Shown here one piece after another: positions 1 to 64,000 of a stretch of 64,000 nt of DNA. The stretch is from positions 1-64,000 of the forward strand of contig CAMOGW010000003.1 in the NCBI GenBank assembly GCA_946614435.1, written 5' to 3'. Origin of the DNA: an uncultured Prevotella sp. GTDB taxonomy: Bacteria; Bacteroidota; Bacteroidia; Bacteroidales; Bacteroidaceae. The position numbers and the translations under genes were made by a program. Every line of letters starts with the position of its first letter. Within the stretch, counting starts at the first letter, position 1. Under the pieces are notes generated by a model. The model did no database searches. It had not been told where the DNA came from and saw only the letters and a program-made list of their open reading frames with translations.

Positions 1-94
1 AAGTTTAAGTATAGCTCCTTATCGTTCTTTTCGCTCATATCTCGTCTTACTTTATACTTATAACGTTTTTATCTTGTTCTATATTATTCTACTT

Positions 95-1783
95 CTATAT
101 AGGTTCAAATTCCCTTTCAATAACAGTAACATCAGTAGGGTCTCTCTCAATGTTCGCCAATAAAGTTCGATTCAAAGAGAAATATTCACAATCTATAGGT
201 GCTTCTCGTATGGGATACTGAGGTGTACCCTTCGTCTTGTATCGCCTACAAATCTTCTCCGTTAAGCCATAGCTGTTTACTTCCGATAAAAAGAAACACA
301 GCTCGCAATAGCAAGCCTTTCTCTTTTTCTGATAGCACTTTAGTAGTGAATATATTTTTGCCTCGTACAGGCCCATAGTCTGTTCTGCAAATATAATCTC
401 ACAAACGGTACTGCGTTTTCTGTTGTTAATCTCTGAACAGGAAACTATGTCCAAGTGATACTTCCCGCTTGAAAAGAGTTCAAATTTCTCAATGCCTCTG
501 TCAATTTCAGTGCGGTCAACAGTACCACTATTATTCTTTTTGAAGTTCAAAAACGTCGCTCTACCTTCTCCGATAGCGTTATCTTGCAATGTCATGAGCG
601 ATTCCTCATTGTAAACTTCCAATTCAACAATTCTATTATCCAAAGAAGTTACGTCCACATGACAACTTCCAGCATCTATGCTTATTATGATAGCCTGGTT
701 AAACGTGTCTGCTCTTTTAATGACTAAGTCGCACTTATATTTGGTATTGGGAAACATGTAGTCCTTTAGGCACTCAACATATCCATGCTTTTTCAAATCG
801 TATGGAATGTGTTTATCCTTGACGCATTCTTCTTGATTGTAAAAAGTACAAGACGAACTATCGCAACACGACAGGTGTTGTGGTATGGAAATTAGGAAAC
901 CTTTAGAAGCGTAGAACTTGGCATAAATTATCTCCTTTGCTGCCTCATGCAAATACAAGTCATCTTCACAATGTGGTTGTTCATCGACATGAGTAAAAAG
1001 AAAAGAGCCATCATCGTCAACATCTATAGTCAGTTCTTTTCCGCAAGCCAAACAATAATATGAATGCTCGTTCATATTAGCTACATCGTCCCTTAGATTT
1101 ACCAATTGCCCATTCTCGTCCTTGGCAAAAGTCCTATTCAAACGACGATACTCATCATAATAGTCATCATATCTGTCACAAGGGCCAGACCCAGAAGCAT
1201 GTCCAGCTTTTCTATTCGACACGCTAATATCACGAATCCATTTTCTGTTCTCTACAGAATTCATAATGAACTCTTTTACGGCAACAGGATCAAGAGAGCA
1301 TCTGTTTAAGTCAATCTCAATGCAATCAATATGAGCAGAAATAATTTTGCCCCTCTTCTTCGTATCTACTGCGTGTGTACGCTTAAACTCTATCCAAAGA
1401 CTCTTGTCCCCTTTATAACCAATACAATCTGGACGAAGCCTTGTATCTTTATCATAGAACTCAACTTCGACCCTGTCAAAACGATGCTGTTCTCCCAGCC
1501 TTCCATCAAATCTGTTTGGGAGGAACACACACTTTGATTCCGACAGTACATCTTTGGCCATCTTGTGAAGAGCAGACTCAACAGCACCTACACAATCAGC
1601 CCCACTTAGATGTGCAAAGTGGTGAATCATTTTCTCTCCATCGCCACCATTTTTAGCACATAGTGCACTTTTACAATGAGGACAAACGCATCCACACTCA
1701 TTGCCATTTGGTACCTCATCCACATGTACCAAATCGCCCTCTTGATTGAGTGCCCATGTGAGGTATGCTTTGCTACTACTCAT
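95..1783 (-). CDS. CoiA-like (competence protein CoiA family) nuclease-like protein
   Basis: 562 aa ORF; N-term zinc-ribbon CVCPHCKSAL plus MIHHFAH and HKMAKDVL motifs; RPDCIGYKGDKSLWIEFKR resembles a PD-(D/E)XK core. Start overlaps upstream gene stop by 4 bp. Confidence 0.7.
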   Translation of the reverse strand: MSSSKAYLTWALNQEGDLVHVDEVPNGNECGCVCPHCKSALCAKNGGDGEKMIHHFAHLSGADCVGAVESALHKMAKDVLSESKCVFLPNRFDGRLGEQHRFDRVEVEFYDKDTRLRPDCIGYKGDKSLWIEFKRTHAVDTKKRGKIISAHIDCIEIDLNRCSLDPVAVKEFIMNSVENRKWIRDISVSNRKAGHASGSGPCDRYDDYYDEYRRLNRTFAKDENGQLVNLRDDVANMNEHSYYCLACGKELTIDVDDDGSFLFTHVDEQPHCEDDLYLHEAAKEIIYAKFYASKGFLISIPQHLSCCDSSSCTFYNQEECVKDKHIPYDLKKHGYVECLKDYMFPNTKYKCDLVIKRADTFNQAIIISIDAGSCHVDVTSLDNRIVELEVYNEESLMTLQDNAIGEGRATFLNFKKNNSGTVDRTEIDRGIEKFELFSSGKYHLDIVSCSEINNRKRSTVCEIIFAEQTMGLYEAKIYSLLKCYQKKRKACYCELCFFLSEVNSYGLTEKICRRYKTKGTPQYPIREAPIDCEYFSLNRTLLANIERDPTDVTVIEREFEPI

Positions 1784-2571
1784 TGTGTCGTAAATCTACA
1801 TTTAGGATAATTTGAACACCCATAGAAAGTACCATACTTTCCGTTTCGTCCTATAAGATGACCTCCACATTTTGGACAGATGCCGGAATTGATGGTTGCA
1901 TTTACTTCTCTCGCTGCAGTTCGAAGGTTCTTGACGTGTTGCCTGTCGCTTACTGTCTCTCTAATATTATTACCGGTTAATATTGCAAGAACGGCTTGAA
2001 CATCATTATCAGTAAGGTATGTAGTTTTGTACCCATCGATCACATCCAAGAGGTTTTCTTCATAAACAACATGATTTTTACTCTCAACATAGCTAAGTAT
2101 TGCATCACCAGTAAAGACAACAATAGGGACGATTTTGACATGTGGGAATACTGATAGTAGTTCTTTGATCCTGAAAGCATGACCAACTGATTGCTTGACA
2201 GGATTGTAAAAGCGGTTTTTCGTTACGTATGTATATGTCTTCCACCACTTCTTTGCATATGTTACTTCTGTAACAATTAACTGAGTCCACTCTTTGCGAT
2301 TGTCGTCTCCATATATCTCGCCTCGATAGTTTTTAGTCTCTATAGTAAAGATGCCATATTTAGAAACAACGAGGTGGTCTATTTGAGTCGTTCCCTTCTC
2401 GGTTCGGAAAACCAAATCATTTAGAATAGTGTACTCATCTGACAGTTGTGATAATATCGCAGACACACGCATTTCCCCTCTCTTTCCCTTCTGCTTTGCT
2501 GAATTGTACCAAGCAAGGTAGACGAAGAGAACAACAATTAATATAATTATCAAAGGGGTTATTAACTGCAT
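1780..2571 (-). CDS. NERD domain (nuclease-related) protein with C-terminal topoisomerase-type C4 zinc finger
   Basis: N-term TM helix; GEMRVSAIL...TQIDHLVVSKYGIFTIETKNYRGEIYG is NERD-like; C-term CPKCGGHLIGRNGKYGTFYGCSNYPKC. Confidence 0.88.
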   Translation of the reverse strand: MQLITPLIIILIVVLFVYLAWYNSAKQKGKRGEMRVSAILSQLSDEYTILNDLVFRTEKGTTQIDHLVVSKYGIFTIETKNYRGEIYGDDNRKEWTQLIVTEVTYAKKWWKTYTYVTKNRFYNPVKQSVGHAFRIKELLSVFPHVKIVPIVVFTGDAILSYVESKNHVVYEENLLDVIDGYKTTYLTDNDVQAVLAILTGNNIRETVSDRQHVKNLRTAAREVNATINSGICPKCGGHLIGRNGKYGTFYGCSNYPKCRFTTQ

Positions 2572-2589
2572 AGGATTCTTTGGATATAA

Positions 2590-3324
2590 TCAAAACATAT
2601 TGATAAAGCTGTTAATCAGTTTCAAGTTTGTTGCGGTTAATTGGTAATTCCCGATACCTTCTTGTCTCAGCAAATACACTAAAGATTCATCAGTTACAAG
2701 TTTGTTTACTTGTTTTAATGTCTTGCTGTCTTCTAAAGCATATATCCCCGTTATTGCCTTTGAAATATCAAGGAACTCAACTCCCTTACAAACTATGCGG
2801 TATTCATTTTCATGTTCCCAATGTTTGTGCTTTGTAAAGAATAATAAAGTTTGATTGAGTGTTACATACCTCGCTGCTGCATCAGATTGCAAAGGGTCAA
2901 TTCCTTCTAAAAGTGGCATAGGCACTATCTCCTCATAAGTAACCTCTCCCTCAAAAAAAGAATCAGTAGGTCGTTCTATTCTGGAGCTTTCCAGCTCTAT
3001 GCAAACACCATCTTTCCAAGTGTTGTATCTTGTTTTTCTTCTAGCATACTGCCCCCACATCATAGGAGAAGCATAACCTTTCAATGTTTTATAATTCTTT
3101 GTGAGACTGATTTGTTTATAACTATCGATCTCACGAAAAACAGAATTAAAAAATGACTCAATTGCCCCACCATCTTTCAGTGAAAGAAATGAGTTTTTTG
3201 TAAGCCTTAGACTCTTATTACGCTCAAAAGAATCATTAGTAGTTTTACTGACACAGAACTTGAGACTTTTACTTTCCCAAATCTTTTTGAATGAATCAAT
3301 GGATGTATAATGATATAACTTCAT
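2590..3324 (-). CDS. DUF2971 domain-containing protein
   Basis: N-term LYHYTSIDSFKKIWESKSLKF and later WEHENEYRIVCKG are typical of DUF2971. Confidence 0.8.
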   Translation of the reverse strand: MKLYHYTSIDSFKKIWESKSLKFCVSKTTNDSFERNKSLRLTKNSFLSLKDGGAIESFFNSVFREIDSYKQISLTKNYKTLKGYASPMMWGQYARRKTRYNTWKDGVCIELESSRIERPTDSFFEGEVTYEEIVPMPLLEGIDPLQSDAAARYVTLNQTLLFFTKHKHWEHENEYRIVCKGVEFLDISKAITGIYALEDSKTLKQVNKLVTDESLVYLLRQEGIGNYQLTATNLKLINSFINMF

Positions 3325-3361
3325 GACTTCAGCCTTCGTAAGATGATTATATAAAATACTT

Positions 3362-5392
3362 TTATATCGAAAACTTCATTGGCTTATATTCATAATCCGA
3401 ACACTCCCAGACCCATTGCACGACTTGCCTTGTCAAGTTAAGGCGATTAATGGGGTCTTTTATTAAACTGATTTCTAACGTATCCTTGTTTTGAAAGACC
3501 AAAGCGATGCAGTAATTGCTTGGCTTATACTGAGCTGCAGCAAATTCGTTGTTAGTCATACGGAATTTTTGACCAACATAGTCTATGGATTTTACTTCGA
3601 TATATATGTTCTTTCCGTTTGGATCACTTCCTTCTAAGTCAAATCCTAAGTTTTGTTTGCTAACATCCTTAAGCCTGAATCCATTAGCATTCAATGCTGC
3701 CAAAGTATTCTCTTCAGCGCTTCTCCATTTTTGCACTCCCTCATTGTTTACAACCGACTTTAAGGAAGAAGAAGCATCATTAAACCACTGAGAAACGCTT
3801 GTCGGATTGTCAGATTTGTCGTCGTCATCATATAAATCATCATCTTCATCATCAAAGAGCAAATCATTTATGTTGGATAGCCCTATTTTTTTAAGGAACT
3901 GGCTAATGTCATTTTTAGACATGCCATTATCCTCCATCAGTTTGATAAAACTCTCATCTATTTCACCTTCTTCGTCATTTATTTCTTTCAAGGAACATAG
4001 TCCACCATTCGACATTACTAAAGCGGTAGTTGTCAAAGAAGGCAATCTGTGATTCATTAAAGCCTCTTTCATTCCTGCTGTCAATATTTGAGCACACCCC
4101 AACACAGATATTTGTGCGTTGTCTGCTTTTACTATAAGCGCCCCAACGTCTTCAGGCTTATTACCTAAAAACTTTAATAAATCACTCAATCCAGGAACAT
4201 CACTACATTCTGGAGCGATATATGGCAAGTTTGATGCCGACATAATTTTAGAAAAATCCTCTGCATTCAACCATGATGGAGCCAGTCTAACATTTGATAG
4301 CTCTTTGCCAAAAGCATTTTTAATCTTAATAGCAAATTCTTTTTCAAATGACTGTTTCATCAATTGAATTAGTTTCCAGTCAAAATAGGGCATCAAAGCA
4401 TCAACCATATTTCTATCTTTGTTTGCAAGTGCGTATTTTAGCAAAGAAGCATAGAGGTGTGTGAGGTTAGATATTACTTTTATAGTAGTATCATCCATTA
4501 TGAGATGCCTGCGAGACGGATCTGTACTAAAATCGCCGTTTACTACAACACCTAATCCGCAACTATCTTCCGTTGGAAGAAATGCATGGATAATAGCCTC
4601 GCTCTTTGGTAGCCTCTCAACCTTGTCTTTATTCATGGAGAATGCTATACTGCAAGTGGAATCCGAGCATACAAACCAGTTAGAAATAGCCTCTGTCGTT
4701 GATACCCTTAAATAACGTCCCCTTTCGTTCAACTCAATGACCGCAATATTCGCTGTCACTTTCTTTGTTAAATGTATCTTGATGACTTGGATGCTATTTA
4801 GGAACAATAAAGTCGTATTGGCAAAAGAAGTATACTCTTCGTCAATCTGATTAGCCAATACTCCAGAAAAGATAAAGATCGTGTTAAACCCTTCATTCTG
4901 CATCTTTCTAATTTCGTCTGCTAATTCATCCTTTACAGACTTTTCCAGCTCATGAGGAATTCTTATCAAAGGAACCTTTGGAGCCTGTGGAACGATTTGT
5001 TTTGACAATTCTTTTGAGAATGTAATTTCAAAATCGCCACTTATCAGGTGTACCTCTTTTGCAAAACTAACTACTGACTTGAATCCTATTCCTCTATATC
5101 CAATCGTCGTTCCTCTAACCTTATTTGACGACGCACTACGACATAGACTTTCCAAGTCTTTGATGTTAAAAGGTCGTCCATTATTGGCAACGAACAAAAA
5201 ATCGCCAGAACGTTTGACGTAAAACTTTGTTGCCTTAGCGTCATCTGCATTCTGCAATAATTCAATAAATGAACGGCTATTGTAACTTTCAGATACGTAT
5301 GCTTCCAGTCCTGCCAGGTCAGACAGAAGCATGGGAGAACTCTTCGCTTCAGTTATAAGAGAATCCCTCAGTATTGATAATTCTTTATTCAT
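3362..5392 (-). CDS. Sacsin-like GHKL ATPase with C-terminal DUF3883 (restriction-endonuclease-like) domain
   Basis: N box ELLQNADDA, FVANNGRPF, GYRGIGFKS ATPase motifs; C-term IYIEVKSIDYVGQKFRMTNNEFAAA resembles DUF3883. Confidence 0.82.
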   Translation of the reverse strand: MNKELSILRDSLITEAKSSPMLLSDLAGLEAYVSESYNSRSFIELLQNADDAKATKFYVKRSGDFLFVANNGRPFNIKDLESLCRSASSNKVRGTTIGYRGIGFKSVVSFAKEVHLISGDFEITFSKELSKQIVPQAPKVPLIRIPHELEKSVKDELADEIRKMQNEGFNTIFIFSGVLANQIDEEYTSFANTTLLFLNSIQVIKIHLTKKVTANIAVIELNERGRYLRVSTTEAISNWFVCSDSTCSIAFSMNKDKVERLPKSEAIIHAFLPTEDSCGLGVVVNGDFSTDPSRRHLIMDDTTIKVISNLTHLYASLLKYALANKDRNMVDALMPYFDWKLIQLMKQSFEKEFAIKIKNAFGKELSNVRLAPSWLNAEDFSKIMSASNLPYIAPECSDVPGLSDLLKFLGNKPEDVGALIVKADNAQISVLGCAQILTAGMKEALMNHRLPSLTTTALVMSNGGLCSLKEINDEEGEIDESFIKLMEDNGMSKNDISQFLKKIGLSNINDLLFDDEDDDLYDDDDKSDNPTSVSQWFNDASSSLKSVVNNEGVQKWRSAEENTLAALNANGFRLKDVSKQNLGFDLEGSDPNGKNIYIEVKSIDYVGQKFRMTNNEFAAAQYKPSNYCIALVFQNKDTLEISLIKDPINRLNLTRQVVQWVWECSDYEYKPMKFSI

Positions 5393-6105
5393 CGTATAGG
5401 ATAAATTCTAATTTTACTTATCTCATCAACAGGAATATCAAGTTTTAAGGTGCCAAAGTTATAAACCTCGAATCCTTTGAAATCACTGGAATGGAGGCTT
5501 GTATGATATACTATGTTATCATCTATATCATATATAGCAGCTTCAATCGTAAAACTATCATTTGTGACTTCACCATTCAGAGCTAAGACTTCACAAAACA
5601 ATTTTATGGAATATTCATCTTCAACCTTTACGGAAAATTTTTGAAGAGTTAAACCGAATTGTTCTTCTATAAATTCAAAATGTTCAATCTTATTCTTAAG
5701 ATTCAAATTGACATTACCGCTTTCTCTGTCTTCAACGATAAACCACTGGCCATTTTGTCTAAGCAATAAGAGAGTCGCAAGTTTACCATCGTTAACTTCA
5801 AACTCAATCCTATCACCATCTTCAACTTTTGTTATACCATCAAACTGAATATCCAAATCCACGAATGCATTAGACTGAAGAAAGGTTCCATAAACACCGA
5901 AGTTTAGGGTTAAGACAGAACCACGTTTCATTCCTTGCCCGACAGATATATAATTTAAACTATGAGCGAGCTTCTTCTTTTTATCGTTATAATTGGTAAC
6001 ACGCATTGTCAAAGCTAACTTTTTCTCATAGCAAATCTCTTTTATTTCTTCCTTTATTATTTCAAAGGAGATTCCTTTAAAAAAAATGTCCTTTAATAGT
6101 TCCAT
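5389..6105 (-). CDS. Hypothetical protein, first gene of the five-gene operon
   Basis: 238 aa ORF, 4-bp overlap with downstream GHKL ATPase gene; no recognised family. Confidence 0.65.
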   Translation of the reverse strand: MELLKDIFFKGISFEIIKEEIKEICYEKKLALTMRVTNYNDKKKKLAHSLNYISVGQGMKRGSVLTLNFGVYGTFLQSNAFVDLDIQFDGITKVEDGDRIEFEVNDGKLATLLLLRQNGQWFIVEDRESGNVNLNLKNKIEHFEFIEEQFGLTLQKFSVKVEDEYSIKLFCEVLALNGEVTNDSFTIEAAIYDIDDNIVYHTSLHSSDFKGFEVYNFGTLKLDIPVDEISKIRIYPIR

Positions 6106-6535
6106 AATTATTATGTTCTTAATTAAAATTCTTTACTATCAATTCTGTAGTCAACTCCTGGCTCATATCTGATGAGCTAACTCGTTACTTTTGACGTTTC
6201 CCTATAAGCGTAATTCTCTCTTGCTGCAGCTAATTCTTCTTCACTCAATGGAGCGTTGGAATATCTGAAGATGTTGCCATTATACTGAGTTTGAAGTTTT
6301 TCTCTGCCATTATCAGTTAGCGTATATTTCTGTTTCGGACTGTTTGGAACATCCTTTATCGTCGGTTCTACCAGACCAGACTCACACAAATGCTGCAATA
6401 CATTATTTTTTATTCTTCCTCTATTCTTTTCTTTGGTCTTTTCCATCAATTCTTTCAATGATTGTGGTTCTTTACACAGAGCTATGAGAATAGCGGTTGC
6501 GTCAGGATAATGTGACACGTCCAACTTGGGACAAG

Positions 6536-6571
6536 CTTGTGACAAGACTTGTGACAAGACTTGTGACAAGC
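6536..6571. repeat. 12-bp tandem repeat (cttgtgacaaga x3)
   Basis: cttgtgacaaga cttgtgacaaga cttgtgacaagc; encodes VLSQVLSQVLSQ in frame. Confidence 0.9.
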
Positions 6572-6724
6572 TGGGGACATTATCACCGCCATTTTTACCG
6601 CCAACATTACCGCCATCGTCGTAAGCCCTCAGTATCAGGTAGCCATTCTTTCGTGAGTTTGGCAGGTCGTTAGCAAAGGCACAGATAGCCTCCTGGAACT
6701 TATCCATGTCACCTGTTGGCTCTC

Positions 6725-6789
6725 GCCTTCTTCCTCCTTGCAAGGCATAGTCCAAGCGAGCTTGTCCTCTGCTCTTGCTTCGTGCGTCA
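6725..6789 (-). repeat. 65-bp dispersed repeat, copy A (inside AlbA_2-like gene)
   Basis: About 56/65 identical by eye to 6872-6936; encodes DARSKSRGQARLDYALQGGRR on the minus strand. Confidence 0.85.
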
Positions 6790-6871
6790 GTTGACGTGGT
6801 TCGCTCCACACGATAGGTTTCCGTGCTATGCAGCAGTTCTTGTATTTCGTCTTTTGTTATCATTTGACTTC

Positions 6872-6936
6872 GTCTTCTTCCTTCTTGCAAGGCATAGCCA
6901 AAACAAGCTTTAGCTCTGCTCTTGCTTCGTGCGTCA
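6872..6936 (-). repeat. 65-bp dispersed repeat, copy B (intergenic)
   Basis: gtcttcttccttcttgcaaggcatagcc...gctcttgcttcgtgcgtca, same as copy A. Confidence 0.85.
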
Positions 6937-6943
6937 TTTCGAC

Positions 6944-7159
6944 TTATTTCTCTTGATTGAATTCTTCCTGTCTCACCAACTCCTGCACAGGTACTTCAAG
7001 TGCATTGGCAATAGCTATGAGTGTTTCAAGGCTGGGTTGGGTAGTGTTTGTTACCCATTTGGATATAGTTGCCTGATCCTTTCCCAACTTATCCGCCAAC
7101 CACTTGTTGTTTAGGTCGTGTTCTGCTAGAACGATTCTTATCCGATTTAATTTTGCCAT
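6944..7159 (-). CDS. XRE-family HTH transcriptional regulator
   Basis: MAKLNRIRIVLAEHDLNNKWLADKLGKDQATISKWVTNTTQPSLETLIAIANALEVPVQELV is a canonical HTH_3 domain. Confidence 0.93.
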   Translation of the reverse strand: MAKLNRIRIVLAEHDLNNKWLADKLGKDQATISKWVTNTTQPSLETLIAIANALEVPVQELVRQEEFNQEK

Positions 7160-7661
7160 GATAGTTTTCTCTTGTTTGTGGACAAAGATACAAAAAACAA
7201 TTCATAATTCAGCAGAATACACTAAATTTTTATTGCTTGTGGTGAAAATTTGATGATTTTATCAAGTATTTGCTGTTTTAGCTGTCATAAACAAGACATT
7301 TTGGCAACGTAATCGCATTCCTCTTCGAGCATAATTTAATTTGATGGTAATTTGCTGGCAACTTGCCGAAACAATCAAAACGTGGATGAAGATTTGTCTA
7401 ATACGCTGATAATCAGCGACAATTAAAATCAAGTTTAATTTGCTAGTAATTTGCCAAAGAAAGAGATAATAGAGCTCTTTTATAGGTATTCCTAAATAAA
7501 AAAGTGCCAATAATGGCAGATTTTGATAACGAAAGTTAACGAGAGAAGTTTATTCGTTTATGTCACTTCAAACCTTTATTTCGGTTGATAAATGTTAAAA
7601 AGCAGCAATATTATAACTATTTTTACTCAAAAACCTTTGTATAATCAAATTTAATTGCTAT

Positions 7662-7682
7662 TTTTGTAGCAATTCTACAAAA
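7662..7682. promoter_or_regulatory. Palindromic operator-like site overlapping a putative -7 box upstream of rloA
   Basis: ttttgtag-caatt-ctacaaaa, perfect 8-bp arms; TATTTTTG box at 7659-7666. Confidence 0.45.
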
Positions 7683-7693
7683 TCAAATATGTA

Positions 7694-8923
7694 ATGATAC
7701 TAAAAATCGAATTTGAGAATTTCTTTTCTATTAGAGATAGAATAAGAATCGACTTCAGAGCAGGAAACATCAATACAGCTCTTGCACGGGAGTTAAGCCA
7801 TAATGTGATGGAGTGGAACGGTGTGCCCGTACTTAAAACTATTGGCCTGTTTGGGCCTAACGCTTCTGGCAAATCGAATATTCTGAAAGCCATTACTTTT
7901 TGCTGTAGAATGATTTTGGAGTCACACCTCTACAATGAAGGTGCGATATTCAATTTCGAACCTTTCAAATTCGATGGCTGGCAAGATAGATCAAGTAAGT
8001 TCTTGATTGATTTTGTGTACGATGGAGTGGAATACGAATATGCTTTTGAATTAACCCGTGAGCGTATTATCAGCGAAAGTCTATATCATTATCCGGTTGG
8101 CAGACGTGCAAAAATATTTGTTCGCGATGCTGATGGAAAATACAGCTTTGGTACTGGCGTTATGGCTAAGCCTTCGGATGTGGTTACAAACACCAGTGAG
8201 AAGAACCTTTTCCTAAGTCGTGCCAGCTCGATGAACAGAGACATAGCACAGAAGATATATCGTTATTTCATGAACCAATTCCTGCTTGGACTTGTGAATG
8301 TGAACGATATGATGGTGCTGGATAGTTTCAATGCTTACAAGAAGGTGATACTCAAAGCACTTGAAATATGCGATACAGATATTACTGACATCGAGGCAAG
8401 GAAAGAACAAATGCCTGCTCCTGTGGTTGTACCTGGACAAACGGAGCTATCATACAAGCTGGTGGATGTGCTCCGTTTCAAGACATTCCATCGCAACCAA
8501 AAGAATATCATGTTCGACATGGACATGGAGGAATCTAACGGTACAAGAAAAATGTTCCAGATTCTGATACGACTCTTGGATGTGGTAAAGAATAAGAAGA
8601 GCATTATGATGGACGAGTTTGACATGGGACTGCACACTCGTCTGGCTGATTTCATTCTCGACTTGATTCATGCCTCTGAGAGCAGTCAGTTATTGTTCAC
8701 ATCTCACAACACAAACCTTATCGATGTCAAACGACTGAGACGTGACCAAATTGTTTTTGTCAACAAGTCGGAGCAAGGCGCAACGGAGGTGTATTCATTA
8801 TACGACTTCAAGGATTTCCGTGAGAATATGGATGCCGAAAAGGGATATATACAAGGACGCTTTGACGCTGTGCCTTATGTTGATTCATCGGTGTCAAGTA
8901 TCAAACAATTATTGGAAGGTTGA
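7694..8923 (+). CDS. rloA: RloA/AbiL-type AAA family ATPase
   Basis: Walker A GLFGPNASGKSN, Walker B KKSIMMDEFDMGLHTRL, followed directly by a RloB-like gene. Confidence 0.85.
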   Translation: MILKIEFENFFSIRDRIRIDFRAGNINTALARELSHNVMEWNGVPVLKTIGLFGPNASGKSNILKAITFCCRMILESHLYNEGAIFNFEPFKFDGWQDRSSKFLIDFVYDGVEYEYAFELTRERIISESLYHYPVGRRAKIFVRDADGKYSFGTGVMAKPSDVVTNTSEKNLFLSRASSMNRDIAQKIYRYFMNQFLLGLVNVNDMMVLDSFNAYKKVILKALEICDTDITDIEARKEQMPAPVVVPGQTELSYKLVDVLRFKTFHRNQKNIMFDMDMEESNGTRKMFQILIRLLDVVKNKKSIMMDEFDMGLHTRLADFILDLIHASESSQLLFTSHNTNLIDVKRLRRDQIVFVNKSEQGATEVYSLYDFKDFRENMDAEKGYIQGRFDAVPYVDSSVSSIKQLLEG

Positions 8924-8925
8924 TT

Positions 8926-9507
8926 ATGGCAAGCAAAAGAGAACCGTCACCATCTTTGCGAATGCGAAAGATTGCCCTTGTTATTTGCGAGGGCGAGACA
9001 GAGGTCTGCTATATCAATCTTCTGAAATCGTGGTATAAGTCACCCATCAGAATCGTTTCGCACATAGAAGGAACAAAGATTACTCCATCATTGGTTGAGA
9101 AACGTACAAAGGAACTCAAAATCTCACAATGGGATAAGGTGCATACATTCCTCATGTACGACATGGATGTACAAGCCATCAATGAGAAACTACGTAAATG
9201 CAAGGCGGAAATGCTGCTTAGCAATCCTTGCTTTGAAATATGGTTGCTACTTCATGCCAAAGACCAGAAGGCTGCAATCGAAACAGATGCACTCATCAAA
9301 GAGTTGAAGAAAAGTGCTCCCGTGTGGAAGAATTATTCAAAATCCGCTTTTACCGACACACAAAAGTCTTTCTTAAACAACAACACGGATGTTGCTGTTA
9401 CAAGAGCAAAGGAATTGCGTGAGTTCCATAATCCATCAACAGGTATCTACAAATTGATTGAAATGTTGAAAGAGGATGCGCGTCAATTAGCTGAAAGCAA
9501 GGAATAG
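8926..9507 (+). CDS. rloB: RloB-like (TOPRIM-like) protein
   Basis: IALVICEGETEVCYINLL and FLMYDMDV motifs, SNPCFEIWLLLH; ATG 2 bp after the rloA stop (ORF track uses an upstream TTG). Confidence 0.85.
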   Translation: MASKREPSPSLRMRKIALVICEGETEVCYINLLKSWYKSPIRIVSHIEGTKITPSLVEKRTKELKISQWDKVHTFLMYDMDVQAINEKLRKCKAEMLLSNPCFEIWLLLHAKDQKAAIETDALIKELKKSAPVWKNYSKSAFTDTQKSFLNNNTDVAVTRAKELREFHNPSTGIYKLIEMLKEDARQLAESKE

Positions 9508-9637
9508 ATTTGTTGGGGAACAAACTCCTATCGTCTAGCAAGGTTTTCGTTATTTCCACTTTGCAGAACAAATTTTAAATATAAAAAAGTAGCAAGGACT
9601 ATTTGTGGGGGGATTAATTTAGCAACATTAATTATGG

Positions 9638-9708
9638 TGACTTAGATTAGAAAAAGTTGTCACTTTAGGAGGTAAAAAGAAAGTGACAACTTTTTCTTGT
9701 CTAAGTCA
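9638..9708. terminator. Bidirectional hairpin between convergent genes
   Basis: 29-nt arms (9638-9666 and 9680-9708), 27/29 complementary, with A/T-tract arms. Confidence 0.85.
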
Positions 9709-10143
9709 TTATTTCTCTTCTTCCTGTTTCTCTTCTTCCTGCTTCTCTTCTTCCTTGAAGTCGGTGATGTTGTTCTCAATCAGGATGTTGTACCACTGTA
9801 TGAGCTTCTTGATGTCACTGATGTGTACGCGGTCACGGTCAAAGTTGGGGAGCACCTTGGCGAAGTACTCACGCAGCTCGTCGTTGGTGGCTTTCTTGAA
9901 GTCGATGGTGGCCTTCTTGCCCTCCTCCAGTGTCTTCATGCTCTCCAGCACTACCATGAGCGACACGTCTTCGTCGTCGGTGAACATGGCGATGTCGGCC
10001 AGTGATGTGATGCGGTCGGTAGCGAAGGCTGGTTGACGGCGGTGTGTGGCGTCAAGTGCCTCGACAATGAGATTGTTCTTACCACGTGTAACGAGTTTGT
10101 AAAGTCCGGGCTTGCCGGAAATAGCTAAAATTGTTTGTTGCAT
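9709..10143 (-). CDS. DUF5606 domain-containing protein
   Basis: MQQTILAISGKPGLYKLVTRGKNNLIVEALD typical Bacteroidetes protein; tail of EEEKQ repeats. Confidence 0.85.
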   Translation of the reverse strand: MQQTILAISGKPGLYKLVTRGKNNLIVEALDATHRRQPAFATDRITSLADIAMFTDDEDVSLMVVLESMKTLEEGKKATIDFKKATNDELREYFAKVLPNFDRDRVHISDIKKLIQWYNILIENNITDFKEEEKQEEEKQEEEK

Positions 10144-10715
10144 TGTTCTAATATCAAGTTAATTTGTTGATTCAAATCTGTTGTTCCGTCGTTGATGATT
10201 TCGAAGTCGGCCCGTCGGCGCACTTCTTCCTGTGGCCACTGGCGGCCCATCCACTCCTTTGCTTTCTCGCGGCTGATGCCGTCGCGCTGCATGATGCGTT
10301 GAATGCGTATCTCCTCGGGGGCGGTGACAGCGATGACGCGATCGACCAGACGGTTGATGCCCGACTCGAACAGAATGGCGCTTTCCATCCACTGCAGTCC
10401 GCTCTCTTCGAAGTCGCGGAATACGGCTGGATGCACAACGGCATCGATGGCATGGGCATTCGCCTCAGAGGCTAAGAGGAACTGAGCCACAGCGGCTTTG
10501 TTCAGTTGCCATTCCCGTTGCCCTGCAGAGTGACTGACGGGCAGGTAGGCATCAGGACCGATGAGGCTCGTGAGCTGTTGGCGGAGGTCGGCTGAGGTGC
10601 GCATCAGCCGTTTGGCAGCGCTGTCGCAGTCATAGACTGTGATGCCCCGCTCAGCCAAGAGCTTGCAAACGTAGCTCTTTCCGCTGCCTATGCCGCCTGT
10701 GATGCCTGTCTTCAT
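10125..10715 (-). CDS. coaE: Dephospho-CoA kinase
   Basis: MKTGITGGIGSGKSYVCKLLAERGITVYDCDSAAKRLM. Confidence 0.95.
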   Translation of the reverse strand: MKTGITGGIGSGKSYVCKLLAERGITVYDCDSAAKRLMRTSADLRQQLTSLIGPDAYLPVSHSAGQREWQLNKAAVAQFLLASEANAHAIDAVVHPAVFRDFEESGLQWMESAILFESGINRLVDRVIAVTAPEEIRIQRIMQRDGISREKAKEWMGRQWPQEEVRRRADFEIINDGTTDLNQQINLILEQCNKQF

Positions 10716-11713
10716 TGGATTATGTCTGTTTGCTCGGGTTGGTCTTCAATGAGATAGTCGAGCTGTGTCAGGTTGAGTGTGGCTTGAGAGATGCCCGGTG
10801 GTGTCTGTTGCAGATAGACGTTGCACTTGGGAGCATGCGAAGCCTTGATTTCATTATAGTCGGCCACGACGACAAAGTCGGAGGGCGACAGTTGCTGATA
10901 GGTCTTGACCCCGGCCACGAACTTCACGCTGACCTTGGCAGGAAACAGTCGGAGCACTTTCCCCGGTGGCATGTTGATGCCCACCACGGGTATGTCGTTG
11001 ATGCTCTCCTCCGTGAGCACGTCGGTCATGAACATCAGGTCGATTATCTCGGGTATCATCTTCACTCCGGCTATGCGCTGCAGACGGGTCGTCACCTGTA
11101 GCGTGTCGCGGAAGTTGGTGTAGTTGAGCACATCCGTATAGATGACGTTGATGCTGTCGAGCTTTTCGCGTGGCGCATAGATAGTGATGGTGTCGGGATT
11201 GTACTTCACGTCTGCAATGAAGTACAAATCATCCGGAGTCACCGTTCCTCTCCATTTCACGGGTACGCGCTTGCGCTCGCCAAAGTTGTAGTAGAATGTC
11301 AGGCGGTCGGGCTTGATGCTCACCAGCTTAGACGAGGCCGCAAGGTGAGACGACACTCTCTTTGACAGTTCGGCACCCGTCACTTCGCCCGTGTTGTTTT
11401 TGTGAACGTGGCTGTTGAAGTCGATTTCGATTTCCGGCATGGCATCGCCATAGAGATAGGTGAGCAGCACGATGCCCTTGTCCATGACGGTGACGCGGAT
11501 GGTGTCGGTCTCAGCCGATGTGAGCACGGCGGTCTTGGGCACGTTGACATACTTCACCGGTATCCTAATCTCCTGCTCATACGTCTCGTTGAGCGTGGTG
11601 AGCAGCCAGAAGATGCCTGCTACGGCGAAGAAAAACAAAAAAATCAGAAATTCCCTGTTAGCGCGGCTAAACAGGAAATTACTGATTTTGTGGAAAAAGT
11701 CAATCGCTTTCAA
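10712..11713 (-). CDS. YbbR-like domain protein
   Basis: N-term TM; repeated YbbR-type segments (ETYEQEIRIPVKYVNVPKTAVLT); synteny with coaE and yajC. Confidence 0.8.
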   Translation of the reverse strand: MKAIDFFHKISNFLFSRANREFLIFLFFFAVAGIFWLLTTLNETYEQEIRIPVKYVNVPKTAVLTSAETDTIRVTVMDKGIVLLTYLYGDAMPEIEIDFNSHVHKNNTGEVTGAELSKRVSSHLAASSKLVSIKPDRLTFYYNFGERKRVPVKWRGTVTPDDLYFIADVKYNPDTITIYAPREKLDSINVIYTDVLNYTNFRDTLQVTTRLQRIAGVKMIPEIIDLMFMTDVLTEESINDIPVVGINMPPGKVLRLFPAKVSVKFVAGVKTYQQLSPSDFVVVADYNEIKASHAPKCNVYLQQTPPGISQATLNLTQLDYLIEDQPEQTDIIQ

Positions 11714-11725
11714 GTCTCCGACCGG

Positions 11726-12052
11726 TTACTTGTTCTGGATGGGAGAGCTGGCGGCATCCTTGAACACGTAGTTCTTATCGACCGTCACCACCACGTCGCG
11801 AGCAATCTTCACGTCAACGGTTCCGCGCTCCACGTCAATGCTCTTTATTGTGCCATACAGTCCTCCGCCGGTCATGACCTGCAGACCTTCGGTGAGGGTG
11901 TTCTGGAAGTTCTGCACTTCCTTCTGGCGTTTCATTTGCGGACGAATCATGAAGAAATACATGATGGCTATCATTGCCACGAAGAAGAGGATTGTCATCA
12001 TGCCTCCTCCGTTACTAGGAGCAGCCTGAGCTGCGAGAATTAAGTTTGTCAT
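11726..12052 (-). CDS. yajC: Preprotein translocase subunit YajC
   Basis: FFVAMIAIMYFFMIRPQMKRQKEVQNFQNTLTEGLQVMTGGGLYGTI. Confidence 0.95.
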   Translation of the reverse strand: MTNLILAAQAAPSNGGGMMTILFFVAMIAIMYFFMIRPQMKRQKEVQNFQNTLTEGLQVMTGGGLYGTIKSIDVERGTVDVKIARDVVVTVDKNYVFKDAASSPIQNK

Positions 12053-12131
12053 CAGACTTTTATAAGTGAGTTAATAATTATTATTCCTTGTGTTGTTTGT
12101 TATGCGATAGGGGGGGGAGCGAAGCCTCGTC

Positions 12132-13085
12132 TTACTCCTGCGGTGCTGCATTGCGGTCTTCGATGCTCTTCAGCAGTCGGCCTGTCCTCACGAGGTGATG
12201 GGCGATGGTGTCGAGCATGCCGTTGATGTAGCTGCCGCTGCGTGGGGTAGAGTAGAACTTGGCCAGCTCCACGTATTCATTGATGGTCACGCTGACGGGG
12301 ATGCTGGGGAAGGTGAGCATCTCGGCAATGGCTATTTGCATGATGATCACATCCATGTAGGCCAGACGGCTGAAGTCCCAGTTGCGCGACGATTCGCTCA
12401 TCATGTGCTGATATTCGTCGGCATTGAGGATTGTGGCCCGGAAGAGCTTGCGTGCATAGTCTCGCTCCTCTTCGCTGTCGTATTCGGGCAACAGTTCCTG
12501 TTTCGGACCATTCTTCTCGTCGAATCGCTTGATGGTCTTCAGCACGAAGGTGTCCACCACGTCCTTGTCGTCGTTCCAGTACAGGCTCTGCTCTTCCAGC
12601 AGTGCGTCGAGGTCGTCGTTGTCTTGAATGAGCGTGCGATAGATGCGCCGCCACAATTCGCGGTCGGTGGCATAGTCGTCGTCTGCGCTCTTAATGTATT
12701 CCTGGTAGATCTGGCTCTTCTCGATGAGCTCGAACAACTTGCCTACGAACTCAGGCGTGTCGTTCCAGGAACGCTTTTGTGTTTCGGCAAACTCTAAGAG
12801 TTGCTTGTTGTTTTCCAATTGCAGCGCGAATCGGTTGAACGCGAACTTCTGCGAAGGCTCCGCCGTGCCTTCTCTCTTTGCTTTGCCTTGTGCAATTTCC
12901 AGCCGGCGACGGGCCTCTTTGGTGATGGCCACGATGAGCATGAGCATGTAATTGTAAAGGTCGTAAGCTTTAGACAAGCTGAAGAACAGTTCCTTCTCAG
13001 CTGTGTCAATGTTCTTGTTACCGTTTTGATAGTACGCGTAGGTTAACTGAACAATCTTGATTCGGATGATTTCTCGATTAATCAT
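12132..13085 (-). CDS. nusB: Transcription antitermination factor NusB
   Basis: MINREIIRIKIVQLTYAYYQ... and C-term MTFPSIPVSVTINEYVELAKFYSTPRSGSYINGMLD. Confidence 0.92.
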   Translation of the reverse strand: MINREIIRIKIVQLTYAYYQNGNKNIDTAEKELFFSLSKAYDLYNYMLMLIVAITKEARRRLEIAQGKAKREGTAEPSQKFAFNRFALQLENNKQLLEFAETQKRSWNDTPEFVGKLFELIEKSQIYQEYIKSADDDYATDRELWRRIYRTLIQDNDDLDALLEEQSLYWNDDKDVVDTFVLKTIKRFDEKNGPKQELLPEYDSEEERDYARKLFRATILNADEYQHMMSESSRNWDFSRLAYMDVIIMQIAIAEMLTFPSIPVSVTINEYVELAKFYSTPRSGSYINGMLDTIAHHLVRTGRLLKSIEDRNAAPQE

Positions 13086-13207
13086 TGAGCTCCTTGTTTC
13101 TAAATATATCGTTTGCAAAATTAGGAATTTTTCCGTTATCCGACAAGAAAAAACGCTATTTTTTGAGTTTTTCATACTAAATCGTTTTGCGATTCAATAT
13201 AAATTAG

Positions 13208-13215
13208 TAACTTTG
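13208..13215 (+). promoter_or_regulatory. Bacteroidetes -7 box (TAACTTTG) upstream of L25
   Basis: Match to TAnnTTTG. Confidence 0.5.
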
Positions 13216-13328
13216 CACCCGCTTTTCGCGAAAGCACATCGAGAATATCAAAAAAAATCGTGTGATGGTGAATTAAGCAAGTAATCAAAAAATGTTTAAC
13301 CACTTAATTTAGAGTAACACAAAAAGTT

Positions 13329-13925
13329 ATGAAAGAGATTTCTGTCAACGGCAAGAAGCGTGAGGCTATCGGCAAGAAGGCTTCTAAGCTGCAGCGCAAG
13401 GAGGGACTCATTCCTTGCAATCTGTATGGTGAGGTAAAGGGCGCAAACGGTCTGCCCGAGGCACTGGCTTTCTCAGCTCCTATGGCTGAGCTGCGCAAGG
13501 TCATCTACAGCCCCCATGTCTATGTAGTGAACCTGAACATCGATGGCAAGGAGCACAAGGCTATCATCAAGGAACTCCAGTTCCATCCCACGACCGATGC
13601 TCTGCTGCATGCCGATTTCTATGAGGTGAACGATCAGAAGCCCATCACTGTGGGTATTCCCGTGAAGCTGAACGGTTTGGCACAGGGCGTTCGCGAGGGT
13701 GGTAAGCTGAACCTCTCTATCCGTAAGATCAACGTGACCGCTCCTTACAAGCAGATTCCTGAGATTCTGGAGATTGACGTGACCAGCCTCGGCCTGGGCA
13801 AGGCTATCAAGGTGGGCGAGCTCCACTTCGAGGGTCTGGAGCTGGCTACTCCTGCACAGGTGGTTGTATGCTCAGTGAAGGAGACACGTGCTTCTAAGGC
13901 TGCAGCCGCTGCTACTGCTGAATAA
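13329..13925 (+). CDS. rplY: 50S ribosomal protein L25/general stress protein Ctc
   Basis: KREAIGKKASKLQRKEGLIPCNLYGEVKG... L25/TL5 fold sequence. Confidence 0.95.
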   Translation: MKEISVNGKKREAIGKKASKLQRKEGLIPCNLYGEVKGANGLPEALAFSAPMAELRKVIYSPHVYVVNLNIDGKEHKAIIKELQFHPTTDALLHADFYEVNDQKPITVGIPVKLNGLAQGVREGGKLNLSIRKINVTAPYKQIPEILEIDVTSLGLGKAIKVGELHFEGLELATPAQVVVCSVKETRASKAAAAATAE

Positions 13926-13934
13926 AAATAGCAC

Positions 13935-14507
13935 ATGGACAAGTATTTGATTGTTGGCTTGGGCAACGTCGGCGCTGAGTACGACCAGACCCGCCACAAC
14001 ACAGGATTTATGGTATTGGATGCTTTTGCGAAGGCATCCAATATCGTTTTTGAGGATAAGCGTTATGGCTTTGTGGCTGAGACCTCGCTCAAAGGCCGTA
14101 AGGTGATTCTCCTGAAGCCCTCGACCTACATGAATCTCAGCGGCAACGCCGTTCGCTACTGGCTGAACAAGGAGAATATAGATCAGCAGCGCCTGCTCGT
14201 CGTCAGCGACGATGTGGCATTGCCCTTGGGCGCTTTTCGCCTGAAGGCCAGCGGCTCCAACGGCGGTCACAATGGCCTGGGCCACATTCAGCAGCTCATA
14301 GGCCAGAACTACGCCCGCCTGCGCATGGGCATCGGTAATGAGTATGCCCGGGGCGGACAGATTGACTGGGTGCTGGGGCGCTACAGCGATGAGGAGCTGA
14401 AGACCCTGCAGCCCTCTATCGACCTCGGCGTTGAGATCATCAAGAGCTTCGTGCTGGCAGGTATCGACATCACGATGAATCAGTATAATAAATTGGGAAA
14501 GAAATGA
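13935..14507 (+). CDS. pth: Peptidyl-tRNA hydrolase
   Basis: [50 protein letters not shown]. Confidence 0.96.
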
Positions 14508-14938
14508 GTGAGGCGCGCATTGACAAGTGGCTATGGGCAGCCCGAATCTTCAAGACCCGCAGCATTGCTGCCGATGCCTGCAAGAATGGTCGTGTGATGG
14601 TGGGCGGCACCACCGTGAAGCCCTCTCGCATGGTGAAGGTGGGCGAGACGGTCAGCGTGCGCAAACCGCCCGTCACCTATTCCTTTAAGATTCTGAAGAC
14701 AATCGAGCAGCGAGTGGGGGCCAAGTTGCTGCCCGAGATTTATGAGAATGTGACCACAGCCGACCAGTACGAGCTGTTGGAGATGAACCGCATCAGCGGC
14801 TTCGTTGACCGTGCCCGTGGCACGGGTCGTCCCACGAAGAAAGACCGTCGCGCGATGGATGCTTTCGTGGCACCTGCGCTCGAAGGCTTTACCGGCTTCG
14901 ACTTCGACGACGATGACTGGGACGACGATGACGATTGA
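14504..14938 (+). CDS. RNA-binding S4 domain protein (Hsp15-like) with acidic tail
   Basis: [59 protein letters not shown]-terminus. Confidence 0.9.
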
Positions 14939-14951
14939 CTTCAGAGTCAGA

Positions 14952-15938
14952 TCAGAATCCGTAGATTTCCTTCAGTTTCTCGCCGAGCTTGTTGCCTCGC
15001 AGGTCAACATCGATGATTTTGCCTGTAGGGTCGCAGAGTATGCTCGACGGGATGCTGCGTATGCCATAGGTCTGTGCGGCAATGGTCTGCCAGAACTTCA
15101 GGTCGCTCAGGTGAACCCAGTTCAGCTCTTTCTCGCGGATGGCTCGCTTCCATGCTTCGGCTGAGCGGTCGAACGACAGTCCCACCACCGTGAAGCCCTT
15201 GCCCTTATATTTCTCATAGTTGGCCTTCACGTTGGGCATCTCGCCCATGCAGGGGCCACACCACGAAGCCCAGAAATCCACGAGCACATAGTTTCCCTTG
15301 CCCACATATTCACTCAGCTTGTGGTTCACCCCCAGCGTGTCGGCCTCTTCCACGTCCTTGAACATCGTGCCGGGAGCGCGCAGTTTCAGTGCTTCCATCT
15401 GCTGCAGTCCCTGCTTGCAGAGCGGGTGACTCAGGAAGGGAGCATCGCTTTCGCAGATAGCCTTCAGGTCGTCGTAGCTCAGGTTGTAAACGCCCAGGTT
15501 GAAGGCGAATGCACCCAGCACATTGTCCTGGTTGTCGTTGATGGTCTTCTTCACGATTTCTGCCACTTTGTCGTCATCGTCTTCATATTTGTTCAGTAGC
15601 TGAACGAATGACGAGAGCCGTTCGTTCATCACCGAGCCTTTGGCCATGTCGCTGTTCATGTCGAGGCTGATTTCCTGACAATCCACGATGAAGAAGCTCT
15701 GCATGCGGTTGTCGCGGTCGAGTGCCACCATCACCGTCTGTTCGGGCTGTGTTCCCAGTAGCGTGAACTCTCCGTTCTGCACTTTTACGATAGTCGGTTG
15801 CGTCTGCAGGTTGGTCATGTCGCCTACGATGATTTCCTTTGCGTTGGGATGGGTGACTCCTTTCAGGGTGAAGTCAATTTGTGCCGTTATGGGCAGGGCT
15901 GCCAGCAGGAGGGCAGCGAGGGTGATTGTTTTTTTCAT
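14952..15938 (-). CDS. TlpA-like thioredoxin family protein with DUF4369-like N-terminus
   Basis: Signal peptide MKKTITLAALLLAALPITAQ; VDFWASWCGPCMGEMPNVK. Confidence 0.9.
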   Translation of the reverse strand: MKKTITLAALLLAALPITAQIDFTLKGVTHPNAKEIIVGDMTNLQTQPTIVKVQNGEFTLLGTQPEQTVMVALDRDNRMQSFFIVDCQEISLDMNSDMAKGSVMNERLSSFVQLLNKYEDDDDKVAEIVKKTINDNQDNVLGAFAFNLGVYNLSYDDLKAICESDAPFLSHPLCKQGLQQMEALKLRAPGTMFKDVEEADTLGVNHKLSEYVGKGNYVLVDFWASWCGPCMGEMPNVKANYEKYKGKGFTVVGLSFDRSAEAWKRAIREKELNWVHLSDLKFWQTIAAQTYGIRSIPSSILCDPTGKIIDVDLRGNKLGEKLKEIYGF

Positions 15939-16067
15939 GCTTTCGTGCGGTTTAAATAAAGTTCCTATTTCAGGGCAAAGGTACATATTTATCTTTTATC
16001 ACCAATAAAAAAATGTGATTTTCTGAAAAAAGCAGAATGGTTCAGTTCGAAAGTTCGGTTGTTTTTT

Positions 16068-16139
16068 GCAGCGGACTACAGGACTAAAGGACTTTTCTGC
16101 ACATTGTTGAACGAGTCCTCAAGTCCTGTAGTCCGTTGC
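16068..16139 (-). repeat. Dispersed palindromic element, copy 1 (inverted)
   Basis: gcagcggactacaggactaaaggactttt ... gagtcctcaagtcctgtagtccgttgc; homologous to 25038-25110 and 42696-42765; flanking cgaaagttcggtt is also shared. Confidence 0.85.
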
Positions 16140-16223
16140 TAAATCTATCCATTGGAATGGTACTGAAGATTTAATTTTTTATAATTTTCCGGTTCGGTCT
16201 TTCCGATTATTACATCTTTATAT

Positions 16224-16231
16224 TACTTTTG
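16224..16231 (+). promoter_or_regulatory. -7 box (TACTTTTG) for secreted protein gene
   Basis: Match to TAnnTTTG, upstream of a structured leader. Confidence 0.45.
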
Positions 16232-16274
16232 CACTCGTGTTTCTTTGAAGCACGTCATTTTTTATTTGCTCAAT

Positions 16275-16398
16275 TTCTCCGACGAACTGCGACCTCTAAC
16301 GAGATTTTTACGAGCAATGTCTATTCTACATGGAGTATGCGCTATAGGCGTAGATTCATCCATAGTAGAATAGAGGCTGTCGCAGGCCTGTCGGAGAA
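16275..16398 (+). promoter_or_regulatory. Structured 5' leader (nested long-range stems)
   Basis: TTCTCCGAC(16275)/GTCGGAGAA(16390), CTGCGAC(16287)/GTCGCAG(16379), TCTATTCTAC(16320)/GTAGAATAGA(16365). Confidence 0.6.
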
Positions 16399-16502
16399 TA
16401 TGGCAGAGTCTGCGCTTTTTTGTGTATATACACTTCTGAGCCAGTTGATGTCAGACACGAAGATGGATATACAAACTAAAAACTAATTTTTTTAAACTTC
16501 TA

Positions 16503-18950
16503 ATGAAAACAAAAATGAAAAGAAAACTAATTAATTCATTGAGATTGCTCCTCGTAGCAGCATGGCTGTGCGTGGGGGCAAGTAATGCGTGGGCTGGTGA
16601 AATAACCTACAATTTCAACTCTTGGGTAAACACAAATCTTACTACCCTCGGACAACAGCAAACATTGTCAGTTGCGGGGGACAATATTGCAACTGCGGAT
16701 GCAACTAATGTTAAAGTAATTAGTGATGTTACCACCCCTGCATTCGCTTTCGATGGTCGATTCGCTACAGATGATGTCAGCAAAGTTTATTTGAGAAATG
16801 GTAGTAGCAAGAGTAACCAACATATTGTGAACAAAGGTATTCAGAGTAGAGCCGCAGATAAGCATTTTTCAATTCTTAATTTGAAAAGTGGAGATATTGT
16901 AACAATCGTTACCGGCTCTGGCACGACATCTTTTATATCAACAAATGCGACAGTGGGAGGAATTCAAGTTGTTAGCGGAGACAGGGTCGGTACAAACGTA
17001 GATAATACTGATGAAGGAGCTACAACAGTCTGCACAATGACTGCTGATGGCAATTTGGATTTGAAATTAGGAAGTTGGGCGGTAATAATGTCTGTAACAA
17101 TTAATAGTCCTAGCGTCACATTGCTAGACCAACCGTTTACACAATTGTATGAAGCAGATGGGGAAACGGAGATTACTGACGTGACACAGTATGGCTATAC
17201 TGTAGCCTCTGGTACCAACACTTCAGTGACAGGTGGTAAGCTGACATTTTCAGGAACGAGCAGCTCAGGAGTCTCTGCTGAAGTGTATTCATCGTTCACA
17301 GAGAAGTCATCTGGAATTATCAATGTCAGTTTCACTTGGGCAACGTCTAATATGACAGGTTTAAATGGCAAAACTGCTACAACAAGCAATTCTGCTTATA
17401 CAAGTTTTTATCTAGCAGACTCTGAAGGAAAAAAGATTTTGACCGTATACTTTTTTGGGCAATTGCAAAAGATTTTTGTAAACGGTCTTGCAGATGCAAA
17501 CTTATTGTATGCTGATAATACAGACCAAGTGGAGCGCGGTCAAACCATAGCAGTAACTGTTGACATAGACATGGACAACAAGGTGATTCAGTCCTTAAAG
17601 TTAGTAGGAAATCAAACACATAGTAGAACAAACTTCGCGTTCGAGAATTCATCTGCGACTTCTATTGCTAGATTCGGCTATAAGAACAAGAACTGTTCAT
17701 ATGTTAATATACCAACCATTGATGATATCCTTATAAAGAACTCAGTTCCAAACTATACTCTGAATGCTATTCTCTCTAATGGGACAAAGCTCAAGACTAT
17801 ATATCAGGGATGCAGTGATTTTGCTTCATCTCAAACTGTATACTTCCCTAAATATATTAATGTGAATAACACGTGGTATAAAACCTCTGAAACCTCATTC
17901 TCAAAAGCCTTCAGTACTGCAGGTACGCAGACCGTAACGTATGCTGCCGATGACGCAATTGACTATTTCTTTGAATTTGAGGAACTCCCCAAAAATGGCT
18001 CTTTTGCAGCAAATGTATCTGGAGCTACGGTTTCAAGTGGCATGTCTGGTCGCTTACATGGAAGCAGCAAACAAAAAGCTCGCGCTTGGACAGGTGCATT
18101 AGCTGGTGGAACGTATACTTTGATTTCTCATTGTAGGGGTGCAAACTCAAATTCAACTCTTCCTTTGTACTATTGCGATGTTGACGGCAGTAATCCTGTA
18201 TATATTGGCGAGGCTACAGCGTCTGCCAGTACAAGTAGCTTTTCTGAGCGAACTACTACCAATATTGTGATTCCAGAAGGAAAGGCATTGTGTTTCTACA
18301 ACAACACTACCAGTAACAGTAACCATTATGTAGACTATTTTACATTGACACGTAATGGCAATGCCACAGTCTCTGCCACCATCACATCTGCTGGTTTCGC
18401 AACAAACGTAAGCGCATACGCTCTTGACTTCACTTCTACCTCTATTAAGGCTTACAAGGTTAAGGTTAGCTCAAAGGGCGTGGCAACGCTGACAAAGGTT
18501 AATCAGGTTCCTGCAGGTACTCCAGTATTACTCTATAAGGATGGTGGTGCCACAGAGAATATCCCTGTAATTGCTAGTGCAGATGCCGTTTCAGACAACG
18601 ACCTTGTAGCTGGTACAGGCGATGCTGTTGCAACGACCGATGGCGGCTACACCAACATGATTCTGAACAACGTGGACAGCAAGATTGGCTTCTACTTCGC
18701 TAATGGTAAGATCGTAGCCTCGAACCGTGCTTATCTGCACATAGCCACTGGACTTGCTCCTGATGCAGAAGGCGGTAGCAGCAGCCGTATGGTGATGGCG
18801 TTTGCCGACGAGACAACAGGCATTACCAGCCTCACCCCCAGCCCCTCTCCAAAGGGCGAGGGGAGTGTGTACACTCTCAGCGGTCAGCGCGTGGAGAAGC
18901 CTGCAAAGGGACTCTACATCGTGAATGGAAAGAAAGTAATCATTAAATAA
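16503..18950 (+). CDS. Large secreted protein with C-terminal sorting-like motif
   Basis: Signal peptide LLLVAAWLCVGASNAWA; C-term VYTLSGQRVEKPAKGLYIVNGKKVIIK. Confidence 0.85.
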   Translation: MKTKMKRKLINSLRLLLVAAWLCVGASNAWAGEITYNFNSWVNTNLTTLGQQQTLSVAGDNIATADATNVKVISDVTTPAFAFDGRFATDDVSKVYLRNGSSKSNQHIVNKGIQSRAADKHFSILNLKSGDIVTIVTGSGTTSFISTNATVGGIQVVSGDRVGTNVDNTDEGATTVCTMTADGNLDLKLGSWAVIMSVTINSPSVTLLDQPFTQLYEADGETEITDVTQYGYTVASGTNTSVTGGKLTFSGTSSSGVSAEVYSSFTEKSSGIINVSFTWATSNMTGLNGKTATTSNSAYTSFYLADSEGKKILTVYFFGQLQKIFVNGLADANLLYADNTDQVERGQTIAVTVDIDMDNKVIQSLKLVGNQTHSRTNFAFENSSATSIARFGYKNKNCSYVNIPTIDDILIKNSVPNYTLNAILSNGTKLKTIYQGCSDFASSQTVYFPKYINVNNTWYKTSETSFSKAFSTAGTQTVTYAADDAIDYFFEFEELPKNGSFAANVSGATVSSGMSGRLHGSSKQKARAWTGALAGGTYTLISHCRGANSNSTLPLYYCDVDGSNPVYIGEATASASTSSFSERTTTNIVIPEGKALCFYNNTTSNSNHYVDYFTLTRNGNATVSATITSAGFATNVSAYALDFTSTSIKAYKVKVSSKGVATLTKVNQVPAGTPVLLYKDGGATENIPVIASADAVSDNDLVAGTGDAVATTDGGYTNMILNNVDSKIGFYFANGKIVASNRAYLHIATGLAPDAEGGSSSRMVMAFADETTGITSLTPSPSPKGEGSVYTLSGQRVEKPAKGLYIVNGKKVIIK
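18842..18863. repeat. REP-like palindrome in frame within the secreted protein gene
   Basis: cccctctcc-aaag-ggcgagggg, encodes part of LTPSPSPKGEG linker. Confidence 0.6.
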
Positions 18951-18973
18951 ATAATACAAAGGAGAACATTAAA

Positions 18974-19132
18974 ATGAAAAAGCAATATAAGAACCCTGAA
19001 ATAACGGTAATCAAGATGCAGGTAACACATCTTTGTGAACCATCAATACAGACTTATGGTAAAAATGCAGATAGTGCCGCTATGGGCCGTAGTGGCGGTA
19101 GCATTTGGGACGATGAAGACGAGGAGTATTAA
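18974..19132 (+). CDS. Small 52-aa protein paired with upstream secreted protein (unannotated in ORF track)
   Basis: MKKQYKNPEITVIKMQVTHLCEPSIQTYGKNADSAAMGRSGGSIWDDEDEEY; starts 24 bp after upstream stop; similar in layout to 54829-54993. Confidence 0.75.
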   Translation: MKKQYKNPEITVIKMQVTHLCEPSIQTYGKNADSAAMGRSGGSIWDDEDEEY

Positions 19133-19201
19133 TCACGTCTGAAGTCTATAATCTTTTGTCTAAAGTCTAAAGTCAAGAGACTATAGTCTAAACGATAGAA
19201 A

Positions 19202-19253
19202 CAGCCGTGTAGTCTTCTCCGTGAGGACATGGGTTGCACGGCTGCATTTTTTT
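19202..19253 (+). terminator. Rho-independent terminator after the secreted protein/small ORF unit
   Basis: cagccgtg...cacggctg followed by a run of T. Confidence 0.85.
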
Positions 19254-19431
19254 AAAATTATAGTAATTTTTCATTTTTAGCGGCATTCTGCCTCTGCTCT
19301 CTTTGAGGAGTTGATTGCGAGGCAAGAAACGCTTCAGATGACGGAGAGACGAATGTCGGCTAATTGTTAGTTTAGCGGCTTAGCATGATTCGTGAGAACA
19401 GGTGCACCGCAGTAAATAGTAGTGAAAAAAA

Positions 19432-19463
19432 GTGGCGGCCCATCCGTGAGGACGAGCCGCCAC
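19432..19463. repeat. GC-rich hairpin
   Basis: gtggcggc ... gccgccac with TCCGTGAGGAC in the apex. Confidence 0.7.
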
Positions 19464-19509
19464 AATTATTTTAGTCAAACCTAAATCCTTCAGAGAAATC
19501 AATGTTGTT

Positions 19510-19617
19510 TTGCCTACGGCGTAACGCAAATACCCGTGAATGACTCGTAAATGTTTCGTAAATATTTTCGGATCATTCACGGCTCATTTTCGGTCATTTA
19601 CGTTATGCCGTAGGCAA
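19510..19617. repeat. Nested imperfect palindrome, about 108 bp
   Basis: Outer ttgcctacggcgtaacg/cgttatgccgtaggcaa (16/17); inner cgtgaatga/tcattcacg. Confidence 0.75.
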
Positions 19618-19715
19618 TGGATTCATCTTTAACATTGAAGTCTGTCGGCCAATTTATACACCTAATTCAATACACCATTCATAGACGGGCTGAATCTTTA
19701 GAATAAACATGGTAA

Positions 19716-19843
19716 AACGCGATATTTTACATAAAAACCTGTATCGAGAACGCGATATTTTACATAAAACCCTATGTCGAGAACGCGATATTTTACACAA
19801 AACCCTATATCGAGAACGCGATATTTTGCATCAATCTCCTGTG
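19716..19843. repeat. 33-bp tandem repeat, about 3.8 copies
   Basis: aacgcgatattttacataaaaccctatatcgag units at 19716, 19749, 19782, 19815; the minus strand reads KYRVLDIGFYV. Confidence 0.92.
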
Positions 19844-19926
19844 CTTTTTTAGGGGGAAGCATGGTAAGAGTAGGGGCCAAAAGGTATTTTGAAGGGAAAT
19901 AAGCGCGTTATTCAGGGAAAATGTTG

Positions 19927-19934
19927 TAATTTTG
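19927..19934 (+). promoter_or_regulatory. -7 box (TAATTTTG) for queF
   Basis: TAnnTTTG match 8 nt before the ATG. Confidence 0.5.
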
Positions 19935-19942
19935 CACCCAAT

Positions 19943-20410
19943 ATGGAACAAAACAGAAAACACGAGGGACTGCAGCTGCTCGGCAAAGAAACCGAATATG
20001 CTGCCACGTATGCCCCTGAGGTGCTGGAGACATTCCAGAACCGTCATCCCGAGAACGATTACTGGGTGCAGTTCAACTGCCCTGAGTTTACGAGCCTCTG
20101 TCCCATCACCGGACAGCCAGACTTTGCTGAAATCAAGATACTCTATATCCCTGCCGAGCGCATGGTGGAGTCGAAGAGTCTGAAGCTCTATCTCTTCTCC
20201 TTCCGCAATCACGGCGACTTCCACGAGGACTGCGTGAACACCATCATGAAGGATCTGGTGAAGCTCATGCAGCCTAAGTATATAGAGGTGGTGGGCCTGT
20301 TCATGCCCCGTGGCGGCATCAGCATCTATCCCTATGCCAACTATGGCAAGCCAGGCACGAAGTATGAGCAACTGGCCGAACAGCGCCTGATGCAGCACAA
20401 GATCATCTGA
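19943..20410 (+). CDS. queF: NADPH-dependent 7-cyano-7-deazaguanine reductase
   Basis: [47 protein letters not shown]. Confidence 0.95.
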
Positions 20411-20413
20411 TCA

Positions 20414-21178
20414 TTACTGTGCCGTCTTGGCCGGATAGAAGTGCTTCGTGCCGTCGTTGAACTTGAGAATGAGCGTGTCGCGATTCATCATGACGAACTG
20501 GGCCGTGTCTATGCCTATGGGCACGACGTTGCCCAGCGTGTCGAGTTGCACTTGCGTGAGCAGCAGCTTCCCGTTGTAGAGGTACCACATGCCGTAGTGC
20601 TTCATCTTCGGATATGCCACGACGCTCTCCTCTTCCTGTTGCCGATTTTCCGTGACGGTACTGCGCAAATAGGCCGAGTGGTCATTTCCTAATCCTAAGA
20701 CATATTCGCGTGGCACCGTGAGTTGCTGGCGAATCGAGTCGGGCAGATTGGCTATCATCTGCTTCTCCGTCTTTCCGTCCATGCCGGCATGCAGGTGCAG
20801 CGTGGGCAACACTTGCAGGCACCATGTGCTTCTCAGGTTCTTCATGCTGATTACGATGTCGGCCACGGTCGAGTCCTTGCCGTTGCGCACCACAGCCACG
20901 TCGTCGCCCGTCTTCAGATGTCCGAATATCGTGTGTTTGCGGGTAGCGTTCAGAATGTTGAGCGTATCGGGGTCTTCCCCGACCTTGTCGTTTGACAGGA
21001 ATATGAGGAGGGTGTCGGTCGAGCCTTCGCACACCAGTCCATAGATGGTGGAGTCGCCTTCCAGTACGAGTGCTACGGTATCGTTCTCCTGTGCTTCGTT
21101 GTCAGTTTTCTCTTGCTGGCCGCCACAAGCCATTGTCAGTAGTGAGGTCAGAATCAGTGGGATAATGAATTTCTTCAT
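20414..21178 (-). CDS. Hypothetical lipoprotein
   Basis: Lipobox LTSLLTMACGG; 254 aa, no recognised family. Confidence 0.75.
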   Translation of the reverse strand: MKKFIIPLILTSLLTMACGGQQEKTDNEAQENDTVALVLEGDSTIYGLVCEGSTDTLLIFLSNDKVGEDPDTLNILNATRKHTIFGHLKTGDDVAVVRNGKDSTVADIVISMKNLRSTWCLQVLPTLHLHAGMDGKTEKQMIANLPDSIRQQLTVPREYVLGLGNDHSAYLRSTVTENRQQEEESVVAYPKMKHYGMWYLYNGKLLLTQVQLDTLGNVVPIGIDTAQFVMMNRDTLILKFNDGTKHFYPAKTAQ

Positions 21179-21207
21179 GACTATTCTCTTCGTCTTTTTT
21201 TCGGGTG

Positions 21208-21215
21208 CAAAGATA
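21208..21215 (-). promoter_or_regulatory. -7 box (TATCTTTG) for lipoprotein gene
   Basis: caaagata = reverse complement of TATCTTTG. Confidence 0.5.
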
Positions 21216-21274
21216 CAACATTTTGTCGAAACTTCGCTGATTGGGCAGACAAATCTCTCAACCGCCTATATTAC

Positions 21275-21709
21275 ACTATAAGTTTTCAAAACATCTGCTC
21301 CATCTGCTCCCTTCCCGTAACTCGTTGATAGTCATGTGGTTCAATTCGGAGCAGATGGGAGCAGACGGGAGCAGATGATTTTAGCTCATTTTGCGCAACG
21401 ATTTAGCTAAAACCGCTGCGCCATTTAGCCTAAACCGCTGAGACCATTTAACCTAAATCACAAAATGACCTGAGCATGATCGTGATGCGATCTATCCTAA
21501 ACCGCTGCACCATCTTGTCTAAATCGTTGCACCATCTCGGCTAAACCTCAGCATGATCAGCCCTGCGCCGTGTGCGTAAGGCATACTAAGACAATTCTGT
21601 AGCTTTCATCTGTCACCATCTGCTCCCGTCTGCTCCGCCTTCAACTGCCTCGTATTCAGAAGGTTGGCAGATGGGAGCAGATGGAGCAGATGTTTTGAAA
21701 ACTTATAGT
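21275..21709. mobile_element. MITE-like element with perfect 37-bp terminal inverted repeats enclosing a 22-bp repeat array
   Basis: 21275-21311 and 21673-21709 are exact reverse complements; inner ggagcagacgggagcagat/atctgctcccgtctgctcc arms. Confidence 0.75.
21377..21598. repeat. Degenerate ~22-bp tandem array (about 10 units)
   Basis: Units such as gatttagctaaaaccgctgcgc, catttagcctaaaccgctgagac, gatctatcctaaaccgctgcac, catcttgtctaaatcgttgcac. Confidence 0.75.
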
Positions 21710-21757
21710 ATAGAAGGTTTTGTTACCTTTTTTTCTTGTCGGTTCAAGAAAAATGTG

Positions 21758-21765
21758 TATCTTTG
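21758..21765 (+). promoter_or_regulatory. -7 box (TATCTTTG) for carboxyltransferase gene
   Basis: TAnnTTTG match. Confidence 0.5.
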
Positions 21766-21808
21766 CATCATTATTTTCCAAAATATGTAACCAGAAATCA
21801 TTATATCT

Positions 21809-23590
21809 ATGGGAAAGAAGAAAATCAAGTTCAGTCTTGTCTATCGCGACATGTGGCAGTCAAGCGGAAAGTTTCAGCCGCGCAAGGATCAGTTGGAGCG
21901 CATTGCTCCCGTCATCATCGATATGGGGTGCTTTGCCCGTGTAGAGACCAATGGCGGCGCTTTCGAACAAGTGAACCTCATGGCAGGCGAGAATCCTAAT
22001 GATGCCGTTCGCGCCTTCTGTAAGCCATTCAACGAGGTGGGCATACAGACCCACATGCTCGACCGTGGCCTGAATGCACTGCGCATGTATCCTGTACCCG
22101 ACGACGTGCGCGAGCTGATGTATAAGGTGAAGAAAGCTCAGGGCGTCGATATTCCGCGCATCTTCTGCGGTCTGAACGATACACGTAATATCATTCCCTC
22201 CATCAAGTGGGCCAAGGCGGCAGGCATGATTCCGCAAGCCACGCTCTGCATCACCACTTCGCCCGTTCACACGGTGGAGTATTACAGCGCTATTGCCGAC
22301 GAGGTGATTGCTGCCGGTGCCGAGGAAATCTGCTTGAAGGATATGGCCGGTATCGGTCAGCCGGCCATGCTCGGACAGCTGACGAAAGCCATCAAGACGA
22401 AGCATCCCGACATCATCATTCAGTATCATGGTCATTCAGGCCCGGGCCTCTCCATGGCCTCCATCCTTGAGGTGTGCAACAATGGTGCCGACATCATCGA
22501 TACCGCCATTGAGCCACTCTCATGGGGTAAGGTGCATCCCGACATCATCTCGGTGCAGTCGATGCTGAAGAACGAGGGCTTCGAGGTGGCCGACCTCAAC
22601 ATGAATGCCTATATGCAGGCACGCACGCTGACGCAGGAGTTCATAGACGACTGGCTGGGCTACTTCATCAATCCTGCCAACAAGCACATGTCGAGCCTGT
22701 TGCTCGGTTGCGGCCTGCCTGGCGGCATGATGGGCTCGATGATGGCCGACCTGGGCGGCATTCAGACCATGATCAACAAGCTGCGCGAGAAGAAGGGCGA
22801 GCCTGTGCTGACGATGGACGACATGCTGGTGAAGCTGTTCAACGAGGTGGAGTATGTGTGGCCGCGCGTGGGCTATCCCCCACTGGTCACCCCGTTCTCG
22901 CAATACACGAAGAACATCGCCCTGATGAACCTCCTCACGATGGAGCAGGGAAAGGGCCGCTTCGTGATGATGGACGATGCCATCTGGGGCATGATTCTCG
23001 GCAAGAGCGGTCGCATTCCCGGCACTATCGATCCGGAGCTGGTGGAACTGGCCAAGACGCAGAAGCGCGAGTTCACCGATGCCGATCCTCATACGCTCAT
23101 CCCCAACGCGCTCGAAGGCTTCAAGAAGGAGATGGACGAGAACGGATGGGACTACGGTAAGGACAATGAAGAGCTGTTCGAGCTGGCCATGCACCCCGAA
23201 CAGTATCGCCCCTTCAAGAGCGGACAGGCCAAGAAGCAGTTCCTGGCCGACCTGCAGAAGGCGAAGGATGCCAAGCTGGGCGGCGGCAAGGTGAGCGCCG
23301 AAGAGATAGCCGCCCTGAAGCATGCCAAGGCCGACGCACTGGTGTGCCCCTCAGCCGGACAGATCTTCTACGAGTTCAACGGCGACGGCGAGTGTGCTCC
23401 CTGTGTTGAGCCGTTCATCGGCCAGACCTATAAGGAGGGCCAGACCTTCTGCTATCTGGTGGAGAAGTGGGGCGAGATTGTGCCCATTCCCGCAGCCCTC
23501 GGCGGCAAGCTCGTCGATGTGCAGGCCAAACAGGGTGCCAAGGTCCGCAAGGGCGACGTCCTGGCATGGATTGAGCGAGAAAAACAGTAA
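21809..23590 (+). CDS. Oxaloacetate decarboxylase alpha/pyruvate carboxylase subunit B-like carboxyltransferase
   Basis: VYRDMWQSSGKFQPRKDQLERIAPVIIDMGC...; GLNDTRNIIPSIKWAKAAGM; EEICLKDMAGIGQPAMLGQL; QYHGHSGPGLSMASI; biotinyl-like C-term. Confidence 0.9.
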   Translation: MGKKKIKFSLVYRDMWQSSGKFQPRKDQLERIAPVIIDMGCFARVETNGGAFEQVNLMAGENPNDAVRAFCKPFNEVGIQTHMLDRGLNALRMYPVPDDVRELMYKVKKAQGVDIPRIFCGLNDTRNIIPSIKWAKAAGMIPQATLCITTSPVHTVEYYSAIADEVIAAGAEEICLKDMAGIGQPAMLGQLTKAIKTKHPDIIIQYHGHSGPGLSMASILEVCNNGADIIDTAIEPLSWGKVHPDIISVQSMLKNEGFEVADLNMNAYMQARTLTQEFIDDWLGYFINPANKHMSSLLLGCGLPGGMMGSMMADLGGIQTMINKLREKKGEPVLTMDDMLVKLFNEVEYVWPRVGYPPLVTPFSQYTKNIALMNLLTMEQGKGRFVMMDDAIWGMILGKSGRIPGTIDPELVELAKTQKREFTDADPHTLIPNALEGFKKEMDENGWDYGKDNEELFELAMHPEQYRPFKSGQAKKQFLADLQKAKDAKLGGGKVSAEEIAALKHAKADALVCPSAGQIFYEFNGDGECAPCVEPFIGQTYKEGQTFCYLVEKWGEIVPIPAALGGKLVDVQAKQGAKVRKGDVLAWIEREKQ

Positions 23591-23598
23591 GAAATAGG

Positions 23599-23631
23599 TG
23601 GGACATTCGCACTTTGTCGGTGAATGTCCCA
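23599..23631 (+). terminator. Hairpin terminator
   Basis: tgggacattc...gaatgtccca, 10-bp arms. Confidence 0.75.
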
Positions 23632-23671
23632 TCAATTTTGCAAAAAAAAATGCCATAAAAGAAATATTGCT

Positions 23672-23679
23672 TACCTTTG
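23672..23679 (+). promoter_or_regulatory. -7 box (TACCTTTG)
   Basis: TAnnTTTG match upstream of the HI0074-like gene. Confidence 0.5.
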
Positions 23680-23705
23680 CCGATAAATCATGAAACAGCA
23701 TAACT

Positions 23706-24125
23706 ATGGAAGGAATGCAGCCTCGATGGAAAGAACTATTAAAGCATTATGAACAAGCCTTAGGACGCTTGTCTAAAATAGTTGACTTGAAGCGTGAACG
23801 ACAGCTCAACGAGTTTGAGGAGGACAGTGTGATTAAGCGTTTCGAGTTTACTTATGAAATGGCCTGGAAATTGATGATGAGCTATGAGAAGAGCAACGGT
23901 GTACTACAGCTGATGGGGTCGAAGGATGTGGTGCGTAATGCTATAAGCATGTCTCTGATAGAGAATGGCGAGGCTTGGATGGACATGATTGATGCTCGCA
24001 ACAGGACATCACACTTGTATGACGAGGGCATGGCAAAGGATGTTATTGATGCCATTGTAAATGACTACTATCCACTGTTGCAAGATTTGTTGCGTAAAAT
24101 GGAAACCTTATCATGTACGGACTGA
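23706..24125 (+). CDS. HI0074-family nucleotidyltransferase substrate-binding protein
   Basis: RFEFTYEMAWKLMMSYEKSNG...DMIDARNRTSHLYDE. Confidence 0.88.
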   Translation: MEGMQPRWKELLKHYEQALGRLSKIVDLKRERQLNEFEEDSVIKRFEFTYEMAWKLMMSYEKSNGVLQLMGSKDVVRNAISMSLIENGEAWMDMIDARNRTSHLYDEGMAKDVIDAIVNDYYPLLQDLLRKMETLSCTD

Positions 24126-24421
24126 AAGAGCGATCATACAATGAACTGATGGCAATACTAACCTCGGTGCCAGAGATAGAAGAGGCTGTGCTCTATGGTT
24201 CTCGTGCCCGAGGTGACTATTGGTATGCTTCAGATATAGATTTGTCGCTGAAAGGCGACGGTCTGAATAGGCATGTCTTATCCGTACTCAATGATAAGCT
24301 CTACGAATCGCATATACCATATTTCTTTGATACTCATATTTATAGCGATATTATGAATCAGAAATTCAAGGAGAATGTAGATCGTGACGGAATCGTGATT
24401 TATAGAAAGCAAAAAGAATGA
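24113..24421 (+). CDS. Minimal nucleotidyltransferase (MNT/MntA-like)
   Basis: EAVLYGSRARGDYWYASDIDLSLKG (GSxARG-xn-SDIDL). Confidence 0.9.
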   Translation: MYGLKERSYNELMAILTSVPEIEEAVLYGSRARGDYWYASDIDLSLKGDGLNRHVLSVLNDKLYESHIPYFFDTHIYSDIMNQKFKENVDRDGIVIYRKQKE

Positions 24422-24975
24422 TGGACTATCAGGCAATTATAGATAAATATTACACAGCAGACGACTCTTTGCGTCGTCTGCTTTTGTTGCACTCCCGACA
24501 GGTGGCCGACCGCTGCCTGCGCATTTGCCGGCAACACCTGGAACTGCCGTTCGATGTGCAGTTCGTGGAAGAGGCTGCCATGCTGCACGATATTGGCATA
24601 CGCTGGTGTCATGCACCTAGCATCTACTGCAATGGCACTGAGCATTATTTGCGCCACGGACTCATAGGCGGCCAGATATTGCGCAAGGAGGGCTTTGAGC
24701 GACATGCCCGTGTGTGCGAGCGGCACACAGGAACAGGCTTGATCACGGTGCCGATTGGCAAGGACGGACAGCCGCTGTTGCCCGAAGAACTGGTGAAGAG
24801 CGGCTTCTTCGTGCCTGAGACACTTGAGGAACAGTTGGTGTGCTATGCCGACAAATTCTATTCGAAGTCGCAGCCCGACCGCGAGCTTACCGTACTACAG
24901 GCAGCGCAAAGTCTGGAGAAGTTCGGACACGATGGAGCAGTGAAGTTTTTAGGATGGGCAGAACGGTTTGAATGA
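24418..24975 (+). CDS. HD domain-containing protein
   Basis: EEAAMLHDIGIRW and HGLIGGQILRKEGF; HD-type hydrolase pattern. Confidence 0.85.
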   Translation: MMDYQAIIDKYYTADDSLRRLLLLHSRQVADRCLRICRQHLELPFDVQFVEEAAMLHDIGIRWCHAPSIYCNGTEHYLRHGLIGGQILRKEGFERHARVCERHTGTGLITVPIGKDGQPLLPEELVKSGFFVPETLEEQLVCYADKFYSKSQPDRELTVLQAAQSLEKFGHDGAVKFLGWAERFE

Positions 24976-25037
24976 CCCTGCCCATCTCGCATTTTTTCTC
25001 GGCTCAGTCCGAGAAAAGCCAGTTGCTTTTTGTTTTA

Positions 25038-25110
25038 GCAACGGACAACAGGACTTGAGGACTCTTTCGCACACGATGCATAAAAGTCCTTTAGTCATGT
25101 AGTCCGCTGC
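25038..25110 (+). repeat. Dispersed palindromic element, copy 2
   Basis: gcaacggacaacaggacttgaggactc...aaagtcctttagtcatgtagtccgctgc. Confidence 0.85.
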
Positions 25111-25173
25111 AAGAAGACAACCGAACTTTCGAACAGAACCTTTTTTCTGTTAATTAATGTAGAGCAGGAGCAA

Positions 25174-25204
25174 ATTCTTCATTCTTCATTCTTCATTCTT
25201 CATT
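25174..25204. repeat. Heptanucleotide repeat ATTCTTC x4.4
   Basis: attcttcattcttcattcttcattcttcatt immediately upstream of the TAATTTTG box at 25214-25221. Confidence 0.95.
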
Positions 25205-25226
25205 AAAAAGTCGTAATTTTGCAGGC

Positions 25227-28172
25227 GTGAAAAGAAAGTCGGTCATTCTTTTGATGCTTTCCCTCTTCCTCTTTGCGGCAGCGGGGAGCTATCAAGATTC
25301 ACGATACGAAAAGTCGGAAGACGCCAAAGACACTACGAAACGCACTGACGACAGGCAACACCCTGACACGTCGGGTGGGCTTCGGGGTGTTTTGCGTGTG
25401 GCCTCTATTCTCGACACTCTTTCACTTACCCCCCGTATCTCCATTCCCGACAGTTCAGACTTCAGCAAGCTTCTTGCCGGGCCCGATCCTAATGACACGA
25501 CGCGCATGGACTCGTTGCAACTGGCCATCTGGAAGCGCAACAAGGCCATCGACGACTCCATCAAGGCCGACAGCCTGAACCGTGAGAGCAAGAACGGCAT
25601 TGAGTCGCCCGTAGAGTTCTTTGCCAACGACTCGCTCATCTTTGAGCAGGGCTCGGGCATGGCTTTCCTCTATGGCAGCTCGCATGTGAAGTATCAGGAC
25701 ATGGACCTGAAGAGCGACCGCATCCGCATGCAGCTCGACTCGTCGCTGGTGCATGCTACAGGCTCGCTCGATTCGGCATCGAATGAAATGATAGGATTGC
25801 CGGTGTTCCAGATGGGCAGCGATACGTATGAGAGCGACACAATGTCGTTCAACTTCAAGTCGAAGCGTGGCCTGATTCGCCAAGTATATACCGAGCAGCA
25901 GGAGGGATTCCTGACGAGTGAGCTGTCGAAGCGAGGCTCTAACGGTGAGATGTTCCTGCGTCATGGGCGCTACACCACTTGTGACGAACCCCATCCCGAC
26001 TTCTATCTGGCGCTGTCGCGCGCAAAGGTGCGCCCGGGCAAGGACGTGGTCTTTGGCCCGGCCTATATGGTGGTGTGCGACGTGCCCATCCCCTTGGCCG
26101 TGCCCTACGGTTTCTTCCCCTTCACCAAGGACTATAGCAGCGGCTTCATTATGCCCACCTATGGCGACGAGTCAACGCGCGGCTTCTATTTGCGCGACGG
26201 CGGCTACTATTTTGCCATGAGCGACCTGTGGGACCTGAAGCTGCTTGGTGAGATCTATACCAAGGGCTCATGGGGTATCTCGGCTGCCACAAACTATCAC
26301 AAGCGCTATAAGTTCAGCGGCTCGGTCTATGTGAGCTATCAGAAGACCGTCACGGGTGAGAAGAACATGCCAGACTATGTAAAGCAGACGAGCTTCAAGA
26401 TGCAGTGGAGCCATCGTCAGGACTCGAAGGCCAATCCCTATTCGAGCCTGTCGGCCAGCGTGAACTTCGCCACATCAAACTATGAGCCGAACAACATGAA
26501 CTCGATGTATAATCCGCAGCGAATGACGCAGAGCACGCGAACCTCTTCGGTGTCTTACAGCACGAGTTTCTCCAGTATCGGCATGACCCTCTCTACCACC
26601 ATGAACCTGTCGCAGAACATGCGCGACTCGTCTATCTCCGTCACGTTGCCCGACTTGAACATCAGCATTGCCCGTTTTTATCCCTTCAAACGCAAGAAGA
26701 TGGTGGGCAAGGAGCGCTGGTATGAGAAGATTTCACTGAGCTATACCGGTCATTTCAGCAACTCCATCAATACCAAGGAGAACCGGCTGCTCCATTCCAA
26801 CCTGATCAGGGACTGGCGCAACGGTATGCAGCACAGCATCCCCATTAGCGGCAACTTCACGCTGTTCAACTACATTAACATCAATCCCTCGTTCAACTTC
26901 ACCGACCGTACTTATACAAATAAGGTGTACCGCAGTTGGGACACAGCAAAGCAGCAGGAGGTGAGAGATACCACCAACGGCTTCTACAACGTGTTCAACT
27001 GGAACCTGTCGGTATCGGCCTCTACCAAGATCTATGGCCGTTTCATCCCCTCGCGCAAGCTGTTTGGCGACAAGGTGCAAGCCATCCGCCACGTGTTCAC
27101 CCCACAGATCAGCTTCAGCTATGCGCCCGACTTCAGCGCCTCGCGCTATGGCTACTACGAGACCTATCAGAAGACCGATGCCAAGGGCAACGTGACAATG
27201 GTGGAATATTCGCCCTATCAGGGACAGCTCTACGGCGTGCCGGGCAGGGGAAAGACAGGTAGCATCTCGGTTGATATTTCGAACAACGTGGAGATGAAAA
27301 TCAAGACCGACAACGACTCGTCGGGATTCAAGAAAATCAGTCTGATTGACGAACTGGGAGCCTCAATGTCCTACAACTTGGCTGCCGACGTGCGCCCGTG
27401 GAGCGACCTGAGCACTCGTCTGCGCCTGCGACTCACGAAGAGCTACACGCTGAACATCAATGCCGTGTTTGCCAGCTATATGTACGAGGCCGACTCTGTA
27501 GGTGCCACGCCCCGTCTGAGTGAGCGCACAACTTATTGGCAGAAAGGTAAGATCGGTCGTTTTCAGGGCATCTCGCAGAACCTGTCATACACGCTCAACA
27601 ATGAGAAAGTGGTGAAGTTCTTCAAGTGGCTCAAAGGTGAGCGAACCAAGAAGAAAGAAGACGGCGAAGCCGAAAAGCCGGAAGAGGAGGATACAGGCGT
27701 GGAGTCGAACCTGGACAGGGATATGGAAGCAGGAAAGCACGGCGCAAAGAGACGCGACAAGAACATGGCCGAGACCGACGAAGACGGATACATGAAGTTC
27801 ACGCTCCCCTGGTCGATCAGCTTTGGCTATGGTATCACCATGCGTGAGAACACCGACGTGAGCAAGTTCAACTACAACACCATGCGCTATCCCTACAAGT
27901 TCACGCAGAACTTGAACATCAGCGGCAACATACGCATCAGTGACGGATGGAACATCACGTTCTCGTCGGGCTATGACTTTGAAAACAAGAGAATATCAAT
28001 GACTACGGCATCGCTGTCGCGCGACTTGCACTGTTTCAATATGTCGTGCTCGGTGGTGCTGTCGCCTTACACCAGTTATAATTTCTCGTTCCGCTGCAAT
28101 GCTGCAACTCTGACCGACGTGTTGAAGTATGACAAGCGAAGCAACTCGACAAGCGCCGTGCAGTGGTATTAG
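25227..28172 (+). CDS. lptD: LptD-like outer-membrane LPS assembly protein
   Basis: 981 aa; FANDSLIFEQGSGMAFLYGSSHVKYQDMDLKSDRIRMQLDSS OstA-like plus C-terminal beta barrel. Confidence 0.8.
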   Translation: MKRKSVILLMLSLFLFAAAGSYQDSRYEKSEDAKDTTKRTDDRQHPDTSGGLRGVLRVASILDTLSLTPRISIPDSSDFSKLLAGPDPNDTTRMDSLQLAIWKRNKAIDDSIKADSLNRESKNGIESPVEFFANDSLIFEQGSGMAFLYGSSHVKYQDMDLKSDRIRMQLDSSLVHATGSLDSASNEMIGLPVFQMGSDTYESDTMSFNFKSKRGLIRQVYTEQQEGFLTSELSKRGSNGEMFLRHGRYTTCDEPHPDFYLALSRAKVRPGKDVVFGPAYMVVCDVPIPLAVPYGFFPFTKDYSSGFIMPTYGDESTRGFYLRDGGYYFAMSDLWDLKLLGEIYTKGSWGISAATNYHKRYKFSGSVYVSYQKTVTGEKNMPDYVKQTSFKMQWSHRQDSKANPYSSLSASVNFATSNYEPNNMNSMYNPQRMTQSTRTSSVSYSTSFSSIGMTLSTTMNLSQNMRDSSISVTLPDLNISIARFYPFKRKKMVGKERWYEKISLSYTGHFSNSINTKENRLLHSNLIRDWRNGMQHSIPISGNFTLFNYININPSFNFTDRTYTNKVYRSWDTAKQQEVRDTTNGFYNVFNWNLSVSASTKIYGRFIPSRKLFGDKVQAIRHVFTPQISFSYAPDFSASRYGYYETYQKTDAKGNVTMVEYSPYQGQLYGVPGRGKTGSISVDISNNVEMKIKTDNDSSGFKKISLIDELGASMSYNLAADVRPWSDLSTRLRLRLTKSYTLNINAVFASYMYEADSVGATPRLSERTTYWQKGKIGRFQGISQNLSYTLNNEKVVKFFKWLKGERTKKKEDGEAEKPEEEDTGVESNLDRDMEAGKHGAKRRDKNMAETDEDGYMKFTLPWSISFGYGITMRENTDVSKFNYNTMRYPYKFTQNLNISGNIRISDGWNITFSSGYDFENKRISMTTASLSRDLHCFNMSCSVVLSPYTSYNFSFRCNAATLTDVLKYDKRSNSTSAVQWY

Positions 28173-28198
28173 AGAGACCGAAAATCACAGATTGAAAA

Positions 28199-29461
28199 TT
28201 GAAGGAATTTGTTATTTCAGAAGCTAAGACCGAGACGGCGGTGCTGGTAGGTCTGATCACTAAGAACCAGGACGAGGCAAAGACAAACGAGTACCTCGAC
28301 GAACTGGAATTCCTGGCCGATACGGCGGGAGCACGGACTGTGAAGCGATTCACGCAGAAGGTGGATGGTCCCAGTCAGGTGACCTATGTGGGCAGCGGCA
28401 AGCTGCAAGAAATCAAGCAGTACGTCAAAGCCTGCGAAGATGCCTATGAAGAGGGCGAAGGAGAGCCCGTCGGCATGGTCATCTTCGATGATGAACTGTC
28501 GGCCAAGCAGATACGCAACATCGAGAAAGAGTTGCAAGTGAAGATTCTCGACCGCACATCGCTCATTCTCGACATCTTCGCCATGCGTGCCCAGACGGCT
28601 GAAGCCAAGGCACAGGTGGAGCTGGCGCAACACCGCTATATGCTGCCCCGACTGCAGCGCCTGTGGACACACCTTGAGCGACAGGGCGGCGGCTCTGGCT
28701 CAGGTGGCGGAAAGGGTAGTGTGGGACTGCGCGGTCCGGGTGAGACACAGCTTGAGATGGACCGACGCATCATTCTGCAGCGCATCACGCTGCTGAAACA
28801 ACGACTGAAAGAGATTGACCAGCAGAAGACCACGCAGCGCAAGAACCGTGGGCGGCTCATCCGCGTGGCGCTCGTAGGCTATACCAACGTGGGCAAGAGC
28901 ACGCTCATGAACCTGCTGTCCAAGAGTGACGTCTTTGCTGAGAACAAGCTCTTTGCCACGCTCGACACGACCGTGCGCAAGATGACCATCGACAACCTGC
29001 CCTTCCTGCTGGCCGATACGGTGGGATTCATCCGTAAGCTGCCCTCTGACCTCGTGGAGTCGTTCAAGAGCACCCTCGATGAGGTGCGCGAGGCCGATAT
29101 GTTGGTGCATGTGGTCGATATCTCGCATCCCGATTTTGAGGAGCAGATACGTGTGGTAGAGCAGACACTGGCCGATCTGGGTTGTGCAGAGACACCCAGT
29201 CTCTTGCTCTTCAACAAGATAGATGCCTATCGGTGGACTCCACAAGACGAAGACGACCTGACAGCCCCCAAGCGCGAGAACATCTCGCTCGACGAGCTGA
29301 AGCACACGTGGATGGCCAAGATGCAGGGCGACTGCCTCTTCATCTCGGCACGCGAACGGCAGAATATCGACGAGTTGCGACAAGTGCTCTACAAGAAGGT
29401 GCGTGAGCTGCATGTGCAAAAATATCCATATAATGACTTCCTTTACACAATAGATGAATAA
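28199..29461 (+). CDS. hflX: GTPase HflX
   Basis: GGGKGSVGLRGPGETQLEMDRR; VALVGYTNVGKSTLMN; DTVGFIRKLPSDLVESFKSTLDEV. Confidence 0.96.
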   Translation: MKEFVISEAKTETAVLVGLITKNQDEAKTNEYLDELEFLADTAGARTVKRFTQKVDGPSQVTYVGSGKLQEIKQYVKACEDAYEEGEGEPVGMVIFDDELSAKQIRNIEKELQVKILDRTSLILDIFAMRAQTAEAKAQVELAQHRYMLPRLQRLWTHLERQGGGSGSGGGKGSVGLRGPGETQLEMDRRIILQRITLLKQRLKEIDQQKTTQRKNRGRLIRVALVGYTNVGKSTLMNLLSKSDVFAENKLFATLDTTVRKMTIDNLPFLLADTVGFIRKLPSDLVESFKSTLDEVREADMLVHVVDISHPDFEEQIRVVEQTLADLGCAETPSLLLFNKIDAYRWTPQDEDDLTAPKRENISLDELKHTWMAKMQGDCLFISARERQNIDELRQVLYKKVRELHVQKYPYNDFLYTIDE

Positions 29462-29535
29462 TTCCCTGCGTTATTGTTTTGGTAAACAATAAATAGAACC
29501 TTTTTTTTCATACAACACAAAATGTAATTACTATT

Positions 29536-31389
29536 ATGAGAGAATTCAGACAGCTGACTAATGAAGAGATTGTGGTGCTCGAGCAGAATGCCTGCTGGGC
29601 AGAGGACTGGGCACGAGTAAAGGTGGCCGAAGATTTTCGCCCCTATAATTTCCATCGCGTCATATTCTATGGCGACATACAACTGGGCTCCTTCGAGAAG
29701 AAAGTCGAAGTGAGCAAGAACTTCTTCAAACACTCTGGTATAAACGATGCCACTCTGCGCAATGTTTCTGTGGGCAATGACTGTCTGATTGAGAAGGTGG
29801 GCAATTTCATCAACAATTATACCATCGGCGACGACTGCTACATTTCGAATATCTCTACCATCGAGACCACCGAGGGCGCTACTTACGGATCGGGCAGCAC
29901 CATCTCCGTGCTAAACGAAATGGGCGACGGCAACATCACGCTCTTCCGTGAGCTCAACTCGCAGTTGGCCGCCTTCATGGTGAAACACAGTGAGGACAAG
30001 GAACTCACCCGTAGGCTGCACCAGCTCATTGACGATGAAGTGCGCGTTTCGACACCCGACCGGGGCGTGATAGGTAATCGCGTGAAGATAGTGAATACGA
30101 AAGAGATTACCAATACCGTGATCAAGGGCGACTGTGAAATCAACGGAGCCTCACGCCTCTCCGAGTGTACTATCCTGAGCTCTGAGGACGCATCTGTCTA
30201 TATCGGCACTGGCGTGATCTGCGAGAACTCAATCATCTGCGACGGCTGTTCTATCAACAACTCCGTGAAGATGCAGGACTGCTTCGTGGGCGAGGCTTGC
30301 CAGATCACCAATGGCTTCACTGCTGAGGCTTCACTCTTCTTTGCCAACTCGTTCATGGCCAACGGTGAGGCTTGCGCGGCCTTCTGCGGTCCCTTCTCGG
30401 CCAGCCACCACAAGTCGAGCCTCCTCATTGGCGGACAATTCTCGTTCTACAATGCGGGCTCGAACACCAATTTCTCCAACCATGCTTACAAGATGGGCCC
30501 CATGCACTATGGCACCTTGGAGCGCGGCACTAAGACGGCTTCGGGCTCCTATGTGCTGATGCCTGCCACCATCGGTGCCTTCTCGGTATGTTTTGGCAAG
30601 CTGATGCACCATCCCGACACCCGCTGTCTGCCGTTCTCTTATCTGATAGCCTATGGCGAGACCATGTATCTCGTGCCAGGTCGTAACATCACGACCGTCG
30701 GGCTCTATCGTGACATCAAGAAATGGCCCAAACGCGACAAGCGTTCCAAGCAGTCTAAGAAGTCAATCATTAACTTTGACTGGCTCTCACCATTCACGGT
30801 AGGCGAAATACTTGAAGGACGCAAGATACTTGAGAATCTGCGTGCCGCCTCGGGTGATAATGTCTCTACCTATAACTTCCATGAATATGTGATCAATGCA
30901 TCTTCGCTTAAAAAGGGCTTGAAATACTATGACATCGCCCTGCGCATCTATATGGGTGCCGTGCTCAAGCGAGCAGTCAAGGGCAACTTCCTCGGTGTGC
31001 CTGAGAGTGAGACGGGCAAGGGACCGTGGTGTGACCTTAGCGGTCTGCTTCTGCCTGAAAGCGAGGAATTACGGCTCATAGATGAAATCAAGTCGGGCGA
31101 TGTGGAGAATATCCAGCAAGTCATCGACCGCTTCGAAGAGATTAACAATCACTTCCGCAAGTATCAGTGGGCATGGACTTACCAACTCATTCTTGACTAC
31201 TATCATCTTACTGAGCTCGACGAACAGGCATGCGAGCGCATACGTGAAGATTATGTACGTGCGCGTCGCGCGTGGATTGCCGAAATCAGGAAAGATGCCG
31301 AGAAAGAATATGCTATGGGCGATGTAGAGAAAGAAGTCTTCGAAGACTTCATCTCGAAGCTCGACCATGAGATTGACTATGAGAATTAA
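29536..31389 (+). CDS. DUF4954 family protein
   Basis: MREFRQLTNEEIVVLEQNACWAEDWARVKVAEDF; hexapeptide-like repeats; Bacteroidetes conserved. Confidence 0.85.
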   Translation: MREFRQLTNEEIVVLEQNACWAEDWARVKVAEDFRPYNFHRVIFYGDIQLGSFEKKVEVSKNFFKHSGINDATLRNVSVGNDCLIEKVGNFINNYTIGDDCYISNISTIETTEGATYGSGSTISVLNEMGDGNITLFRELNSQLAAFMVKHSEDKELTRRLHQLIDDEVRVSTPDRGVIGNRVKIVNTKEITNTVIKGDCEINGASRLSECTILSSEDASVYIGTGVICENSIICDGCSINNSVKMQDCFVGEACQITNGFTAEASLFFANSFMANGEACAAFCGPFSASHHKSSLLIGGQFSFYNAGSNTNFSNHAYKMGPMHYGTLERGTKTASGSYVLMPATIGAFSVCFGKLMHHPDTRCLPFSYLIAYGETMYLVPGRNITTVGLYRDIKKWPKRDKRSKQSKKSIINFDWLSPFTVGEILEGRKILENLRAASGDNVSTYNFHEYVINASSLKKGLKYYDIALRIYMGAVLKRAVKGNFLGVPESETGKGPWCDLSGLLLPESEELRLIDEIKSGDVENIQQVIDRFEEINNHFRKYQWAWTYQLILDYYHLTELDEQACERIREDYVRARRAWIAEIRKDAEKEYAMGDVEKEVFEDFISKLDHEIDYEN

Positions 31390-31431
31390 GGTCTCTGATT
31401 GAGACAAGCTTACTACAAACCAACTTGTGAT

Positions 31432-34400
31432 ATGAAACTACCAGTCTTGTCAAAAATGGTTGTGGCAGTGATGGCCACAACCATTACTTTCGTTTCTTGC
31501 AGCAAGAAATACGAAGAAGTGGAGGGGGATATGGCTCAGACCCGTATCTATACCTTGGAAAATGGTCTGAAGGTGTATCTTTCCGTGAACAAGGAGGAAC
31601 CGCGCATCCAGACGTACATTGCCGTGCGCACCGGGTCGAAGAATGATCCTGCCGAGACCACGGGTCTGGCCCATTATCTGGAGCACCTCATGTTTAAGGG
31701 AACCTCGAAGTTCGGTGTTACCGATCCTGATGCCGAAGCTCCCTATTTGGCCGACATTGAGCAGCGCTACGAGCAGTATCGCAAGCTGACCGACCCCGAG
31801 GCTCGCCGCCAAGCCTATCATGAAATTGACTCGGTGAGCCAGTTGGCTGCCCAGTATTTCATCCCTAACGAATACGACAAGCTGATGGCTGCCATCGGTG
31901 CTGAAGGAACGAATGCCTATACATCGAACGACGTGACCTGCTATACGGAGGATATACCCTCGAATGAGTTGGAGAACTGGGCTAAGATACAGAGCGAACG
32001 CTTCATGAACATGACCATCCGTGGCTTCCACACCGAGCTGGAGGCCGTCTATGAGGAGTATAACATTCACCTCACCGATGACACCGATAAACTGTTCAAT
32101 GCCCTGTTGGCCAAACTGTTCCCCAATCACCCTTACGGAACACAAACTACTATTGGCACGCAGGAACATCTGAAGAATCCCTCAATCACTAACATCAAAG
32201 AGTATTTCAAGAAGTGGTATGTGCCCAATAACGTGGCCATCTGTATGGCAGGTGACTTCGACCCTGACGACGTGATAGCCATCATCGAGAAATATTTCGG
32301 ACAGTGGCAGCCCAGTGCCGATGCCGACGGTAAGGTGAAGCAGGTGGAGCAGCCGCAATTCCCCGCATTGCCGACACTGACTCAGCCAGTTGATACTACT
32401 GTGATGGGACTGGAAGCTGAGAGCTTCTGGATGGGCTATCGCTTCGACGGCGCCTCGTCATTGCAAATAGACACCTTGCAGGTCATTGAGTCGATGCTGA
32501 GCAACGGTACCGCAGGTCTCATTGATCTCGACATCAATCAGCAGATGAAGATGTTGCAGGCTTGGGGCGGTGTGATGCCCATGATGGAACACTCAATCTT
32601 CATTCTTTCGGGTACGCCTCGCGAAGGGCAGACCCTCGACGAAGTGCGCTCATTGCTGCTCGGAGAAATAGAAAAACTGAAACGAGGCGACTTCAGCGAC
32701 GATTTGCTGCCATCGGTGCAGAACAACCTGAAGTTGCAATACTACAACGCCTTGGAGAGCAATCGTAGCCGCGCCAACATGTTTGTGCAGGCTTTCGTCA
32801 ACGGAACCCCCTGGGAGCAGGAGGTGAAGGCAATTGAGCGCGTAGAGGCTATGACGAAGGAGCAAATCGTGGACTTCGCTAATCGTCATTTCGGTGATAA
32901 CTATGTGGCTGTTTACAAACGTCAGGGCGTTGACGAGACACAGAAGAAGATTGACAAGCCGCAAATCACGCCTATTCCCACCAATCGCGACCTTGTGTCC
33001 GACTTCGTGAAGGAGATACAGAATGCCGAAGTGAAGCCCATCGAGCCACGCTTTGTCAACTTTAAGAAAGACATCGTCTTTGGGGGCATTGACCCCATGA
33101 CAGGGAAGCAAGTGGATATGTGGAAAGACCGAAGAGGAGGCAGAAAAGGACATGAGAGTCTTGACAAGTCGGTCGTCATTCCATACGCCTACGTACAAAA
33201 CACAGAAAATGGCCGCTTCGTGCTGTCTTTCCACTATGATTTCGGCGAAGAGACCAATCTGAAGTATAACTATGCAGCAGAATATCTTGACTATCTCGGC
33301 ACCGACTCTCTGACTGCCGAACAGGTGAAGCAGCAATTCTACAAACTGGCCTGTTCCTATAACATCAGTGTGGGAGCGCGCAATATCAATGTGACACTCA
33401 GCGGTCTGGGCGAGAACATGCTGCCGGCAATGGAACTGCTTGAACATCTGATTCAGCGGGCTAAGGTCGATTCGGCTGCCTACCAGCAGTATATTGCGAT
33501 TCGTGAAAAGGGACGTATGGACAACAAGACGGATCAGCGCATGAACTTCCAGTATCTGGTGCAGTATGGACTCTACGGCCCCTACAACTCCTACCGCAAC
33601 GCTTTGACCGCACAGCAACTGGCCGAGACCAACCCACAGGAGCTGCTCGACCTGCTGAAGGGACTGATGCACTATGAGCACACCGTATTATATTATGGCC
33701 CCTTGAAGAAGAAAAAGCTCGACAACGTGCTGGAGACTCACCTTACTGCACTCAATGTCCCTCTTCTGCCTACGCCTGAAGGCAAGCACTACGCCATGCA
33801 GGCTACGCCCGAGAACGAGATTCTCATTGCTCCATTCGATGCTAAGAACATCTATATGCGAATGTATCACAACGAGATGCAGCAGTGGGATGTAGAGAAG
33901 GCACCTGTCATAGCTCTCTTCAACGAATACTATGGTGGCGGTATGAACACCATCGTGTTCCAGGAGTTGCGCGAGGCACGCGGACTGGCCTACAATGCTT
34001 TTGCCATGTATGCTGAACCCAGCTATCAGGGCGAGCCTGAATATTATTTCACGCACATCATCACTCAGAACGACAAGATGATGGACTGTGTGCGCCAGTT
34101 CCACCAGATTCTCGACAGCATCCCTCAAAGCGAGAATGCCTTCAAGATTGCCAAAGATGCACTCACCAAACGACTGGCCAGCCAGCGCACCACGAAGTTT
34201 GCACTCATCAATGCATGGCTGTGGGCCAAGCAGCGTGGCATCGACTACGACTTGAACGAGCGTATCTATAACGCTCTCCCGTCGCTCACTTTGCAGGATG
34301 TCGTCAACTTTGAACAAGCTAACATGGCTCGTAAGCCTTATCGCTATATCATCTTAGGCGATGAGAAGGAACTCGACATGAGTACTCTTGAGCAGTATGG

Positions 34401-34443
34401 ACGGGTGAAGCGGCTCACTACGGAGGAAATTTTCGGGTATTAA
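31432..34443 (+). CDS. M16 family zinc metallopeptidase, lipoprotein
   Basis: HYLEHLMFKGT (HxxEH); two M16 halves; TFVSCSKK lipobox. Confidence 0.92.
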   Translation: MKLPVLSKMVVAVMATTITFVSCSKKYEEVEGDMAQTRIYTLENGLKVYLSVNKEEPRIQTYIAVRTGSKNDPAETTGLAHYLEHLMFKGTSKFGVTDPDAEAPYLADIEQRYEQYRKLTDPEARRQAYHEIDSVSQLAAQYFIPNEYDKLMAAIGAEGTNAYTSNDVTCYTEDIPSNELENWAKIQSERFMNMTIRGFHTELEAVYEEYNIHLTDDTDKLFNALLAKLFPNHPYGTQTTIGTQEHLKNPSITNIKEYFKKWYVPNNVAICMAGDFDPDDVIAIIEKYFGQWQPSADADGKVKQVEQPQFPALPTLTQPVDTTVMGLEAESFWMGYRFDGASSLQIDTLQVIESMLSNGTAGLIDLDINQQMKMLQAWGGVMPMMEHSIFILSGTPREGQTLDEVRSLLLGEIEKLKRGDFSDDLLPSVQNNLKLQYYNALESNRSRANMFVQAFVNGTPWEQEVKAIERVEAMTKEQIVDFANRHFGDNYVAVYKRQGVDETQKKIDKPQITPIPTNRDLVSDFVKEIQNAEVKPIEPRFVNFKKDIVFGGIDPMTGKQVDMWKDRRGGRKGHESLDKSVVIPYAYVQNTENGRFVLSFHYDFGEETNLKYNYAAEYLDYLGTDSLTAEQVKQQFYKLACSYNISVGARNINVTLSGLGENMLPAMELLEHLIQRAKVDSAAYQQYIAIREKGRMDNKTDQRMNFQYLVQYGLYGPYNSYRNALTAQQLAETNPQELLDLLKGLMHYEHTVLYYGPLKKKKLDNVLETHLTALNVPLLPTPEGKHYAMQATPENEILIAPFDAKNIYMRMYHNEMQQWDVEKAPVIALFNEYYGGGMNTIVFQELREARGLAYNAFAMYAEPSYQGEPEYYFTHIITQNDKMMDCVRQFHQILDSIPQSENAFKIAKDALTKRLASQRTTKFALINAWLWAKQRGIDYDLNERIYNALPSLTLQDVVNFEQANMARKPYRYIILGDEKELDMSTLEQYGRVKRLTTEEIFGY

Positions 34444-34449
34444 TAAAGA

Positions 34450-37400
34450 ATGAAATACATTTATCAGCAATATCTATCTCTGACGGCAGGGCAACGTAAG
34501 TTGCTCTGCTTTCTTGCTTATACGGGAGTCATCTTCGATGTCAGGATGAAGGTCGTTTATGGAAAATGTGAGGATATATCCTCCGAACAGCTTGACAAAA
34601 CGGTGAAGAGCCTCTCCGTCTATCTTCGGCTGCACCACTACTACTTAGGCGACTATAGTCTGGACATACATTATGTCACGCCGCTGTTGGTCTATATGCT
34701 GAAAGAAATGCCGCAGTGGTTAGAGCATTTTGACAAGTTATATAAGAAGTATCAGAATGTGGAACGTAAGGTTTTCCTGCATAAGTTGAAACTGTGCGCC
34801 GATGGACAGGGAAGTAAGCTTGATATAGTAACACATTCCCTGCAAACTACCGAATTGTTGGTTCCACTGTCGGCAGAGCCAGTATTTCTGCCCATGATGC
34901 TCGATATGTCGTCCTATCGCATTACCGACTTCGTGGATCAAGCTGCTTATTGGCAAGCTGTTCACGATGTGAGCGACCCACACAATGTGCTTGGGAAGAT
35001 TGCAGAACTGGGATATAAGCAGATGTCGGTCGAAAAGCGTGCAACGGTGAAATCGCTCGTGGCTCTCTACGATTTCTATAAGCAAGGCCGCTACGATGAA
35101 ATAGCAGCATCCTACAAAAATCTATATGCCTACTTGTTGCAGGCTTGGCATGCCATCTATGCAGCCGACTATGACAAAACTTTTGAAATGGTGACCAAGG
35201 CTGTGCGGGAGAACAATAAGAATAGAGATGCAGCTCATAAAGGCTTTTTCAGCATGCCGCTCAATAACTATTTGCTCGTCATGGTCTATTATCTGAAGCG
35301 TTCAGATGAAGGAAAAAAACTTGGAGCTATACTTAACAAGGAAGCATTTAGGACTGAGGCAGACTATCGTCCCTCTTATTGGCTGGCCAACTATCTGAAG
35401 TACGGCAATGAGCCATCCGTACAGGCATTCTCGTCCATCAAGTCACTGCTTCCACTACGACAGTATCTCGGCATGCAGTTGGTGGGATTCTTTAAGAAAA
35501 ACGTGCAGTGGCCTCAAAAACTGCCTTTACAGCCCAACATGCACATTCTGAGACATGAGATGGCAGAATGTTGTGAGTTGTCTGAAGAAGAACGCCAACA
35601 CTTGACCGAAGCCTTTGGCGGACAGCCGCTTATCAGCCGTCTGCGCTATAAAGCTCCGTGGGAGTTCCTGCTCGATGAACTGACACCAGAAAAGGAAGAA
35701 GAAAACACGCAGACGGAGAAATCGGTGCGCGTGAGTTATCTCATTAACTTCGACCGTGTGGAAGTGCGAGAGCAGTCACGTCTGAAGTCGGGGGCATGGG
35801 GGGCCGGCAAACGCATGTCGCTCGATACTTTTAGACGGGGCACCGATTTCATGGACGACACAGACCGCAAGATAGCCAATAGCGTCACCAGCTACTATAG
35901 CTACGACATTGACATCAAGAAAGTGTTGCCACACTTGATAGGTTCCGACCGTGTATATACAGGTAGCTATGCCCCCTTTGACCCTGTTGCCATCTGTGAG
36001 GAGAAACCCTATCTTGTCATCAACAGGACGAAGAAAGGCTTCACTGTAACCTCAAATGTGGGCGATGCCAAGATGGACAGCGATGTAGTATATCGTAAAG
36101 ACAGCAACACTCAGTACACCGTCATCACTATGACCGAACGCCAGCGCAACTACTATCGAAAACTGCTGAACATCGGTACTTTCCCACCAGAGGCTGAAGG
36201 GGCTTTACGTGAGTTTCTTCCTAAGGTGAGCGATGTGGTAGAAGTGCATAGCGACCTTGTGGAAGGCGGTACCACGCTTGAGCACCGCGATGGCACGGGG
36301 CAGCTCTGTCTGCAAATGATGCCATCGGCAGACACGCGCAATCTTTTCTGTGTATATTGCTATGCTCGTCCGTTGCCAGACGGGCAGACATTCTTCGAGC
36401 CGGCCAAAGGCATGAATCCCTGTGTGGCCGAGAGTAGCGAGGGACGGTTCCAAGTGACTCGCGACATGAAGACCGAACGCGAAAATTTCTCAATGATATC
36501 TGTCTTTCTGGAGCAGAGCGACTTTGTGAGCGATCAGTTTGACTTCAGTGATCCCTTTGCCGACCGCCAGCCCGTATGGCTGCCTGCTGAGGGATTGCTG
36601 CAGCTCATGCAGTTTGTGCAGGAACAGCCAGACCGTTTCTATATGGAATGGCCGGAAGGAGGACAACTGAACCTGAAGAGCTCGCAGCCCTCGTCGTGGA
36701 ATATGCAGCTGAAATCAAAGAACGGATGGTTCGAGGTGGAGGGCGAAATCCCCATTGACGATGACACTGTGCTCTCGGCAGAACAACTGTTGATGCTTGT
36801 GGCGCAGAGCACTACAAAGTCGGGCTTCGTCAGACTGGGTGAGAGCGAGTTCTTGGCCATTTCCGACAAGTTGCGTAAGCAGCTTGCCCGTATTGAGAGC
36901 TTGGCCGTGAACAACCGTGGACATCTGCAGATTTCAGAACTGCATGCCTCGCTCCTTGGTAGTGCTTTGAGTGGCGAGGTGGAAGTGAAGCATGACAAGA
37001 GAATTGACGAGCTGCAAAAGAAAATCAAGAAAAGCATGGCTTTGCTACCTGACGTGCCCAAGCGGCTGAAGGCCGACCTGCGCGACTATCAGATGGAAGG
37101 ATTCCAGTGGATGGTGCGCATGACGGGGTGGGGTTCGGGAGTCTGCTTGGCCGACGACATGGGCTTGGGAAAGACTGTGCAGACCATAGCTTTCCTACTT
37201 CATACTTCTACCGAAGGTGCAGCTCTTGTGGCGGCACCGGCATCTGTAGTGCTTAACTGGCGGCGAGAACTGGAGCGTTTTGCTCCTTCGCTCAATGTCG
37301 TTATACTCAACACTGTCGAGAATCGCCATGATGCCATTGCCAACGCAACGAAAGGCGATGTCGTGCTGACTACCTATGGATTGTTTGTTACTGAGAGCGA

Positions 37401-38442
37401 GAGCCTTACGGAGAAAGAATGGAATACCGTATGTCTGGACGAGGCACACGTCATCAAGAACCGTGAGACCAAGACCTCGGACGTGGTAATGAAGTTGCAG
37501 GCTAAGAATCGCATCATCCTTACTGGTACGCCTGTGCAGAACCATTTGGGCGAGCTGTGGAACCTCTATCAGTTCATCAACCCTGGCCTGCTGGGTGGCT
37601 ACGACCAGTTCTCGCAGAAATATATCGTGCCCATTGAACAACAGGACAATAAGGAGCGCTCGCGACAACTGAAACGCATCGTGCAGCCCTTCATCCTTAG
37701 GCGTACTAAGCAGGAAGTGATTGAGGAACTGCCGGATAAGACCGAAATCAATATGCCCGTAGAACTCAGCGACGATGAACTGGCCGTCTATGAGGTGATT
37801 CGCCGCAAGGCCAAGCAGATGCTTGAGGACGAGCAGGGTGGGGCAGTGAGTGTGAACACACTGGCCGAAATCACACGTCTGCGTCAGGCAGCCTGTTCGG
37901 CGCAGTTGGCTGAAAAGAGTTGGAAGGGCGAGTGCTCGAAGATCAACACCCTCTTGTCGCTGCTCGAAGAGATTGTGGGCGGAGGCAACTCGGTGCTGGT
38001 GTTTAGCCAGTTCACCTCGTTCTTGTCTATGGTGCGCGAAGCTCTCGACAAGCAAAAGACAGCCTACCTCTATCTTGACGGCTCTATCCCAATGAAAAAA
38101 CGCGAACAACTGGTACAGGATTTCCAGAATGGCAAATGTCCCGTCTTTCTCATTTCGCTGAAAGCTGGCGGACTGGGACTGAACCTTACGGGGGCTAATT
38201 ATGTCGTTCATCTCGACCCGTGGTGGAATCCCGCCATCGAACAGCAGGCCACAGACCGTGCCTATCGCATCGGTCAACGGCAGAACGTCACCGTCTATCA
38301 TCTCATATCCCAGCACACCATTGAGGAGAAAATCCTTCGCCTGCATGAGACTAAGCGCAATCTGGCCGATGCCATGCTCAGTGGTACCAACGAAAGCCAC
38401 AAGCTCACCAGCCGCGAGCTGTTGCAGATGATTGGAGGATGA
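34450..38442 (+). CDS. SNF2/RapA-family DEAD/DEAH helicase
   Basis: DDMGLGKTVQTIAFL; DEAHVIKN; LTGTPVQNHLGELWNLYQFINPGLLG; QATDRAYRIGQ. Confidence 0.95.
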   Translation: MKYIYQQYLSLTAGQRKLLCFLAYTGVIFDVRMKVVYGKCEDISSEQLDKTVKSLSVYLRLHHYYLGDYSLDIHYVTPLLVYMLKEMPQWLEHFDKLYKKYQNVERKVFLHKLKLCADGQGSKLDIVTHSLQTTELLVPLSAEPVFLPMMLDMSSYRITDFVDQAAYWQAVHDVSDPHNVLGKIAELGYKQMSVEKRATVKSLVALYDFYKQGRYDEIAASYKNLYAYLLQAWHAIYAADYDKTFEMVTKAVRENNKNRDAAHKGFFSMPLNNYLLVMVYYLKRSDEGKKLGAILNKEAFRTEADYRPSYWLANYLKYGNEPSVQAFSSIKSLLPLRQYLGMQLVGFFKKNVQWPQKLPLQPNMHILRHEMAECCELSEEERQHLTEAFGGQPLISRLRYKAPWEFLLDELTPEKEEENTQTEKSVRVSYLINFDRVEVREQSRLKSGAWGAGKRMSLDTFRRGTDFMDDTDRKIANSVTSYYSYDIDIKKVLPHLIGSDRVYTGSYAPFDPVAICEEKPYLVINRTKKGFTVTSNVGDAKMDSDVVYRKDSNTQYTVITMTERQRNYYRKLLNIGTFPPEAEGALREFLPKVSDVVEVHSDLVEGGTTLEHRDGTGQLCLQMMPSADTRNLFCVYCYARPLPDGQTFFEPAKGMNPCVAESSEGRFQVTRDMKTERENFSMISVFLEQSDFVSDQFDFSDPFADRQPVWLPAEGLLQLMQFVQEQPDRFYMEWPEGGQLNLKSSQPSSWNMQLKSKNGWFEVEGEIPIDDDTVLSAEQLLMLVAQSTTKSGFVRLGESEFLAISDKLRKQLARIESLAVNNRGHLQISELHASLLGSALSGEVEVKHDKRIDELQKKIKKSMALLPDVPKRLKADLRDYQMEGFQWMVRMTGWGSGVCLADDMGLGKTVQTIAFLLHTSTEGAALVAAPASVVLNWRRELERFAPSLNVVILNTVENRHDAIANATKGDVVLTTYGLFVTESESLTEKEWNTVCLDEAHVIKNRETKTSDVVMKLQAKNRIILTGTPVQNHLGELWNLYQFINPGLLGGYDQFSQKYIVPIEQQDNKERSRQLKRIVQPFILRRTKQEVIEELPDKTEINMPVELSDDELAVYEVIRRKAKQMLEDEQGGAVSVNTLAEITRLRQAACSAQLAEKSWKGECSKINTLLSLLEEIVGGGNSVLVFSQFTSFLSMVREALDKQKTAYLYLDGSIPMKKREQLVQDFQNGKCPVFLISLKAGGLGLNLTGANYVVHLDPWWNPAIEQQATDRAYRIGQRQNVTVYHLISQHTIEEKILRLHETKRNLADAMLSGTNESHKLTSRELLQMIGG

Positions 38443-38630
38443 CATCTGCTGCATAGTGGCTGACATGCCGCCTTGGGTCGTGTGACTAATCCTCAAAAAT
38501 GCCCTTTACAGTAAAATAATGGCCAGATTCAGTATAAATCTGGCCATTATTTTTGTGTTTTCAAGGAAAAGATGTACTTTTGTAGCCATGTTTGAAGATA
38601 ATAAATGACTAAATAAATCTATATTATATT

Positions 38631-40280
38631 ATGGCAACACCAGTAGAATTCAAGTATGCCCCGATGTTTCAGTTGGGCGAAGACAAGACAGAGTACAGAC
38701 TTCTGAGCAAGGAGGGCGTGACCGTCAGCCAGTTCGAAGGAAAAGAGATAGTGAAAGTGTCGAAAGAGGCACTCACATTGTTGGCTCAGCAGGCTTTCCA
38801 CGATGTAGAGTTCATGCTGCGCCGTGAGCACAACCTGCAGGTAGCAGCCATCTTGAATGATCCCGAAGCATCGGAGAACGACAAGTATGTGGCACTGCAG
38901 TTCCTGCGCAATGCAGATGTAGCAGCTAAAGGCGTGCTGCCTTTCTGTCAGGACACTGGCACGGCTATCATTCATGGCGAGAAGGGACAACAGGTGTGGA
39001 CAGGCTTCGAAGACGAAGAGGCGCTTTCGCGTGGTGTCTATAACACCTTCACACAAGACAATCTGCGCTACTCTCAGAATGCACCGCTCAACATGTACGA
39101 CGAGGTGAACACCCGTTGCAACTTGCCTGCTCAGATTGACATCGAGGCTACCGAAGGCGCTGAGTATCGTTTCGTAATGGTAGCTAAGGGTGGCGGCTCA
39201 GCCAATAAGACCTATTTCTATCCCATGACCAAGGCCACGATTCAGAATGAAGGCACATTGCTGCCTTTCCTCGTGGAGAAGATGAAGAGCCTCGGCACTG
39301 CAGCTTGTCCTCCTTATCACATTGCATTCGTGATTGGCGGTACATCAGCTGAAAAGAATCTGCTCACCGTGAAGCTCGCTTCTATCAAGTACTATGACTC
39401 ACTGCCTACTACAGGCGATGAAACGGGTCGTGCTTTCCGTGATATTGATCTGGAGAAGAAACTCTTAGAGGAGGCTCACAAGATTGGACTGGGAGCACAG
39501 TTCGGCGGCAAGGCGTTGGCTCACGATATTCGCGTCGTCCGTCTGCCCCGTCATGGTGCCAGCTGCCCCATCGGTATGGGCGTAAGCTGTTCAGCCGACC
39601 GCAATATCAAGGCTAAGATCAACCGCGATGGCATCTGGCTGGAAAAGATGGACTCGAACCCCTGCGAGCTGATTCCTGCTGAATATGCAAAGCCTGGTGA
39701 GGGCTCAAAGGGCATTGAGATTGACCTGAACGAGGGCATTGATGCTGTGCGCAAGGAGTTGTCGAAATATCCCGTCTCAACGCGCGTTAACCTGAAGGGC
39801 ACCATCATCGTGGCTCGCGACATTGCTCATGCCAAGCTGAAGGCTCGTCTTGATGCAGGCGAGGGCATGCCCGACTACTTCAAGAAATATCCCGTGCTCT
39901 ATGCCGGACCTGCTAAGACTCCCGAGGGCTATCCCTGTGGCTCGATGGGTCCGACTACGGCCAACCGCATGGATCCATACGTTGACGAGTTCCAGGACAA
40001 TGGTGCTTCGCTCGTCATGATTGCCAAGGGCAACCGCAGCGACGTGGTCACCGAAGCCTGCAAGAAGCATGGAGGCTTCTATCTGGGCACAATCGGAGGC
40101 GTGGCAGCTGTGCTGTCGCAGTCGAGCATCAAGTCGATTGAGTGCGTGGAGTATCCCGAACTCGGTATGGAGGCCATCTGGAAGATTGAGGTCGAGGATT
40201 TCCCCGCCTTCATCTTGGTTGACGACAAGGGCAATGACTTCTTTAAGCAGCTGAAACCATGGACACCATGCGCAAAATAA
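38631..40280 (+). CDS. fum: Class I fumarate hydratase
   Basis: [48 protein letters not shown]. Confidence 0.95.
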
Positions 40281-41854
40281 AACTGATATTATCTTTTCTG
40301 ACTTTGTTGTCCTTGAGCCTGTCGGCTCAGGACTTCAAGGTCGTGAGAGATAACTGCATGCCAGCACCTGAGGGCGTCGACGATGTCGTAGAGACCCGTC
40401 TTACTGGCATGCGTAAGATGCTGCCTCAGATAAATCGCGATTGGAATCCTGAAAAAACGTATCACCAGCTTGTGATACTCATGTCTTTCTCTGATACGGA
40501 CTTTAATATCGATAATCCTGTAGCCGAATATGACAAGATTCTTAATCAGTCGGGCTACAATAAACGTCAGGGACCAGGATGTATGGCCGACTATTTCCGC
40601 GACCAGTCAGGCGGAATGCTTAATCTTGAGTTTGATGTCTATGGCCCTTACAAGGTGAGCGGAAAAGCTCAGCCTTACAGCAGTCCCAGCTCTGGCACAC
40701 GTAACTATGGCCGCACTGACATGATTGAGGCTACGAACCTTTTCTTAGCCGACCATCAGGAGATAGACTTCTCACAGTATGACTGGAACGGTGACGGTAG
40801 TGTGGAGCAGGTTATTTATGTCTATGCAGGTCTGTCTGGTAATATCAGTTCTACCGACTGTTACGGACACATATGGCCAAACACGAGCACTTTCACTACT
40901 ATTACAACTCATGATGGGAAGAAAATCTCCAACTACACATGCAGTGGCGAGCACTGGCCCATGACGAATAAGGCATCGTGCGGCTTTGGAACTATCAGTC
41001 ATGAGTTTACCCACAGCCTTGGACTGCCTGACATCTACCCGACAGCAGGCGAAGGGTTCTCTGTTGTTGACGAATGGGACCTGATGGATGGCGGAAACTT
41101 CACAAACTACGGATGGTGCCCGCCTGAATATACTGCTTTGGAAAAGTGGCTCATGGGATGGATCTCGTTCAAAGAACTTGACGAGCCAACTACCGTAGTG
41201 GGCTTGAAACCTGTGTCTGAAGGTGGTGATGTCTATCGCATAAAGCATTCAGACTCAGAGTGGTTGCTCCTTGAGAACCGACAGCAGAGAGGATGGGATG
41301 CTGGCGCACCTGGCAGCGGACTTGTCATTTATCATGTTTTTTACGATGGTTCTGTATGGCAGGGTAATAAAGTCAATACTGACAAAAACAAACGCCGTTT
41401 CCATCTTTTCAATGCCGATAACAGGGACTATGATGCATGGGATGACTATCTGGACGAAAAAGGCTTGGGAACCTATGCTAATGCTGGTCGCATGAACAGC
41501 CGTTATCTTAGCACGTCGCCATATCCATGGACTAACGAAACAACAATGGATGTGAACGATGAACTGACAGACTCGTCTGTTCCTGCTGCCAAGATGAACT
41601 ATCCTAATGCTAAGGAAGAACTGATGTTGTCAAAGCCCATCACCAATATTAGTGTCGATGACGACGGTCTTGTCTCGTTCGACTTCATGGGGGGCGGCAT
41701 TCCTACCACTATCCGTGGAATGGCTCGTCAGAGTGGACGTGAGTCGGCTGTGGCTTACGATCTGAACGGTCGTCGGCTGTCACAGCCCAGTCGCAAGGGC
41801 ATCTACATCCTCCGTCAGTCCGACGGCACAATAGTGAAGAAGGTATTCAAATAA
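40268..41854 (+). CDS. Secreted M6-like metallopeptidase with C-terminal sorting-like motif
   Basis: Signal peptide [35 protein letters not shown]-term [33 protein letters not shown]. Confidence 0.88.
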
Positions 41855-41891
41855 ACTTTATATTTATTTTTAACAAACCCCAAACACAATT

Positions 41892-42686
41892 ATGAGATTA
41901 ATTATTGAACCGAATTATGATTTGATGTCACAGTGGGCAGCAAATTATGTAGTGGAGCGTATTAATGCCGCCAACCCCACGAAGGAGAAGCCTTTCGTAC
42001 TGGGATTGCCTACAGGCTCGTCGCCCATCGGTATGTATCGTGCCTTGGTGAAGGCTTATCAGGAAGGCAAAGTGTCGTTCAAGAACGTGCTTACGTTCAA
42101 TATGGACGAGTATGTCGGCCTGCCTGAGTCGCATCCCGAGAGCTACCACTCGTTCATGTTCACCAATCTGTTCAATCACATTGATTGTCCGAAGGAGAAC
42201 ATCCATATCCTGAACGGCAATGCGCCCGACCTCGCAGCCGAGTGCGCTCACTATGAGCAGATGATTGAAGAGGCCGGTGGCATCGATCTGTTCCTTGGCG
42301 GCATTGGCCCCGATGGTCACATCGCCTTCAATGAGCCAGGCTCGTCGCTCACCAGCCGCACCCGTCAGAAGACCCTCACCACCGATACGATCATTGCCAA
42401 CTCTCGTTTCTTCGACAACGACATCAACCTCGTTCCTAAGACGGCTCTGACCGTTGGCGTAGGCACTGTGATGGCAGCCAAGGAAGTCATGATTCTGGTC
42501 AATGGTCATGCCAAGTGTCGTGCTTTGCAGGCAGCTGTCGAGGGTAGTGTCAACCACATGTGGACTATCTCTGCCTTGCAGATGCACCAGCATGGCATCA
42601 TCGTAGCCGACGATGCTGCTTGCGAAGAGCTGAAGGTTGGCACCTATCGCTACTTCAAGGATATTGAGCGTAATAACCTTCTGTAA
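41892..42686 (+). CDS. nagB: Glucosamine-6-phosphate deaminase
   Basis: [58 protein letters not shown]. Confidence 0.97.
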
Positions 42687-42695
42687 AAATATTTA

Positions 42696-42765
42696 GCAAC
42701 GGACCACAGGGCTGGCAAGACTTCTTTTCACAGGGAAAAAGTCCTACAGTCCTGTAGTCCGCTGC
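42696..42765 (+). repeat. Dispersed palindromic element, copy 3
   Basis: gcaacggaccacagggctggcaagactt...aaagtcctacagtcctgtagtccgctgc; flank cgaactttcgg. Confidence 0.82.
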
Positions 42766-42833
42766 AAAAATATATTCTCCGAACTTTCGGGACTTAACCA
42801 TTCTTCCCTTTCTTCTTAATCCCTCAATTTTTC

Positions 42834-44144
42834 ATGTATTCTCCCTACTTCGAACCCGAGTTAGAAACCATGTCGCGCGACCAGCTTGAAGCCCTCCAGC
42901 TGGAGCGCCTGCAGCAGACCGTGCGTCACTGCATGAACTCACCTTTCTATCAGCAGCGATTCAAGGAGCTGGGTATTACCCCCGACGACATTCGCACCTT
43001 AGACGATGTGCAGAAACTGCCCTTCACCACGAAGGATGACCTGCGCGAACACTATCCCTTCGGACTGGCCTCAGTGCCCCTAAAGGATTGTGTACGCCTG
43101 CACTCTTCCAGCGGCACCACAGGCAATCCCACCGTCGTGTTGCACACGCAGCGCGACCTCGACGAGTGGGCCAAGGCCGTGGCGCGGTGCCTCTGGATGG
43201 TGGGTTCGCGTCCCGACGACGTATTCCAGAACTCAGCCGGCTACGGCATGTTCACTGCCGGTCTGGGGTTCCAGTATGGTGCTGAAAAAGTGGGCATGCT
43301 CACCGTTCCTGCCGCAGCAGGCAACACGAAGCGACAGATTAAGTTCATTCGCGACTTCGGCACCACCGTGCTCCATGCCATCCCCTCTTATGCTTCGCGC
43401 ATCTATGAGGTGATGCGTGAGGAGGGCGTCGATCCGCGTCGCGACACTCGCCTGCGTGTGCTCTGCATCGGAGCCGAGCCTCACAGCGAGGAGCAGCGCC
43501 AGCGCATTGAACAGCAGCTGGGCGTGAAGGCATACAACAGCTACGGCATCTCCGAGATGATGGGGCCTGGCGTGGCTTTCGAGTGTCCCGAGCAGAACGG
43601 GCTGCACATCTGGGAGGACTATTTCATTGTTGAGATTATCGATCCCGTCACGCTGAAGCCCGTACCCGACGGACAGCTGGGCGAACTGGTGCTTACCACC
43701 ATCAACCGCGAGGGCATGCCGCTGTTGCGCTATCGCACGCGCGATCTTACCCGCATCCTGCCTGGTGAGTGTGCCTGTGGTCGTCATCACAAGCGACTGG
43801 CTCGCCTGCAGGGACGCAGCGACGACATGATCATCCTGAAGGGAGTCAACATCTTCCCCATTCAGATAGAGAAAATCCTATTGGGCTTCCCCGAGTTGGG
43901 CACCGACTATCTCATCACCTTGGAGACGTTGGAGAGTGGCGATATGATGACCGTCGATGTGGAACTGGCTCGTCTTGAGACCGATGACTACACACAGCTG
44001 CAGGCACTCACCCGTGAGATAACCCGTCAGCTGAAGGATGAGATTCTCATCACGCCCAAGGTGCGTCTCGTACAGAAAGGCTCGCTCGGAGCCAGCGACG
44101 AGAAGAAAGCCGTGCGTGTGAAGGACCTCCGTAAACTGTTCTAA
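42834..44144 (+). CDS. paaK: Phenylacetate--CoA ligase
   Basis: RLHSSSGTTGNPTVVLHTQRDLDEWAKAVARCL; YNSYGISEMMGPGVAFEC. Confidence 0.94.
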   Translation: MYSPYFEPELETMSRDQLEALQLERLQQTVRHCMNSPFYQQRFKELGITPDDIRTLDDVQKLPFTTKDDLREHYPFGLASVPLKDCVRLHSSSGTTGNPTVVLHTQRDLDEWAKAVARCLWMVGSRPDDVFQNSAGYGMFTAGLGFQYGAEKVGMLTVPAAAGNTKRQIKFIRDFGTTVLHAIPSYASRIYEVMREEGVDPRRDTRLRVLCIGAEPHSEEQRQRIEQQLGVKAYNSYGISEMMGPGVAFECPEQNGLHIWEDYFIVEIIDPVTLKPVPDGQLGELVLTTINREGMPLLRYRTRDLTRILPGECACGRHHKRLARLQGRSDDMIILKGVNIFPIQIEKILLGFPELGTDYLITLETLESGDMMTVDVELARLETDDYTQLQALTREITRQLKDEILITPKVRLVQKGSLGASDEKKAVRVKDLRKLF

Positions 44145-44152
44145 GAAAAGCA

Positions 44153-46591
44153 ATGAAGAAGACTTTACTTTTTGGATTGCTGTTCGCCTCCATTCCTATG
44201 TGGGCACAGCAGACTACCACCACCACGATTAATGAGTTCCGTCTGGCAGGCCCCTATGCTGTGTCCGTGCCTTTTGCAGCCGACACCGTCGATGTGAATG
44301 GCAAAAAGTTTGACGAGCAGTCACTCATGAGTGGCATCGGCCTCTCCGAGACGGCTGCCACGAAGGTGTGGCAGGCAGGCTTGCTGCCCTCGCTCAAGGA
44401 GCAGAGGAGCGTGGGCATGCTCACGTTCTACGTCAATAACAGCAGCTATCTCAAGGGACAGCTCTGTGTGAAAGGGCCGCACCACTATAAGGTGTTCGTT
44501 GATGGACAGGAGATGAGAGACGAGCTGAAGCTCGCTCCCGAGCACCACACCGTAGCCATCAAGTTCATGGCCGAGCCTTCCGATACCGACTCCATCAGTG
44601 TCACTATCAAGGCTCCCGCTGCCGTGCCTTATACGTTGGAGAAGAAGCATCCCTACATGGTGCACGACCTGACCGATGGACGGCGTGTGCGCGGCATCTC
44701 GCTCTCAGCCGACGGCGCTTATGCCACCGTGTCCTATCAGACTACTGAGCGAGGCGGACAGAGCCGCTGGGACTATGAGCTCATCGACGTGAAGACACGG
44801 CAGGTGCTGAGCCGTCTGTCGCAGAACGTGCAGTGGTTGCCTCGCACGTGCGCATATATAGAAGAGGTGTGGGAGGGTAGTCGCCGCATGCTCTATCAGG
44901 TAGAGCCCAAGACGGGCCGTCGCACGGTCTTTGTGAGCCATCTGCCCAAGGGCGGCTACACCATCAGCCCCACTGAAGACTATCTCATCCTGAGCGTTGA
45001 GGAGGAAGGCCCTAAGGAAGATGCCGATGTGTTCGAAGTGCTGGAGATGGACGACCGTCAGCCCGGTTGGCGCAAACGCAGCCATCTGGAGCGCTACGAC
45101 AGGGCTACGGGCCTCACGCAGCGCATCACCTTTGGCAACAAGGGCGAGTATCTCTACGACATCACGCAAGACGGCACCCGACTGCTCATCGCCTCGTCGC
45201 GCTCGCGACTTTCGAAGCGACCCACCACCGTCACCGACTATCTGCTCATGGATGCACGCACGCTGAAGGTCGATACGCTCCTCACTGCTGCCGAGTATCT
45301 GGGGGCAGCGGCTTTCTCGCCCGACGGCCAGAAGATTCTCTTCACGGGCACTCCCGAGGCTTTCAGCCGCATAGGCTGTCAGCTGCCTGCCAGCGTTACG
45401 CCCAGCATGACTGAGAACGAGTTGTTCCTCTATGACGTGGCTTCTCGTCAGGTGAAACCTCTCACTAAAGACTTCAACCCCTCCGTGACCCGTGCCGACT
45501 GGACATGGGGCGACGGCATGATCTATTTCTCGGCTGAGGATCGCGACTACGTGCGCCTCTATCAGCTCAATCCTGCCAGCGGCGCGATTGCGCAGCTCCC
45601 CATTCATGGCGACTATGCCTACCGCTTCGACGTGGCTGCGCGTGCCAAGGCAATGGCCTATCTGAGCTATGAGACACTGGCCCCGGCCTCGGCCTGGGTG
45701 CAGCCCGTTTCCGGCAAGGAGTGGTGCCTTTTCGATGGCCACACGGCGCTCGGCGATGCTGAGCTGGGCACCTGCGAGGACTGGAACTTCACCAACTCGC
45801 GCGGCGACACCGTCTATGGCCGTCTCTATCTGCCCAAGGACTTCGATGCCTCGAAACAGTACCCCATGATTGTCTATTACTATGGTGGCTGCTCGCCCGT
45901 GTCGCGCTATTTCGAGTCGCCATACGCCCCACAGTACTGGAACTCGCTGGGCTATGTGGCTTACATCCTGCAGCCCAGCGGTGCAACAGGCTTCGGGCAG
46001 GAGTGGGCTTCGCGCCATGTGAACACTGCCGGACGCGGACCTGCCGACGACATCATTGAGGGAACGAAGAAGATCTGTGATGCCCATCCCTTCATCAATC
46101 GTGCGAAGGTGGGCTGTATGGGCGCCTCCTACGGTGGATTCATGACACAGTATCTGCAGACCGTGACCGACATCTTCGCTGCTGCCGTGTCGCATGCCGG
46201 CATTGCCAACCACACCAGCTACTGGGGTGAGGGCTACTGGGGCTACAACTACAGTGAGGTGTCGATGGCCAACAGCTATCCCTGGAGCCATCGCGAGCTC
46301 TACGTCGATCAGTCGCCCCTGTTCAATGCCGACAAGATTCACACTCCGTTGCTGCTCCTCCACGGCACCGACGACACCAACGTGCCGGTCATTGAGAGTC
46401 TGCAGATGTTCACCGCCCTGAAGCTCCTCGGACGCGAAGTAGCCTTGGTTGAGGTGAAGGGCCAGAATCATCACATCACCGACTACGGAAAGCGTGAGAA
46501 GTGGCTGGCCACGCAGATGGCCTGGTTCCAGAAGTGGCTCAAGGACGATCCCACATGGTGGGATGCCCTCTATCCGAAGAAGAATCTATAA
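44153..46591 (+). CDS. S9 family prolyl oligopeptidase/dipeptidyl peptidase
   Basis: GCMGASYGGFMTQYL nucleophile motif; signal peptide; LLLLHGTDDTNVP. Confidence 0.93.
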   Translation: MKKTLLFGLLFASIPMWAQQTTTTTINEFRLAGPYAVSVPFAADTVDVNGKKFDEQSLMSGIGLSETAATKVWQAGLLPSLKEQRSVGMLTFYVNNSSYLKGQLCVKGPHHYKVFVDGQEMRDELKLAPEHHTVAIKFMAEPSDTDSISVTIKAPAAVPYTLEKKHPYMVHDLTDGRRVRGISLSADGAYATVSYQTTERGGQSRWDYELIDVKTRQVLSRLSQNVQWLPRTCAYIEEVWEGSRRMLYQVEPKTGRRTVFVSHLPKGGYTISPTEDYLILSVEEEGPKEDADVFEVLEMDDRQPGWRKRSHLERYDRATGLTQRITFGNKGEYLYDITQDGTRLLIASSRSRLSKRPTTVTDYLLMDARTLKVDTLLTAAEYLGAAAFSPDGQKILFTGTPEAFSRIGCQLPASVTPSMTENELFLYDVASRQVKPLTKDFNPSVTRADWTWGDGMIYFSAEDRDYVRLYQLNPASGAIAQLPIHGDYAYRFDVAARAKAMAYLSYETLAPASAWVQPVSGKEWCLFDGHTALGDAELGTCEDWNFTNSRGDTVYGRLYLPKDFDASKQYPMIVYYYGGCSPVSRYFESPYAPQYWNSLGYVAYILQPSGATGFGQEWASRHVNTAGRGPADDIIEGTKKICDAHPFINRAKVGCMGASYGGFMTQYLQTVTDIFAAAVSHAGIANHTSYWGEGYWGYNYSEVSMANSYPWSHRELYVDQSPLFNADKIHTPLLLLHGTDDTNVPVIESLQMFTALKLLGREVALVEVKGQNHHITDYGKREKWLATQMAWFQKWLKDDPTWWDALYPKKNL

Positions 46592-46687
46592 GTGAGGTCA
46601 CTTCTCTTTTGCCGAAATCAGTGTGAACACGTTCCATGCCAGCTGCTGCACGTAGGCAGAATAGATGTACTCGACTAATAAAAAAGA

Positions 46688-46726
46688 GGCAAGTGCCTAA
46701 GTATTAATACTTATAAGGCACTTGCC
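46688..46726 (-). terminator. Extended palindromic terminator between convergent genes
   Basis: ggcaagtgcct-aagtattaatactt-ata-aggcacttgcc; T-tract on minus strand side. Confidence 0.75.
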
Positions 46727-46789
46727 CATGTAAGGAAATTCACTTGCCTTTGTGAGTACAAAAGCAATTTGTGCGACAGTGTTGTGACT

Positions 46790-49354
46790 TTACTTATTAT
46801 GTTTCACTTCAACACCGGTAACGTTGAATACACGACCATTGCGAACGATGATGATATGTCCGTTCTGCAAGTACTTCCCGTCAGCAGTACTTTCTGATTT
46901 GACTGAACTAACAGCCGTCGGTTTGTTCTCGGGCGATATCTTAATGCTCTGAATATAAGCGTTGGCCTTTGAAGATGGGGCTCTCCTGGCTGATGGTGAC
47001 GATGATGCGTGCAGATAGATAACGACGTGTGTAGGAACTGTAACGTTGTAAGTTACTTTTGCCCAGCCAAACGATTCCTGCGTGATGCTGACGGCACCCT
47101 GGCCATTGATCATAATGTTCAGTGTATAGCCGGGAACAGTCATACAGTTGACCAGAATCTCGCCCTTACCAGCAGGAATGTCGAATACCAGCGAACCTGG
47201 CAGCATGCTCATCCATGCGCTGGAACCAGGAATGAGTGTTTCCAAAGCTGTTGCCACCTGTTCGTCGGTCAGCGTCGTTGAAATTTCCAACTGTCCTGTT
47301 TCCTCGTTGTAGGTGTCATTGCCCGAGCTGCTGAATACAACGACATCGTTGTCATTAGGGTCAGTCATATTGAACTCGATGGTCGTATCCTCATCGCTTG
47401 ACACCGTCACAGGCACCTTTCCGATCTCAACAATTTTCGAAATCACCGTGTTTGCTTCGTCATCGAAGAAAGTTTTTTTAGACATGTCGAAGTGTACGCC
47501 TGGAGTCAGTATTTGAATACCCTCATCGGCAATCAGGAATTCATCACCACACACTATGCCAGCGTAGGCGTTGGTTCCCGAAGCTTCACCATAGACGTGG
47601 CTTTGCTTAGAAACGGTGAGGCTTCCGAGTTTCATGCCGACCACCGAGCCTATTGCTGTTACGTCGCACTCATGAATCTTGACGGCATTAGCCTGAACGG
47701 CTATCGACTGGGTAGTCTCGTTGGCTGTCAGTGTAAGTATGCCATCCTTGCTGTCGCTCTTGAAGATAAGTGCTCCCATTGTGGAGACGATACATCCGTC
47801 GGCATTGCTGATGGTACATTCACCAATAGGATTGATGGTGAGCGGCTCTTTACTGTGATTCCAAATGACATGTTGCCTGACGTTTGCGTCACCAATGCCA
47901 GAGGCATCTACCACCCAGTTGTTCAGGTTCAGCGTGCGATTCTGCTTGTTGAAGGTCACCTTCTTTGAACCGTCGCCAAGAATGTCGTCGGCATTGAGAC
48001 TGCTTACCTCTATGCCCATTACCTGCAGACCGATGGTAGCAACGTGCAGCATATAAGAGGCAACGGCCCCCTCGAAGGTCTCGGTGGGTGAGGATTCACA
48101 GAAGATGTAGGCATCGCCTACGCCCTTTATAGTCACCTCTCCGGTAGTCTCGTTTACTTCGGCCACATTTGTGGCATTGCTGTACCACTTGTTTATTGGC
48201 ACATTGTTGGTGTTGATCAGTGTAGGTGGTGTGAAAGGCACATTCGGCTCACCGTAGGCTATAGTCTCACTGAACGAGAGCTCAGGAGTGTGTTTCTTTA
48301 CGTTGACCGTGTAGAAGCCCGTAGCAGCATAATGCTCGTCTGTCTCGTTGACATAGGCGAATATGCGTGTGGTGCCTTTGGAGAGGAATTGCACATTACC
48401 CGTCTGCTCATCGACCGAAGCCACCAGTGGGTTCTCAGATTGCCAGCGGTCGATGGTGAGCTTCTGTACATTGGGCAAGGCTGTCATTGACTCGCCCACG
48501 AAGCCAGTGACTTCGGTTTGATAGAAGTTCACATAGACGTTCTGTTTAGGAGCCTCCACGCTGAGCTCGTATTCGGCAGAGACAGACGTCCAGTTGGTAT
48601 TGCCTGGCCAGGTGGCACGGATGGTGGTCTTACCATACGATACAGGGGTAACGCCTCTGGCCGTCACCGTTGCCACATTGGGATTAGTTGATTCGAGCGT
48701 ACATTCACGTGCATAAATATGCTTGTCCCTGAACTTTGGGAAAACACCTTGCTCCAGATATACTTCTTTGATAGCAATCACCAGTTCGGGGTAATCGAAA
48801 GAATATCCATGGTCGGGGTTGCCGTCCCATATCAGCCTTGATGATGTGATAGGCTCGTTGCCCACGATGTAATATGCCTCAGGCGCCCCCATTATAACGG
48901 TATAATGAATGATGTGATGGGTTGTGACACCTGTAGTGGAGCCTTCACCATTGCCTCCTGCACTACCGTCACCGCCGACACCACCACCGCTACCGCCTGA
49001 GCTACTGCCGCTTTCATCACCGTTGAACATTGTTTCGTCGTATTCCACGGTAGCCGATCCTATGCCCACGATGAGCACTGCGGTGTAGCCGTTCTGATTG
49101 TACGTGCGCACCACATTTTCATTGGTGGAGGTAAGATTTTTCACCCAACTCTTAGTGTTGGTGGCCTGACCGAAGTCGCCTACATTGACCGTTGCCTCTA
49201 TTTCAAGGTCTTCGCGATGGATTGACTGTCCTGGAAACAAGTCGGGCGTAAAGTTCTGCGCACCTACATTCAGTGGCAGCATGGCTGCTGTTGATAGCAG
49301 TAAGCTTATCAGCCAACTAAAGGAAAATGTTCTTGTTTTCATCATAGCGATCAT
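46790..49354 (-). CDS. Large secreted protein with bacterial Ig-like repeats
   Basis: Signal peptide; repeated NPLVASVDEQTGNVQFLSKGTTRIFAYV / NVAEVNETTGEVTIKGVGDAYIFC (Big-like) segments. Confidence 0.8.
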   Translation of the reverse strand: MIAMMKTRTFSFSWLISLLLSTAAMLPLNVGAQNFTPDLFPGQSIHREDLEIEATVNVGDFGQATNTKSWVKNLTSTNENVVRTYNQNGYTAVLIVGIGSATVEYDETMFNGDESGSSSGGSGGGVGGDGSAGGNGEGSTTGVTTHHIIHYTVIMGAPEAYYIVGNEPITSSRLIWDGNPDHGYSFDYPELVIAIKEVYLEQGVFPKFRDKHIYARECTLESTNPNVATVTARGVTPVSYGKTTIRATWPGNTNWTSVSAEYELSVEAPKQNVYVNFYQTEVTGFVGESMTALPNVQKLTIDRWQSENPLVASVDEQTGNVQFLSKGTTRIFAYVNETDEHYAATGFYTVNVKKHTPELSFSETIAYGEPNVPFTPPTLINTNNVPINKWYSNATNVAEVNETTGEVTIKGVGDAYIFCESSPTETFEGAVASYMLHVATIGLQVMGIEVSSLNADDILGDGSKKVTFNKQNRTLNLNNWVVDASGIGDANVRQHVIWNHSKEPLTINPIGECTISNADGCIVSTMGALIFKSDSKDGILTLTANETTQSIAVQANAVKIHECDVTAIGSVVGMKLGSLTVSKQSHVYGEASGTNAYAGIVCGDEFLIADEGIQILTPGVHFDMSKKTFFDDEANTVISKIVEIGKVPVTVSSDEDTTIEFNMTDPNDNDVVVFSSSGNDTYNEETGQLEISTTLTDEQVATALETLIPGSSAWMSMLPGSLVFDIPAGKGEILVNCMTVPGYTLNIMINGQGAVSITQESFGWAKVTYNVTVPTHVVIYLHASSSPSARRAPSSKANAYIQSIKISPENKPTAVSSVKSESTADGKYLQNGHIIIVRNGRVFNVTGVEVKHNK

Positions 49355-49380
49355 TAATTTGAGTTTGACAATAACTTTAT

Positions 49381-49542
49381 TTAGCCTTCTCTTTTTTCTG
49401 ATTTTTCTTTCATATACTTCGCCACTGCTTCTTCAATGCGACTGTCAAGACCTTGACCCAGGATGTTCTCCATCTTGAGTAACTCGTCCAGATATTTGCG
49501 GGCATAATCAGTGGCTGCTTCTTGGTATTTTGTCTTTGCCAT
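49381..49542 (-). CDS. Small hypothetical protein (53 aa)
   Basis: MAKTKYQEAATDYARKYLDELLKMENILGQGLDSRIEEAVAKYMKEKSEKREG; start chosen inside the longer ORF. Confidence 0.5.
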   Translation of the reverse strand: MAKTKYQEAATDYARKYLDELLKMENILGQGLDSRIEEAVAKYMKEKSEKREG

Positions 49543-49736
49543 AGTAATATTGTATAATCTTCCTGCTGCAAATGTACGATTGAATGGCACTTTTTGTGTT
49601 ATCATTTCGTCAAATAGTCTTATCATTTCGTGCAGTCAGACATGAAAAAGCCCCCCAAAACAATGTTTCGGAGAGCTTTTGCCGTGTTTTTTACAGATAG
49701 TGCTGAAGACAATCAGTTGTCTTGCTGACTATTGCT

Positions 49737-51293
49737 TTACACTTTCGATTCTTTTCTTCGGTCGAGATATTGCGTAGGTGTGATGCCGAATGTTTTTTTG
49801 AAGGCACGGGTGAAGTTGGGCGTGTCGTTGTAGGCACAAAGTGTGGCCACCTCAGAGATGTTCATTTCCGGGTGGGTGTCTAATAGGTAGCGAGCCCGCC
49901 GCATACGGACAGCAGCGATGAAGTCCTGCGGCTTCTCGCCAGTGATGCTATCCAGTCGTTGGCGCAATTGGTAAAGACTCATTCCCATGTGCTCTGCCAG
50001 TCGGTTGGCATCGGGCTGCCCCTTGCGGATGAGCAGGTTGATGCTGTTGATGGTTCGTTCCAGGAACTCGCGGTCGCTCACGTTCAGTTCTGTAGTGTCA
50101 TCACGATTGCCCGATAAATTGATGGCATTGTCATAGTGCTCACTCAGCACATTGTATTTCTCACTTAGCTCCTTAAAGTGAGCACTCAGTTCCTCATTGA
50201 TGCGTTGCTGGTGTCTCTGGTGACGCCGCATCAGCAACCAGATGCCTATTGTCAGAGCGGCTAAAGCAATGGCAATAGCTATAGCCCACTGCTTGGCACG
50301 CCGCTGCTCGTGGTTCTCTATCTGCAGCCAGTCGTTGCCAAACTCAGCATTGTATTTTGCCAGCTTCTCAGCCGACACATTATTATATAGTGAGTCTTTC
50401 AGGGCCTCGAAGCGCTTCAGACAGTGACGCGCCCTGCTGGGGTCATGTTTCCACAAGCACTCATAGAGGCCGCGTAGGGCATGCACTTCGTTGTAGGGGT
50501 CGCCCATTTGCTGGAATATGTCGGCTGCTTCCTGATAATAGAGGGTGGCTTCCTGTTCACGGTCCTGCGAAAGCATCGTCATGCCCATCTTGTTAAGCGC
50601 GATGCCAAGCGAATGACGGTCGGGAGTTTCGCGCAGATAGGGAATCACCTTCCGTAGCGTAGCCTCGGCCTCTTCATACTCATGCAGTCCGATTAGCACG
50701 GAGGCTTTCTGAGCCAGGCGCACCATCGAGCGCTGCTCATTGCCCATCTGCTTGTCTATCTCGTAGGCACGCTCTATATATGGCAGCGCCTTCTTGTCGT
50801 CACCCTGAGCATGGTACACCTCCGATGCCATTGCCTGCAATACGGCCATACGGCTTGGATTATTGGCCTTTTCTGCCATCTCAATACCCTTCAGTACATA
50901 CTGCTCTGCCTCCTTTGGCTGGTTGGCACCCATGTAAATGGCGGCCAGTGTGTTCAGGCTTGACGATATCACGTCGGGATCGCCGCTTGTCTGGTCTATG
51001 GCATAACATTCTTTCGCATAGTGGGCGGCTGACTCATAATCTGACAGGCGGATATTGATAATTGCAAGCAAATTCAAACAGTCAGCTTCCGACTCGGTAC
51101 CCTTGGCCAGCGGCAGTGCCTCGCTGGCCACCTTTAGTGCTTCCTTATACTGCTGTACAGCATACAGACTGTCAGCCTGCTCCATCAGCTTGTCGCCTTT
51201 AGCGTTAGCCCATATATCTTTAGGTAGCATAAGTGCAAACAAAGCTACAAGCAAAACAGAGTACTTAAATATTTTCTTAGATAGTCTGCTCAT
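49737..51293 (-). CDS. TPR-containing membrane protein with C-terminal AraC-type HTH
   Basis: TPR repeats; TM WAIAIAIALAALTIGIWLL; C-term NISEVATLCAYNDTPNFTRAFKKTFGITPTQYLDRRK. Confidence 0.9.
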   Translation of the reverse strand: MSRLSKKIFKYSVLLVALFALMLPKDIWANAKGDKLMEQADSLYAVQQYKEALKVASEALPLAKGTESEADCLNLLAIINIRLSDYESAAHYAKECYAIDQTSGDPDVISSSLNTLAAIYMGANQPKEAEQYVLKGIEMAEKANNPSRMAVLQAMASEVYHAQGDDKKALPYIERAYEIDKQMGNEQRSMVRLAQKASVLIGLHEYEEAEATLRKVIPYLRETPDRHSLGIALNKMGMTMLSQDREQEATLYYQEAADIFQQMGDPYNEVHALRGLYECLWKHDPSRARHCLKRFEALKDSLYNNVSAEKLAKYNAEFGNDWLQIENHEQRRAKQWAIAIAIALAALTIGIWLLMRRHQRHQQRINEELSAHFKELSEKYNVLSEHYDNAINLSGNRDDTTELNVSDREFLERTINSINLLIRKGQPDANRLAEHMGMSLYQLRQRLDSITGEKPQDFIAAVRMRRARYLLDTHPEMNISEVATLCAYNDTPNFTRAFKKTFGITPTQYLDRRKESKV

Positions 51294-51547
51294 TTTTGCA
51301 GTGAGTTCGCACCGCATAGGAGCATTGTTTAGGTCAGTCTCTATTGTTCTTATACACATAAAGGTGCCATTTTTTTTCATAATCCTAAATTCCGTAGCAC
51401 TTTAGTTTATTTATTTTTCTAAGTTTCTGAGCAACAAAAAGTTCTTGCTGTGTCAAGCGGCAGAGCCGAGCGGCCCAGGATTTTGCCATGTCAGATTTTT
51501 CACTTACCTTAGTGCTGCGTTTAAAGACAAGCAAAATTATCAATGGC

Positions 51548-51937
51548 ATGGCAAAGGTAAGCATAAAATCTGAGAGAATCACTCCTTTTGGAGGAATATT
51601 TCACGTGAGAGAGCTGTTTTCCCGTTTTGTAGGTCCTGTTATCGACAAAGTACTGGGTCTCCGATGTACGTCATTCGGCTACCAGTACAGCGAGATTGCA
51701 GGTTCGCTGGCAAGCGTCTACTTTTGTTATAGAGAACCGCGACGGCCGCTCGGCCCTAGGGACGCTTTGCAAGCAAAGAATGCCAACGTGCGTTTCCACC
51801 AGCAAGACACGCTGGAGCGCATCTTCTCGAATCTTGAATCGGAAGACATCCACATCAGACGCGCCCGCATGGATTGCGGATCCTGTTCGCGCAAGATAGT
51901 AGAGACCGTCGACGGGGTAAGGGGAAACTGGGCATGA
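51548..51937 (+). pseudogene. IS1380-family transposase remnant
   Basis: MAKVSIKSERITPFGGIFHVRELF...LGLRCTSFGYQYSEIAGSLASVYFC joined to VIENRDG/NANVRFHQQDTLERIFSNLE...RARMDCGSCSRKIVETV; central DDE part missing. Confidence 0.75.
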
Positions 51938-52129
51938 CCCATGCATAATCACGTCTGTACTGGCAAGACTATCGTCAGATGGAGAAGCAAACTACAAAAC
52001 TAGTCAGCATCACTATTTGTTGCGGATTTTAGGATAAATACGATACGTTTTCATGATGTACACAACCTTGTGTACGTCCTCTATAGTAATTTTCGCTGCC
52101 TGTTGTGCTGTGGTTCCGTTTTTTAGTTG

Positions 52130-52137
52130 TACCTTTG
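52130..52137 (+). promoter_or_regulatory. -7 box (TACCTTTG) for helicase gene
   Basis: TAnnTTTG match. Confidence 0.5.
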
Positions 52138-52158
52138 CGGAAAATAGTTACTAAAGAA

Positions 52159-54339
52159 ATGGCAAAACAGCATAACGAGGAACTGCGCACTGCGTGGGAG
52201 TTCGTGGAGAATACGGGCCGGAGCATCTTCCTTACGGGAAAGGCAGGCACGGGTAAGACAACATTCTTGAAGACCGTGGTGGAGAGGAGCCGCAAGCGCT
52301 CTATCGTGGTGGCGCCTACGGGCGTGGCTGCCGTGAACGCGGGCGGCATGACCATCCATTCGTTCTTCCAGTTGTCGTTCTCCCCATACGTGCCGGGAGC
52401 CAAGGTGGAGAGCAAGTTCGACTTCGGGCGCGAGAAGCGACGCATCATCTCCTCGCTCGACCTGCTCATCATCGACGAAATATCAATGGTGCGCAGCGAT
52501 TTGCTCGATGCCATCGATGCCGTGTTGCGCCGTTTCCGCGACCACTATCAGCCCTTTGGCGGGGTGCAGCTGCTCATGATAGGCGACTTGGCACAGCTCA
52601 CACCCGTGGTCACGCCCGAGGACGAGAAGATGCTGGCACCCTATTACGACACCCCCTATTTCTTCGGCTCGAAGGCACTGGCCCAGATAGACTATGTCAC
52701 CATTCAGCTTGAGCAGGTCTATCGCCAACAGGATGCGACGTTCATCGACATTCTGAACCACATACGCGACGGCCATCCCACACAGGCGATGCTCGACCGG
52801 CTCAACCAGCGCGCACTGCCTCGTCAGGCAGCCCATCCTTCGGCGACCGAAGCCTATATCCGGCTTACCACTCACAACAACATAGCCGACCACTACAACG
52901 AGTCGGAGCTGCACCGGCTGCCCTCGCGCTCGTTCTTCTTCCGTGCCTCTATCGAAGGTGCCTTCCCCGACTATGCCTATCCCACGGCTGAGCTGCTGGA
53001 ACTGCGGTTGGGCACGCAGGTCATGTTCATCAAGAACGACCCCACGGGCGACCGCCGCTATTACAACGGGCGCATAGGCCGCGTGACCTATGTCGATGAC
53101 CACCATGTGCGAGTACACTGTGAGGGCGACGAAGATGCTATCGAGGTGGAGCCCTTAGAATGGGAGAACACGCGCTATACGCTCAATCCCGACACGCGCG
53201 AGATCGTGGCTGAGGTGCAGGGCCGTTTCCGCCAGCTGCCCCTCCGGCTGGCATGGGCCATCACCATTCATAAGAGTCAGGGCCTCACGTTCGACCATGC
53301 CATCATCGATGCCAATCAGAGCTTCGCCCCGGGGCAGGTCTATGTGGCGCTGAGCCGTTGCCGCTCGCTTGAAGGACTGGTGCTGGCCGCTCCGCTCAGT
53401 GCGCGTTCCATCATCAACGACGAGCGTGTTGACAACTATCTGTCGCATCAGGAAGAGGCTGCGCGCGAAAGCATCAGCCACCTGCCCACGCTCAAGGAAG
53501 AGTACTACCGCCATCTGCTGCTCGAGCTGTTCGACTTCCGCACGCTGCTCTATCAGCAGGAGTACATGGTGCGCCTCTTCTCCGAGTTCTTCTACAACAG
53601 CCATAACTCGCTCACGCAGCTGCACAAGCAGGCCCTTGATGCGTTGAAGACTCAGGTCATGGACGTGGCCGCAAAGTGGACCACCCACATCGGTCAACTC
53701 ACTACCGACCAGCTCCATGCTCCCGACTTCTTGGAGCGGGTGGGGCGCAGTGCCACCTATTTTGCCGACACGCTTGAGGCGCTCCTGGCTAAACCCTTGC
53801 AGCTCACCGCCGAGGTGAAGCCCACCAACAAGTTGGCTGCCAAGCGGCTCTCCACCGTGCTGCCCGACCTGCGGCAGGCATGGCTCTCGCGTCGCTACCT
53901 GCTCTCGCGTATGGCCGACGAGGGGTTCAGCATCACCACCTATCTGCGCGAGAAGCAGATGTCGCAGCTCGATGCGCTCGACGAGGGTGTGGTGAAGAAG
54001 TCGCGCAAGAGGGCCGAGCCGAAGCCCAAGGAGCCGAAGCCAAGGACCTGGGAGGTGTCGTGGGCGCTTTATCAGGAAGGCAACAGTCCGCAAGACATAG
54101 CCCACAGCCGAGGGCTCACCCTTGGCACGGTGTTCGGTCACTTGTCTCGTTTCGTTGCCTCGGGGCAGCTGTCGCTCGACGTGCTCGTGCCTCCAGCCCA
54201 TCAGCAAGCCATCCGTCGGGCGCTGCAGATGGTGAGTCAGGGCGAGAGTTCCAACGCAGTCAAGGCACTTTGTCCGCCTGATGTCACCTACGATGAGATT
54301 CGTCTGATGATGAACCTCGCTTCGCGTTCTGAGTCTTAG
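52159..54339 (+). CDS. PIF1/RecD-like AAA helicase with C-terminal HTH
   Basis: IFLTGKAGTGKTTFLKTV; VVAPTGVAAVNAGGMTIHSFFQL; LLIIDEISMVRSDLLDAID; AITIHKSQGLTFDHAII; YVALSRCRSLEGL. Confidence 0.92.
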   Translation: MAKQHNEELRTAWEFVENTGRSIFLTGKAGTGKTTFLKTVVERSRKRSIVVAPTGVAAVNAGGMTIHSFFQLSFSPYVPGAKVESKFDFGREKRRIISSLDLLIIDEISMVRSDLLDAIDAVLRRFRDHYQPFGGVQLLMIGDLAQLTPVVTPEDEKMLAPYYDTPYFFGSKALAQIDYVTIQLEQVYRQQDATFIDILNHIRDGHPTQAMLDRLNQRALPRQAAHPSATEAYIRLTTHNNIADHYNESELHRLPSRSFFFRASIEGAFPDYAYPTAELLELRLGTQVMFIKNDPTGDRRYYNGRIGRVTYVDDHHVRVHCEGDEDAIEVEPLEWENTRYTLNPDTREIVAEVQGRFRQLPLRLAWAITIHKSQGLTFDHAIIDANQSFAPGQVYVALSRCRSLEGLVLAAPLSARSIINDERVDNYLSHQEEAARESISHLPTLKEEYYRHLLLELFDFRTLLYQQEYMVRLFSEFFYNSHNSLTQLHKQALDALKTQVMDVAAKWTTHIGQLTTDQLHAPDFLERVGRSATYFADTLEALLAKPLQLTAEVKPTNKLAAKRLSTVLPDLRQAWLSRRYLLSRMADEGFSITTYLREKQMSQLDALDEGVVKKSRKRAEPKPKEPKPRTWEVSWALYQEGNSPQDIAHSRGLTLGTVFGHLSRFVASGQLSLDVLVPPAHQQAIRRALQMVSQGESSNAVKALCPPDVTYDEIRLMMNLASRSES

Positions 54340-54574
54340 GCAGTACGATATCCTGTTTTAGGCAATTTCGTGTAGCGTTCTACCCAAAATCACAACATGA
54401 TATAAGTTAGATGGCATGGTGATATAGGATAAACCGTGTCATGATATAGAATAGACCGTGCTGTGATTTAGAATAGAACTCATTGTGCTTTAGAATAGAA
54501 CTCATTGTGCTTTAGAATAGAAGTCATCGTGCTTTAGGATAAACAGCATTGTGCTATAAGGTAGGCCATGTTGT
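54333..54574. repeat. 22-bp degenerate tandem array, 11 units
   Basis: Units at exact 22-bp spacing, e.g. gatataggataaaccgtgtcat, gatatagaatagaccgtgctgt, gctttagaatagaactcattgt; first three units are more diverged. Confidence 0.85.
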
Positions 54575-54612
54575 GGCTGAGGTTGTATTCTTCTTTACTC
54601 TACTATCCAATA

Positions 54613-54784
54613 AAGTTTTCAAAACATCTGCTCCATCTGCTCCTTTGCGTAACACATTGATTTTCATTTGTTTACGTGCGGAGCAGATAAAAATCATCTG
54701 CTCCCATCTGCTCCGCTTCCTAACTGTTTGCTTTTCAGGAAGTTAGCTAAAAGGGAGCAGATGGAGCAGATGTTTTGCAAACTT
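54613..54784. mobile_element. Nested inverted-repeat element related to 21275-21709, without internal array
   Basis: aagttttcaaaacatctgctccatctgctcc (54613) vs ggagcagatggagcagatgttttgcaaactt (54754), 30/31 complementary; inner cggagcagat/atctgctccg arms. Confidence 0.75.
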
Positions 54785-54828
54785 CTTTTGTTACTGTATG
54801 AGTTTATAGTGATGGTCCGAAGAGGCTT

Positions 54829-54993
54829 TTAATCCTCATCGTCCCAGTAACCACCGTCACGAGAGTCGGCAGTACCACCACCAAAGGTACCTTGTCGAGT
54901 GATACCATCGGCACCTTGAACAGAAGCGATGTCGAGCAGAGACTCTGTTTTGATTTCGACAATCTTCAAGTTTGGTTTGATATAATCTTTCAT
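54829..54993 (-). CDS. Small 54-aa protein downstream of secreted protein (unannotated in ORF track)
   Basis: MKDYIKPNLKIVEIKTESLLDIASVQGADGITRQGTFGGGTADSRDGGYWDDED. Confidence 0.75.
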   Translation of the reverse strand: MKDYIKPNLKIVEIKTESLLDIASVQGADGITRQGTFGGGTADSRDGGYWDDED

Positions 54994-55024
54994 TGTTTCA
55001 AATTTTTTTTGTTCAACATGATGC

Positions 55025-58000
55025 TTATTTCACAGTGATACGCTTTCCACCCACGATATAGATGCCCTTCTGCAGTCCGTTCAGGTTGTCGGCATTCTTG
55101 CGTACCAATTGTCCATTCAGGTTGTAGATATTGCCTACGGGCATTGTCCTCTCTCTGTTAAGACCTTCGATGGCAGTCGTCTCTTCATCATCAACAAGGA
55201 ATACAAGCGAACGAGAAGCGCCACCAACGTCTGCAATCTGGATATAGGCACGATAGGGATTGATGGTTGCGCCATTAGCACCAACATCATAGATACCGTT
55301 ATTGCTCAACACATAGTTATTTTGTGCATTAGTGATTTTTGTGCTATTGTATGCTCCTATGAGTGAAGCCTCGTTCTTTGTCACTGTTGGGGTCTCTGTC
55401 GTTGCAGACACAGCGATGTCACTGAGACTGATCTCGCTCTTGTCGGATGCTGAGCGCATGAGGAACGGCTGGTTGGCAACGCTTTGGTCAGCTGACTTGA
55501 AACCAATGCTACCTGTTTCTGCGTTGAAACTGTTCAGCACTGCGATGTTGTCAACACCGCTCACTGCGAAGGGATAGACAGCAGTTGCCCAGCGGCCTGC
55601 GGTCAGCGTGCGGGTAATCTTAACTGAAGGATAGGTGCCAGGGGCGTAAGTGGGAACAGAGCCGTCGGCAAACTCGAGAGCATCGGTAGATTTCAACAAG
55701 ATATTACCCATTACGAGTTGGCGTTGAATATTATTGCCCATGTTTTCACGTACAAAATTAATTATATAGTCTGCATCAGCATTAACAGTGAAATAGCCTT
55801 CATAGTCAGCCCAAACGCTTGCATTCGAATTTCCATTTACAGCATCTCCCGAAACCGTAAACGTGCCACTGATATTCAGCTGATTTTCACCATTCGCATC
55901 TGTAATGTTGATAGAAGTCTCTGATGGTTCTGTCCAACCTGCATATTTAAACGTTAGTTTATATGTACGGTTAGCTTTTAGAGGTAGAGTATATCCTTCT
56001 ACCTTACCGTAGTTTGTACTTTTCTTTGTAAAAAGAGCTACATTGTTCTCTACTGCACCAAGACCTGGATTTGCGTTGTCTCCATCATTGTTCTTTCCAT
56101 TAATATGATTAAACACACGAGTAGAATACATTGAACCTTCGGCATTGCCACTTAGTTCAGGATCATACCAACCATAAGCTTTAGACTTATCAGTAGTGCC
56201 CAAAGTAGAGTAATCCCAATAAATAGCATTCACCTCACCAACGTTCGCAGTCCAAGAAGCTGCTCCTAAAGCAGCGTATGCAGAAATCTTTTCATCGGTT
56301 GTTACGGCAGCATTTGCGGTGTTAAGTGCGCTTACAGCTGCAACATTGTTATATGGTGCATATTCACCATCCTCAAAGCCGATTGTATGGTTTTCGCCTT
56401 CAAAAATAGCAGAGGCAAGTGCTGTTTCTGGTTGAACAAACTGCCAAACGTTGTGCTCTGATGCAACTACATTATGCGATATTTCGACAAATCCAGTTGG
56501 AGTGTTGTTTACAAATAGCTCACAATTAGTATTTTGTTTCAATTTTATCTTGTATCCGCCTTCAACTGGAGTCAAGACCCAATCGTTGTTATGAGAACCT
56601 TCAATTTTTGTTGCCCAGTTGCTGCCTACATCATTAAGATAATTGCCCGAACTGAATTTCATTTGATTATAACCGCCACTCCATTCTAATGTAAATGGTA
56701 GCCCTTGATCATAGACATAGGTAACACCACTTTCATTCTTGTTCAGCCACTTTGTTACGCCATCAACTGTTGTAGTCAGATAGAACCTCATGTCTATCGT
56801 GACAGTCTGCTTTGCGGAAGACTTGATATAAAGCATTCCTGCTGACAAAGCAATGCTCTTTTGCTCACCAGCGGCAAAGCTTACAGCCGTACCCGTAGTA
56901 CTTTCGCCAGCAATTTTTGTACCATCTTGCGTATAAGTGATTGTAGCGGCTGAAGTTGAAGTGATATAATATTTTCCTGCTGTTGGAATGAAAACTGTGT
57001 ACCATGTGTTGGCTTCCATGTCAGAGCCAATAGGCAGAGCATCTGCTGCTATTGCTTGTAATTGTAAACCTGTGCATTTCAAAGAGAAGTCATTGAAGAT
57101 TGTCCAGTCGTTTCCGATACCAGCATCTTTCTTTATTCCTAATTCTATAGAGTTGCTAGACGTAAGATTAATATTGGAAAGGGTGTTTGCATATTTCCCG
57201 TCTGTAAAGATTGCATATTCTGCGGCAGCCATATTATCAGGAACGTAATATTTGGAATCAATACATTGCCACACGCCTGTTCCAGGATTGACAGTATAGG
57301 AAGTTATGCTGTTAATCAATGCAAGATCGACAGTATTATCATCTGCATATAACTGAACATTTTTTGTGTCTGCTGTGGTACCTTTATCCCCAGGACGGTA
57401 GAATCCTTTTACGCCTAATTCAAATAATCCATATTGTATGAGATTTACAGTTTGTTTAATACTAATTGTTGTGTAATTATAACATTCAAGGAGATTGTTT
57501 GAAAAATTAACAGCCTTGTATCCAGAATTGTCTGAATACTCTGTTGTCCAACCTGTAGCTGTTTTATCTATTATTTTAGCATGATCGATTAAGCCATTCA
57601 AGTTAACAGGAGAGCTTGAGGATGCATTTTTGAGATAGCTCGCTAAAAAAGAAGTACGTGAAATAGAGTAGATATAAAAGCCAGGGTTAGATCCAGTTGG
57701 TTTGTTGCAGGCAAGGTCTTGATCCCCAGTGACAGATGTTCCGCCATCCCAAGGCCCCACATAGTTACCATCACCAAATGTACCAGCAGATAGTGAATAC
57801 TTTCCTTCGCTTACTGTAAAAGTGAAATCCGCATTCATACCTTTTCCATATGACATTGTTCCATCCCACCCATTATTTCCTGCATTCAGATAGTATCCAT
57901 CTGATAGACATTTTAGAGAATAGACGTTTGCAGTTCCTGTTGTTTCAAGAACCCATACTTGCTCAGGGGTTGTTACTGGGTTGGAAAGTGCTCTATAAGC

Positions 58001-58216
58001 TGCTGGTCTGGTTGTTGTAGAATGACTCATTGCATATGTGCCAGCACCTGCATCAACAAAAACGTAAAAATTGTTAGCAGGTGTTCCAATGGCTTCTAAT
58101 GTGGTCAATTTTGTCCACCCTGCATTAGTCAAATCACTGACTGTGTATGCCCATGCGCTACTGCCCCCACCAATTAATATGACAAAGGTAGCCATTAATA
58201 GTTTAAATTTTCTCAT
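55025..58216 (-). CDS. Large secreted protein with C-terminal sorting-like motif
   Basis: Signal peptide LLMATFVILIGGGSSAWA; C-term IYNLNGQLVRKNADNLNGLQKGIYIVGGKRITVK. Confidence 0.85.
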   Translation of the reverse strand: MRKFKLLMATFVILIGGGSSAWAYTVSDLTNAGWTKLTTLEAIGTPANNFYVFVDAGAGTYAMSHSTTTRPAAYRALSNPVTTPEQVWVLETTGTANVYSLKCLSDGYYLNAGNNGWDGTMSYGKGMNADFTFTVSEGKYSLSAGTFGDGNYVGPWDGGTSVTGDQDLACNKPTGSNPGFYIYSISRTSFLASYLKNASSSSPVNLNGLIDHAKIIDKTATGWTTEYSDNSGYKAVNFSNNLLECYNYTTISIKQTVNLIQYGLFELGVKGFYRPGDKGTTADTKNVQLYADDNTVDLALINSITSYTVNPGTGVWQCIDSKYYVPDNMAAAEYAIFTDGKYANTLSNINLTSSNSIELGIKKDAGIGNDWTIFNDFSLKCTGLQLQAIAADALPIGSDMEANTWYTVFIPTAGKYYITSTSAATITYTQDGTKIAGESTTGTAVSFAAGEQKSIALSAGMLYIKSSAKQTVTIDMRFYLTTTVDGVTKWLNKNESGVTYVYDQGLPFTLEWSGGYNQMKFSSGNYLNDVGSNWATKIEGSHNNDWVLTPVEGGYKIKLKQNTNCELFVNNTPTGFVEISHNVVASEHNVWQFVQPETALASAIFEGENHTIGFEDGEYAPYNNVAAVSALNTANAAVTTDEKISAYAALGAASWTANVGEVNAIYWDYSTLGTTDKSKAYGWYDPELSGNAEGSMYSTRVFNHINGKNNDGDNANPGLGAVENNVALFTKKSTNYGKVEGYTLPLKANRTYKLTFKYAGWTEPSETSINITDANGENQLNISGTFTVSGDAVNGNSNASVWADYEGYFTVNADADYIINFVRENMGNNIQRQLVMGNILLKSTDALEFADGSVPTYAPGTYPSVKITRTLTAGRWATAVYPFAVSGVDNIAVLNSFNAETGSIGFKSADQSVANQPFLMRSASDKSEISLSDIAVSATTETPTVTKNEASLIGAYNSTKITNAQNNYVLSNNGIYDVGANGATINPYRAYIQIADVGGASRSLVFLVDDEETTAIEGLNRERTMPVGNIYNLNGQLVRKNADNLNGLQKGIYIVGGKRITVK

Positions 58217-58364
58217 ACTTAAATAATGCTTAGTATTTTAATTGTTAATAATCTTTTCTTCAGCTCTTCTTAAAAGGAGTCTCCGCTGTCTGGCAGGGAG
58301 GGGAGAATGCTGTGAATCCTTGAGTTTATATATTATAAGGTGTGGACTTCGCAATTCTAATTTG

Positions 58365-58372
58365 CAAAGGTA
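58365..58372 (-). promoter_or_regulatory. -7 box (TACCTTTG) for secreted protein gene
   Basis: caaaggta, reverse complement match. Confidence 0.5.
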
Positions 58373-58479
58373 GAAAATATGTGAACAATAAGTAGTGGAT
58401 TGTTGAAGGAAAAACAAATATTTATGTTAAGTTTTTTAAATTTAATAGAAGTTAACTAAAATTACGCGAAGCTTAATAG

Positions 58480-59106
58480 TTACACCTTCGGATCGGGAAT
58501 GGTCTTGAAAGCGTAGCCTTGCTCCTTGAGCCACTCAATGCTCTGGGGAAGGGCAGTGCGCAACTTGTCGATGGCCTTGAGCGAGTCGTGGAAGGTGATG
58601 ATGGAACCATTGCGGGCGTAGCGCTTCACATTGTTCACCACGTCCTCAGCCGTGAGCCACTTTGAGTAGTCGCGCGTGACGAGATCCCACATCACCATCT
58701 TGTAGCGCTCGCGAGTGAGCAGGGCGTACTGCACCGGACGAATCCATCCGTGGGGCGGACGGAACAGGTGGCTGTGGATGTAGGCATTGGCTTTCTCCAC
58801 GTTGTAGCTGTACTCATGTAGCGAGTGGCGGAAGCCGCTGATGTGGTTGTGGGTGTGGTTGCCCACCTGATGGCCTTCATCCACAATCTGCTGAAAGAGA
58901 TGGAGGTGCTTGCGCACGTTGTCGCCCACCATGAAGAAAGTGGCCTTGATGCCGTATTGGCGAAGGGTGTGAAGAATAAAAGGCGTGGACTCGGGAATGG
59001 GACCGTCGTCGAACGTCAGGTAAACTGCATGTTCGGCGCGGTCCATTCTCCAGTAAGCCTTAGGATAGATCCATCGTAGATAGATGGATGGTTGTTCAAT
59101 AATCAC
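58480..59106 (-). CDS. Polysaccharide deacetylase family protein
   Basis: AVYLTFDDGPIPESTPFIL; HQVGNHTHNH; RPPHGWIRPVQ; GTG start inferred. Confidence 0.92.
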   Translation of the reverse strand: MIIEQPSIYLRWIYPKAYWRMDRAEHAVYLTFDDGPIPESTPFILHTLRQYGIKATFFMVGDNVRKHLHLFQQIVDEGHQVGNHTHNHISGFRHSLHEYSYNVEKANAYIHSHLFRPPHGWIRPVQYALLTRERYKMVMWDLVTRDYSKWLTAEDVVNNVKRYARNGSIITFHDSLKAIDKLRTALPQSIEWLKEQGYAFKTIPDPKV

Positions 59107-59158
59107 TGTTCCTGGTTCAGTATCAGTTAATTCATGAGAGCTTGACAATCCTCCGGGG

Positions 59159-62100
59159 TTAGAACTGTCCGCCACGGGCACTGTAGGCACCTGCCAGCTC
59201 GTTGAGCCGGTTGGTATAGCTGCTGCCCAGCTTCTCATCGATGTTGCTGGCCATGTCGGCCAGATGATTCATGATGTAGAGGTGGTACATGCAGTCGTTC
59301 TGGGCGGCTGAGAAGCGAGCAGGCGACAGCGAGCAGTAGTAGTTGACGTACTGCGTGGACTTCTCCCACATGAGCTCGAGGATCTCGCGGGCCTTGTCGT
59401 TCTGCCCGATGGCCACGTAGCTACGGATGATGTCGAGCGAGCCACCCTGATAGTCGTGCGGCACGTTGGCCTGTGGGAACTCCTGCTCAGCACGGGCCAG
59501 CACCTCGGCGGCCTTCTCGTTCTGACCTTCCTCAACGAGGTGGAGGGCCAGCTGGGCCATGAGGCGGCGGTGAGTGTAGCACATGCGCATCACGGTCTCG
59601 TCGAAGTAGATGCCAGGTGTGTTGGCACCACCGAACTTGAAGCGGTGCATCACGTTGTCGTAGGTCTTCTCAGTGTCGAAGTTTCTCATGCCCGGCACTA
59701 CACGTCCGTTCACGTTGGTCGTGAATGGCGTGATACGGTTGGCCAGTCCCTCCTGTACGAAGTTGTCGCCCAGGTTCATGTAGTTCTCCGAGCCTACGGT
59801 GGTGGCTACGTAGATGGGGCGCGTCCAGTTGGCATTGGCAATCATCTCGAGCATCATGAGGTCGCCCTTATAGAGCGCTCCCTTGCCCTTGAGCGAGATG
59901 ACCATGCGGTCGGGAATGGAGTCGCCCTGCATCATCATGCCGCTCTTGCGCACGGCCTCCTTGTCGATGGTCATATAGACGGTGTCGGTGGGGATGACGT
60001 GGAAGTCGCTATTCGTAGAGCGCACCCAGTAGCGCAGGATGTTCTTCAGCTCGAAGGGCTCGTCGCCGAACTGTGCGCGGGCCTGCTGCGGGTTCTCGGC
60101 ATAGAATGACAGCACCTCTTGCTTTAGGCGCGGGTCAATCTGAACATATTCATTAGTGCCGGCGCAGTATTCCAGTCGCTTCCACGTGATGGGCAGCGAG
60201 GGCGAGTCGTAAGCGGGCCGCACCATCTGGTCAATGTACCAGTCGGTCTGCAGGTAGCTGAGGTTGCAAACGCGGGCATCTGTGCGCACACCCTCGGTGT
60301 CCTGATTGTACCAGAGGGGGAAGGTGTCGTTGTCGCCGTTGGTGAAGATGATCGGGTTGCCCGTCTGCTGTAGCGACATGAGGTAGTTCTGTCCGAAGTC
60401 GCGGCAGGTGTAGCGGCCTGAGCGGTCGTGGTCGTCCCACGTCTGCGAAGCCATCTGCAGGGGAATTATAAGACATATAAGGCTTATAAGACTTATAAGG
60501 GCTATGGATTCTTTCTTTGTCACTCGGGACAGCCAGTCGCACAGTGCGGCCACGCCCATGCCGCACCAGATGGCGAAGGCATAGAACGAGCCTGCGTAGG
60601 CATAGTCGCGCTCACGGGGCTGCATGGGTGTCTGGTTCAGGTAGATGACAATGGCCAGACCTGTCATGAAGAACAGGAAGAAGACCACCCAGAACTGCTT
60701 CACGCCCTTCTGTCCACGGAAGACCGACTGCCACACGAGTCCCAGCAGGCCGAGCAGCAGGGGCAGACAGTAGAACACGTTGTGGCCCTTGTTGTTGGTC
60801 AGCTCGTCGGGCATCTTCGACTGATCGCCCAGTCGGAGATTGTCGATGAAGGAAATGCCCGTGAGCCAGTTGCCGTGCTCAGGTTCGCCATGTCCCTGAA
60901 TGTCGTTCTGGCGACCTGCGAAGTTCCACAGGAAGTAGCGCCAGTACATCCAGTTGCACTGATAGGAGAAGAAGAACATGAGGTTGTCCCACTGGCTGGG
61001 CACTTTCACCATGATGTTCTCGCCGCAGCGGTCGTAGGGCACTTCGGTGCCGCTGATGTTGCCGCCCATCCAGCTTTCATACTGTCCGGCATGCTGTGAG
61101 CTCCACATGCGGGGGAAGAGCATGTTCTGTGCATAGATGTACTCGTCCTTGGTGCGCACTACGAAGTAAGAGTCTTTCTCCTCCTCGGAGGCTTTCTCCC
61201 TGCGCTGCCATACGGGCTTGCCGGTGGTCATGCGGGGCTTGCAGTAGCCGCCCTCTTTGTCGAGAGCCACCTGCGAGGTGTAGGCCTGACCGTAGAACAG
61301 GGGGCGCTGACCGTACTGGTCGCGGCCCAGATAGTCGCCCAGGGTGAAGATGTCCTCGGGTGAGTTCTGGTCCATAGGCGGGTTGGCCGATGAACGTATC
61401 ACGATGACGGCGTATGTGCTGTAACCAATCATGAGCATCAGCATGCAGAGCAGCATGGTGTTCTTGAAACGGGCTGATACGAGCGGAGCCTTCTTATACG
61501 TGCGGTTGAGTACGAACCAGAGGAGGCCAAGTACGACAATGCCGATGGCGGCGGCTGTCCAGCCATAGCCATAGAACGGTATGCCCAGCATGCCGATGGC
61601 TAAGAGCGTGGCAATGTTCTGTCGCTTCCAGTTCTGAGGCACCTCGTTGTCGGGAGCCGACGGACGGCTGGTTTGGGTCTCATAGACGGCCCAGATCACC
61701 GCAGCTACGAGCAGTGCGATATAGATGTACTCACCGGTGTTGAACGGCATGCCCAGCGTGTTGACAAAGAACAGCTCGAACCATCCGCCCACGGTGATGA
61801 TGCCTGGCACTACGCCATAGAGCACCGCTGCAACCAAGACAAATGAAATGAGCAGGGCGATGCACGAGCCTTTCAGGTTGGCATTGGGGAACCGCTTGTA
61901 GTAATAGACCAGTACGATGGCCGGCAGGCATAGCAGGTTCAGCAGGTGGACACCGATGGAGAGGCCCGTCATATACATGATGAGCACCAGCCAGCGGTCG
62001 CTGTGAGGCTCGTCGGCATGGTCCTCCCACTTCAGGATGAGCCAGAACACGACGGCTGTGAAGGCCGAAGAATAGGCATAGACCTCGCCTTCGACGGCTG

Positions 62101-62521
62101 AGAACCAGAATGTGTCGCTAAAGGTGTAGATAAGTGCTCCTACCAGTCCGCTGGCCTCGATGGCAATGAGCTTGCCAGTGGTGAGCTCGCTCCAGTTGTC
62201 GATGAGCAGGCGGCGTGTCAGGTGCGTGATGCTCCAGAAGAGGAACAGGATGCACGTGGCTGAGAGCAGGGCGCTCATGGTGTTGACCCAGTAGGCCACT
62301 TGCGTGGCATCTGAGGCAAACTGTGAGAACAAGTTGGCGGTGAGCATGAAAAAAGGTGCACCAGGCGGGTGACCGACTTCGAGCCTGTAGCCCGTGGTGA
62401 TAAACTCGGGACAGTCCCAGAACGAGGCTGTCGGTTCGATAGTGGAGCAATAGACAAAGGCTGCAATTAGGAAGGTTAGCCAGCCTACCACGTTGTCCAC
62501 AATGCGGTACTGTTTCATCAA
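59159..62521 (-). CDS. DUF2723 family multi-pass membrane protein
   Basis: TASFWDCPEFITTGYRLEVGHPPGAPFFMLTANLFSQFA; multiple TM helices. Confidence 0.92.
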   Translation of the reverse strand: MMKQYRIVDNVVGWLTFLIAAFVYCSTIEPTASFWDCPEFITTGYRLEVGHPPGAPFFMLTANLFSQFASDATQVAYWVNTMSALLSATCILFLFWSITHLTRRLLIDNWSELTTGKLIAIEASGLVGALIYTFSDTFWFSAVEGEVYAYSSAFTAVVFWLILKWEDHADEPHSDRWLVLIMYMTGLSIGVHLLNLLCLPAIVLVYYYKRFPNANLKGSCIALLISFVLVAAVLYGVVPGIITVGGWFELFFVNTLGMPFNTGEYIYIALLVAAVIWAVYETQTSRPSAPDNEVPQNWKRQNIATLLAIGMLGIPFYGYGWTAAAIGIVVLGLLWFVLNRTYKKAPLVSARFKNTMLLCMLMLMIGYSTYAVIVIRSSANPPMDQNSPEDIFTLGDYLGRDQYGQRPLFYGQAYTSQVALDKEGGYCKPRMTTGKPVWQRREKASEEEKDSYFVVRTKDEYIYAQNMLFPRMWSSQHAGQYESWMGGNISGTEVPYDRCGENIMVKVPSQWDNLMFFFSYQCNWMYWRYFLWNFAGRQNDIQGHGEPEHGNWLTGISFIDNLRLGDQSKMPDELTNNKGHNVFYCLPLLLGLLGLVWQSVFRGQKGVKQFWVVFFLFFMTGLAIVIYLNQTPMQPRERDYAYAGSFYAFAIWCGMGVAALCDWLSRVTKKESIALISLISLICLIIPLQMASQTWDDHDRSGRYTCRDFGQNYLMSLQQTGNPIIFTNGDNDTFPLWYNQDTEGVRTDARVCNLSYLQTDWYIDQMVRPAYDSPSLPITWKRLEYCAGTNEYVQIDPRLKQEVLSFYAENPQQARAQFGDEPFELKNILRYWVRSTNSDFHVIPTDTVYMTIDKEAVRKSGMMMQGDSIPDRMVISLKGKGALYKGDLMMLEMIANANWTRPIYVATTVGSENYMNLGDNFVQEGLANRITPFTTNVNGRVVPGMRNFDTEKTYDNVMHRFKFGGANTPGIYFDETVMRMCYTHRRLMAQLALHLVEEGQNEKAAEVLARAEQEFPQANVPHDYQGGSLDIIRSYVAIGQNDKAREILELMWEKSTQYVNYYCSLSPARFSAAQNDCMYHLYIMNHLADMASNIDEKLGSSYTNRLNELAGAYSARGGQF
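60466..60501. repeat. 9-bp tandem repeat (x4) inside the DUF2723 gene
   Basis: ttataagac atataaggc ttataagac ttataaggg; encodes ALISLISLICLI on the minus strand. Confidence 0.9.
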
Positions 62522-62554
62522 AAAGTTTTTTTTAACGTTAAAAAATCTGCGTGC

Positions 62555-62562
62555 AAAGGTAG
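62555..62562 (-). promoter_or_regulatory. -7 box (TACCTTTG) for the DUF2723 gene
   Basis: caaaggta reverse complement match. Confidence 0.5.
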
Positions 62563-62645
62563 CAAATTTCAGTGAAGAATGTAAAGTGATGGGCCAAGTA
62601 TTTGTCTTGGCTTTACATTAATTAATAGAAAAAAGGCTAATTTTT

Positions 62646-63098
62646 TCAGATAAAAAGACTTGTGCCATACACCACGATGAAGTAGCGGAAGATTTTGCCC
62701 AGCGTGATGCTGATGATGGTGATGGGAATGTTGGCACGCATCAAGCCTAACAGGATGGAGATGGCAGTGCCCAGCAGGGGCATGAATGCGAAGAAGCCCA
62801 TCCACGCGCCTCGTCCGGCCACGAAGCGCTCGGCCTTGTCGAGGTCTTTCTTCTTGACGTGCAGGTATTTCTCAATCCACTCTAACTTGCCCATGTGCCC
62901 CACGAAATAATTGAACACCGAGCCCAGCGTATTGCCGAGGGTGCCGTAGAACATGAGCTGCCAAGGATCGAGCCCCGTCGCAATGAGCCCCACCATCACG
63001 GCCTCGCTCGAGAATGGGAAGAAGCTGCCTGCCAGAAAAGCTGCCAGCAGCATGCCGATGTAACCGTAACTGGTCAGAAGGTCAATAATCCACTCCAT
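62646..63098 (-). CDS. YqaA-like/VTT small membrane protein
   Basis: LLTSYGYIGMLLAAFLAGSFFPFSSEAVMVGLIATGLDPW; GRGAWMGFFAFMPLLGTAISILLGLMR. Confidence 0.88.
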   Translation of the reverse strand: MEWIIDLLTSYGYIGMLLAAFLAGSFFPFSSEAVMVGLIATGLDPWQLMFYGTLGNTLGSVFNYFVGHMGKLEWIEKYLHVKKKDLDKAERFVAGRGAWMGFFAFMPLLGTAISILLGLMRANIPITIISITLGKIFRYFIVVYGTSLFI

Positions 63099-64000
63099 GA
63101 GGTGACGGGTGTTACGACGCGAACAGAAGAAACCGACTCATACAGGTTGAAGGCAATGACGGCAACCGTCAGAATGCAACTTGCGATGAAGGTCAGGTTG
63201 GTGATTCTTGAATGGGTGAGCGTGAAGAAATGGGCGACAAACGGACTGACGCAAATGAGGGCAATGCGCATCAACGGATCGTAGAACTGCGGATATGTCA
63301 ACATGAGAATAGCGACAGCCAGTGTGGTCCATGCAAAGAACTCATAGAGCTGACGAATGCGGATGCGGTCTTCGAAGCTGCGGCTCTTGAAGTGAAGGAA
63401 GGCGAGCACAAAAAGTATAAGAGTCAGTATGATGGTTAGCTTGTCGCCGAGCGAAAACAGCGTGTAATCGAATGTGTGACTGAAATCGCTCAATAGGGTG
63501 AAGTGGTCGATGACTTGGCCGAATCTTTCGTGATAGAGAATCCAGGGGATAGCGAACCAGTAGGGGGCAAAGAGGCCGAGTAGGGAGGCCATCCATGTGC
63601 GCAGGCTGAACGACTGCAACTGCGTGAGACTCAGCAGCCAGAAGAGTGGGACGAACAGGAATGACTGCACCCAGAACAGGCTCGCTATGCCAATAGACAG
63701 GTAGGCGTAGAACATCAACCCTGCTGCATCTGGACGCTGGTAGGTCTGAAACATCAGCAGCAACGATACGATGAAGCATAGCGTGACAACGGCTCCTGGC
63801 AGACTGCTGAAGTAAGCAGGGAAACAGGACGAAAACAGAAGAAAGACCGTTGTCACCATCCGGCTTCGCACGCGCAACAGGGCATTGTTGTTGCTCATCT
63901 CGACCATCAGGTAGGCTGAAGCTCCTAAAATGGCCAGCTGCACCCACCAGCGATGAGTCAACAATCCTGCTGCCAGCCATACGATGATGGTGACAATGGA
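63074..64000 (-). CDS. Multi-pass membrane protein, probably truncated by the window edge
   Basis: Frame stays open to 64000; hydrophobic helices; 25-bp overlap with yqaA-like gene. Confidence 0.65.
   Translation of the reverse strand, partial: SIVTIIVWLAAGLLTHRWWVQLAILGASAYLMVEMSNNNALLRVRSRMVTTVFLLFSSCFPAYFSSLPGAVVTLCFIVSLLLMFQTYQRPDAAGLMFYAYLSIGIASLFWVQSFLFVPLFWLLSLTQLQSFSLRTWMASLLGLFAPYWFAIPWILYHERFGQVIDHFTLLSDFSHTFDYTLFSLGDKLTIILTLILFVLAFLHFKSRSFEDRIRIRQLYEFFAWTTLAVAILMLTYPQFYDPLMRIALICVSPFVAHFFTLTHSRITNLTFIASCILTVAVIAFNLYESVSSVRVVTPVTSWSGLLTF

Follow-up and report, generated by a model that had tools for sequence, protein, structure and literature searches.

A 52-amino acid (aa) open reading frame (ORF) of an uncultured Prevotella sp. 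probably encodes the precursor of a ribosomally synthesized and post-translationally modified peptide (RiPP) resembling the linear polyphosphorylated peptides (LPP; Popov et al. 2026), matured by a trans-acting pathway whose precursor genes are dispersed behind genes for cargo of type IX secretion (T9SS). This reading, drawn by analogy with LPP, starts from a 64,000-nucleotide stretch (assembly GCA_946614435.1, contig CAMOGW010000003.1, positions 1 to 64,000; hereafter the window) and extends to the rest of the source genome, to other genomes of the genus and to distant families of the order. Features of the window are listed by position and strand, with their basis in parentheses.

16503–18950, +: 815-aa signal-peptide-bearing protein with a T9SS-like C-terminal tail, GQRVEKPAKGLYIVNGKKVIIK (sequence, tail profile)
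18974–19132, +: small ORF, 52 aa, probable LPP-like RiPP precursor (sequence, family profile, selection)
18986–18997, +: YKNP, the YxxP leader motif, residues 5–8, proposed RRE-binding site (invariant Tyr/Pro in 34 aligned members; motif role from PMC13381572)
19043–19045, +: Ser24, 19 residues past the Tyr, proposed kinase target, with a putative leader cut just before it (by analogy with LPP)
19202–19254, +: intrinsic-terminator-like hairpin and T run, 3′ of the small ORF (folding)
54829–54993, −: second family member, 54 aa (sequence, BLASTP, profile)
54922–54924, −: Ser24 of the second member, 20 residues past the Tyr (sequence)
54973–54984, −: YIKP, the YxxP leader motif of the second member, residues 4–7 (sequence)
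55025–58216, −: 1,063-aa signal-peptide-bearing protein with a T9SS-like tail, GLQKGIYIVGGKRITVK (sequence, tail profile)

The small ORF and its family

The initial annotation had placed the 52-aa ORF behind an 815-aa gene, exactly where we find it: its ATG, with AAGGAG approximately 14 nt upstream, follows the stop codon of that gene after 23 nt. The strong terminator proposed to come next is likewise supported, as positions 19195–19262 fold at −23.9 kcal/mol (z = −4.6; 0 of 200 shuffles equally stable) with a T run after the fold; the hairpin is absent from a simple terminator scan because its stem is imperfect. Searches of Pfam, NCBIfam and PHROGs with the ORF returned no match. Between the ORF and a close paralogue (C3:142351), 19.5 synonymous differences fall on 28.8 sites and 17.5 non-synonymous differences on 127.2 sites (pS 0.68, pN 0.14; dS 1.74, dN 0.15), and this mostly synonymous divergence indicates a real gene whose frame is apparently translated under purifying selection.

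A second ORF had been proposed as a relative of the first, and apart from its strand, which we correct to minus, the proposal stands: the ORF is real and similar, and begins 31 nt after the 1,063-aa gene, which is of the secreted type. The two small proteins share 28% identity (pairwise BLASTP, E = 4e-5), a likeness beyond chance that is reinforced by the recovery of further members by profile, the 56% complete source genome holding 12 family copies (11–12 by profile search). Copies also occur in most of the genus genomes examined, and the family, one of probable peptide precursors, is large and reaches beyond Prevotella to other Bacteroidales.

Members have a leader, MKKxYxxP...[LI][LM]xxS, followed by a middle part that varies and, often, by an acidic WDDE tail. 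An alignment of 34 members shows no variation at the Tyr and Pro of YxxP and many C-termini with acidic W-D-D-E runs, yet the conserved part of the family is the YxxP-to-Ser leader and not the tail. The Gly-rich, acidic C-terminus pointed out in the initial annotation is common in the family without defining it. The comparative evidence gives good support to that annotation's idea of a peptide precursor that starts with a leader, and assigns the leader to the YxxP/RRE type; in the lasso, PQQ and LPP pathways, discrete RREs bind leaders at this YxxP motif (PMC13381572). We also considered a leader of the double-glycine (C39) type and abandoned it, the Gly before the Ser not being conserved. The Ser itself lies 18–21 residues past the Tyr in 122 of 129 non-redundant members (+19 in 53%, +20 in 41%), an upper estimate given that members were collected by a profile containing that column. 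It stands at +19 or +20 in all 12 source-genome copies, and nine precursors in or near the distant clusters described below have Ser at +18 or +20 (eight) or Thr at +20 (one).

Placement behind cargo-type genes

Exactly two genes of the window carry a T9SS-like tail, and both are followed by a family-type small ORF. Genome-wide, such a gene precedes 11 of the 12 copies, an arrangement with a chance of approximately 2e-17 under random placement (42 tail matches, gene total of 1,700 assumed), and counting in reverse finds a small ORF at 9 of the top 10 and 11 of the best 30 tail-bearing loci. The tail model accepts the upstream gene at 38 of 63 further genus loci, with approximately 12 more recognized by eye as bearing other tail types, and at 17 of 30 loci in a later genus set; in some pairs the small ORF and the upstream gene overlap by 4 nt. 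Adjacency to secreted proteins with C-terminal motifs, as anticipated from the window, holds strongly in Prevotella and extends to several distant families. The one source-genome copy without a tailed neighbour (L009, C6:78435–78596) follows a signal-peptide-bearing gene ending in dockerin-like repeats, and the YxxP ORF of locus L018 similarly lies behind a gene with dockerin-like repeats at its end, not a T9SS-like tail.

From their tails we infer that the upstream genes of the window encode T9SS cargo: the tail is type A-like, fits a common tail profile and is weakly recognized by Por_Secre_tail (PF18962, E 0.09), a model whose matches are clear in cargo of the distant families. Cargo domains give no sharp rule for the presence of a small ORF, since cargo with one carries InlB/Ig-like repeats or nothing, and cargo lacking one includes pectinesterase and leucine-rich-repeat proteins.

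So tight an adjacency, with its short spacing and occasional 4-nt overlaps, is also what one would expect if the small protein stayed unmodified and served the upstream cargo as its dedicated helper, perhaps as an escort whose acidic end binds the basic C-terminal tail opposite it and maintains export competence, comparable to SprF/PorP with type B cargo. We nevertheless judge a helper of this kind unlikely: conservation resides in the YxxP-to-Ser leader rather than in the acidic end, the small ORF accompanies 11 of those best 30 tail-bearing loci, members occur beside other genes and in genomes without SprA, and in distant families the small ORF sits inside an RRE–kinase–peptidase cluster.

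SprA was not found in the source genome (56% complete), whereas 20 of 21 other genus genomes contain it. Genomes that lack SprA also carry the family and its maturation genes, the kinase among them, and precursors lie beside capsule-export genes, so T9SS is not required; the original suggestion of a secretion partner is not demonstrated, and we no longer regard T9SS as a necessary partner. Nor is the tie to T9SS cargo obligatory. In genus g27 (L051/L321, L167, L171, L176), YxxP ORFs lie behind capsule tyrosine-kinase-like genes ending in Gly-Tyr repeats; G262, a genome of this genus, is without SprA.

A kinase, a signal peptidase and an RRE

The source genome encodes an HprK/PEPCK-fold kinase, an archaeal-type signal peptidase I and a PqqD-type RRE, each once and unlinked to the precursors. 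As judged from sequence and predicted fold, the three are the LPP core set. The RRE, usually in one copy, is found in most genus genomes including the source genome, and in most genus loci inspected it adjoins the peptidase and a protein of approximately 300 aa, beside a primary-sigma-factor-like gene. It matches PF05402 (PqqD, E 2.8e-18), its solved relative is the lasso RRE TfuB1 and its best NCBIfam matches are lasso PqqD models. The peptidase matches TIGR02228 (archaeal signal peptidase I, E 9e-7), and its alignment (A6) has an invariant Ser (SMRP), His (HRI) and Asp (GDGN). The approximately 300-aa third protein has a P-loop and matches TIGR04352 HprK_rel_A (E 7e-4); solved relatives of this kinase, not found by sequence alone, emerged from its predicted fold (pLDDT 94.8), which resembles those of PEP carboxykinases and HPr kinases.

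The peptidase is present at 79 of 80 named Prevotellaceae loci and the order kinase–peptidase–RRE at 73. None of the 80 has a precursor within 8 kb of the machinery (model A2), which fits dispersal of the precursor genes, and no ABC exporter or NTP transferase adjoins the Prevotella enzyme set at the genus loci inspected. Several genus loci (L195:9069–9524, L196:8762–9181, L198:8819–9388 and others) encode, between the sigma-factor gene and the kinase, a conserved signal-peptide-bearing protein of 140–190 aa with the motif FGFxASFNDSTVYFTDIQ, for which searches found no family.

The YxxP motif and PqqD-type RRE are common to lasso and PQQ pathways, and this, together with the lasso models that best match the genus RRE, would also accommodate a different RRE-dependent RiPP whose peptides are lasso-like or otherwise modified, the kinase merely decorating them. 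We hold this to be quite improbable, as the peptidase is of the signal-peptidase type, no penultimate Thr precedes the core, and neither a macrolactam cyclase nor a B2 peptidase was noticed among the cluster neighbours.

Co-occurrence and clustering in distant families

Of 295 genomes surveyed in the order, 43 have the kinase, 20 have YxxP ORFs (E up to 0.01) and 18 have both (Fisher p = 4e-15, indicative only, as genomes related by descent overstate independence). In distant families precursor and enzymes are physically linked: two loci (L316, L317) have the order RRE–YxxP–kinase–peptidase, and six others (L318, L319, L320, L328, L330, L340) hold the YxxP ORF inside the cluster in variant orders. 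At L316 the kinase matches Hpr_kinase_C (E 6e-7) and the peptidase exceeds the cut-off of TIGR02228, and some distant clusters, L318 and L320 among them, additionally carry an NTP_transf_5 protein (E 6e-40) and an MsbA-like ABC transporter. A Por_Secre_tail cargo gene stands directly upstream of the cluster RRE at L316, L317, L331, L332 and L340, with weaker cases at L330 and L342; clusters that start right after such a gene show that the tie to T9SS cargo is not confined to Prevotella.

Two further observations concern the clusters themselves. The peptidase matches of L326, L327, L336 and L342 lie in ORFs of approximately 750–800 aa whose ends resemble ABC transporter ATPases, a hint of peptidase–exporter fusions, and kinase/RRE clusters at L319, L333 and L338 adjoin a tsaD-like gene.

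That precursors and enzymes are unlinked in this genus, and that a few genomes carry one without the other, would be expected if the resemblance to LPP were coincidental, the YxxP ORFs being an unrelated small-protein family and the enzyme set serving other substrates. Prevotella sp. P5-108 (G374, L251) keeps the kinase without an adjoining peptidase or RRE, yet has four YxxP precursors; G001 (79% complete) has 20 precursors and no PqqD was found in it; neither precursors nor PqqD were found in G020; and two genomes (G299, G219) give weak precursor matches without a kinase. Against coincidence stand the 18 genomes with both components and the fact that, in several distant families, the cluster repeatedly includes a YxxP ORF, and we consider it very unlikely. 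Still further down, a spurious, untranslated ORF would agree with the empty database searches but is a negligible prospect, as the protein is under purifying selection and has dozens of conserved relatives that share its setting.

Proposed pathway and significance

Under the LPP-like reading, the YxxP leader would be bound by the stand-alone PqqD-type RRE, the conserved Ser would be phosphorylated by the HprK-like kinase, and the signal-peptidase-type enzyme would cleave the leader just before that Ser. One RRE–peptidase–kinase set, beside its primary-sigma-factor-like gene, would thereby serve a dozen or more scattered precursors, most of them positioned 3′ of a T9SS cargo gene, which would allow joint production of peptide and cargo. 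The peptide would then be exported and may act together with the cargo at the cell surface. More tentatively, and with this step less probable than not by some way, each modified peptide might work with its own T9SS cargo there, perhaps as the cargo's dedicated anchor, acceptor or ligand, with the two produced in step. If true, Bacteroidota would link a protein secreted by the type IX route with a peptide that is its genetic partner, is modified by a kinase and depends on one shared enzyme set.

Such a pathway would place phosphopeptide RiPPs, so far described from Bacillota, in Prevotella and other Bacteroidales, would assign a function class to many of their unannotated small proteins, and would show RiPP precursors spread over a chromosome and tied to the cargo of a secretion system. 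It makes two questions testable: the role of LPP-type peptides, and the reason for the small partner gene found with some T9SS cargo genes.

Comparison with known systems

We found no published description of this arrangement in the main texts of open-access papers, and a 2023 survey of Bacteroidales RiPP clusters, searched by key term, mentions neither signal peptidase nor T9SS (PMC10352776). T9SS type B cargo with SprF/PorP likewise pairs a cargo gene with a dedicated neighbour; there the partner is an outer-membrane barrel, in contrast to the leader-bearing peptide and the type A-like cargo tail of the present loci. The HPr-rel-A system (NCBIfam TIGR04352 HprK_rel_A, TIGR04353 PqqD_rel_X) also joins an HprK-related kinase to a PqqD-type protein, although scores here fall far below the curated cut-offs. 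Lasso pathways of the paeninodin type share a YxxP/WxxP leader, a discrete PqqD-type RRE and an HprK-like kinase, but use a B2 cysteine peptidase where a signal-peptidase-like enzyme occurs here; this peptidase and the macrolactam cyclase were not noticed among the cluster neighbours inspected, and the penultimate leader Thr is absent from the family consensus.

The closest counterpart is LPP, which is stated to be restricted to Bacillota and in which a kinase phosphorylates a Ser at +18 from the Tyr and a signal-peptidase-like enzyme removes the leader, with the RRE presenting the precursor (PMC13381572). The systems differ in several respects. The full LPP leader consensus, YxxPxVLxHQxIxFETxxS (PMC13381572), is matched here only in YxxP, in the hydrophobic alternation and in the Ser (at +19/+20, not +18), and the residues around the predicted cut differ; the loci found here belong to Bacteroidota, not Bacillota; and the Prevotella precursors are many and dispersed behind T9SS cargo genes, their enzymes having no neighbouring exporter or NTP transferase, whereas distant families (L316–L320, L328, L330, L340) have an in-cluster precursor. 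Because of the leader consensus, the restriction to Bacillota and, in this genus, the lack of an in-cluster precursor, we do not file the system as a strict member of LPP. The likeness is nonetheless extensive: both have a discrete RRE, an archaeal/SipW-type signal peptidase with Ser-His-Asp and an HprK-like kinase, both have precursors with a YxxP leader, a variable C-terminus and a Ser approximately 18–20 residues past the Tyr, and some distant-family clusters add an NTP transferase and an MsbA-like ABC transporter, with capsule loci in some members. On these sequences and the predicted fold, the system would appear to work like LPP.

Follow-up and report, generated by a model that had tools for sequence, protein, structure and literature searches.

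The replication modules of SaPIs and PICIs place a primase-helicase gene beside a repeat array that differs between elements, and the RIP/RIB elements of E. coli consist of short repeat units that are inverted at their ends and contain an IHF site, for which the consensus is WATCARN4TTR. Correia/NEMIS of Neisseria are described in PMC2229807 as small and repeated, again inverted at the ends and bearing an IHF site. Among the Bacteroidales, excerpts of PMC4596501 present BrickBuilt, a MITE of Porphyromonas gingivalis with 19 intergenic copies, in which short inverted ends enclose a 23-nt tandem array. BT4734-like proteins are placed in the archaeo-eukaryotic primase family in excerpts of PMC5862659, which also list VirE/VapE domains as predicted helicases of mobile genetic elements.

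Here, we analyzed a window of 64,000 nucleotides from an uncultured Prevotella sp. (contig C3 of its genome, G000) that carries a 435-bp element composed of a hairpin, a 22-bp array and an inverted hairpin, each hairpin spanning about 104 bp. As read from the sequence, the left monomer (21275..21378, plus strand) comprises an outer arm (21275-21311), a loop of about 36 nt and an inner arm (21348-21377), and the right, inverted monomer (21606..21709, minus strand) has its inner arm at 21608-21637 and its outer arm at 21673-21709. A covariance model of the hairpin (R1) matched both, at G000:C3:21274-21366 (plus, E 5.8e-19) and G000:C3:21618-21710 (minus, E 2.5e-18). The initial annotation had claimed perfect 37-bp inverted ends and a second pair of inverted arms, and both are there: the outer arms are exact reverse complements over 37 bp. 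Each is part of a hairpin, and the annotated layout of terminal inverted repeats plus array, although real, is better described as two hairpins around an array than as terminal repeats with separate inner arms. The array itself (21380..21556; matches to the sequence-only array model R2 at 21380-21558) contains 8 near-22-bp units with a consensus of about TTTAGSCTAAATCRYGNYRYGA, rather than the ten or so first proposed. Its consensus appears dyad-symmetric, single units often combining one strong and one weaker half. A related composite annotated at 54.3-54.8 kb also proved real, consisting of an 11-unit array (54335..54576; R2 matches 54336-54501) outside a doublet of hairpins from this family arranged head to head (~54607..54790; matched by R1 at 54607-54699, plus, and at 54696-54790, minus). 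A 19-mer of the arm occurs 4 times in the window compared to a mean of 0.01 in shuffled windows, and the 22-bp array was absent from all five shuffled versions of the window. A separate 33-bp tandem repeat at 19716-19831 (3.5 copies, 91% matches) differs from the 22-bp array.

The element is noncoding and lies, as annotated, between divergent genes, a lipoprotein-like ORF that begins at 21178 (minus) and a carboxyltransferase ORF that begins at 21809 (plus). This divergent-promoter position is incidental, given that 50 hairpin clusters divide into 20 in tandem, 12 in convergent and 8 in divergent gene contexts, plus 8 located within called ORFs and 2 located at an edge. Being short, noncoding, multi-copy, intergenic and bounded by terminal inverted repeats, the element has the features of a MITE. 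With regard to a target-site duplication, its flanks read ACTATA/TATAGT, but the comparison genome G160 is too diverged to place the junction. Judged by the excerpts of PMC4596501, the element shares with BrickBuilt its intergenic location, a tandem array within inverted ends and a Bacteroidales host, but the BrickBuilt ends are 12-nt IS5-like terminal repeats of the GAGACCTTTGCA type, from which the window ends differ. PINSR of Prevotella intermedia is likewise a lineage-specific intergenic repeat in Prevotella, but according to excerpts of PMC4755523 it is 188 bp long and without terminal inverted repeats, a description that the window element does not fit.

The family is far from confined to the window, as the genome-wide search proposed in the initial annotation returned dozens of loci in G000 and variants in relatives. 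With the element as blastn query, 93 pieces were found in G000. R1 gave 81 matches merging to 39 hairpin units, and R2 gave 115 matches merging to 36 array loci, both locus lists being merged by hand; the hairpin alignment comprised 33 of 43 chosen monomers, from 84 extracted, and 30 of 37 segments went into the array model. Hairpins and arrays were strongly associated: a hairpin lay no more than 131 bp from 24 of the 36 array loci (0.58 expected), and 26 of the 39 hairpin units had an array within 300 bp, the other 13 having none nearby. Of 17 single hairpins, 10 had the array on their outer side, 9 of these at a gap of 49-81 bp, and 7 had it on their inner side, 6 of these at a gap of 0-50 bp; this clustering of gaps makes the geometry non-random. 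Twelve G000 arrays lacked the GGAG hairpin; most of the 11 that were read carry a longer second repeat with a TTTTGCAA-type hairpin and the same loop core. This second repeat family measures about 400 bp and combines the same 22-bp array with another hairpin, TTTTGCAA..CTGATNATCAG..TTGCAAAA (L237-L247, e.g. C28:13486-13577). A pair of hairpins spanning 3.3 kb (L076, on contig C20) was considered as an autonomous element and rejected, as it encloses ordinary host genes.

In the G000 hairpin alignment the arms are near-invariant. The loop consensus TATCAAnnGnTTA fits WATCARN4TTR and represents a candidate IHF site. An exact match inside inverted ends, the arrangement of RIP/RIB/CREE-type elements, was present in 25/52 G000 loops (shuffle mean 0.19) and in neither of the two loops of the window element, and spacers other than 4 gave 0-2 matches in G000 loops. 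Elsewhere, 32/47 loops matched exactly (sets 7/12, 2/3, 2/4, 10/11, 1/3, 3/6 and 7/8); this test covered 120-bp stretches at 12 of 14 G302, 11 of 13 G164 and 3 of 5 G170 loci and, for family B, the 8 of 11 loci at which the script detected a hairpin. Because the loops are homologous copies, the IHF-type match counts as one conserved feature and not as 57 independent events. Correia/NEMIS and RIP/RIB differ from the family in having other sequences, no tandem array and no primase-helicase partner (for Correia/NEMIS, going by PMC2229807).

Tandem periodicity was assessed irrespective of sequence, taking the best lag between 15 and 40 within ±450 bp of hairpin copies. Lag 22 was best in 63/99 hairpin neighborhoods and lag 23 in 2/99, whereas control tiles of the window gave lag 22 in 0/64 and other lags in 5. 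By genome, lag 22 accounted for 22/37 neighborhoods in G000, 10/15 further ones in G023, 10/14 in G302, 3/3 in G160, 3/4 in G043, 9/13 in G164, 4/5 in G170 and 2/8 of the remaining loci; three of the 99 had a different best lag scoring at least 0.5 (20, 31 and 33). Dyad symmetry reached p<0.05 in 39/67 arrays. Across 217 G000 units, the two halves showed no covariation and were anti-correlated at two position pairs (z -3.9 and -3.4), a pattern that suits half sites recognised separately better than it suits stems in RNA or DNA.

Related genomes revealed both empty and altered sites. At the window locus, G160 retains both flanking genes with about 66 bp between them, compared to about 630 in G000, and lacks the element; G302 has another upstream gene and also lacks it. 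G170, 91% identical at the locus, carries the element with GAAACAGAT-type arms in place of the GGAGCAGAT of G000. Throughout the dispersed family, arms vary between species in a complementary manner, reading GGAG, GAAA, GTGG, GTTG or GTGA before CAGA, and sites are kept at orthologous positions in a species that is 90% identical. Wherever a comparison was made, G000 and G023 shared about 100% identity and are thus not independent. With the GGAG-type hairpin model, for which up to 14 candidates were scored per genome, the count among relatives is at least 13 of 299; G232, G262, G138 and G015 have one to a few loci apiece. In other Prevotella species, hairpin and array both recur with unrelated sequences and a constant 22-bp period, the units being GATTTAGSCTAAATC in G000, G170 and G160, CAATTCAGSCTGAATTG in G302, TACCAAnnnTTGGTA in G043, GGAACAAnTTGTTCC and AGGTGCCACCTTCGAGGGCAGG in G164, GGAAACCnnTGGTTTCC in G262 and AAAACGSCGTTTT in G232.

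Complete copies explain the layout of the window element. Their order is hairpin, DUF6078 gene, 22-bp array, BT4734-like primase/VapE helicase/DUF3874 gene and inverted hairpin, such that the window element corresponds to a copy with both ends and the array but neither gene. In G164, G043 and G262, complete copies measure 2.8-3.1 kb and encode a DUF6078 protein of about 145 aa and a BT4734-like_N/VapE/DUF3874 protein of 611-744 aa (ORFs were called by a simple longest-ORF rule, so starts are approximate, and some starts for the array and end tests were set by hand). G000 itself has, at C22:20689-22565, a hairpin, an array, a 433-aa VapE-like plus DUF3874 ORF and an inverted hairpin; this ORF, the sole DUF3874 match found there, is truncated and lacks the primase domain. 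G170 has one DUF3874 match, flanked by hairpins in the same way. The gene in these hairpin-flanked copies of G000 and G170 is truncated, and full-length copies reside in other species with ends of their own. Pfam assigned DUF6078 to 6/6 small ORFs submitted, and DUF6078 lay directly upstream in 9/18 DUF3874 matches above the cut-off (19 genomes). Among 11 examined DUF6078 genes located apart from a DUF3874 match, the downstream array had a 22-bp period in 6 and a 23-bp period in 1. The array beside the complete or truncated gene shares its unit with dispersed arrays in five genomes (G000, G043, G164, G262 and G138), and G164 has, in addition, a second type of dispersed array that differs from the one in its complete copy. 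G164 also contains a second DUF6078/VapE copy with entirely different inverted ends (L292, C17; 87 bp, 83% identical). DUF3874 was not found in the hairpin-bearing assemblies of G302, G160 and G023, which are 56-84% complete, nor in G232 (97% complete), which has hairpins and DUF6078.

The association of array and gene extends beyond Prevotella. Repeats of 22 or 23 bp occurred within about 350 bp upstream of 16/24 BT4734/VapE/DUF3874 genes, the arrangement of iterons adjoining an initiator or helicase gene, and the remaining 8 had no such array at threshold; among 35 window ORFs used as control, an upstream array was seen for 2, both adjoining the window element. The 24 genes include 3 from Bacteroides finegoldii, 1 each from Bacteroides sp., Parabacteroides distasonis and Phocaeicola massiliensis, and 2 gut contigs filed as phage. 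In P. distasonis, annotated DUF6078 and BT4734 genes are adjacent with a 22-bp array between them. Three Bacteroides BT4734/DUF3874 copies adjoin divergent HU-family genes, with DUF6078 not annotated (L317, L319, L321). Inverted ends matched in 12/13 copies (E<=0.01), the exception being G004 C11, compared to 8/156 mismatched pairs. Ends also matched in direct orientation in 8/13 copies, which can arise because they are palindromic, and end sequences are unlike one another in most copies. The primase-helicase profile matched PDB 7pds, 'Similar to D. nodosus vapE'; the DUF6078 profile had no PDB match, and PHROGs and NCBIfam returned nothing for five DUF6078 proteins. Two DUF6078 proteins and one hairpin pattern gave no hits in a viral contig collection, nor did element DNA in a plasmid collection. 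The family resembles SaPI/PICI modules in that a primase-helicase gene adjoins an element-specific repeat array (on primase families of mobile elements, see excerpts of PMC5862659), but differs in its inverted hairpin ends, its many gene-less copies per genome and the lack of visible integrase or phage genes. From BrickBuilt, as portrayed in the excerpts of PMC4596501, it is set apart by its hairpin ends of about 100 bp, dyadic 22-bp units and the primase-helicase genes of its complete copies; BrickBuilt might be a cousin.

Other origins of these repeats were also considered. Host regulatory or chromosome-organising sites devoid of mobility, with the array as operator or nucleoid-protein array and the hairpins as terminators or IHF/HU sites, would fit dyad units spaced two turns apart, the IHF-type consensus and the conservation of orthologous positions in a 90% identical species. 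We nevertheless consider this unlikely, as gene context is mixed across the 50 clusters, the G160 site is empty, units are unrelated between species, and arrays plus ends recur round one gene pair across families. An ordinary MITE of an IS family, comparable to BrickBuilt of IS5-type elements, would share the size, terminal repeats, intergenic location and internal tandem repeats (cf. the excerpts of PMC4596501), but appears improbable: the ORFs between the matching ends of complete copies are DUF6078 and BT4734-VapE-DUF3874, and none resembles a known transposase. DUF6078, an uncharacterised domain, might itself be a transposase.

An origin as a REP/REPIN family that a Y1 (RAYT) transposase mobilises would have in its favor the occurrence of hairpins as intergenic singlets and inverted doublets, some 40 units in number, with lineage-specific sequence variation. 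No Y1_Tnp (PF01797), however, turned up in G000 (an incomplete assembly), G023, G302, G164, G043, G232, G262 and G267, all of which have hairpin-model matches, and the Y1 genes whose flanks were examined adjoin different repeats or none. With no Y1 partner found for the family, we regard this origin as quite improbable. Divergent Y1-domain proteins of about 330 aa, possibly RAYT-like, do occur in Prevotella relatives, some near other hairpins with GTTTTGC loops (L144, L145, L147, L148, L149). Highly improbable, in our estimation, is a function of ends and array as RNA: the arms are complementary and transcribed hairpins would be able to fold, but compensatory pair changes, sought in the G000 hairpin alignment, were not seen, the 217 array units lack covariation, and Rfam matches were solely eukaryotic microRNA or snoRNA below gathering score. 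A Rep_3 iteron plasmid origin was rejected, PF01051 being found in 1/14 genomes (G010) and absent where the arrays of the family occur.

According to these data, the window element probably arose by internal deletion within a Bacteroidales mobile-element family with a primase-helicase, which would make it a non-autonomous, MITE-like derivative. The labels MITE-like and iteron-like of the initial annotation are both apt, whereas the DUF6078 and BT4734-like/VapE/DUF3874 genes of the complete copies had not been foreseen. By analogy, the repeat length beside an initiator-helicase gene suggests that the array serves as origin or operator, and we infer the binding of proteins, replication and the manner of movement. 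The array would be an iteron- or operator-like site recognised by the element's own proteins, its reader most plausibly being the DUF3874 C-terminal region or DUF6078, and this recognition would start or regulate replication. An IHF/HU-type protein would bend the hairpin loop, and the hairpin ends would be recognised during copying to a new site. Every lineage's protein may be specific for its own array and hairpin sequence, which would account for the divergence of both between species under a constant period and layout.

More tentatively, the family could represent a Bacteroidales-wide mobile class that moves without a known transposase or integrase and seeds gene-less copies as lineages re-specify array and ends together. 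It would rely on a primase-helicase and on DUF6078, which might be a novel recombinase or a factor binding the ends, together with the hairpin ends, a site of IHF type and a 22-bp array acting as a self-specific origin or operator. As the initial annotation had supposed, no described family has this combination in the literature searched, which mostly excludes subscription journals: we found no description of a DUF6078/DUF3874/BT4734 element, of a Bacteroides MITE associated with a primase, of such a Prevotella repeat or of a VapE/iteron pairing. Nor did that literature yield a published role for the BT4734/BF3469, DUF3874 or DUF6078 genes of gut Bacteroidales, which thereby gain a testable cis-site. 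If their proteins mobilise the gene-less copies, the family would constitute a transposon-like class driven by replication proteins. The constant 22-bp period across unrelated sequences offers a natural series in which to follow the joint change of a DNA-binding protein and the sites it recognises.

What the first reader, a model, noticed from the sequence alone, without database searches (positions are those of the whole stretch)
54333..54574. Eleven-unit 22-bp array starting in the stop codon region of a PIF1-like helicase
Units keep exact 22-bp phase for 242 bp despite strong sequence drift, e.g. GATATAGGATAAACCGTGTCAT and GCTTTAGAATAGAACTCATTGT. Phase kept while sequence diverges suggests selection for spacing (about two helical turns), like a multi-site protein-binding array. 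Core TA-GG/CC-TAAACCG matches the array at 21377-21598.
Basis: partly seen in the sequence, partly recalled or inferred. Interest (0 to 1): 0.72.

Follow-up and report, generated by a model that had tools for sequence, protein, structure and literature searches.

The report
Iteron-like repeat array of mobile elements
The 22-base repeats next to this helicase gene are one of dozens of scattered, gene-less remnants of a small mobile DNA element; in its gene-bearing relatives the same kind of array sits just upstream of a DNA-replication helicase gene, so it probably began as that element's replication-control site.

Summary
In detail: eleven 22-bp units at 54333-54574 (lag-22 identity 0.67; shuffles mean 0.27, maximum 0.39), same motif as at 21377-21598. 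The PIF1-like helicase is a bystander. Units are 19-bp palindromes plus 3 bp. 28 of 37 copies of a species-specific hairpin/inverted-repeat module have such an array beside them. The window copies (21280-21704; 54333-54784) look like gene-less derivatives of an element in the same genome (G000:C22): hairpin, 22-bp array, 433-aa VapE-like SF3 helicase gene, hairpin. In a complete congener, three array families sit directly upstream of BT4734/VapE genes, and short copies of one family keep its inverted repeats and gene remnants. Among 17 VapE homologues chosen by protein similarity alone, 22 (or 44) bp is the top upstream repeat spacing in 13, versus 4 of 130 control genes (p 4e-12); unit sequences differ but are palindromic. 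Best reading: iteron-like origin or operator of a VapE-type replication module, dispersed as MITE-like relics. Binding, replication and mobility are inferred, not shown.

The parts
54333..54574 (.). Array of eleven 22-bp units (19-bp palindrome plus 3 bp; species consensus GTGATYTAGCCTAAATCACGAC)
   Evidence: lag-22 identity 0.673, z 13.5; nine of ten full units in the best phase score 9.9-21.3 bits with the species matrix
54612..54784 (.). Joined double hairpin with inverted-repeat ends (AAAGTTTTCAAAACATCTGCTCCATCTGCTCC.. / ..GGAGCAGATGGAGCAGATGTTTTGCAAACTT)
   Evidence: sequence; dispersed family; RNA fold -85.1 kcal/mol, z -10.3
21280..21377 (.). Left hairpin / inverted repeat of the second window copy
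21380..21547 (.). 22-bp array of the second window copy, same motif, one phase jump
21608..21704 (.). Right hairpin / inverted repeat of the second window copy; with the left one it gives hairpin-array-hairpin of 425 bp
52105..54339 (+). PIF1-like helicase with HTH_40 domain: neighbouring host gene, not part of the element
   Evidence: Pfam; no special association with arrays in relatives

Best explanation
The array is the cis-acting part of a small inverted-repeat-bounded mobile element built around a VapE-like SF3 helicase gene (in some families with a BT4734-type N-terminal domain). In gene-bearing elements about 5-12 palindromic 22-bp units lie upstream of the helicase gene, within about 300 bp. 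SHOWN: the array motif plus hairpin ends flank a VapE ORF in the window's own genome; three array families of one congener match arrays directly upstream of BT4734/VapE genes; short copies in that congener share the inverted repeats, array and gene remnants of a 3.2-kb gene-bearing element, i.e. are internal-deletion derivatives; 22-bp spacing upstream of VapE homologues is conserved in Bacteroidales while sequence is not. INFERRED: oligomers of the element's replication protein (or a partner) bind the palindromes on one face of the helix, two turns apart, as an iteron-type origin and/or autoregulatory operator; gene-less copies were mobilised in trans and then drifted. The two window loci are such gene-less copies.
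For: 28 of 37 hairpin loci carry a 22/44-bp array. Own-genome element L335 = G000:C22:20690-22565: hairpin, array, 433-aa ORF with PF05272 (1.5e-31) and DUF3874, hairpin, nearest solved chain 7pds 'Similar to D. nodosus vapE'. G040: L320 full element and its deletion derivatives; 6 of 8 BT4734 genes with a 22-bp array directly upstream and matching dispersed array families. G078: array then VapE ORF. Homologues picked by protein only: 13 of 17 versus 4 of 130; palindromic units in all nine homologue arrays tested, p <= 0.04. Mirrored degeneracy without half-site covariation. SaPI and SCC helicases bind iterons next to their own gene (PMC7581432).
Against: No binding, replication or mobility data. 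Only one gene-bearing copy is known in the window's species; the deletion history of the window copies is argued by analogy with G040. In many loci, including 54.3 kb, the array lies outside the hairpin pair. SaPI origins are downstream of rep, here the array is upstream. Classical iterons are bound by Rep monomers; these are palindromes. One family has 25-bp units. In G016 (747-aa BT4734 gene) the upstream array is 14-bp and differs from the dispersed 22-bp family, so the partner gene of the G016 arrays was not found.
Confidence: 0.65

Rival explanations
1. Neutral minisatellite inside a MITE, as described for BrickBuilt of Porphyromonas gingivalis: arrays grow by slippage and drift; the 22-bp period is historical and nothing binds it.
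For: Arrays sit in dispersed inverted-repeat elements; a near-identical run of 25-bp units in one G040 copy (0.99 identity) shows recent unit amplification; 22-bp gaps in alignments; low indel rates also outside the array.
Against: The same 22-bp period recurs with unrelated sequences upstream of VapE genes in other genera; shared consensus with uneven, mirrored conservation across 28 loci.
Confidence: 0.2
2. Operator or chromosome-organising array for a host or element-encoded regulator (for example an HU-family or HTH protein), not a replication origin.
For: Palindromic sites suit a dimeric regulator; arrays lie in the promoter region of VapE genes; HU-family genes lie on the other side of the array in several Bacteroides loci; order of 200 arrays per genome extrapolated for G016 (14 in 200 kb).
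Against: Unit sequence differs between element families within one genome (G040), which is not expected for one host protein; no HU gene next to the L335 or L320 arrays.
Confidence: 0.1
3. RNA or ssDNA hairpin element (REP/BIME-like, terminator or attenuator).
For: Units are palindromic and the adjacent hairpin module folds very stably (z -10.3).
Against: No within-unit covariation; the array itself folds weakly (z -1.8); nothing at Rfam gathering thresholds; no terminator-like site; no gene-orientation preference (my count: 7 convergent, 6 divergent, 15 tandem); no Y1 transposase found in G000.
Confidence: 0.03
4. An array functionally tied to the PIF1-like helicase gene.
For: It starts in the helicase stop codon region.
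Against: Arrays and hairpins occur at dozens of unrelated loci; no enrichment next to the helicase in relatives.
Confidence: 0.02

Closest known systems
BrickBuilt MITE of Porphyromonas gingivalis (PMC4596501)
   Same: Short tandem array without spacers inside a dispersed, intergenic, species-restricted element with leader/tail and inverted-repeat ends; units conserved in part and drifting in part.
   Different: 23-nt unit of another sequence, other inverted-repeat tips (IS5-like GAGACCTTTGCA), no replication gene described; here the unit is 22 bp and a gene-bearing VapE relative exists.
Iteron origins of plasmids (R6K, pPS10, P1, F; PMC4980987)
   Same: Tandem repeats of 17-22 bp next to a replication gene; phase-sensitive cooperative binding is known there.
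   Different: Classical iterons are bound by Rep monomers of winged-helix type; here the units are palindromes and the candidate initiator is a VapE/SF3 helicase; chromosomally dispersed gene-less copies.
Replication modules of SaPI/PICI and SCCmec islands (Pri-Rep, Cch2; PMC6092414, PMC7581432)
   Same: Helicase initiator (with or without a primase) beside a repeat-containing origin; VapE-like helicase homology (nearest PDB chain 7pds).
   Different: SaPI origin is downstream of rep; those islands carry integrase or recombinase genes and are larger; here elements of 1.9-3.2 kb with inverted-repeat ends and no integrase or transposase found.
REP/BIME palindromes (PMC3733652)
   Same: Dispersed intergenic palindromic repeats.
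   Different: No Y1 (RAYT) transposase in G000, no GTAG/CGTC tag in the consensus, no half-site covariation.

Membership tests
BrickBuilt MITE | 23-nt unit AGAYCATARTATCCTCTCRTRTG | tested here: not met
   Unit is 22 bp with consensus GTGATYTAGCCTAAATCACGAC
BrickBuilt MITE | IS5-like terminal inverted repeat GAGACCTTTGCA | tested here: not met
   Ends here are AAAGTTTKCAAAACATCTGCTCC
BrickBuilt MITE | Dispersed intergenic minisatellite in an inverted-repeat element | tested here: met
   37 hairpin loci, 28 with array
BrickBuilt MITE | Bidirectional promoter activity | not testable with these tools
   Needs a reporter assay
Iteron-type replication origin | Tandem direct repeats of about 17-22 bp | tested here: met
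   22-bp units
Iteron-type replication origin | Located next to the cognate replication gene | tested here: met
   Met for L335, L320, L328-L334, L336 and 13 of 17 homologues; not met for the two window copies, which lack the gene
Iteron-type replication origin | Specific initiator binding and array-dependent replication | not testable with these tools
   Needs EMSA and plasmid assays
Iteron-type replication origin | AT-rich unwinding element and DnaA boxes | not tested
   -
PICI/SaPI island | Integrase gene and attachment sites | tested here: not met
   No integrase ORF between the ends of L335 or L320
PICI/SaPI island | VapE/Rep-type helicase | tested here: met
   PF05272 1.5e-31; phrog_1313 DNA helicase; 7pds
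REP/BIME with RAYT | Y1 transposase in the genome | tested here: not met
   PF01797 absent from G000, present in congeners; G000 is only 56% complete, so absence is provisional
CRISPR array | Conserved repeats separated by unique spacers | tested here: not met
   Units abut without spacers

The most novel reading that the evidence does not exclude
A previously undescribed class of tiny mobile replicons in Bacteroidales: elements of about 1.9-3.2 kb whose ends are inverted repeats built of short tandem repeats, whose only recognisable replication gene is a VapE/BT4734 helicase, and whose origin is a 22-bp-phased array of palindromes that turns over in sequence but not in spacing. They move without any transposase or integrase recognised here and seed gene-less copies by the dozen to possibly hundreds per genome.
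Probability: 0.35. Interest if true: 0.88.

Novelty: new variant of a known kind. Interest (0 to 1): 0.7.

Why it matters
It gives a source and a partner gene to a conspicuous class of intergenic repeats in this Prevotella genus (about 0.3 arrays per kb of noncoding DNA in the congeners sampled, none in 59 kb of noncoding DNA outside the genus) and a testable rule: VapE/BT4734 genes of Bacteroidales carry 22-bp-phased palindromic arrays upstream. That could make the origin and control of these replication modules directly accessible to experiment. It also suggests where to look for the parent of unexplained minisatellite MITEs such as BrickBuilt.

Tried and rejected
Helicase association: tested on helicase loci against congener intergenics, no enrichment. 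RNA function: Rfam, folding, terminator scan and half-site covariation all negative for the array. REP/RAYT: no Y1 transposase in G000. Direct orthologous comparison of the window array: G023 is identical wherever it overlaps and other relatives are too divergent (helicase about 70% identical at best), so phase conservation at this exact locus could not be tested. Target-site duplications sought in G040 copies: none clear. A conserved coding-like tail in G016 copies (ARIWNEGDLRFKYASYAKAIVNILERN) matched nothing but its own copies. Phylum-wide search with the G016 model found nothing, but that model also scores zero in G000, so it only speaks for that variant. Literature searches found no description of these arrays or of inverted-repeat-bounded VapE elements in the held library.

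Full report
1. The observation. Eleven 22-mers run from 54333 to 54574, the first starting inside the last codons of the ORF 52105-54339. Lag-22 identity is 0.673 against a shuffle mean of 0.265 and maximum of 0.391. The array at 21377-21598 has the same period (0.47, z 7.1) and the same motif. The ORF is a PIF1-like helicase with an HTH_40 tail.

2. It is a dispersed composite repeat. The window's genome (G000, 56% complete) is a Prevotellaceae assembly; its closest helicase homologues come mostly from rumen and gut Prevotella MAGs. Beside the array lies an inverted-repeat module with arms AAAGTTTTCAAAACATCTGCTCCATCTGCTCC. The pattern ATCTGCTCC-N0..2-TCTGCTCC has 64 hits in G000 and none for the reversed control; of 150 congeners six have any hit, and only the near-identical assembly G023 has many. 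Of 37 distinct hairpin loci, 28 have a 22- or 44-bp-phased array within about 300 bp. Flanking genes show no orientation preference; my count is 7 convergent, 6 divergent, 15 tandem.

3. The unit. Expectation-maximisation over 28 arrays gives 191 units: a 19-bp palindrome plus 3 bp, 16 bits of information, dyad score 0.477 against a mean of 0.255. Degenerate positions mirror each other (A/G on one side, T/C on the other), yet within single units the halves are no more complementary than independent columns predict (0.504 versus 0.516). That fits a site read by a symmetric protein, not a selected RNA hairpin or cruciform (inference). Indels inside arrays are rare, 0.45 per 100 mismatches, but in the G016 element the tail is equally indel-poor (0.37 against 0.54 for the array), so phase retention in one relic copy is not proof of selection.

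4. Genus-wide, with species-specific motifs. In sampled stretches, noncoding arrays of congeners are 22/44-bp in 30 of 47 cases against 0 of 15 in other families and classes of the phylum (p 6e-6). One of the 30 (G091, L289) lay in a stretch chosen because it held an array; the rest were not chosen for arrays. Unit consensus differs by species: G016 GTAATTTGANGCAAATTAC, G101 GCAATATGACGCATATTGC, G085 GTAATATGACTCATATTGC, G066 TGCGTTTTAGGCTGTTTCGCA, G001 TGTAATCAGGTGCTGATTACA. Loci other than the sampled stretches were found with 22-bp dimer models, so their period is partly by construction.

5. The parent element in a congener. In the complete genome G040, array elements of about 800 bp have inverted repeats of about 160 bp. 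Locus L320 has the same ends plus two genes: inverted repeat 708-887, DUF6078 ORF 941-1393, 22-bp array 1421-1570, a 710-aa BT4734-N/VapE/DUF3874 protein 1626-3758, inverted repeat 3701-3885. The short elements share the ends (83-89% identity), the array and in some cases 3' remnants of either gene, so they are internal-deletion derivatives. Six of eight BT4734 genes in G040 have a 22-bp array directly upstream, in three families, and the five arrays met in the sampled G040 stretches match those families.

6. The same in the window's own genome. L335 (G000:C22:18000-28000) reads hairpin 2691-2783, array 2932-3085, a 433-aa ORF 3140-4441, hairpin about 4464-4566. The ORF hits PF05272 at 1.5e-31 and DUF3874 and phrog_1313 DNA helicase; the nearest solved chain is 7pds, 'Similar to D. 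nodosus vapE'. Its array units score 12.8-24.7 bits with the species matrix, to which this locus contributed as one of 28 arrays. The window copy 21280-21704 is hairpin-array-hairpin without the gene; the copy at 54333-54784 is an array beside a joined double hairpin. G078 has an array followed by a VapE ORF.

7. Independent test. VapE homologues were taken from plasmid and phage collections by protein similarity only. In the 450 bp upstream the best self-match lag is 22 or 44 in 13 of 17, against 4 of 130 other genes with at least 150 bp of noncoding DNA upstream (Fisher p 3.6e-12). One of the 13 (L345) is a weak tie, and several come from the same strains (five from one Bacteroides finegoldii strain), so they are not all independent. 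The units differ in sequence and are palindromic: p <= 0.04 in all nine homologue arrays tested. In Parabacteroides distasonis the gene pair DUF6078 + BT4734 recurs around the array, as in L320. Three homologue loci (L340, L345, L348) show inverted repeats flanking array + gene; the L345 ends (AAAGTTTG..ACATCTGC, GCAGATAAAAACATCTGC) resemble those of the window's species. Several of the 'plasmid' records are probably chromosomal contigs, judging by their housekeeping neighbours.

8. Mechanism. SaPI and SCC initiator helicases recognise repeats beside their own gene (PMC7581432; PMC6092414); iteron plasmids use 17-22-bp direct repeats whose cooperativity is lost on half-turn displacement (PMC4980987). 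By analogy the array is most likely the binding platform of the element's replication protein: origin and/or operator. Shown: architecture, homology, conserved spacing, derivation of short copies in G040. Inferred: binding, replication, mobilisation in trans, and that the window copies derive from a gene-bearing parent. How the elements move is unknown; no integrase or transposase lies between the ends of L335 or L320.

9. Verdict. Known kinds: iteron-like arrays, minisatellite MITEs. New: their union in small VapE elements and the genus-wide dispersal.

Noticed in passing
L184 versus L188 (G000:C28): Two arrays about 4 kb apart are nearly identical over about 150 bp while the adjacent leader is only about 70% identical, suggesting array block exchange or conversion.
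   Followed up: partly
window 51400-52050: Another dispersed repeat: stretches here have 86-98% identical copies elsewhere in G023.
   Followed up: no
L042 (G000:C17), about 1438-1750: CRISPR-like array: 36-nt repeat GTTGTGGTTTGATGTAGAAAAGAGATATAAAGCAAT with unique spacers, directly beside a hairpin copy.
   Followed up: no
window 19716-19831: A 33-bp tandem repeat, 3.5 copies, 91% matches, in a convergent intergenic region.
   Followed up: no
L320 / L295 (G040): The full-length BT4734/VapE element lies next to a gene that looks like a CRISPR Cas6 (own reading of the translation).
   Followed up: no
G016 copies, e.g. L205 about 1630-1704: The element tail keeps a coding-like stretch (ARIWNEGDLRFKYASYAKAIVNILERN) between diverged copies; its parent gene was not found.
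   Followed up: partly
L347, L349, L350, L351: HU-family DNA-binding genes lie divergently on the other side of the array upstream of BT4734/VapE genes in Bacteroides.
   Followed up: no
L350, 239-305 and 1329-1395: Perfect 67-bp inverted repeat flanking the HU gene and the array upstream of a BT4734 gene in Bacteroides finegoldii; possibly an invertible segment.
   Followed up: no
L325 (G016) and L327 (G066): BT4734-type genes with 14-bp and 24-bp arrays upstream instead of 22-bp.
   Followed up: no
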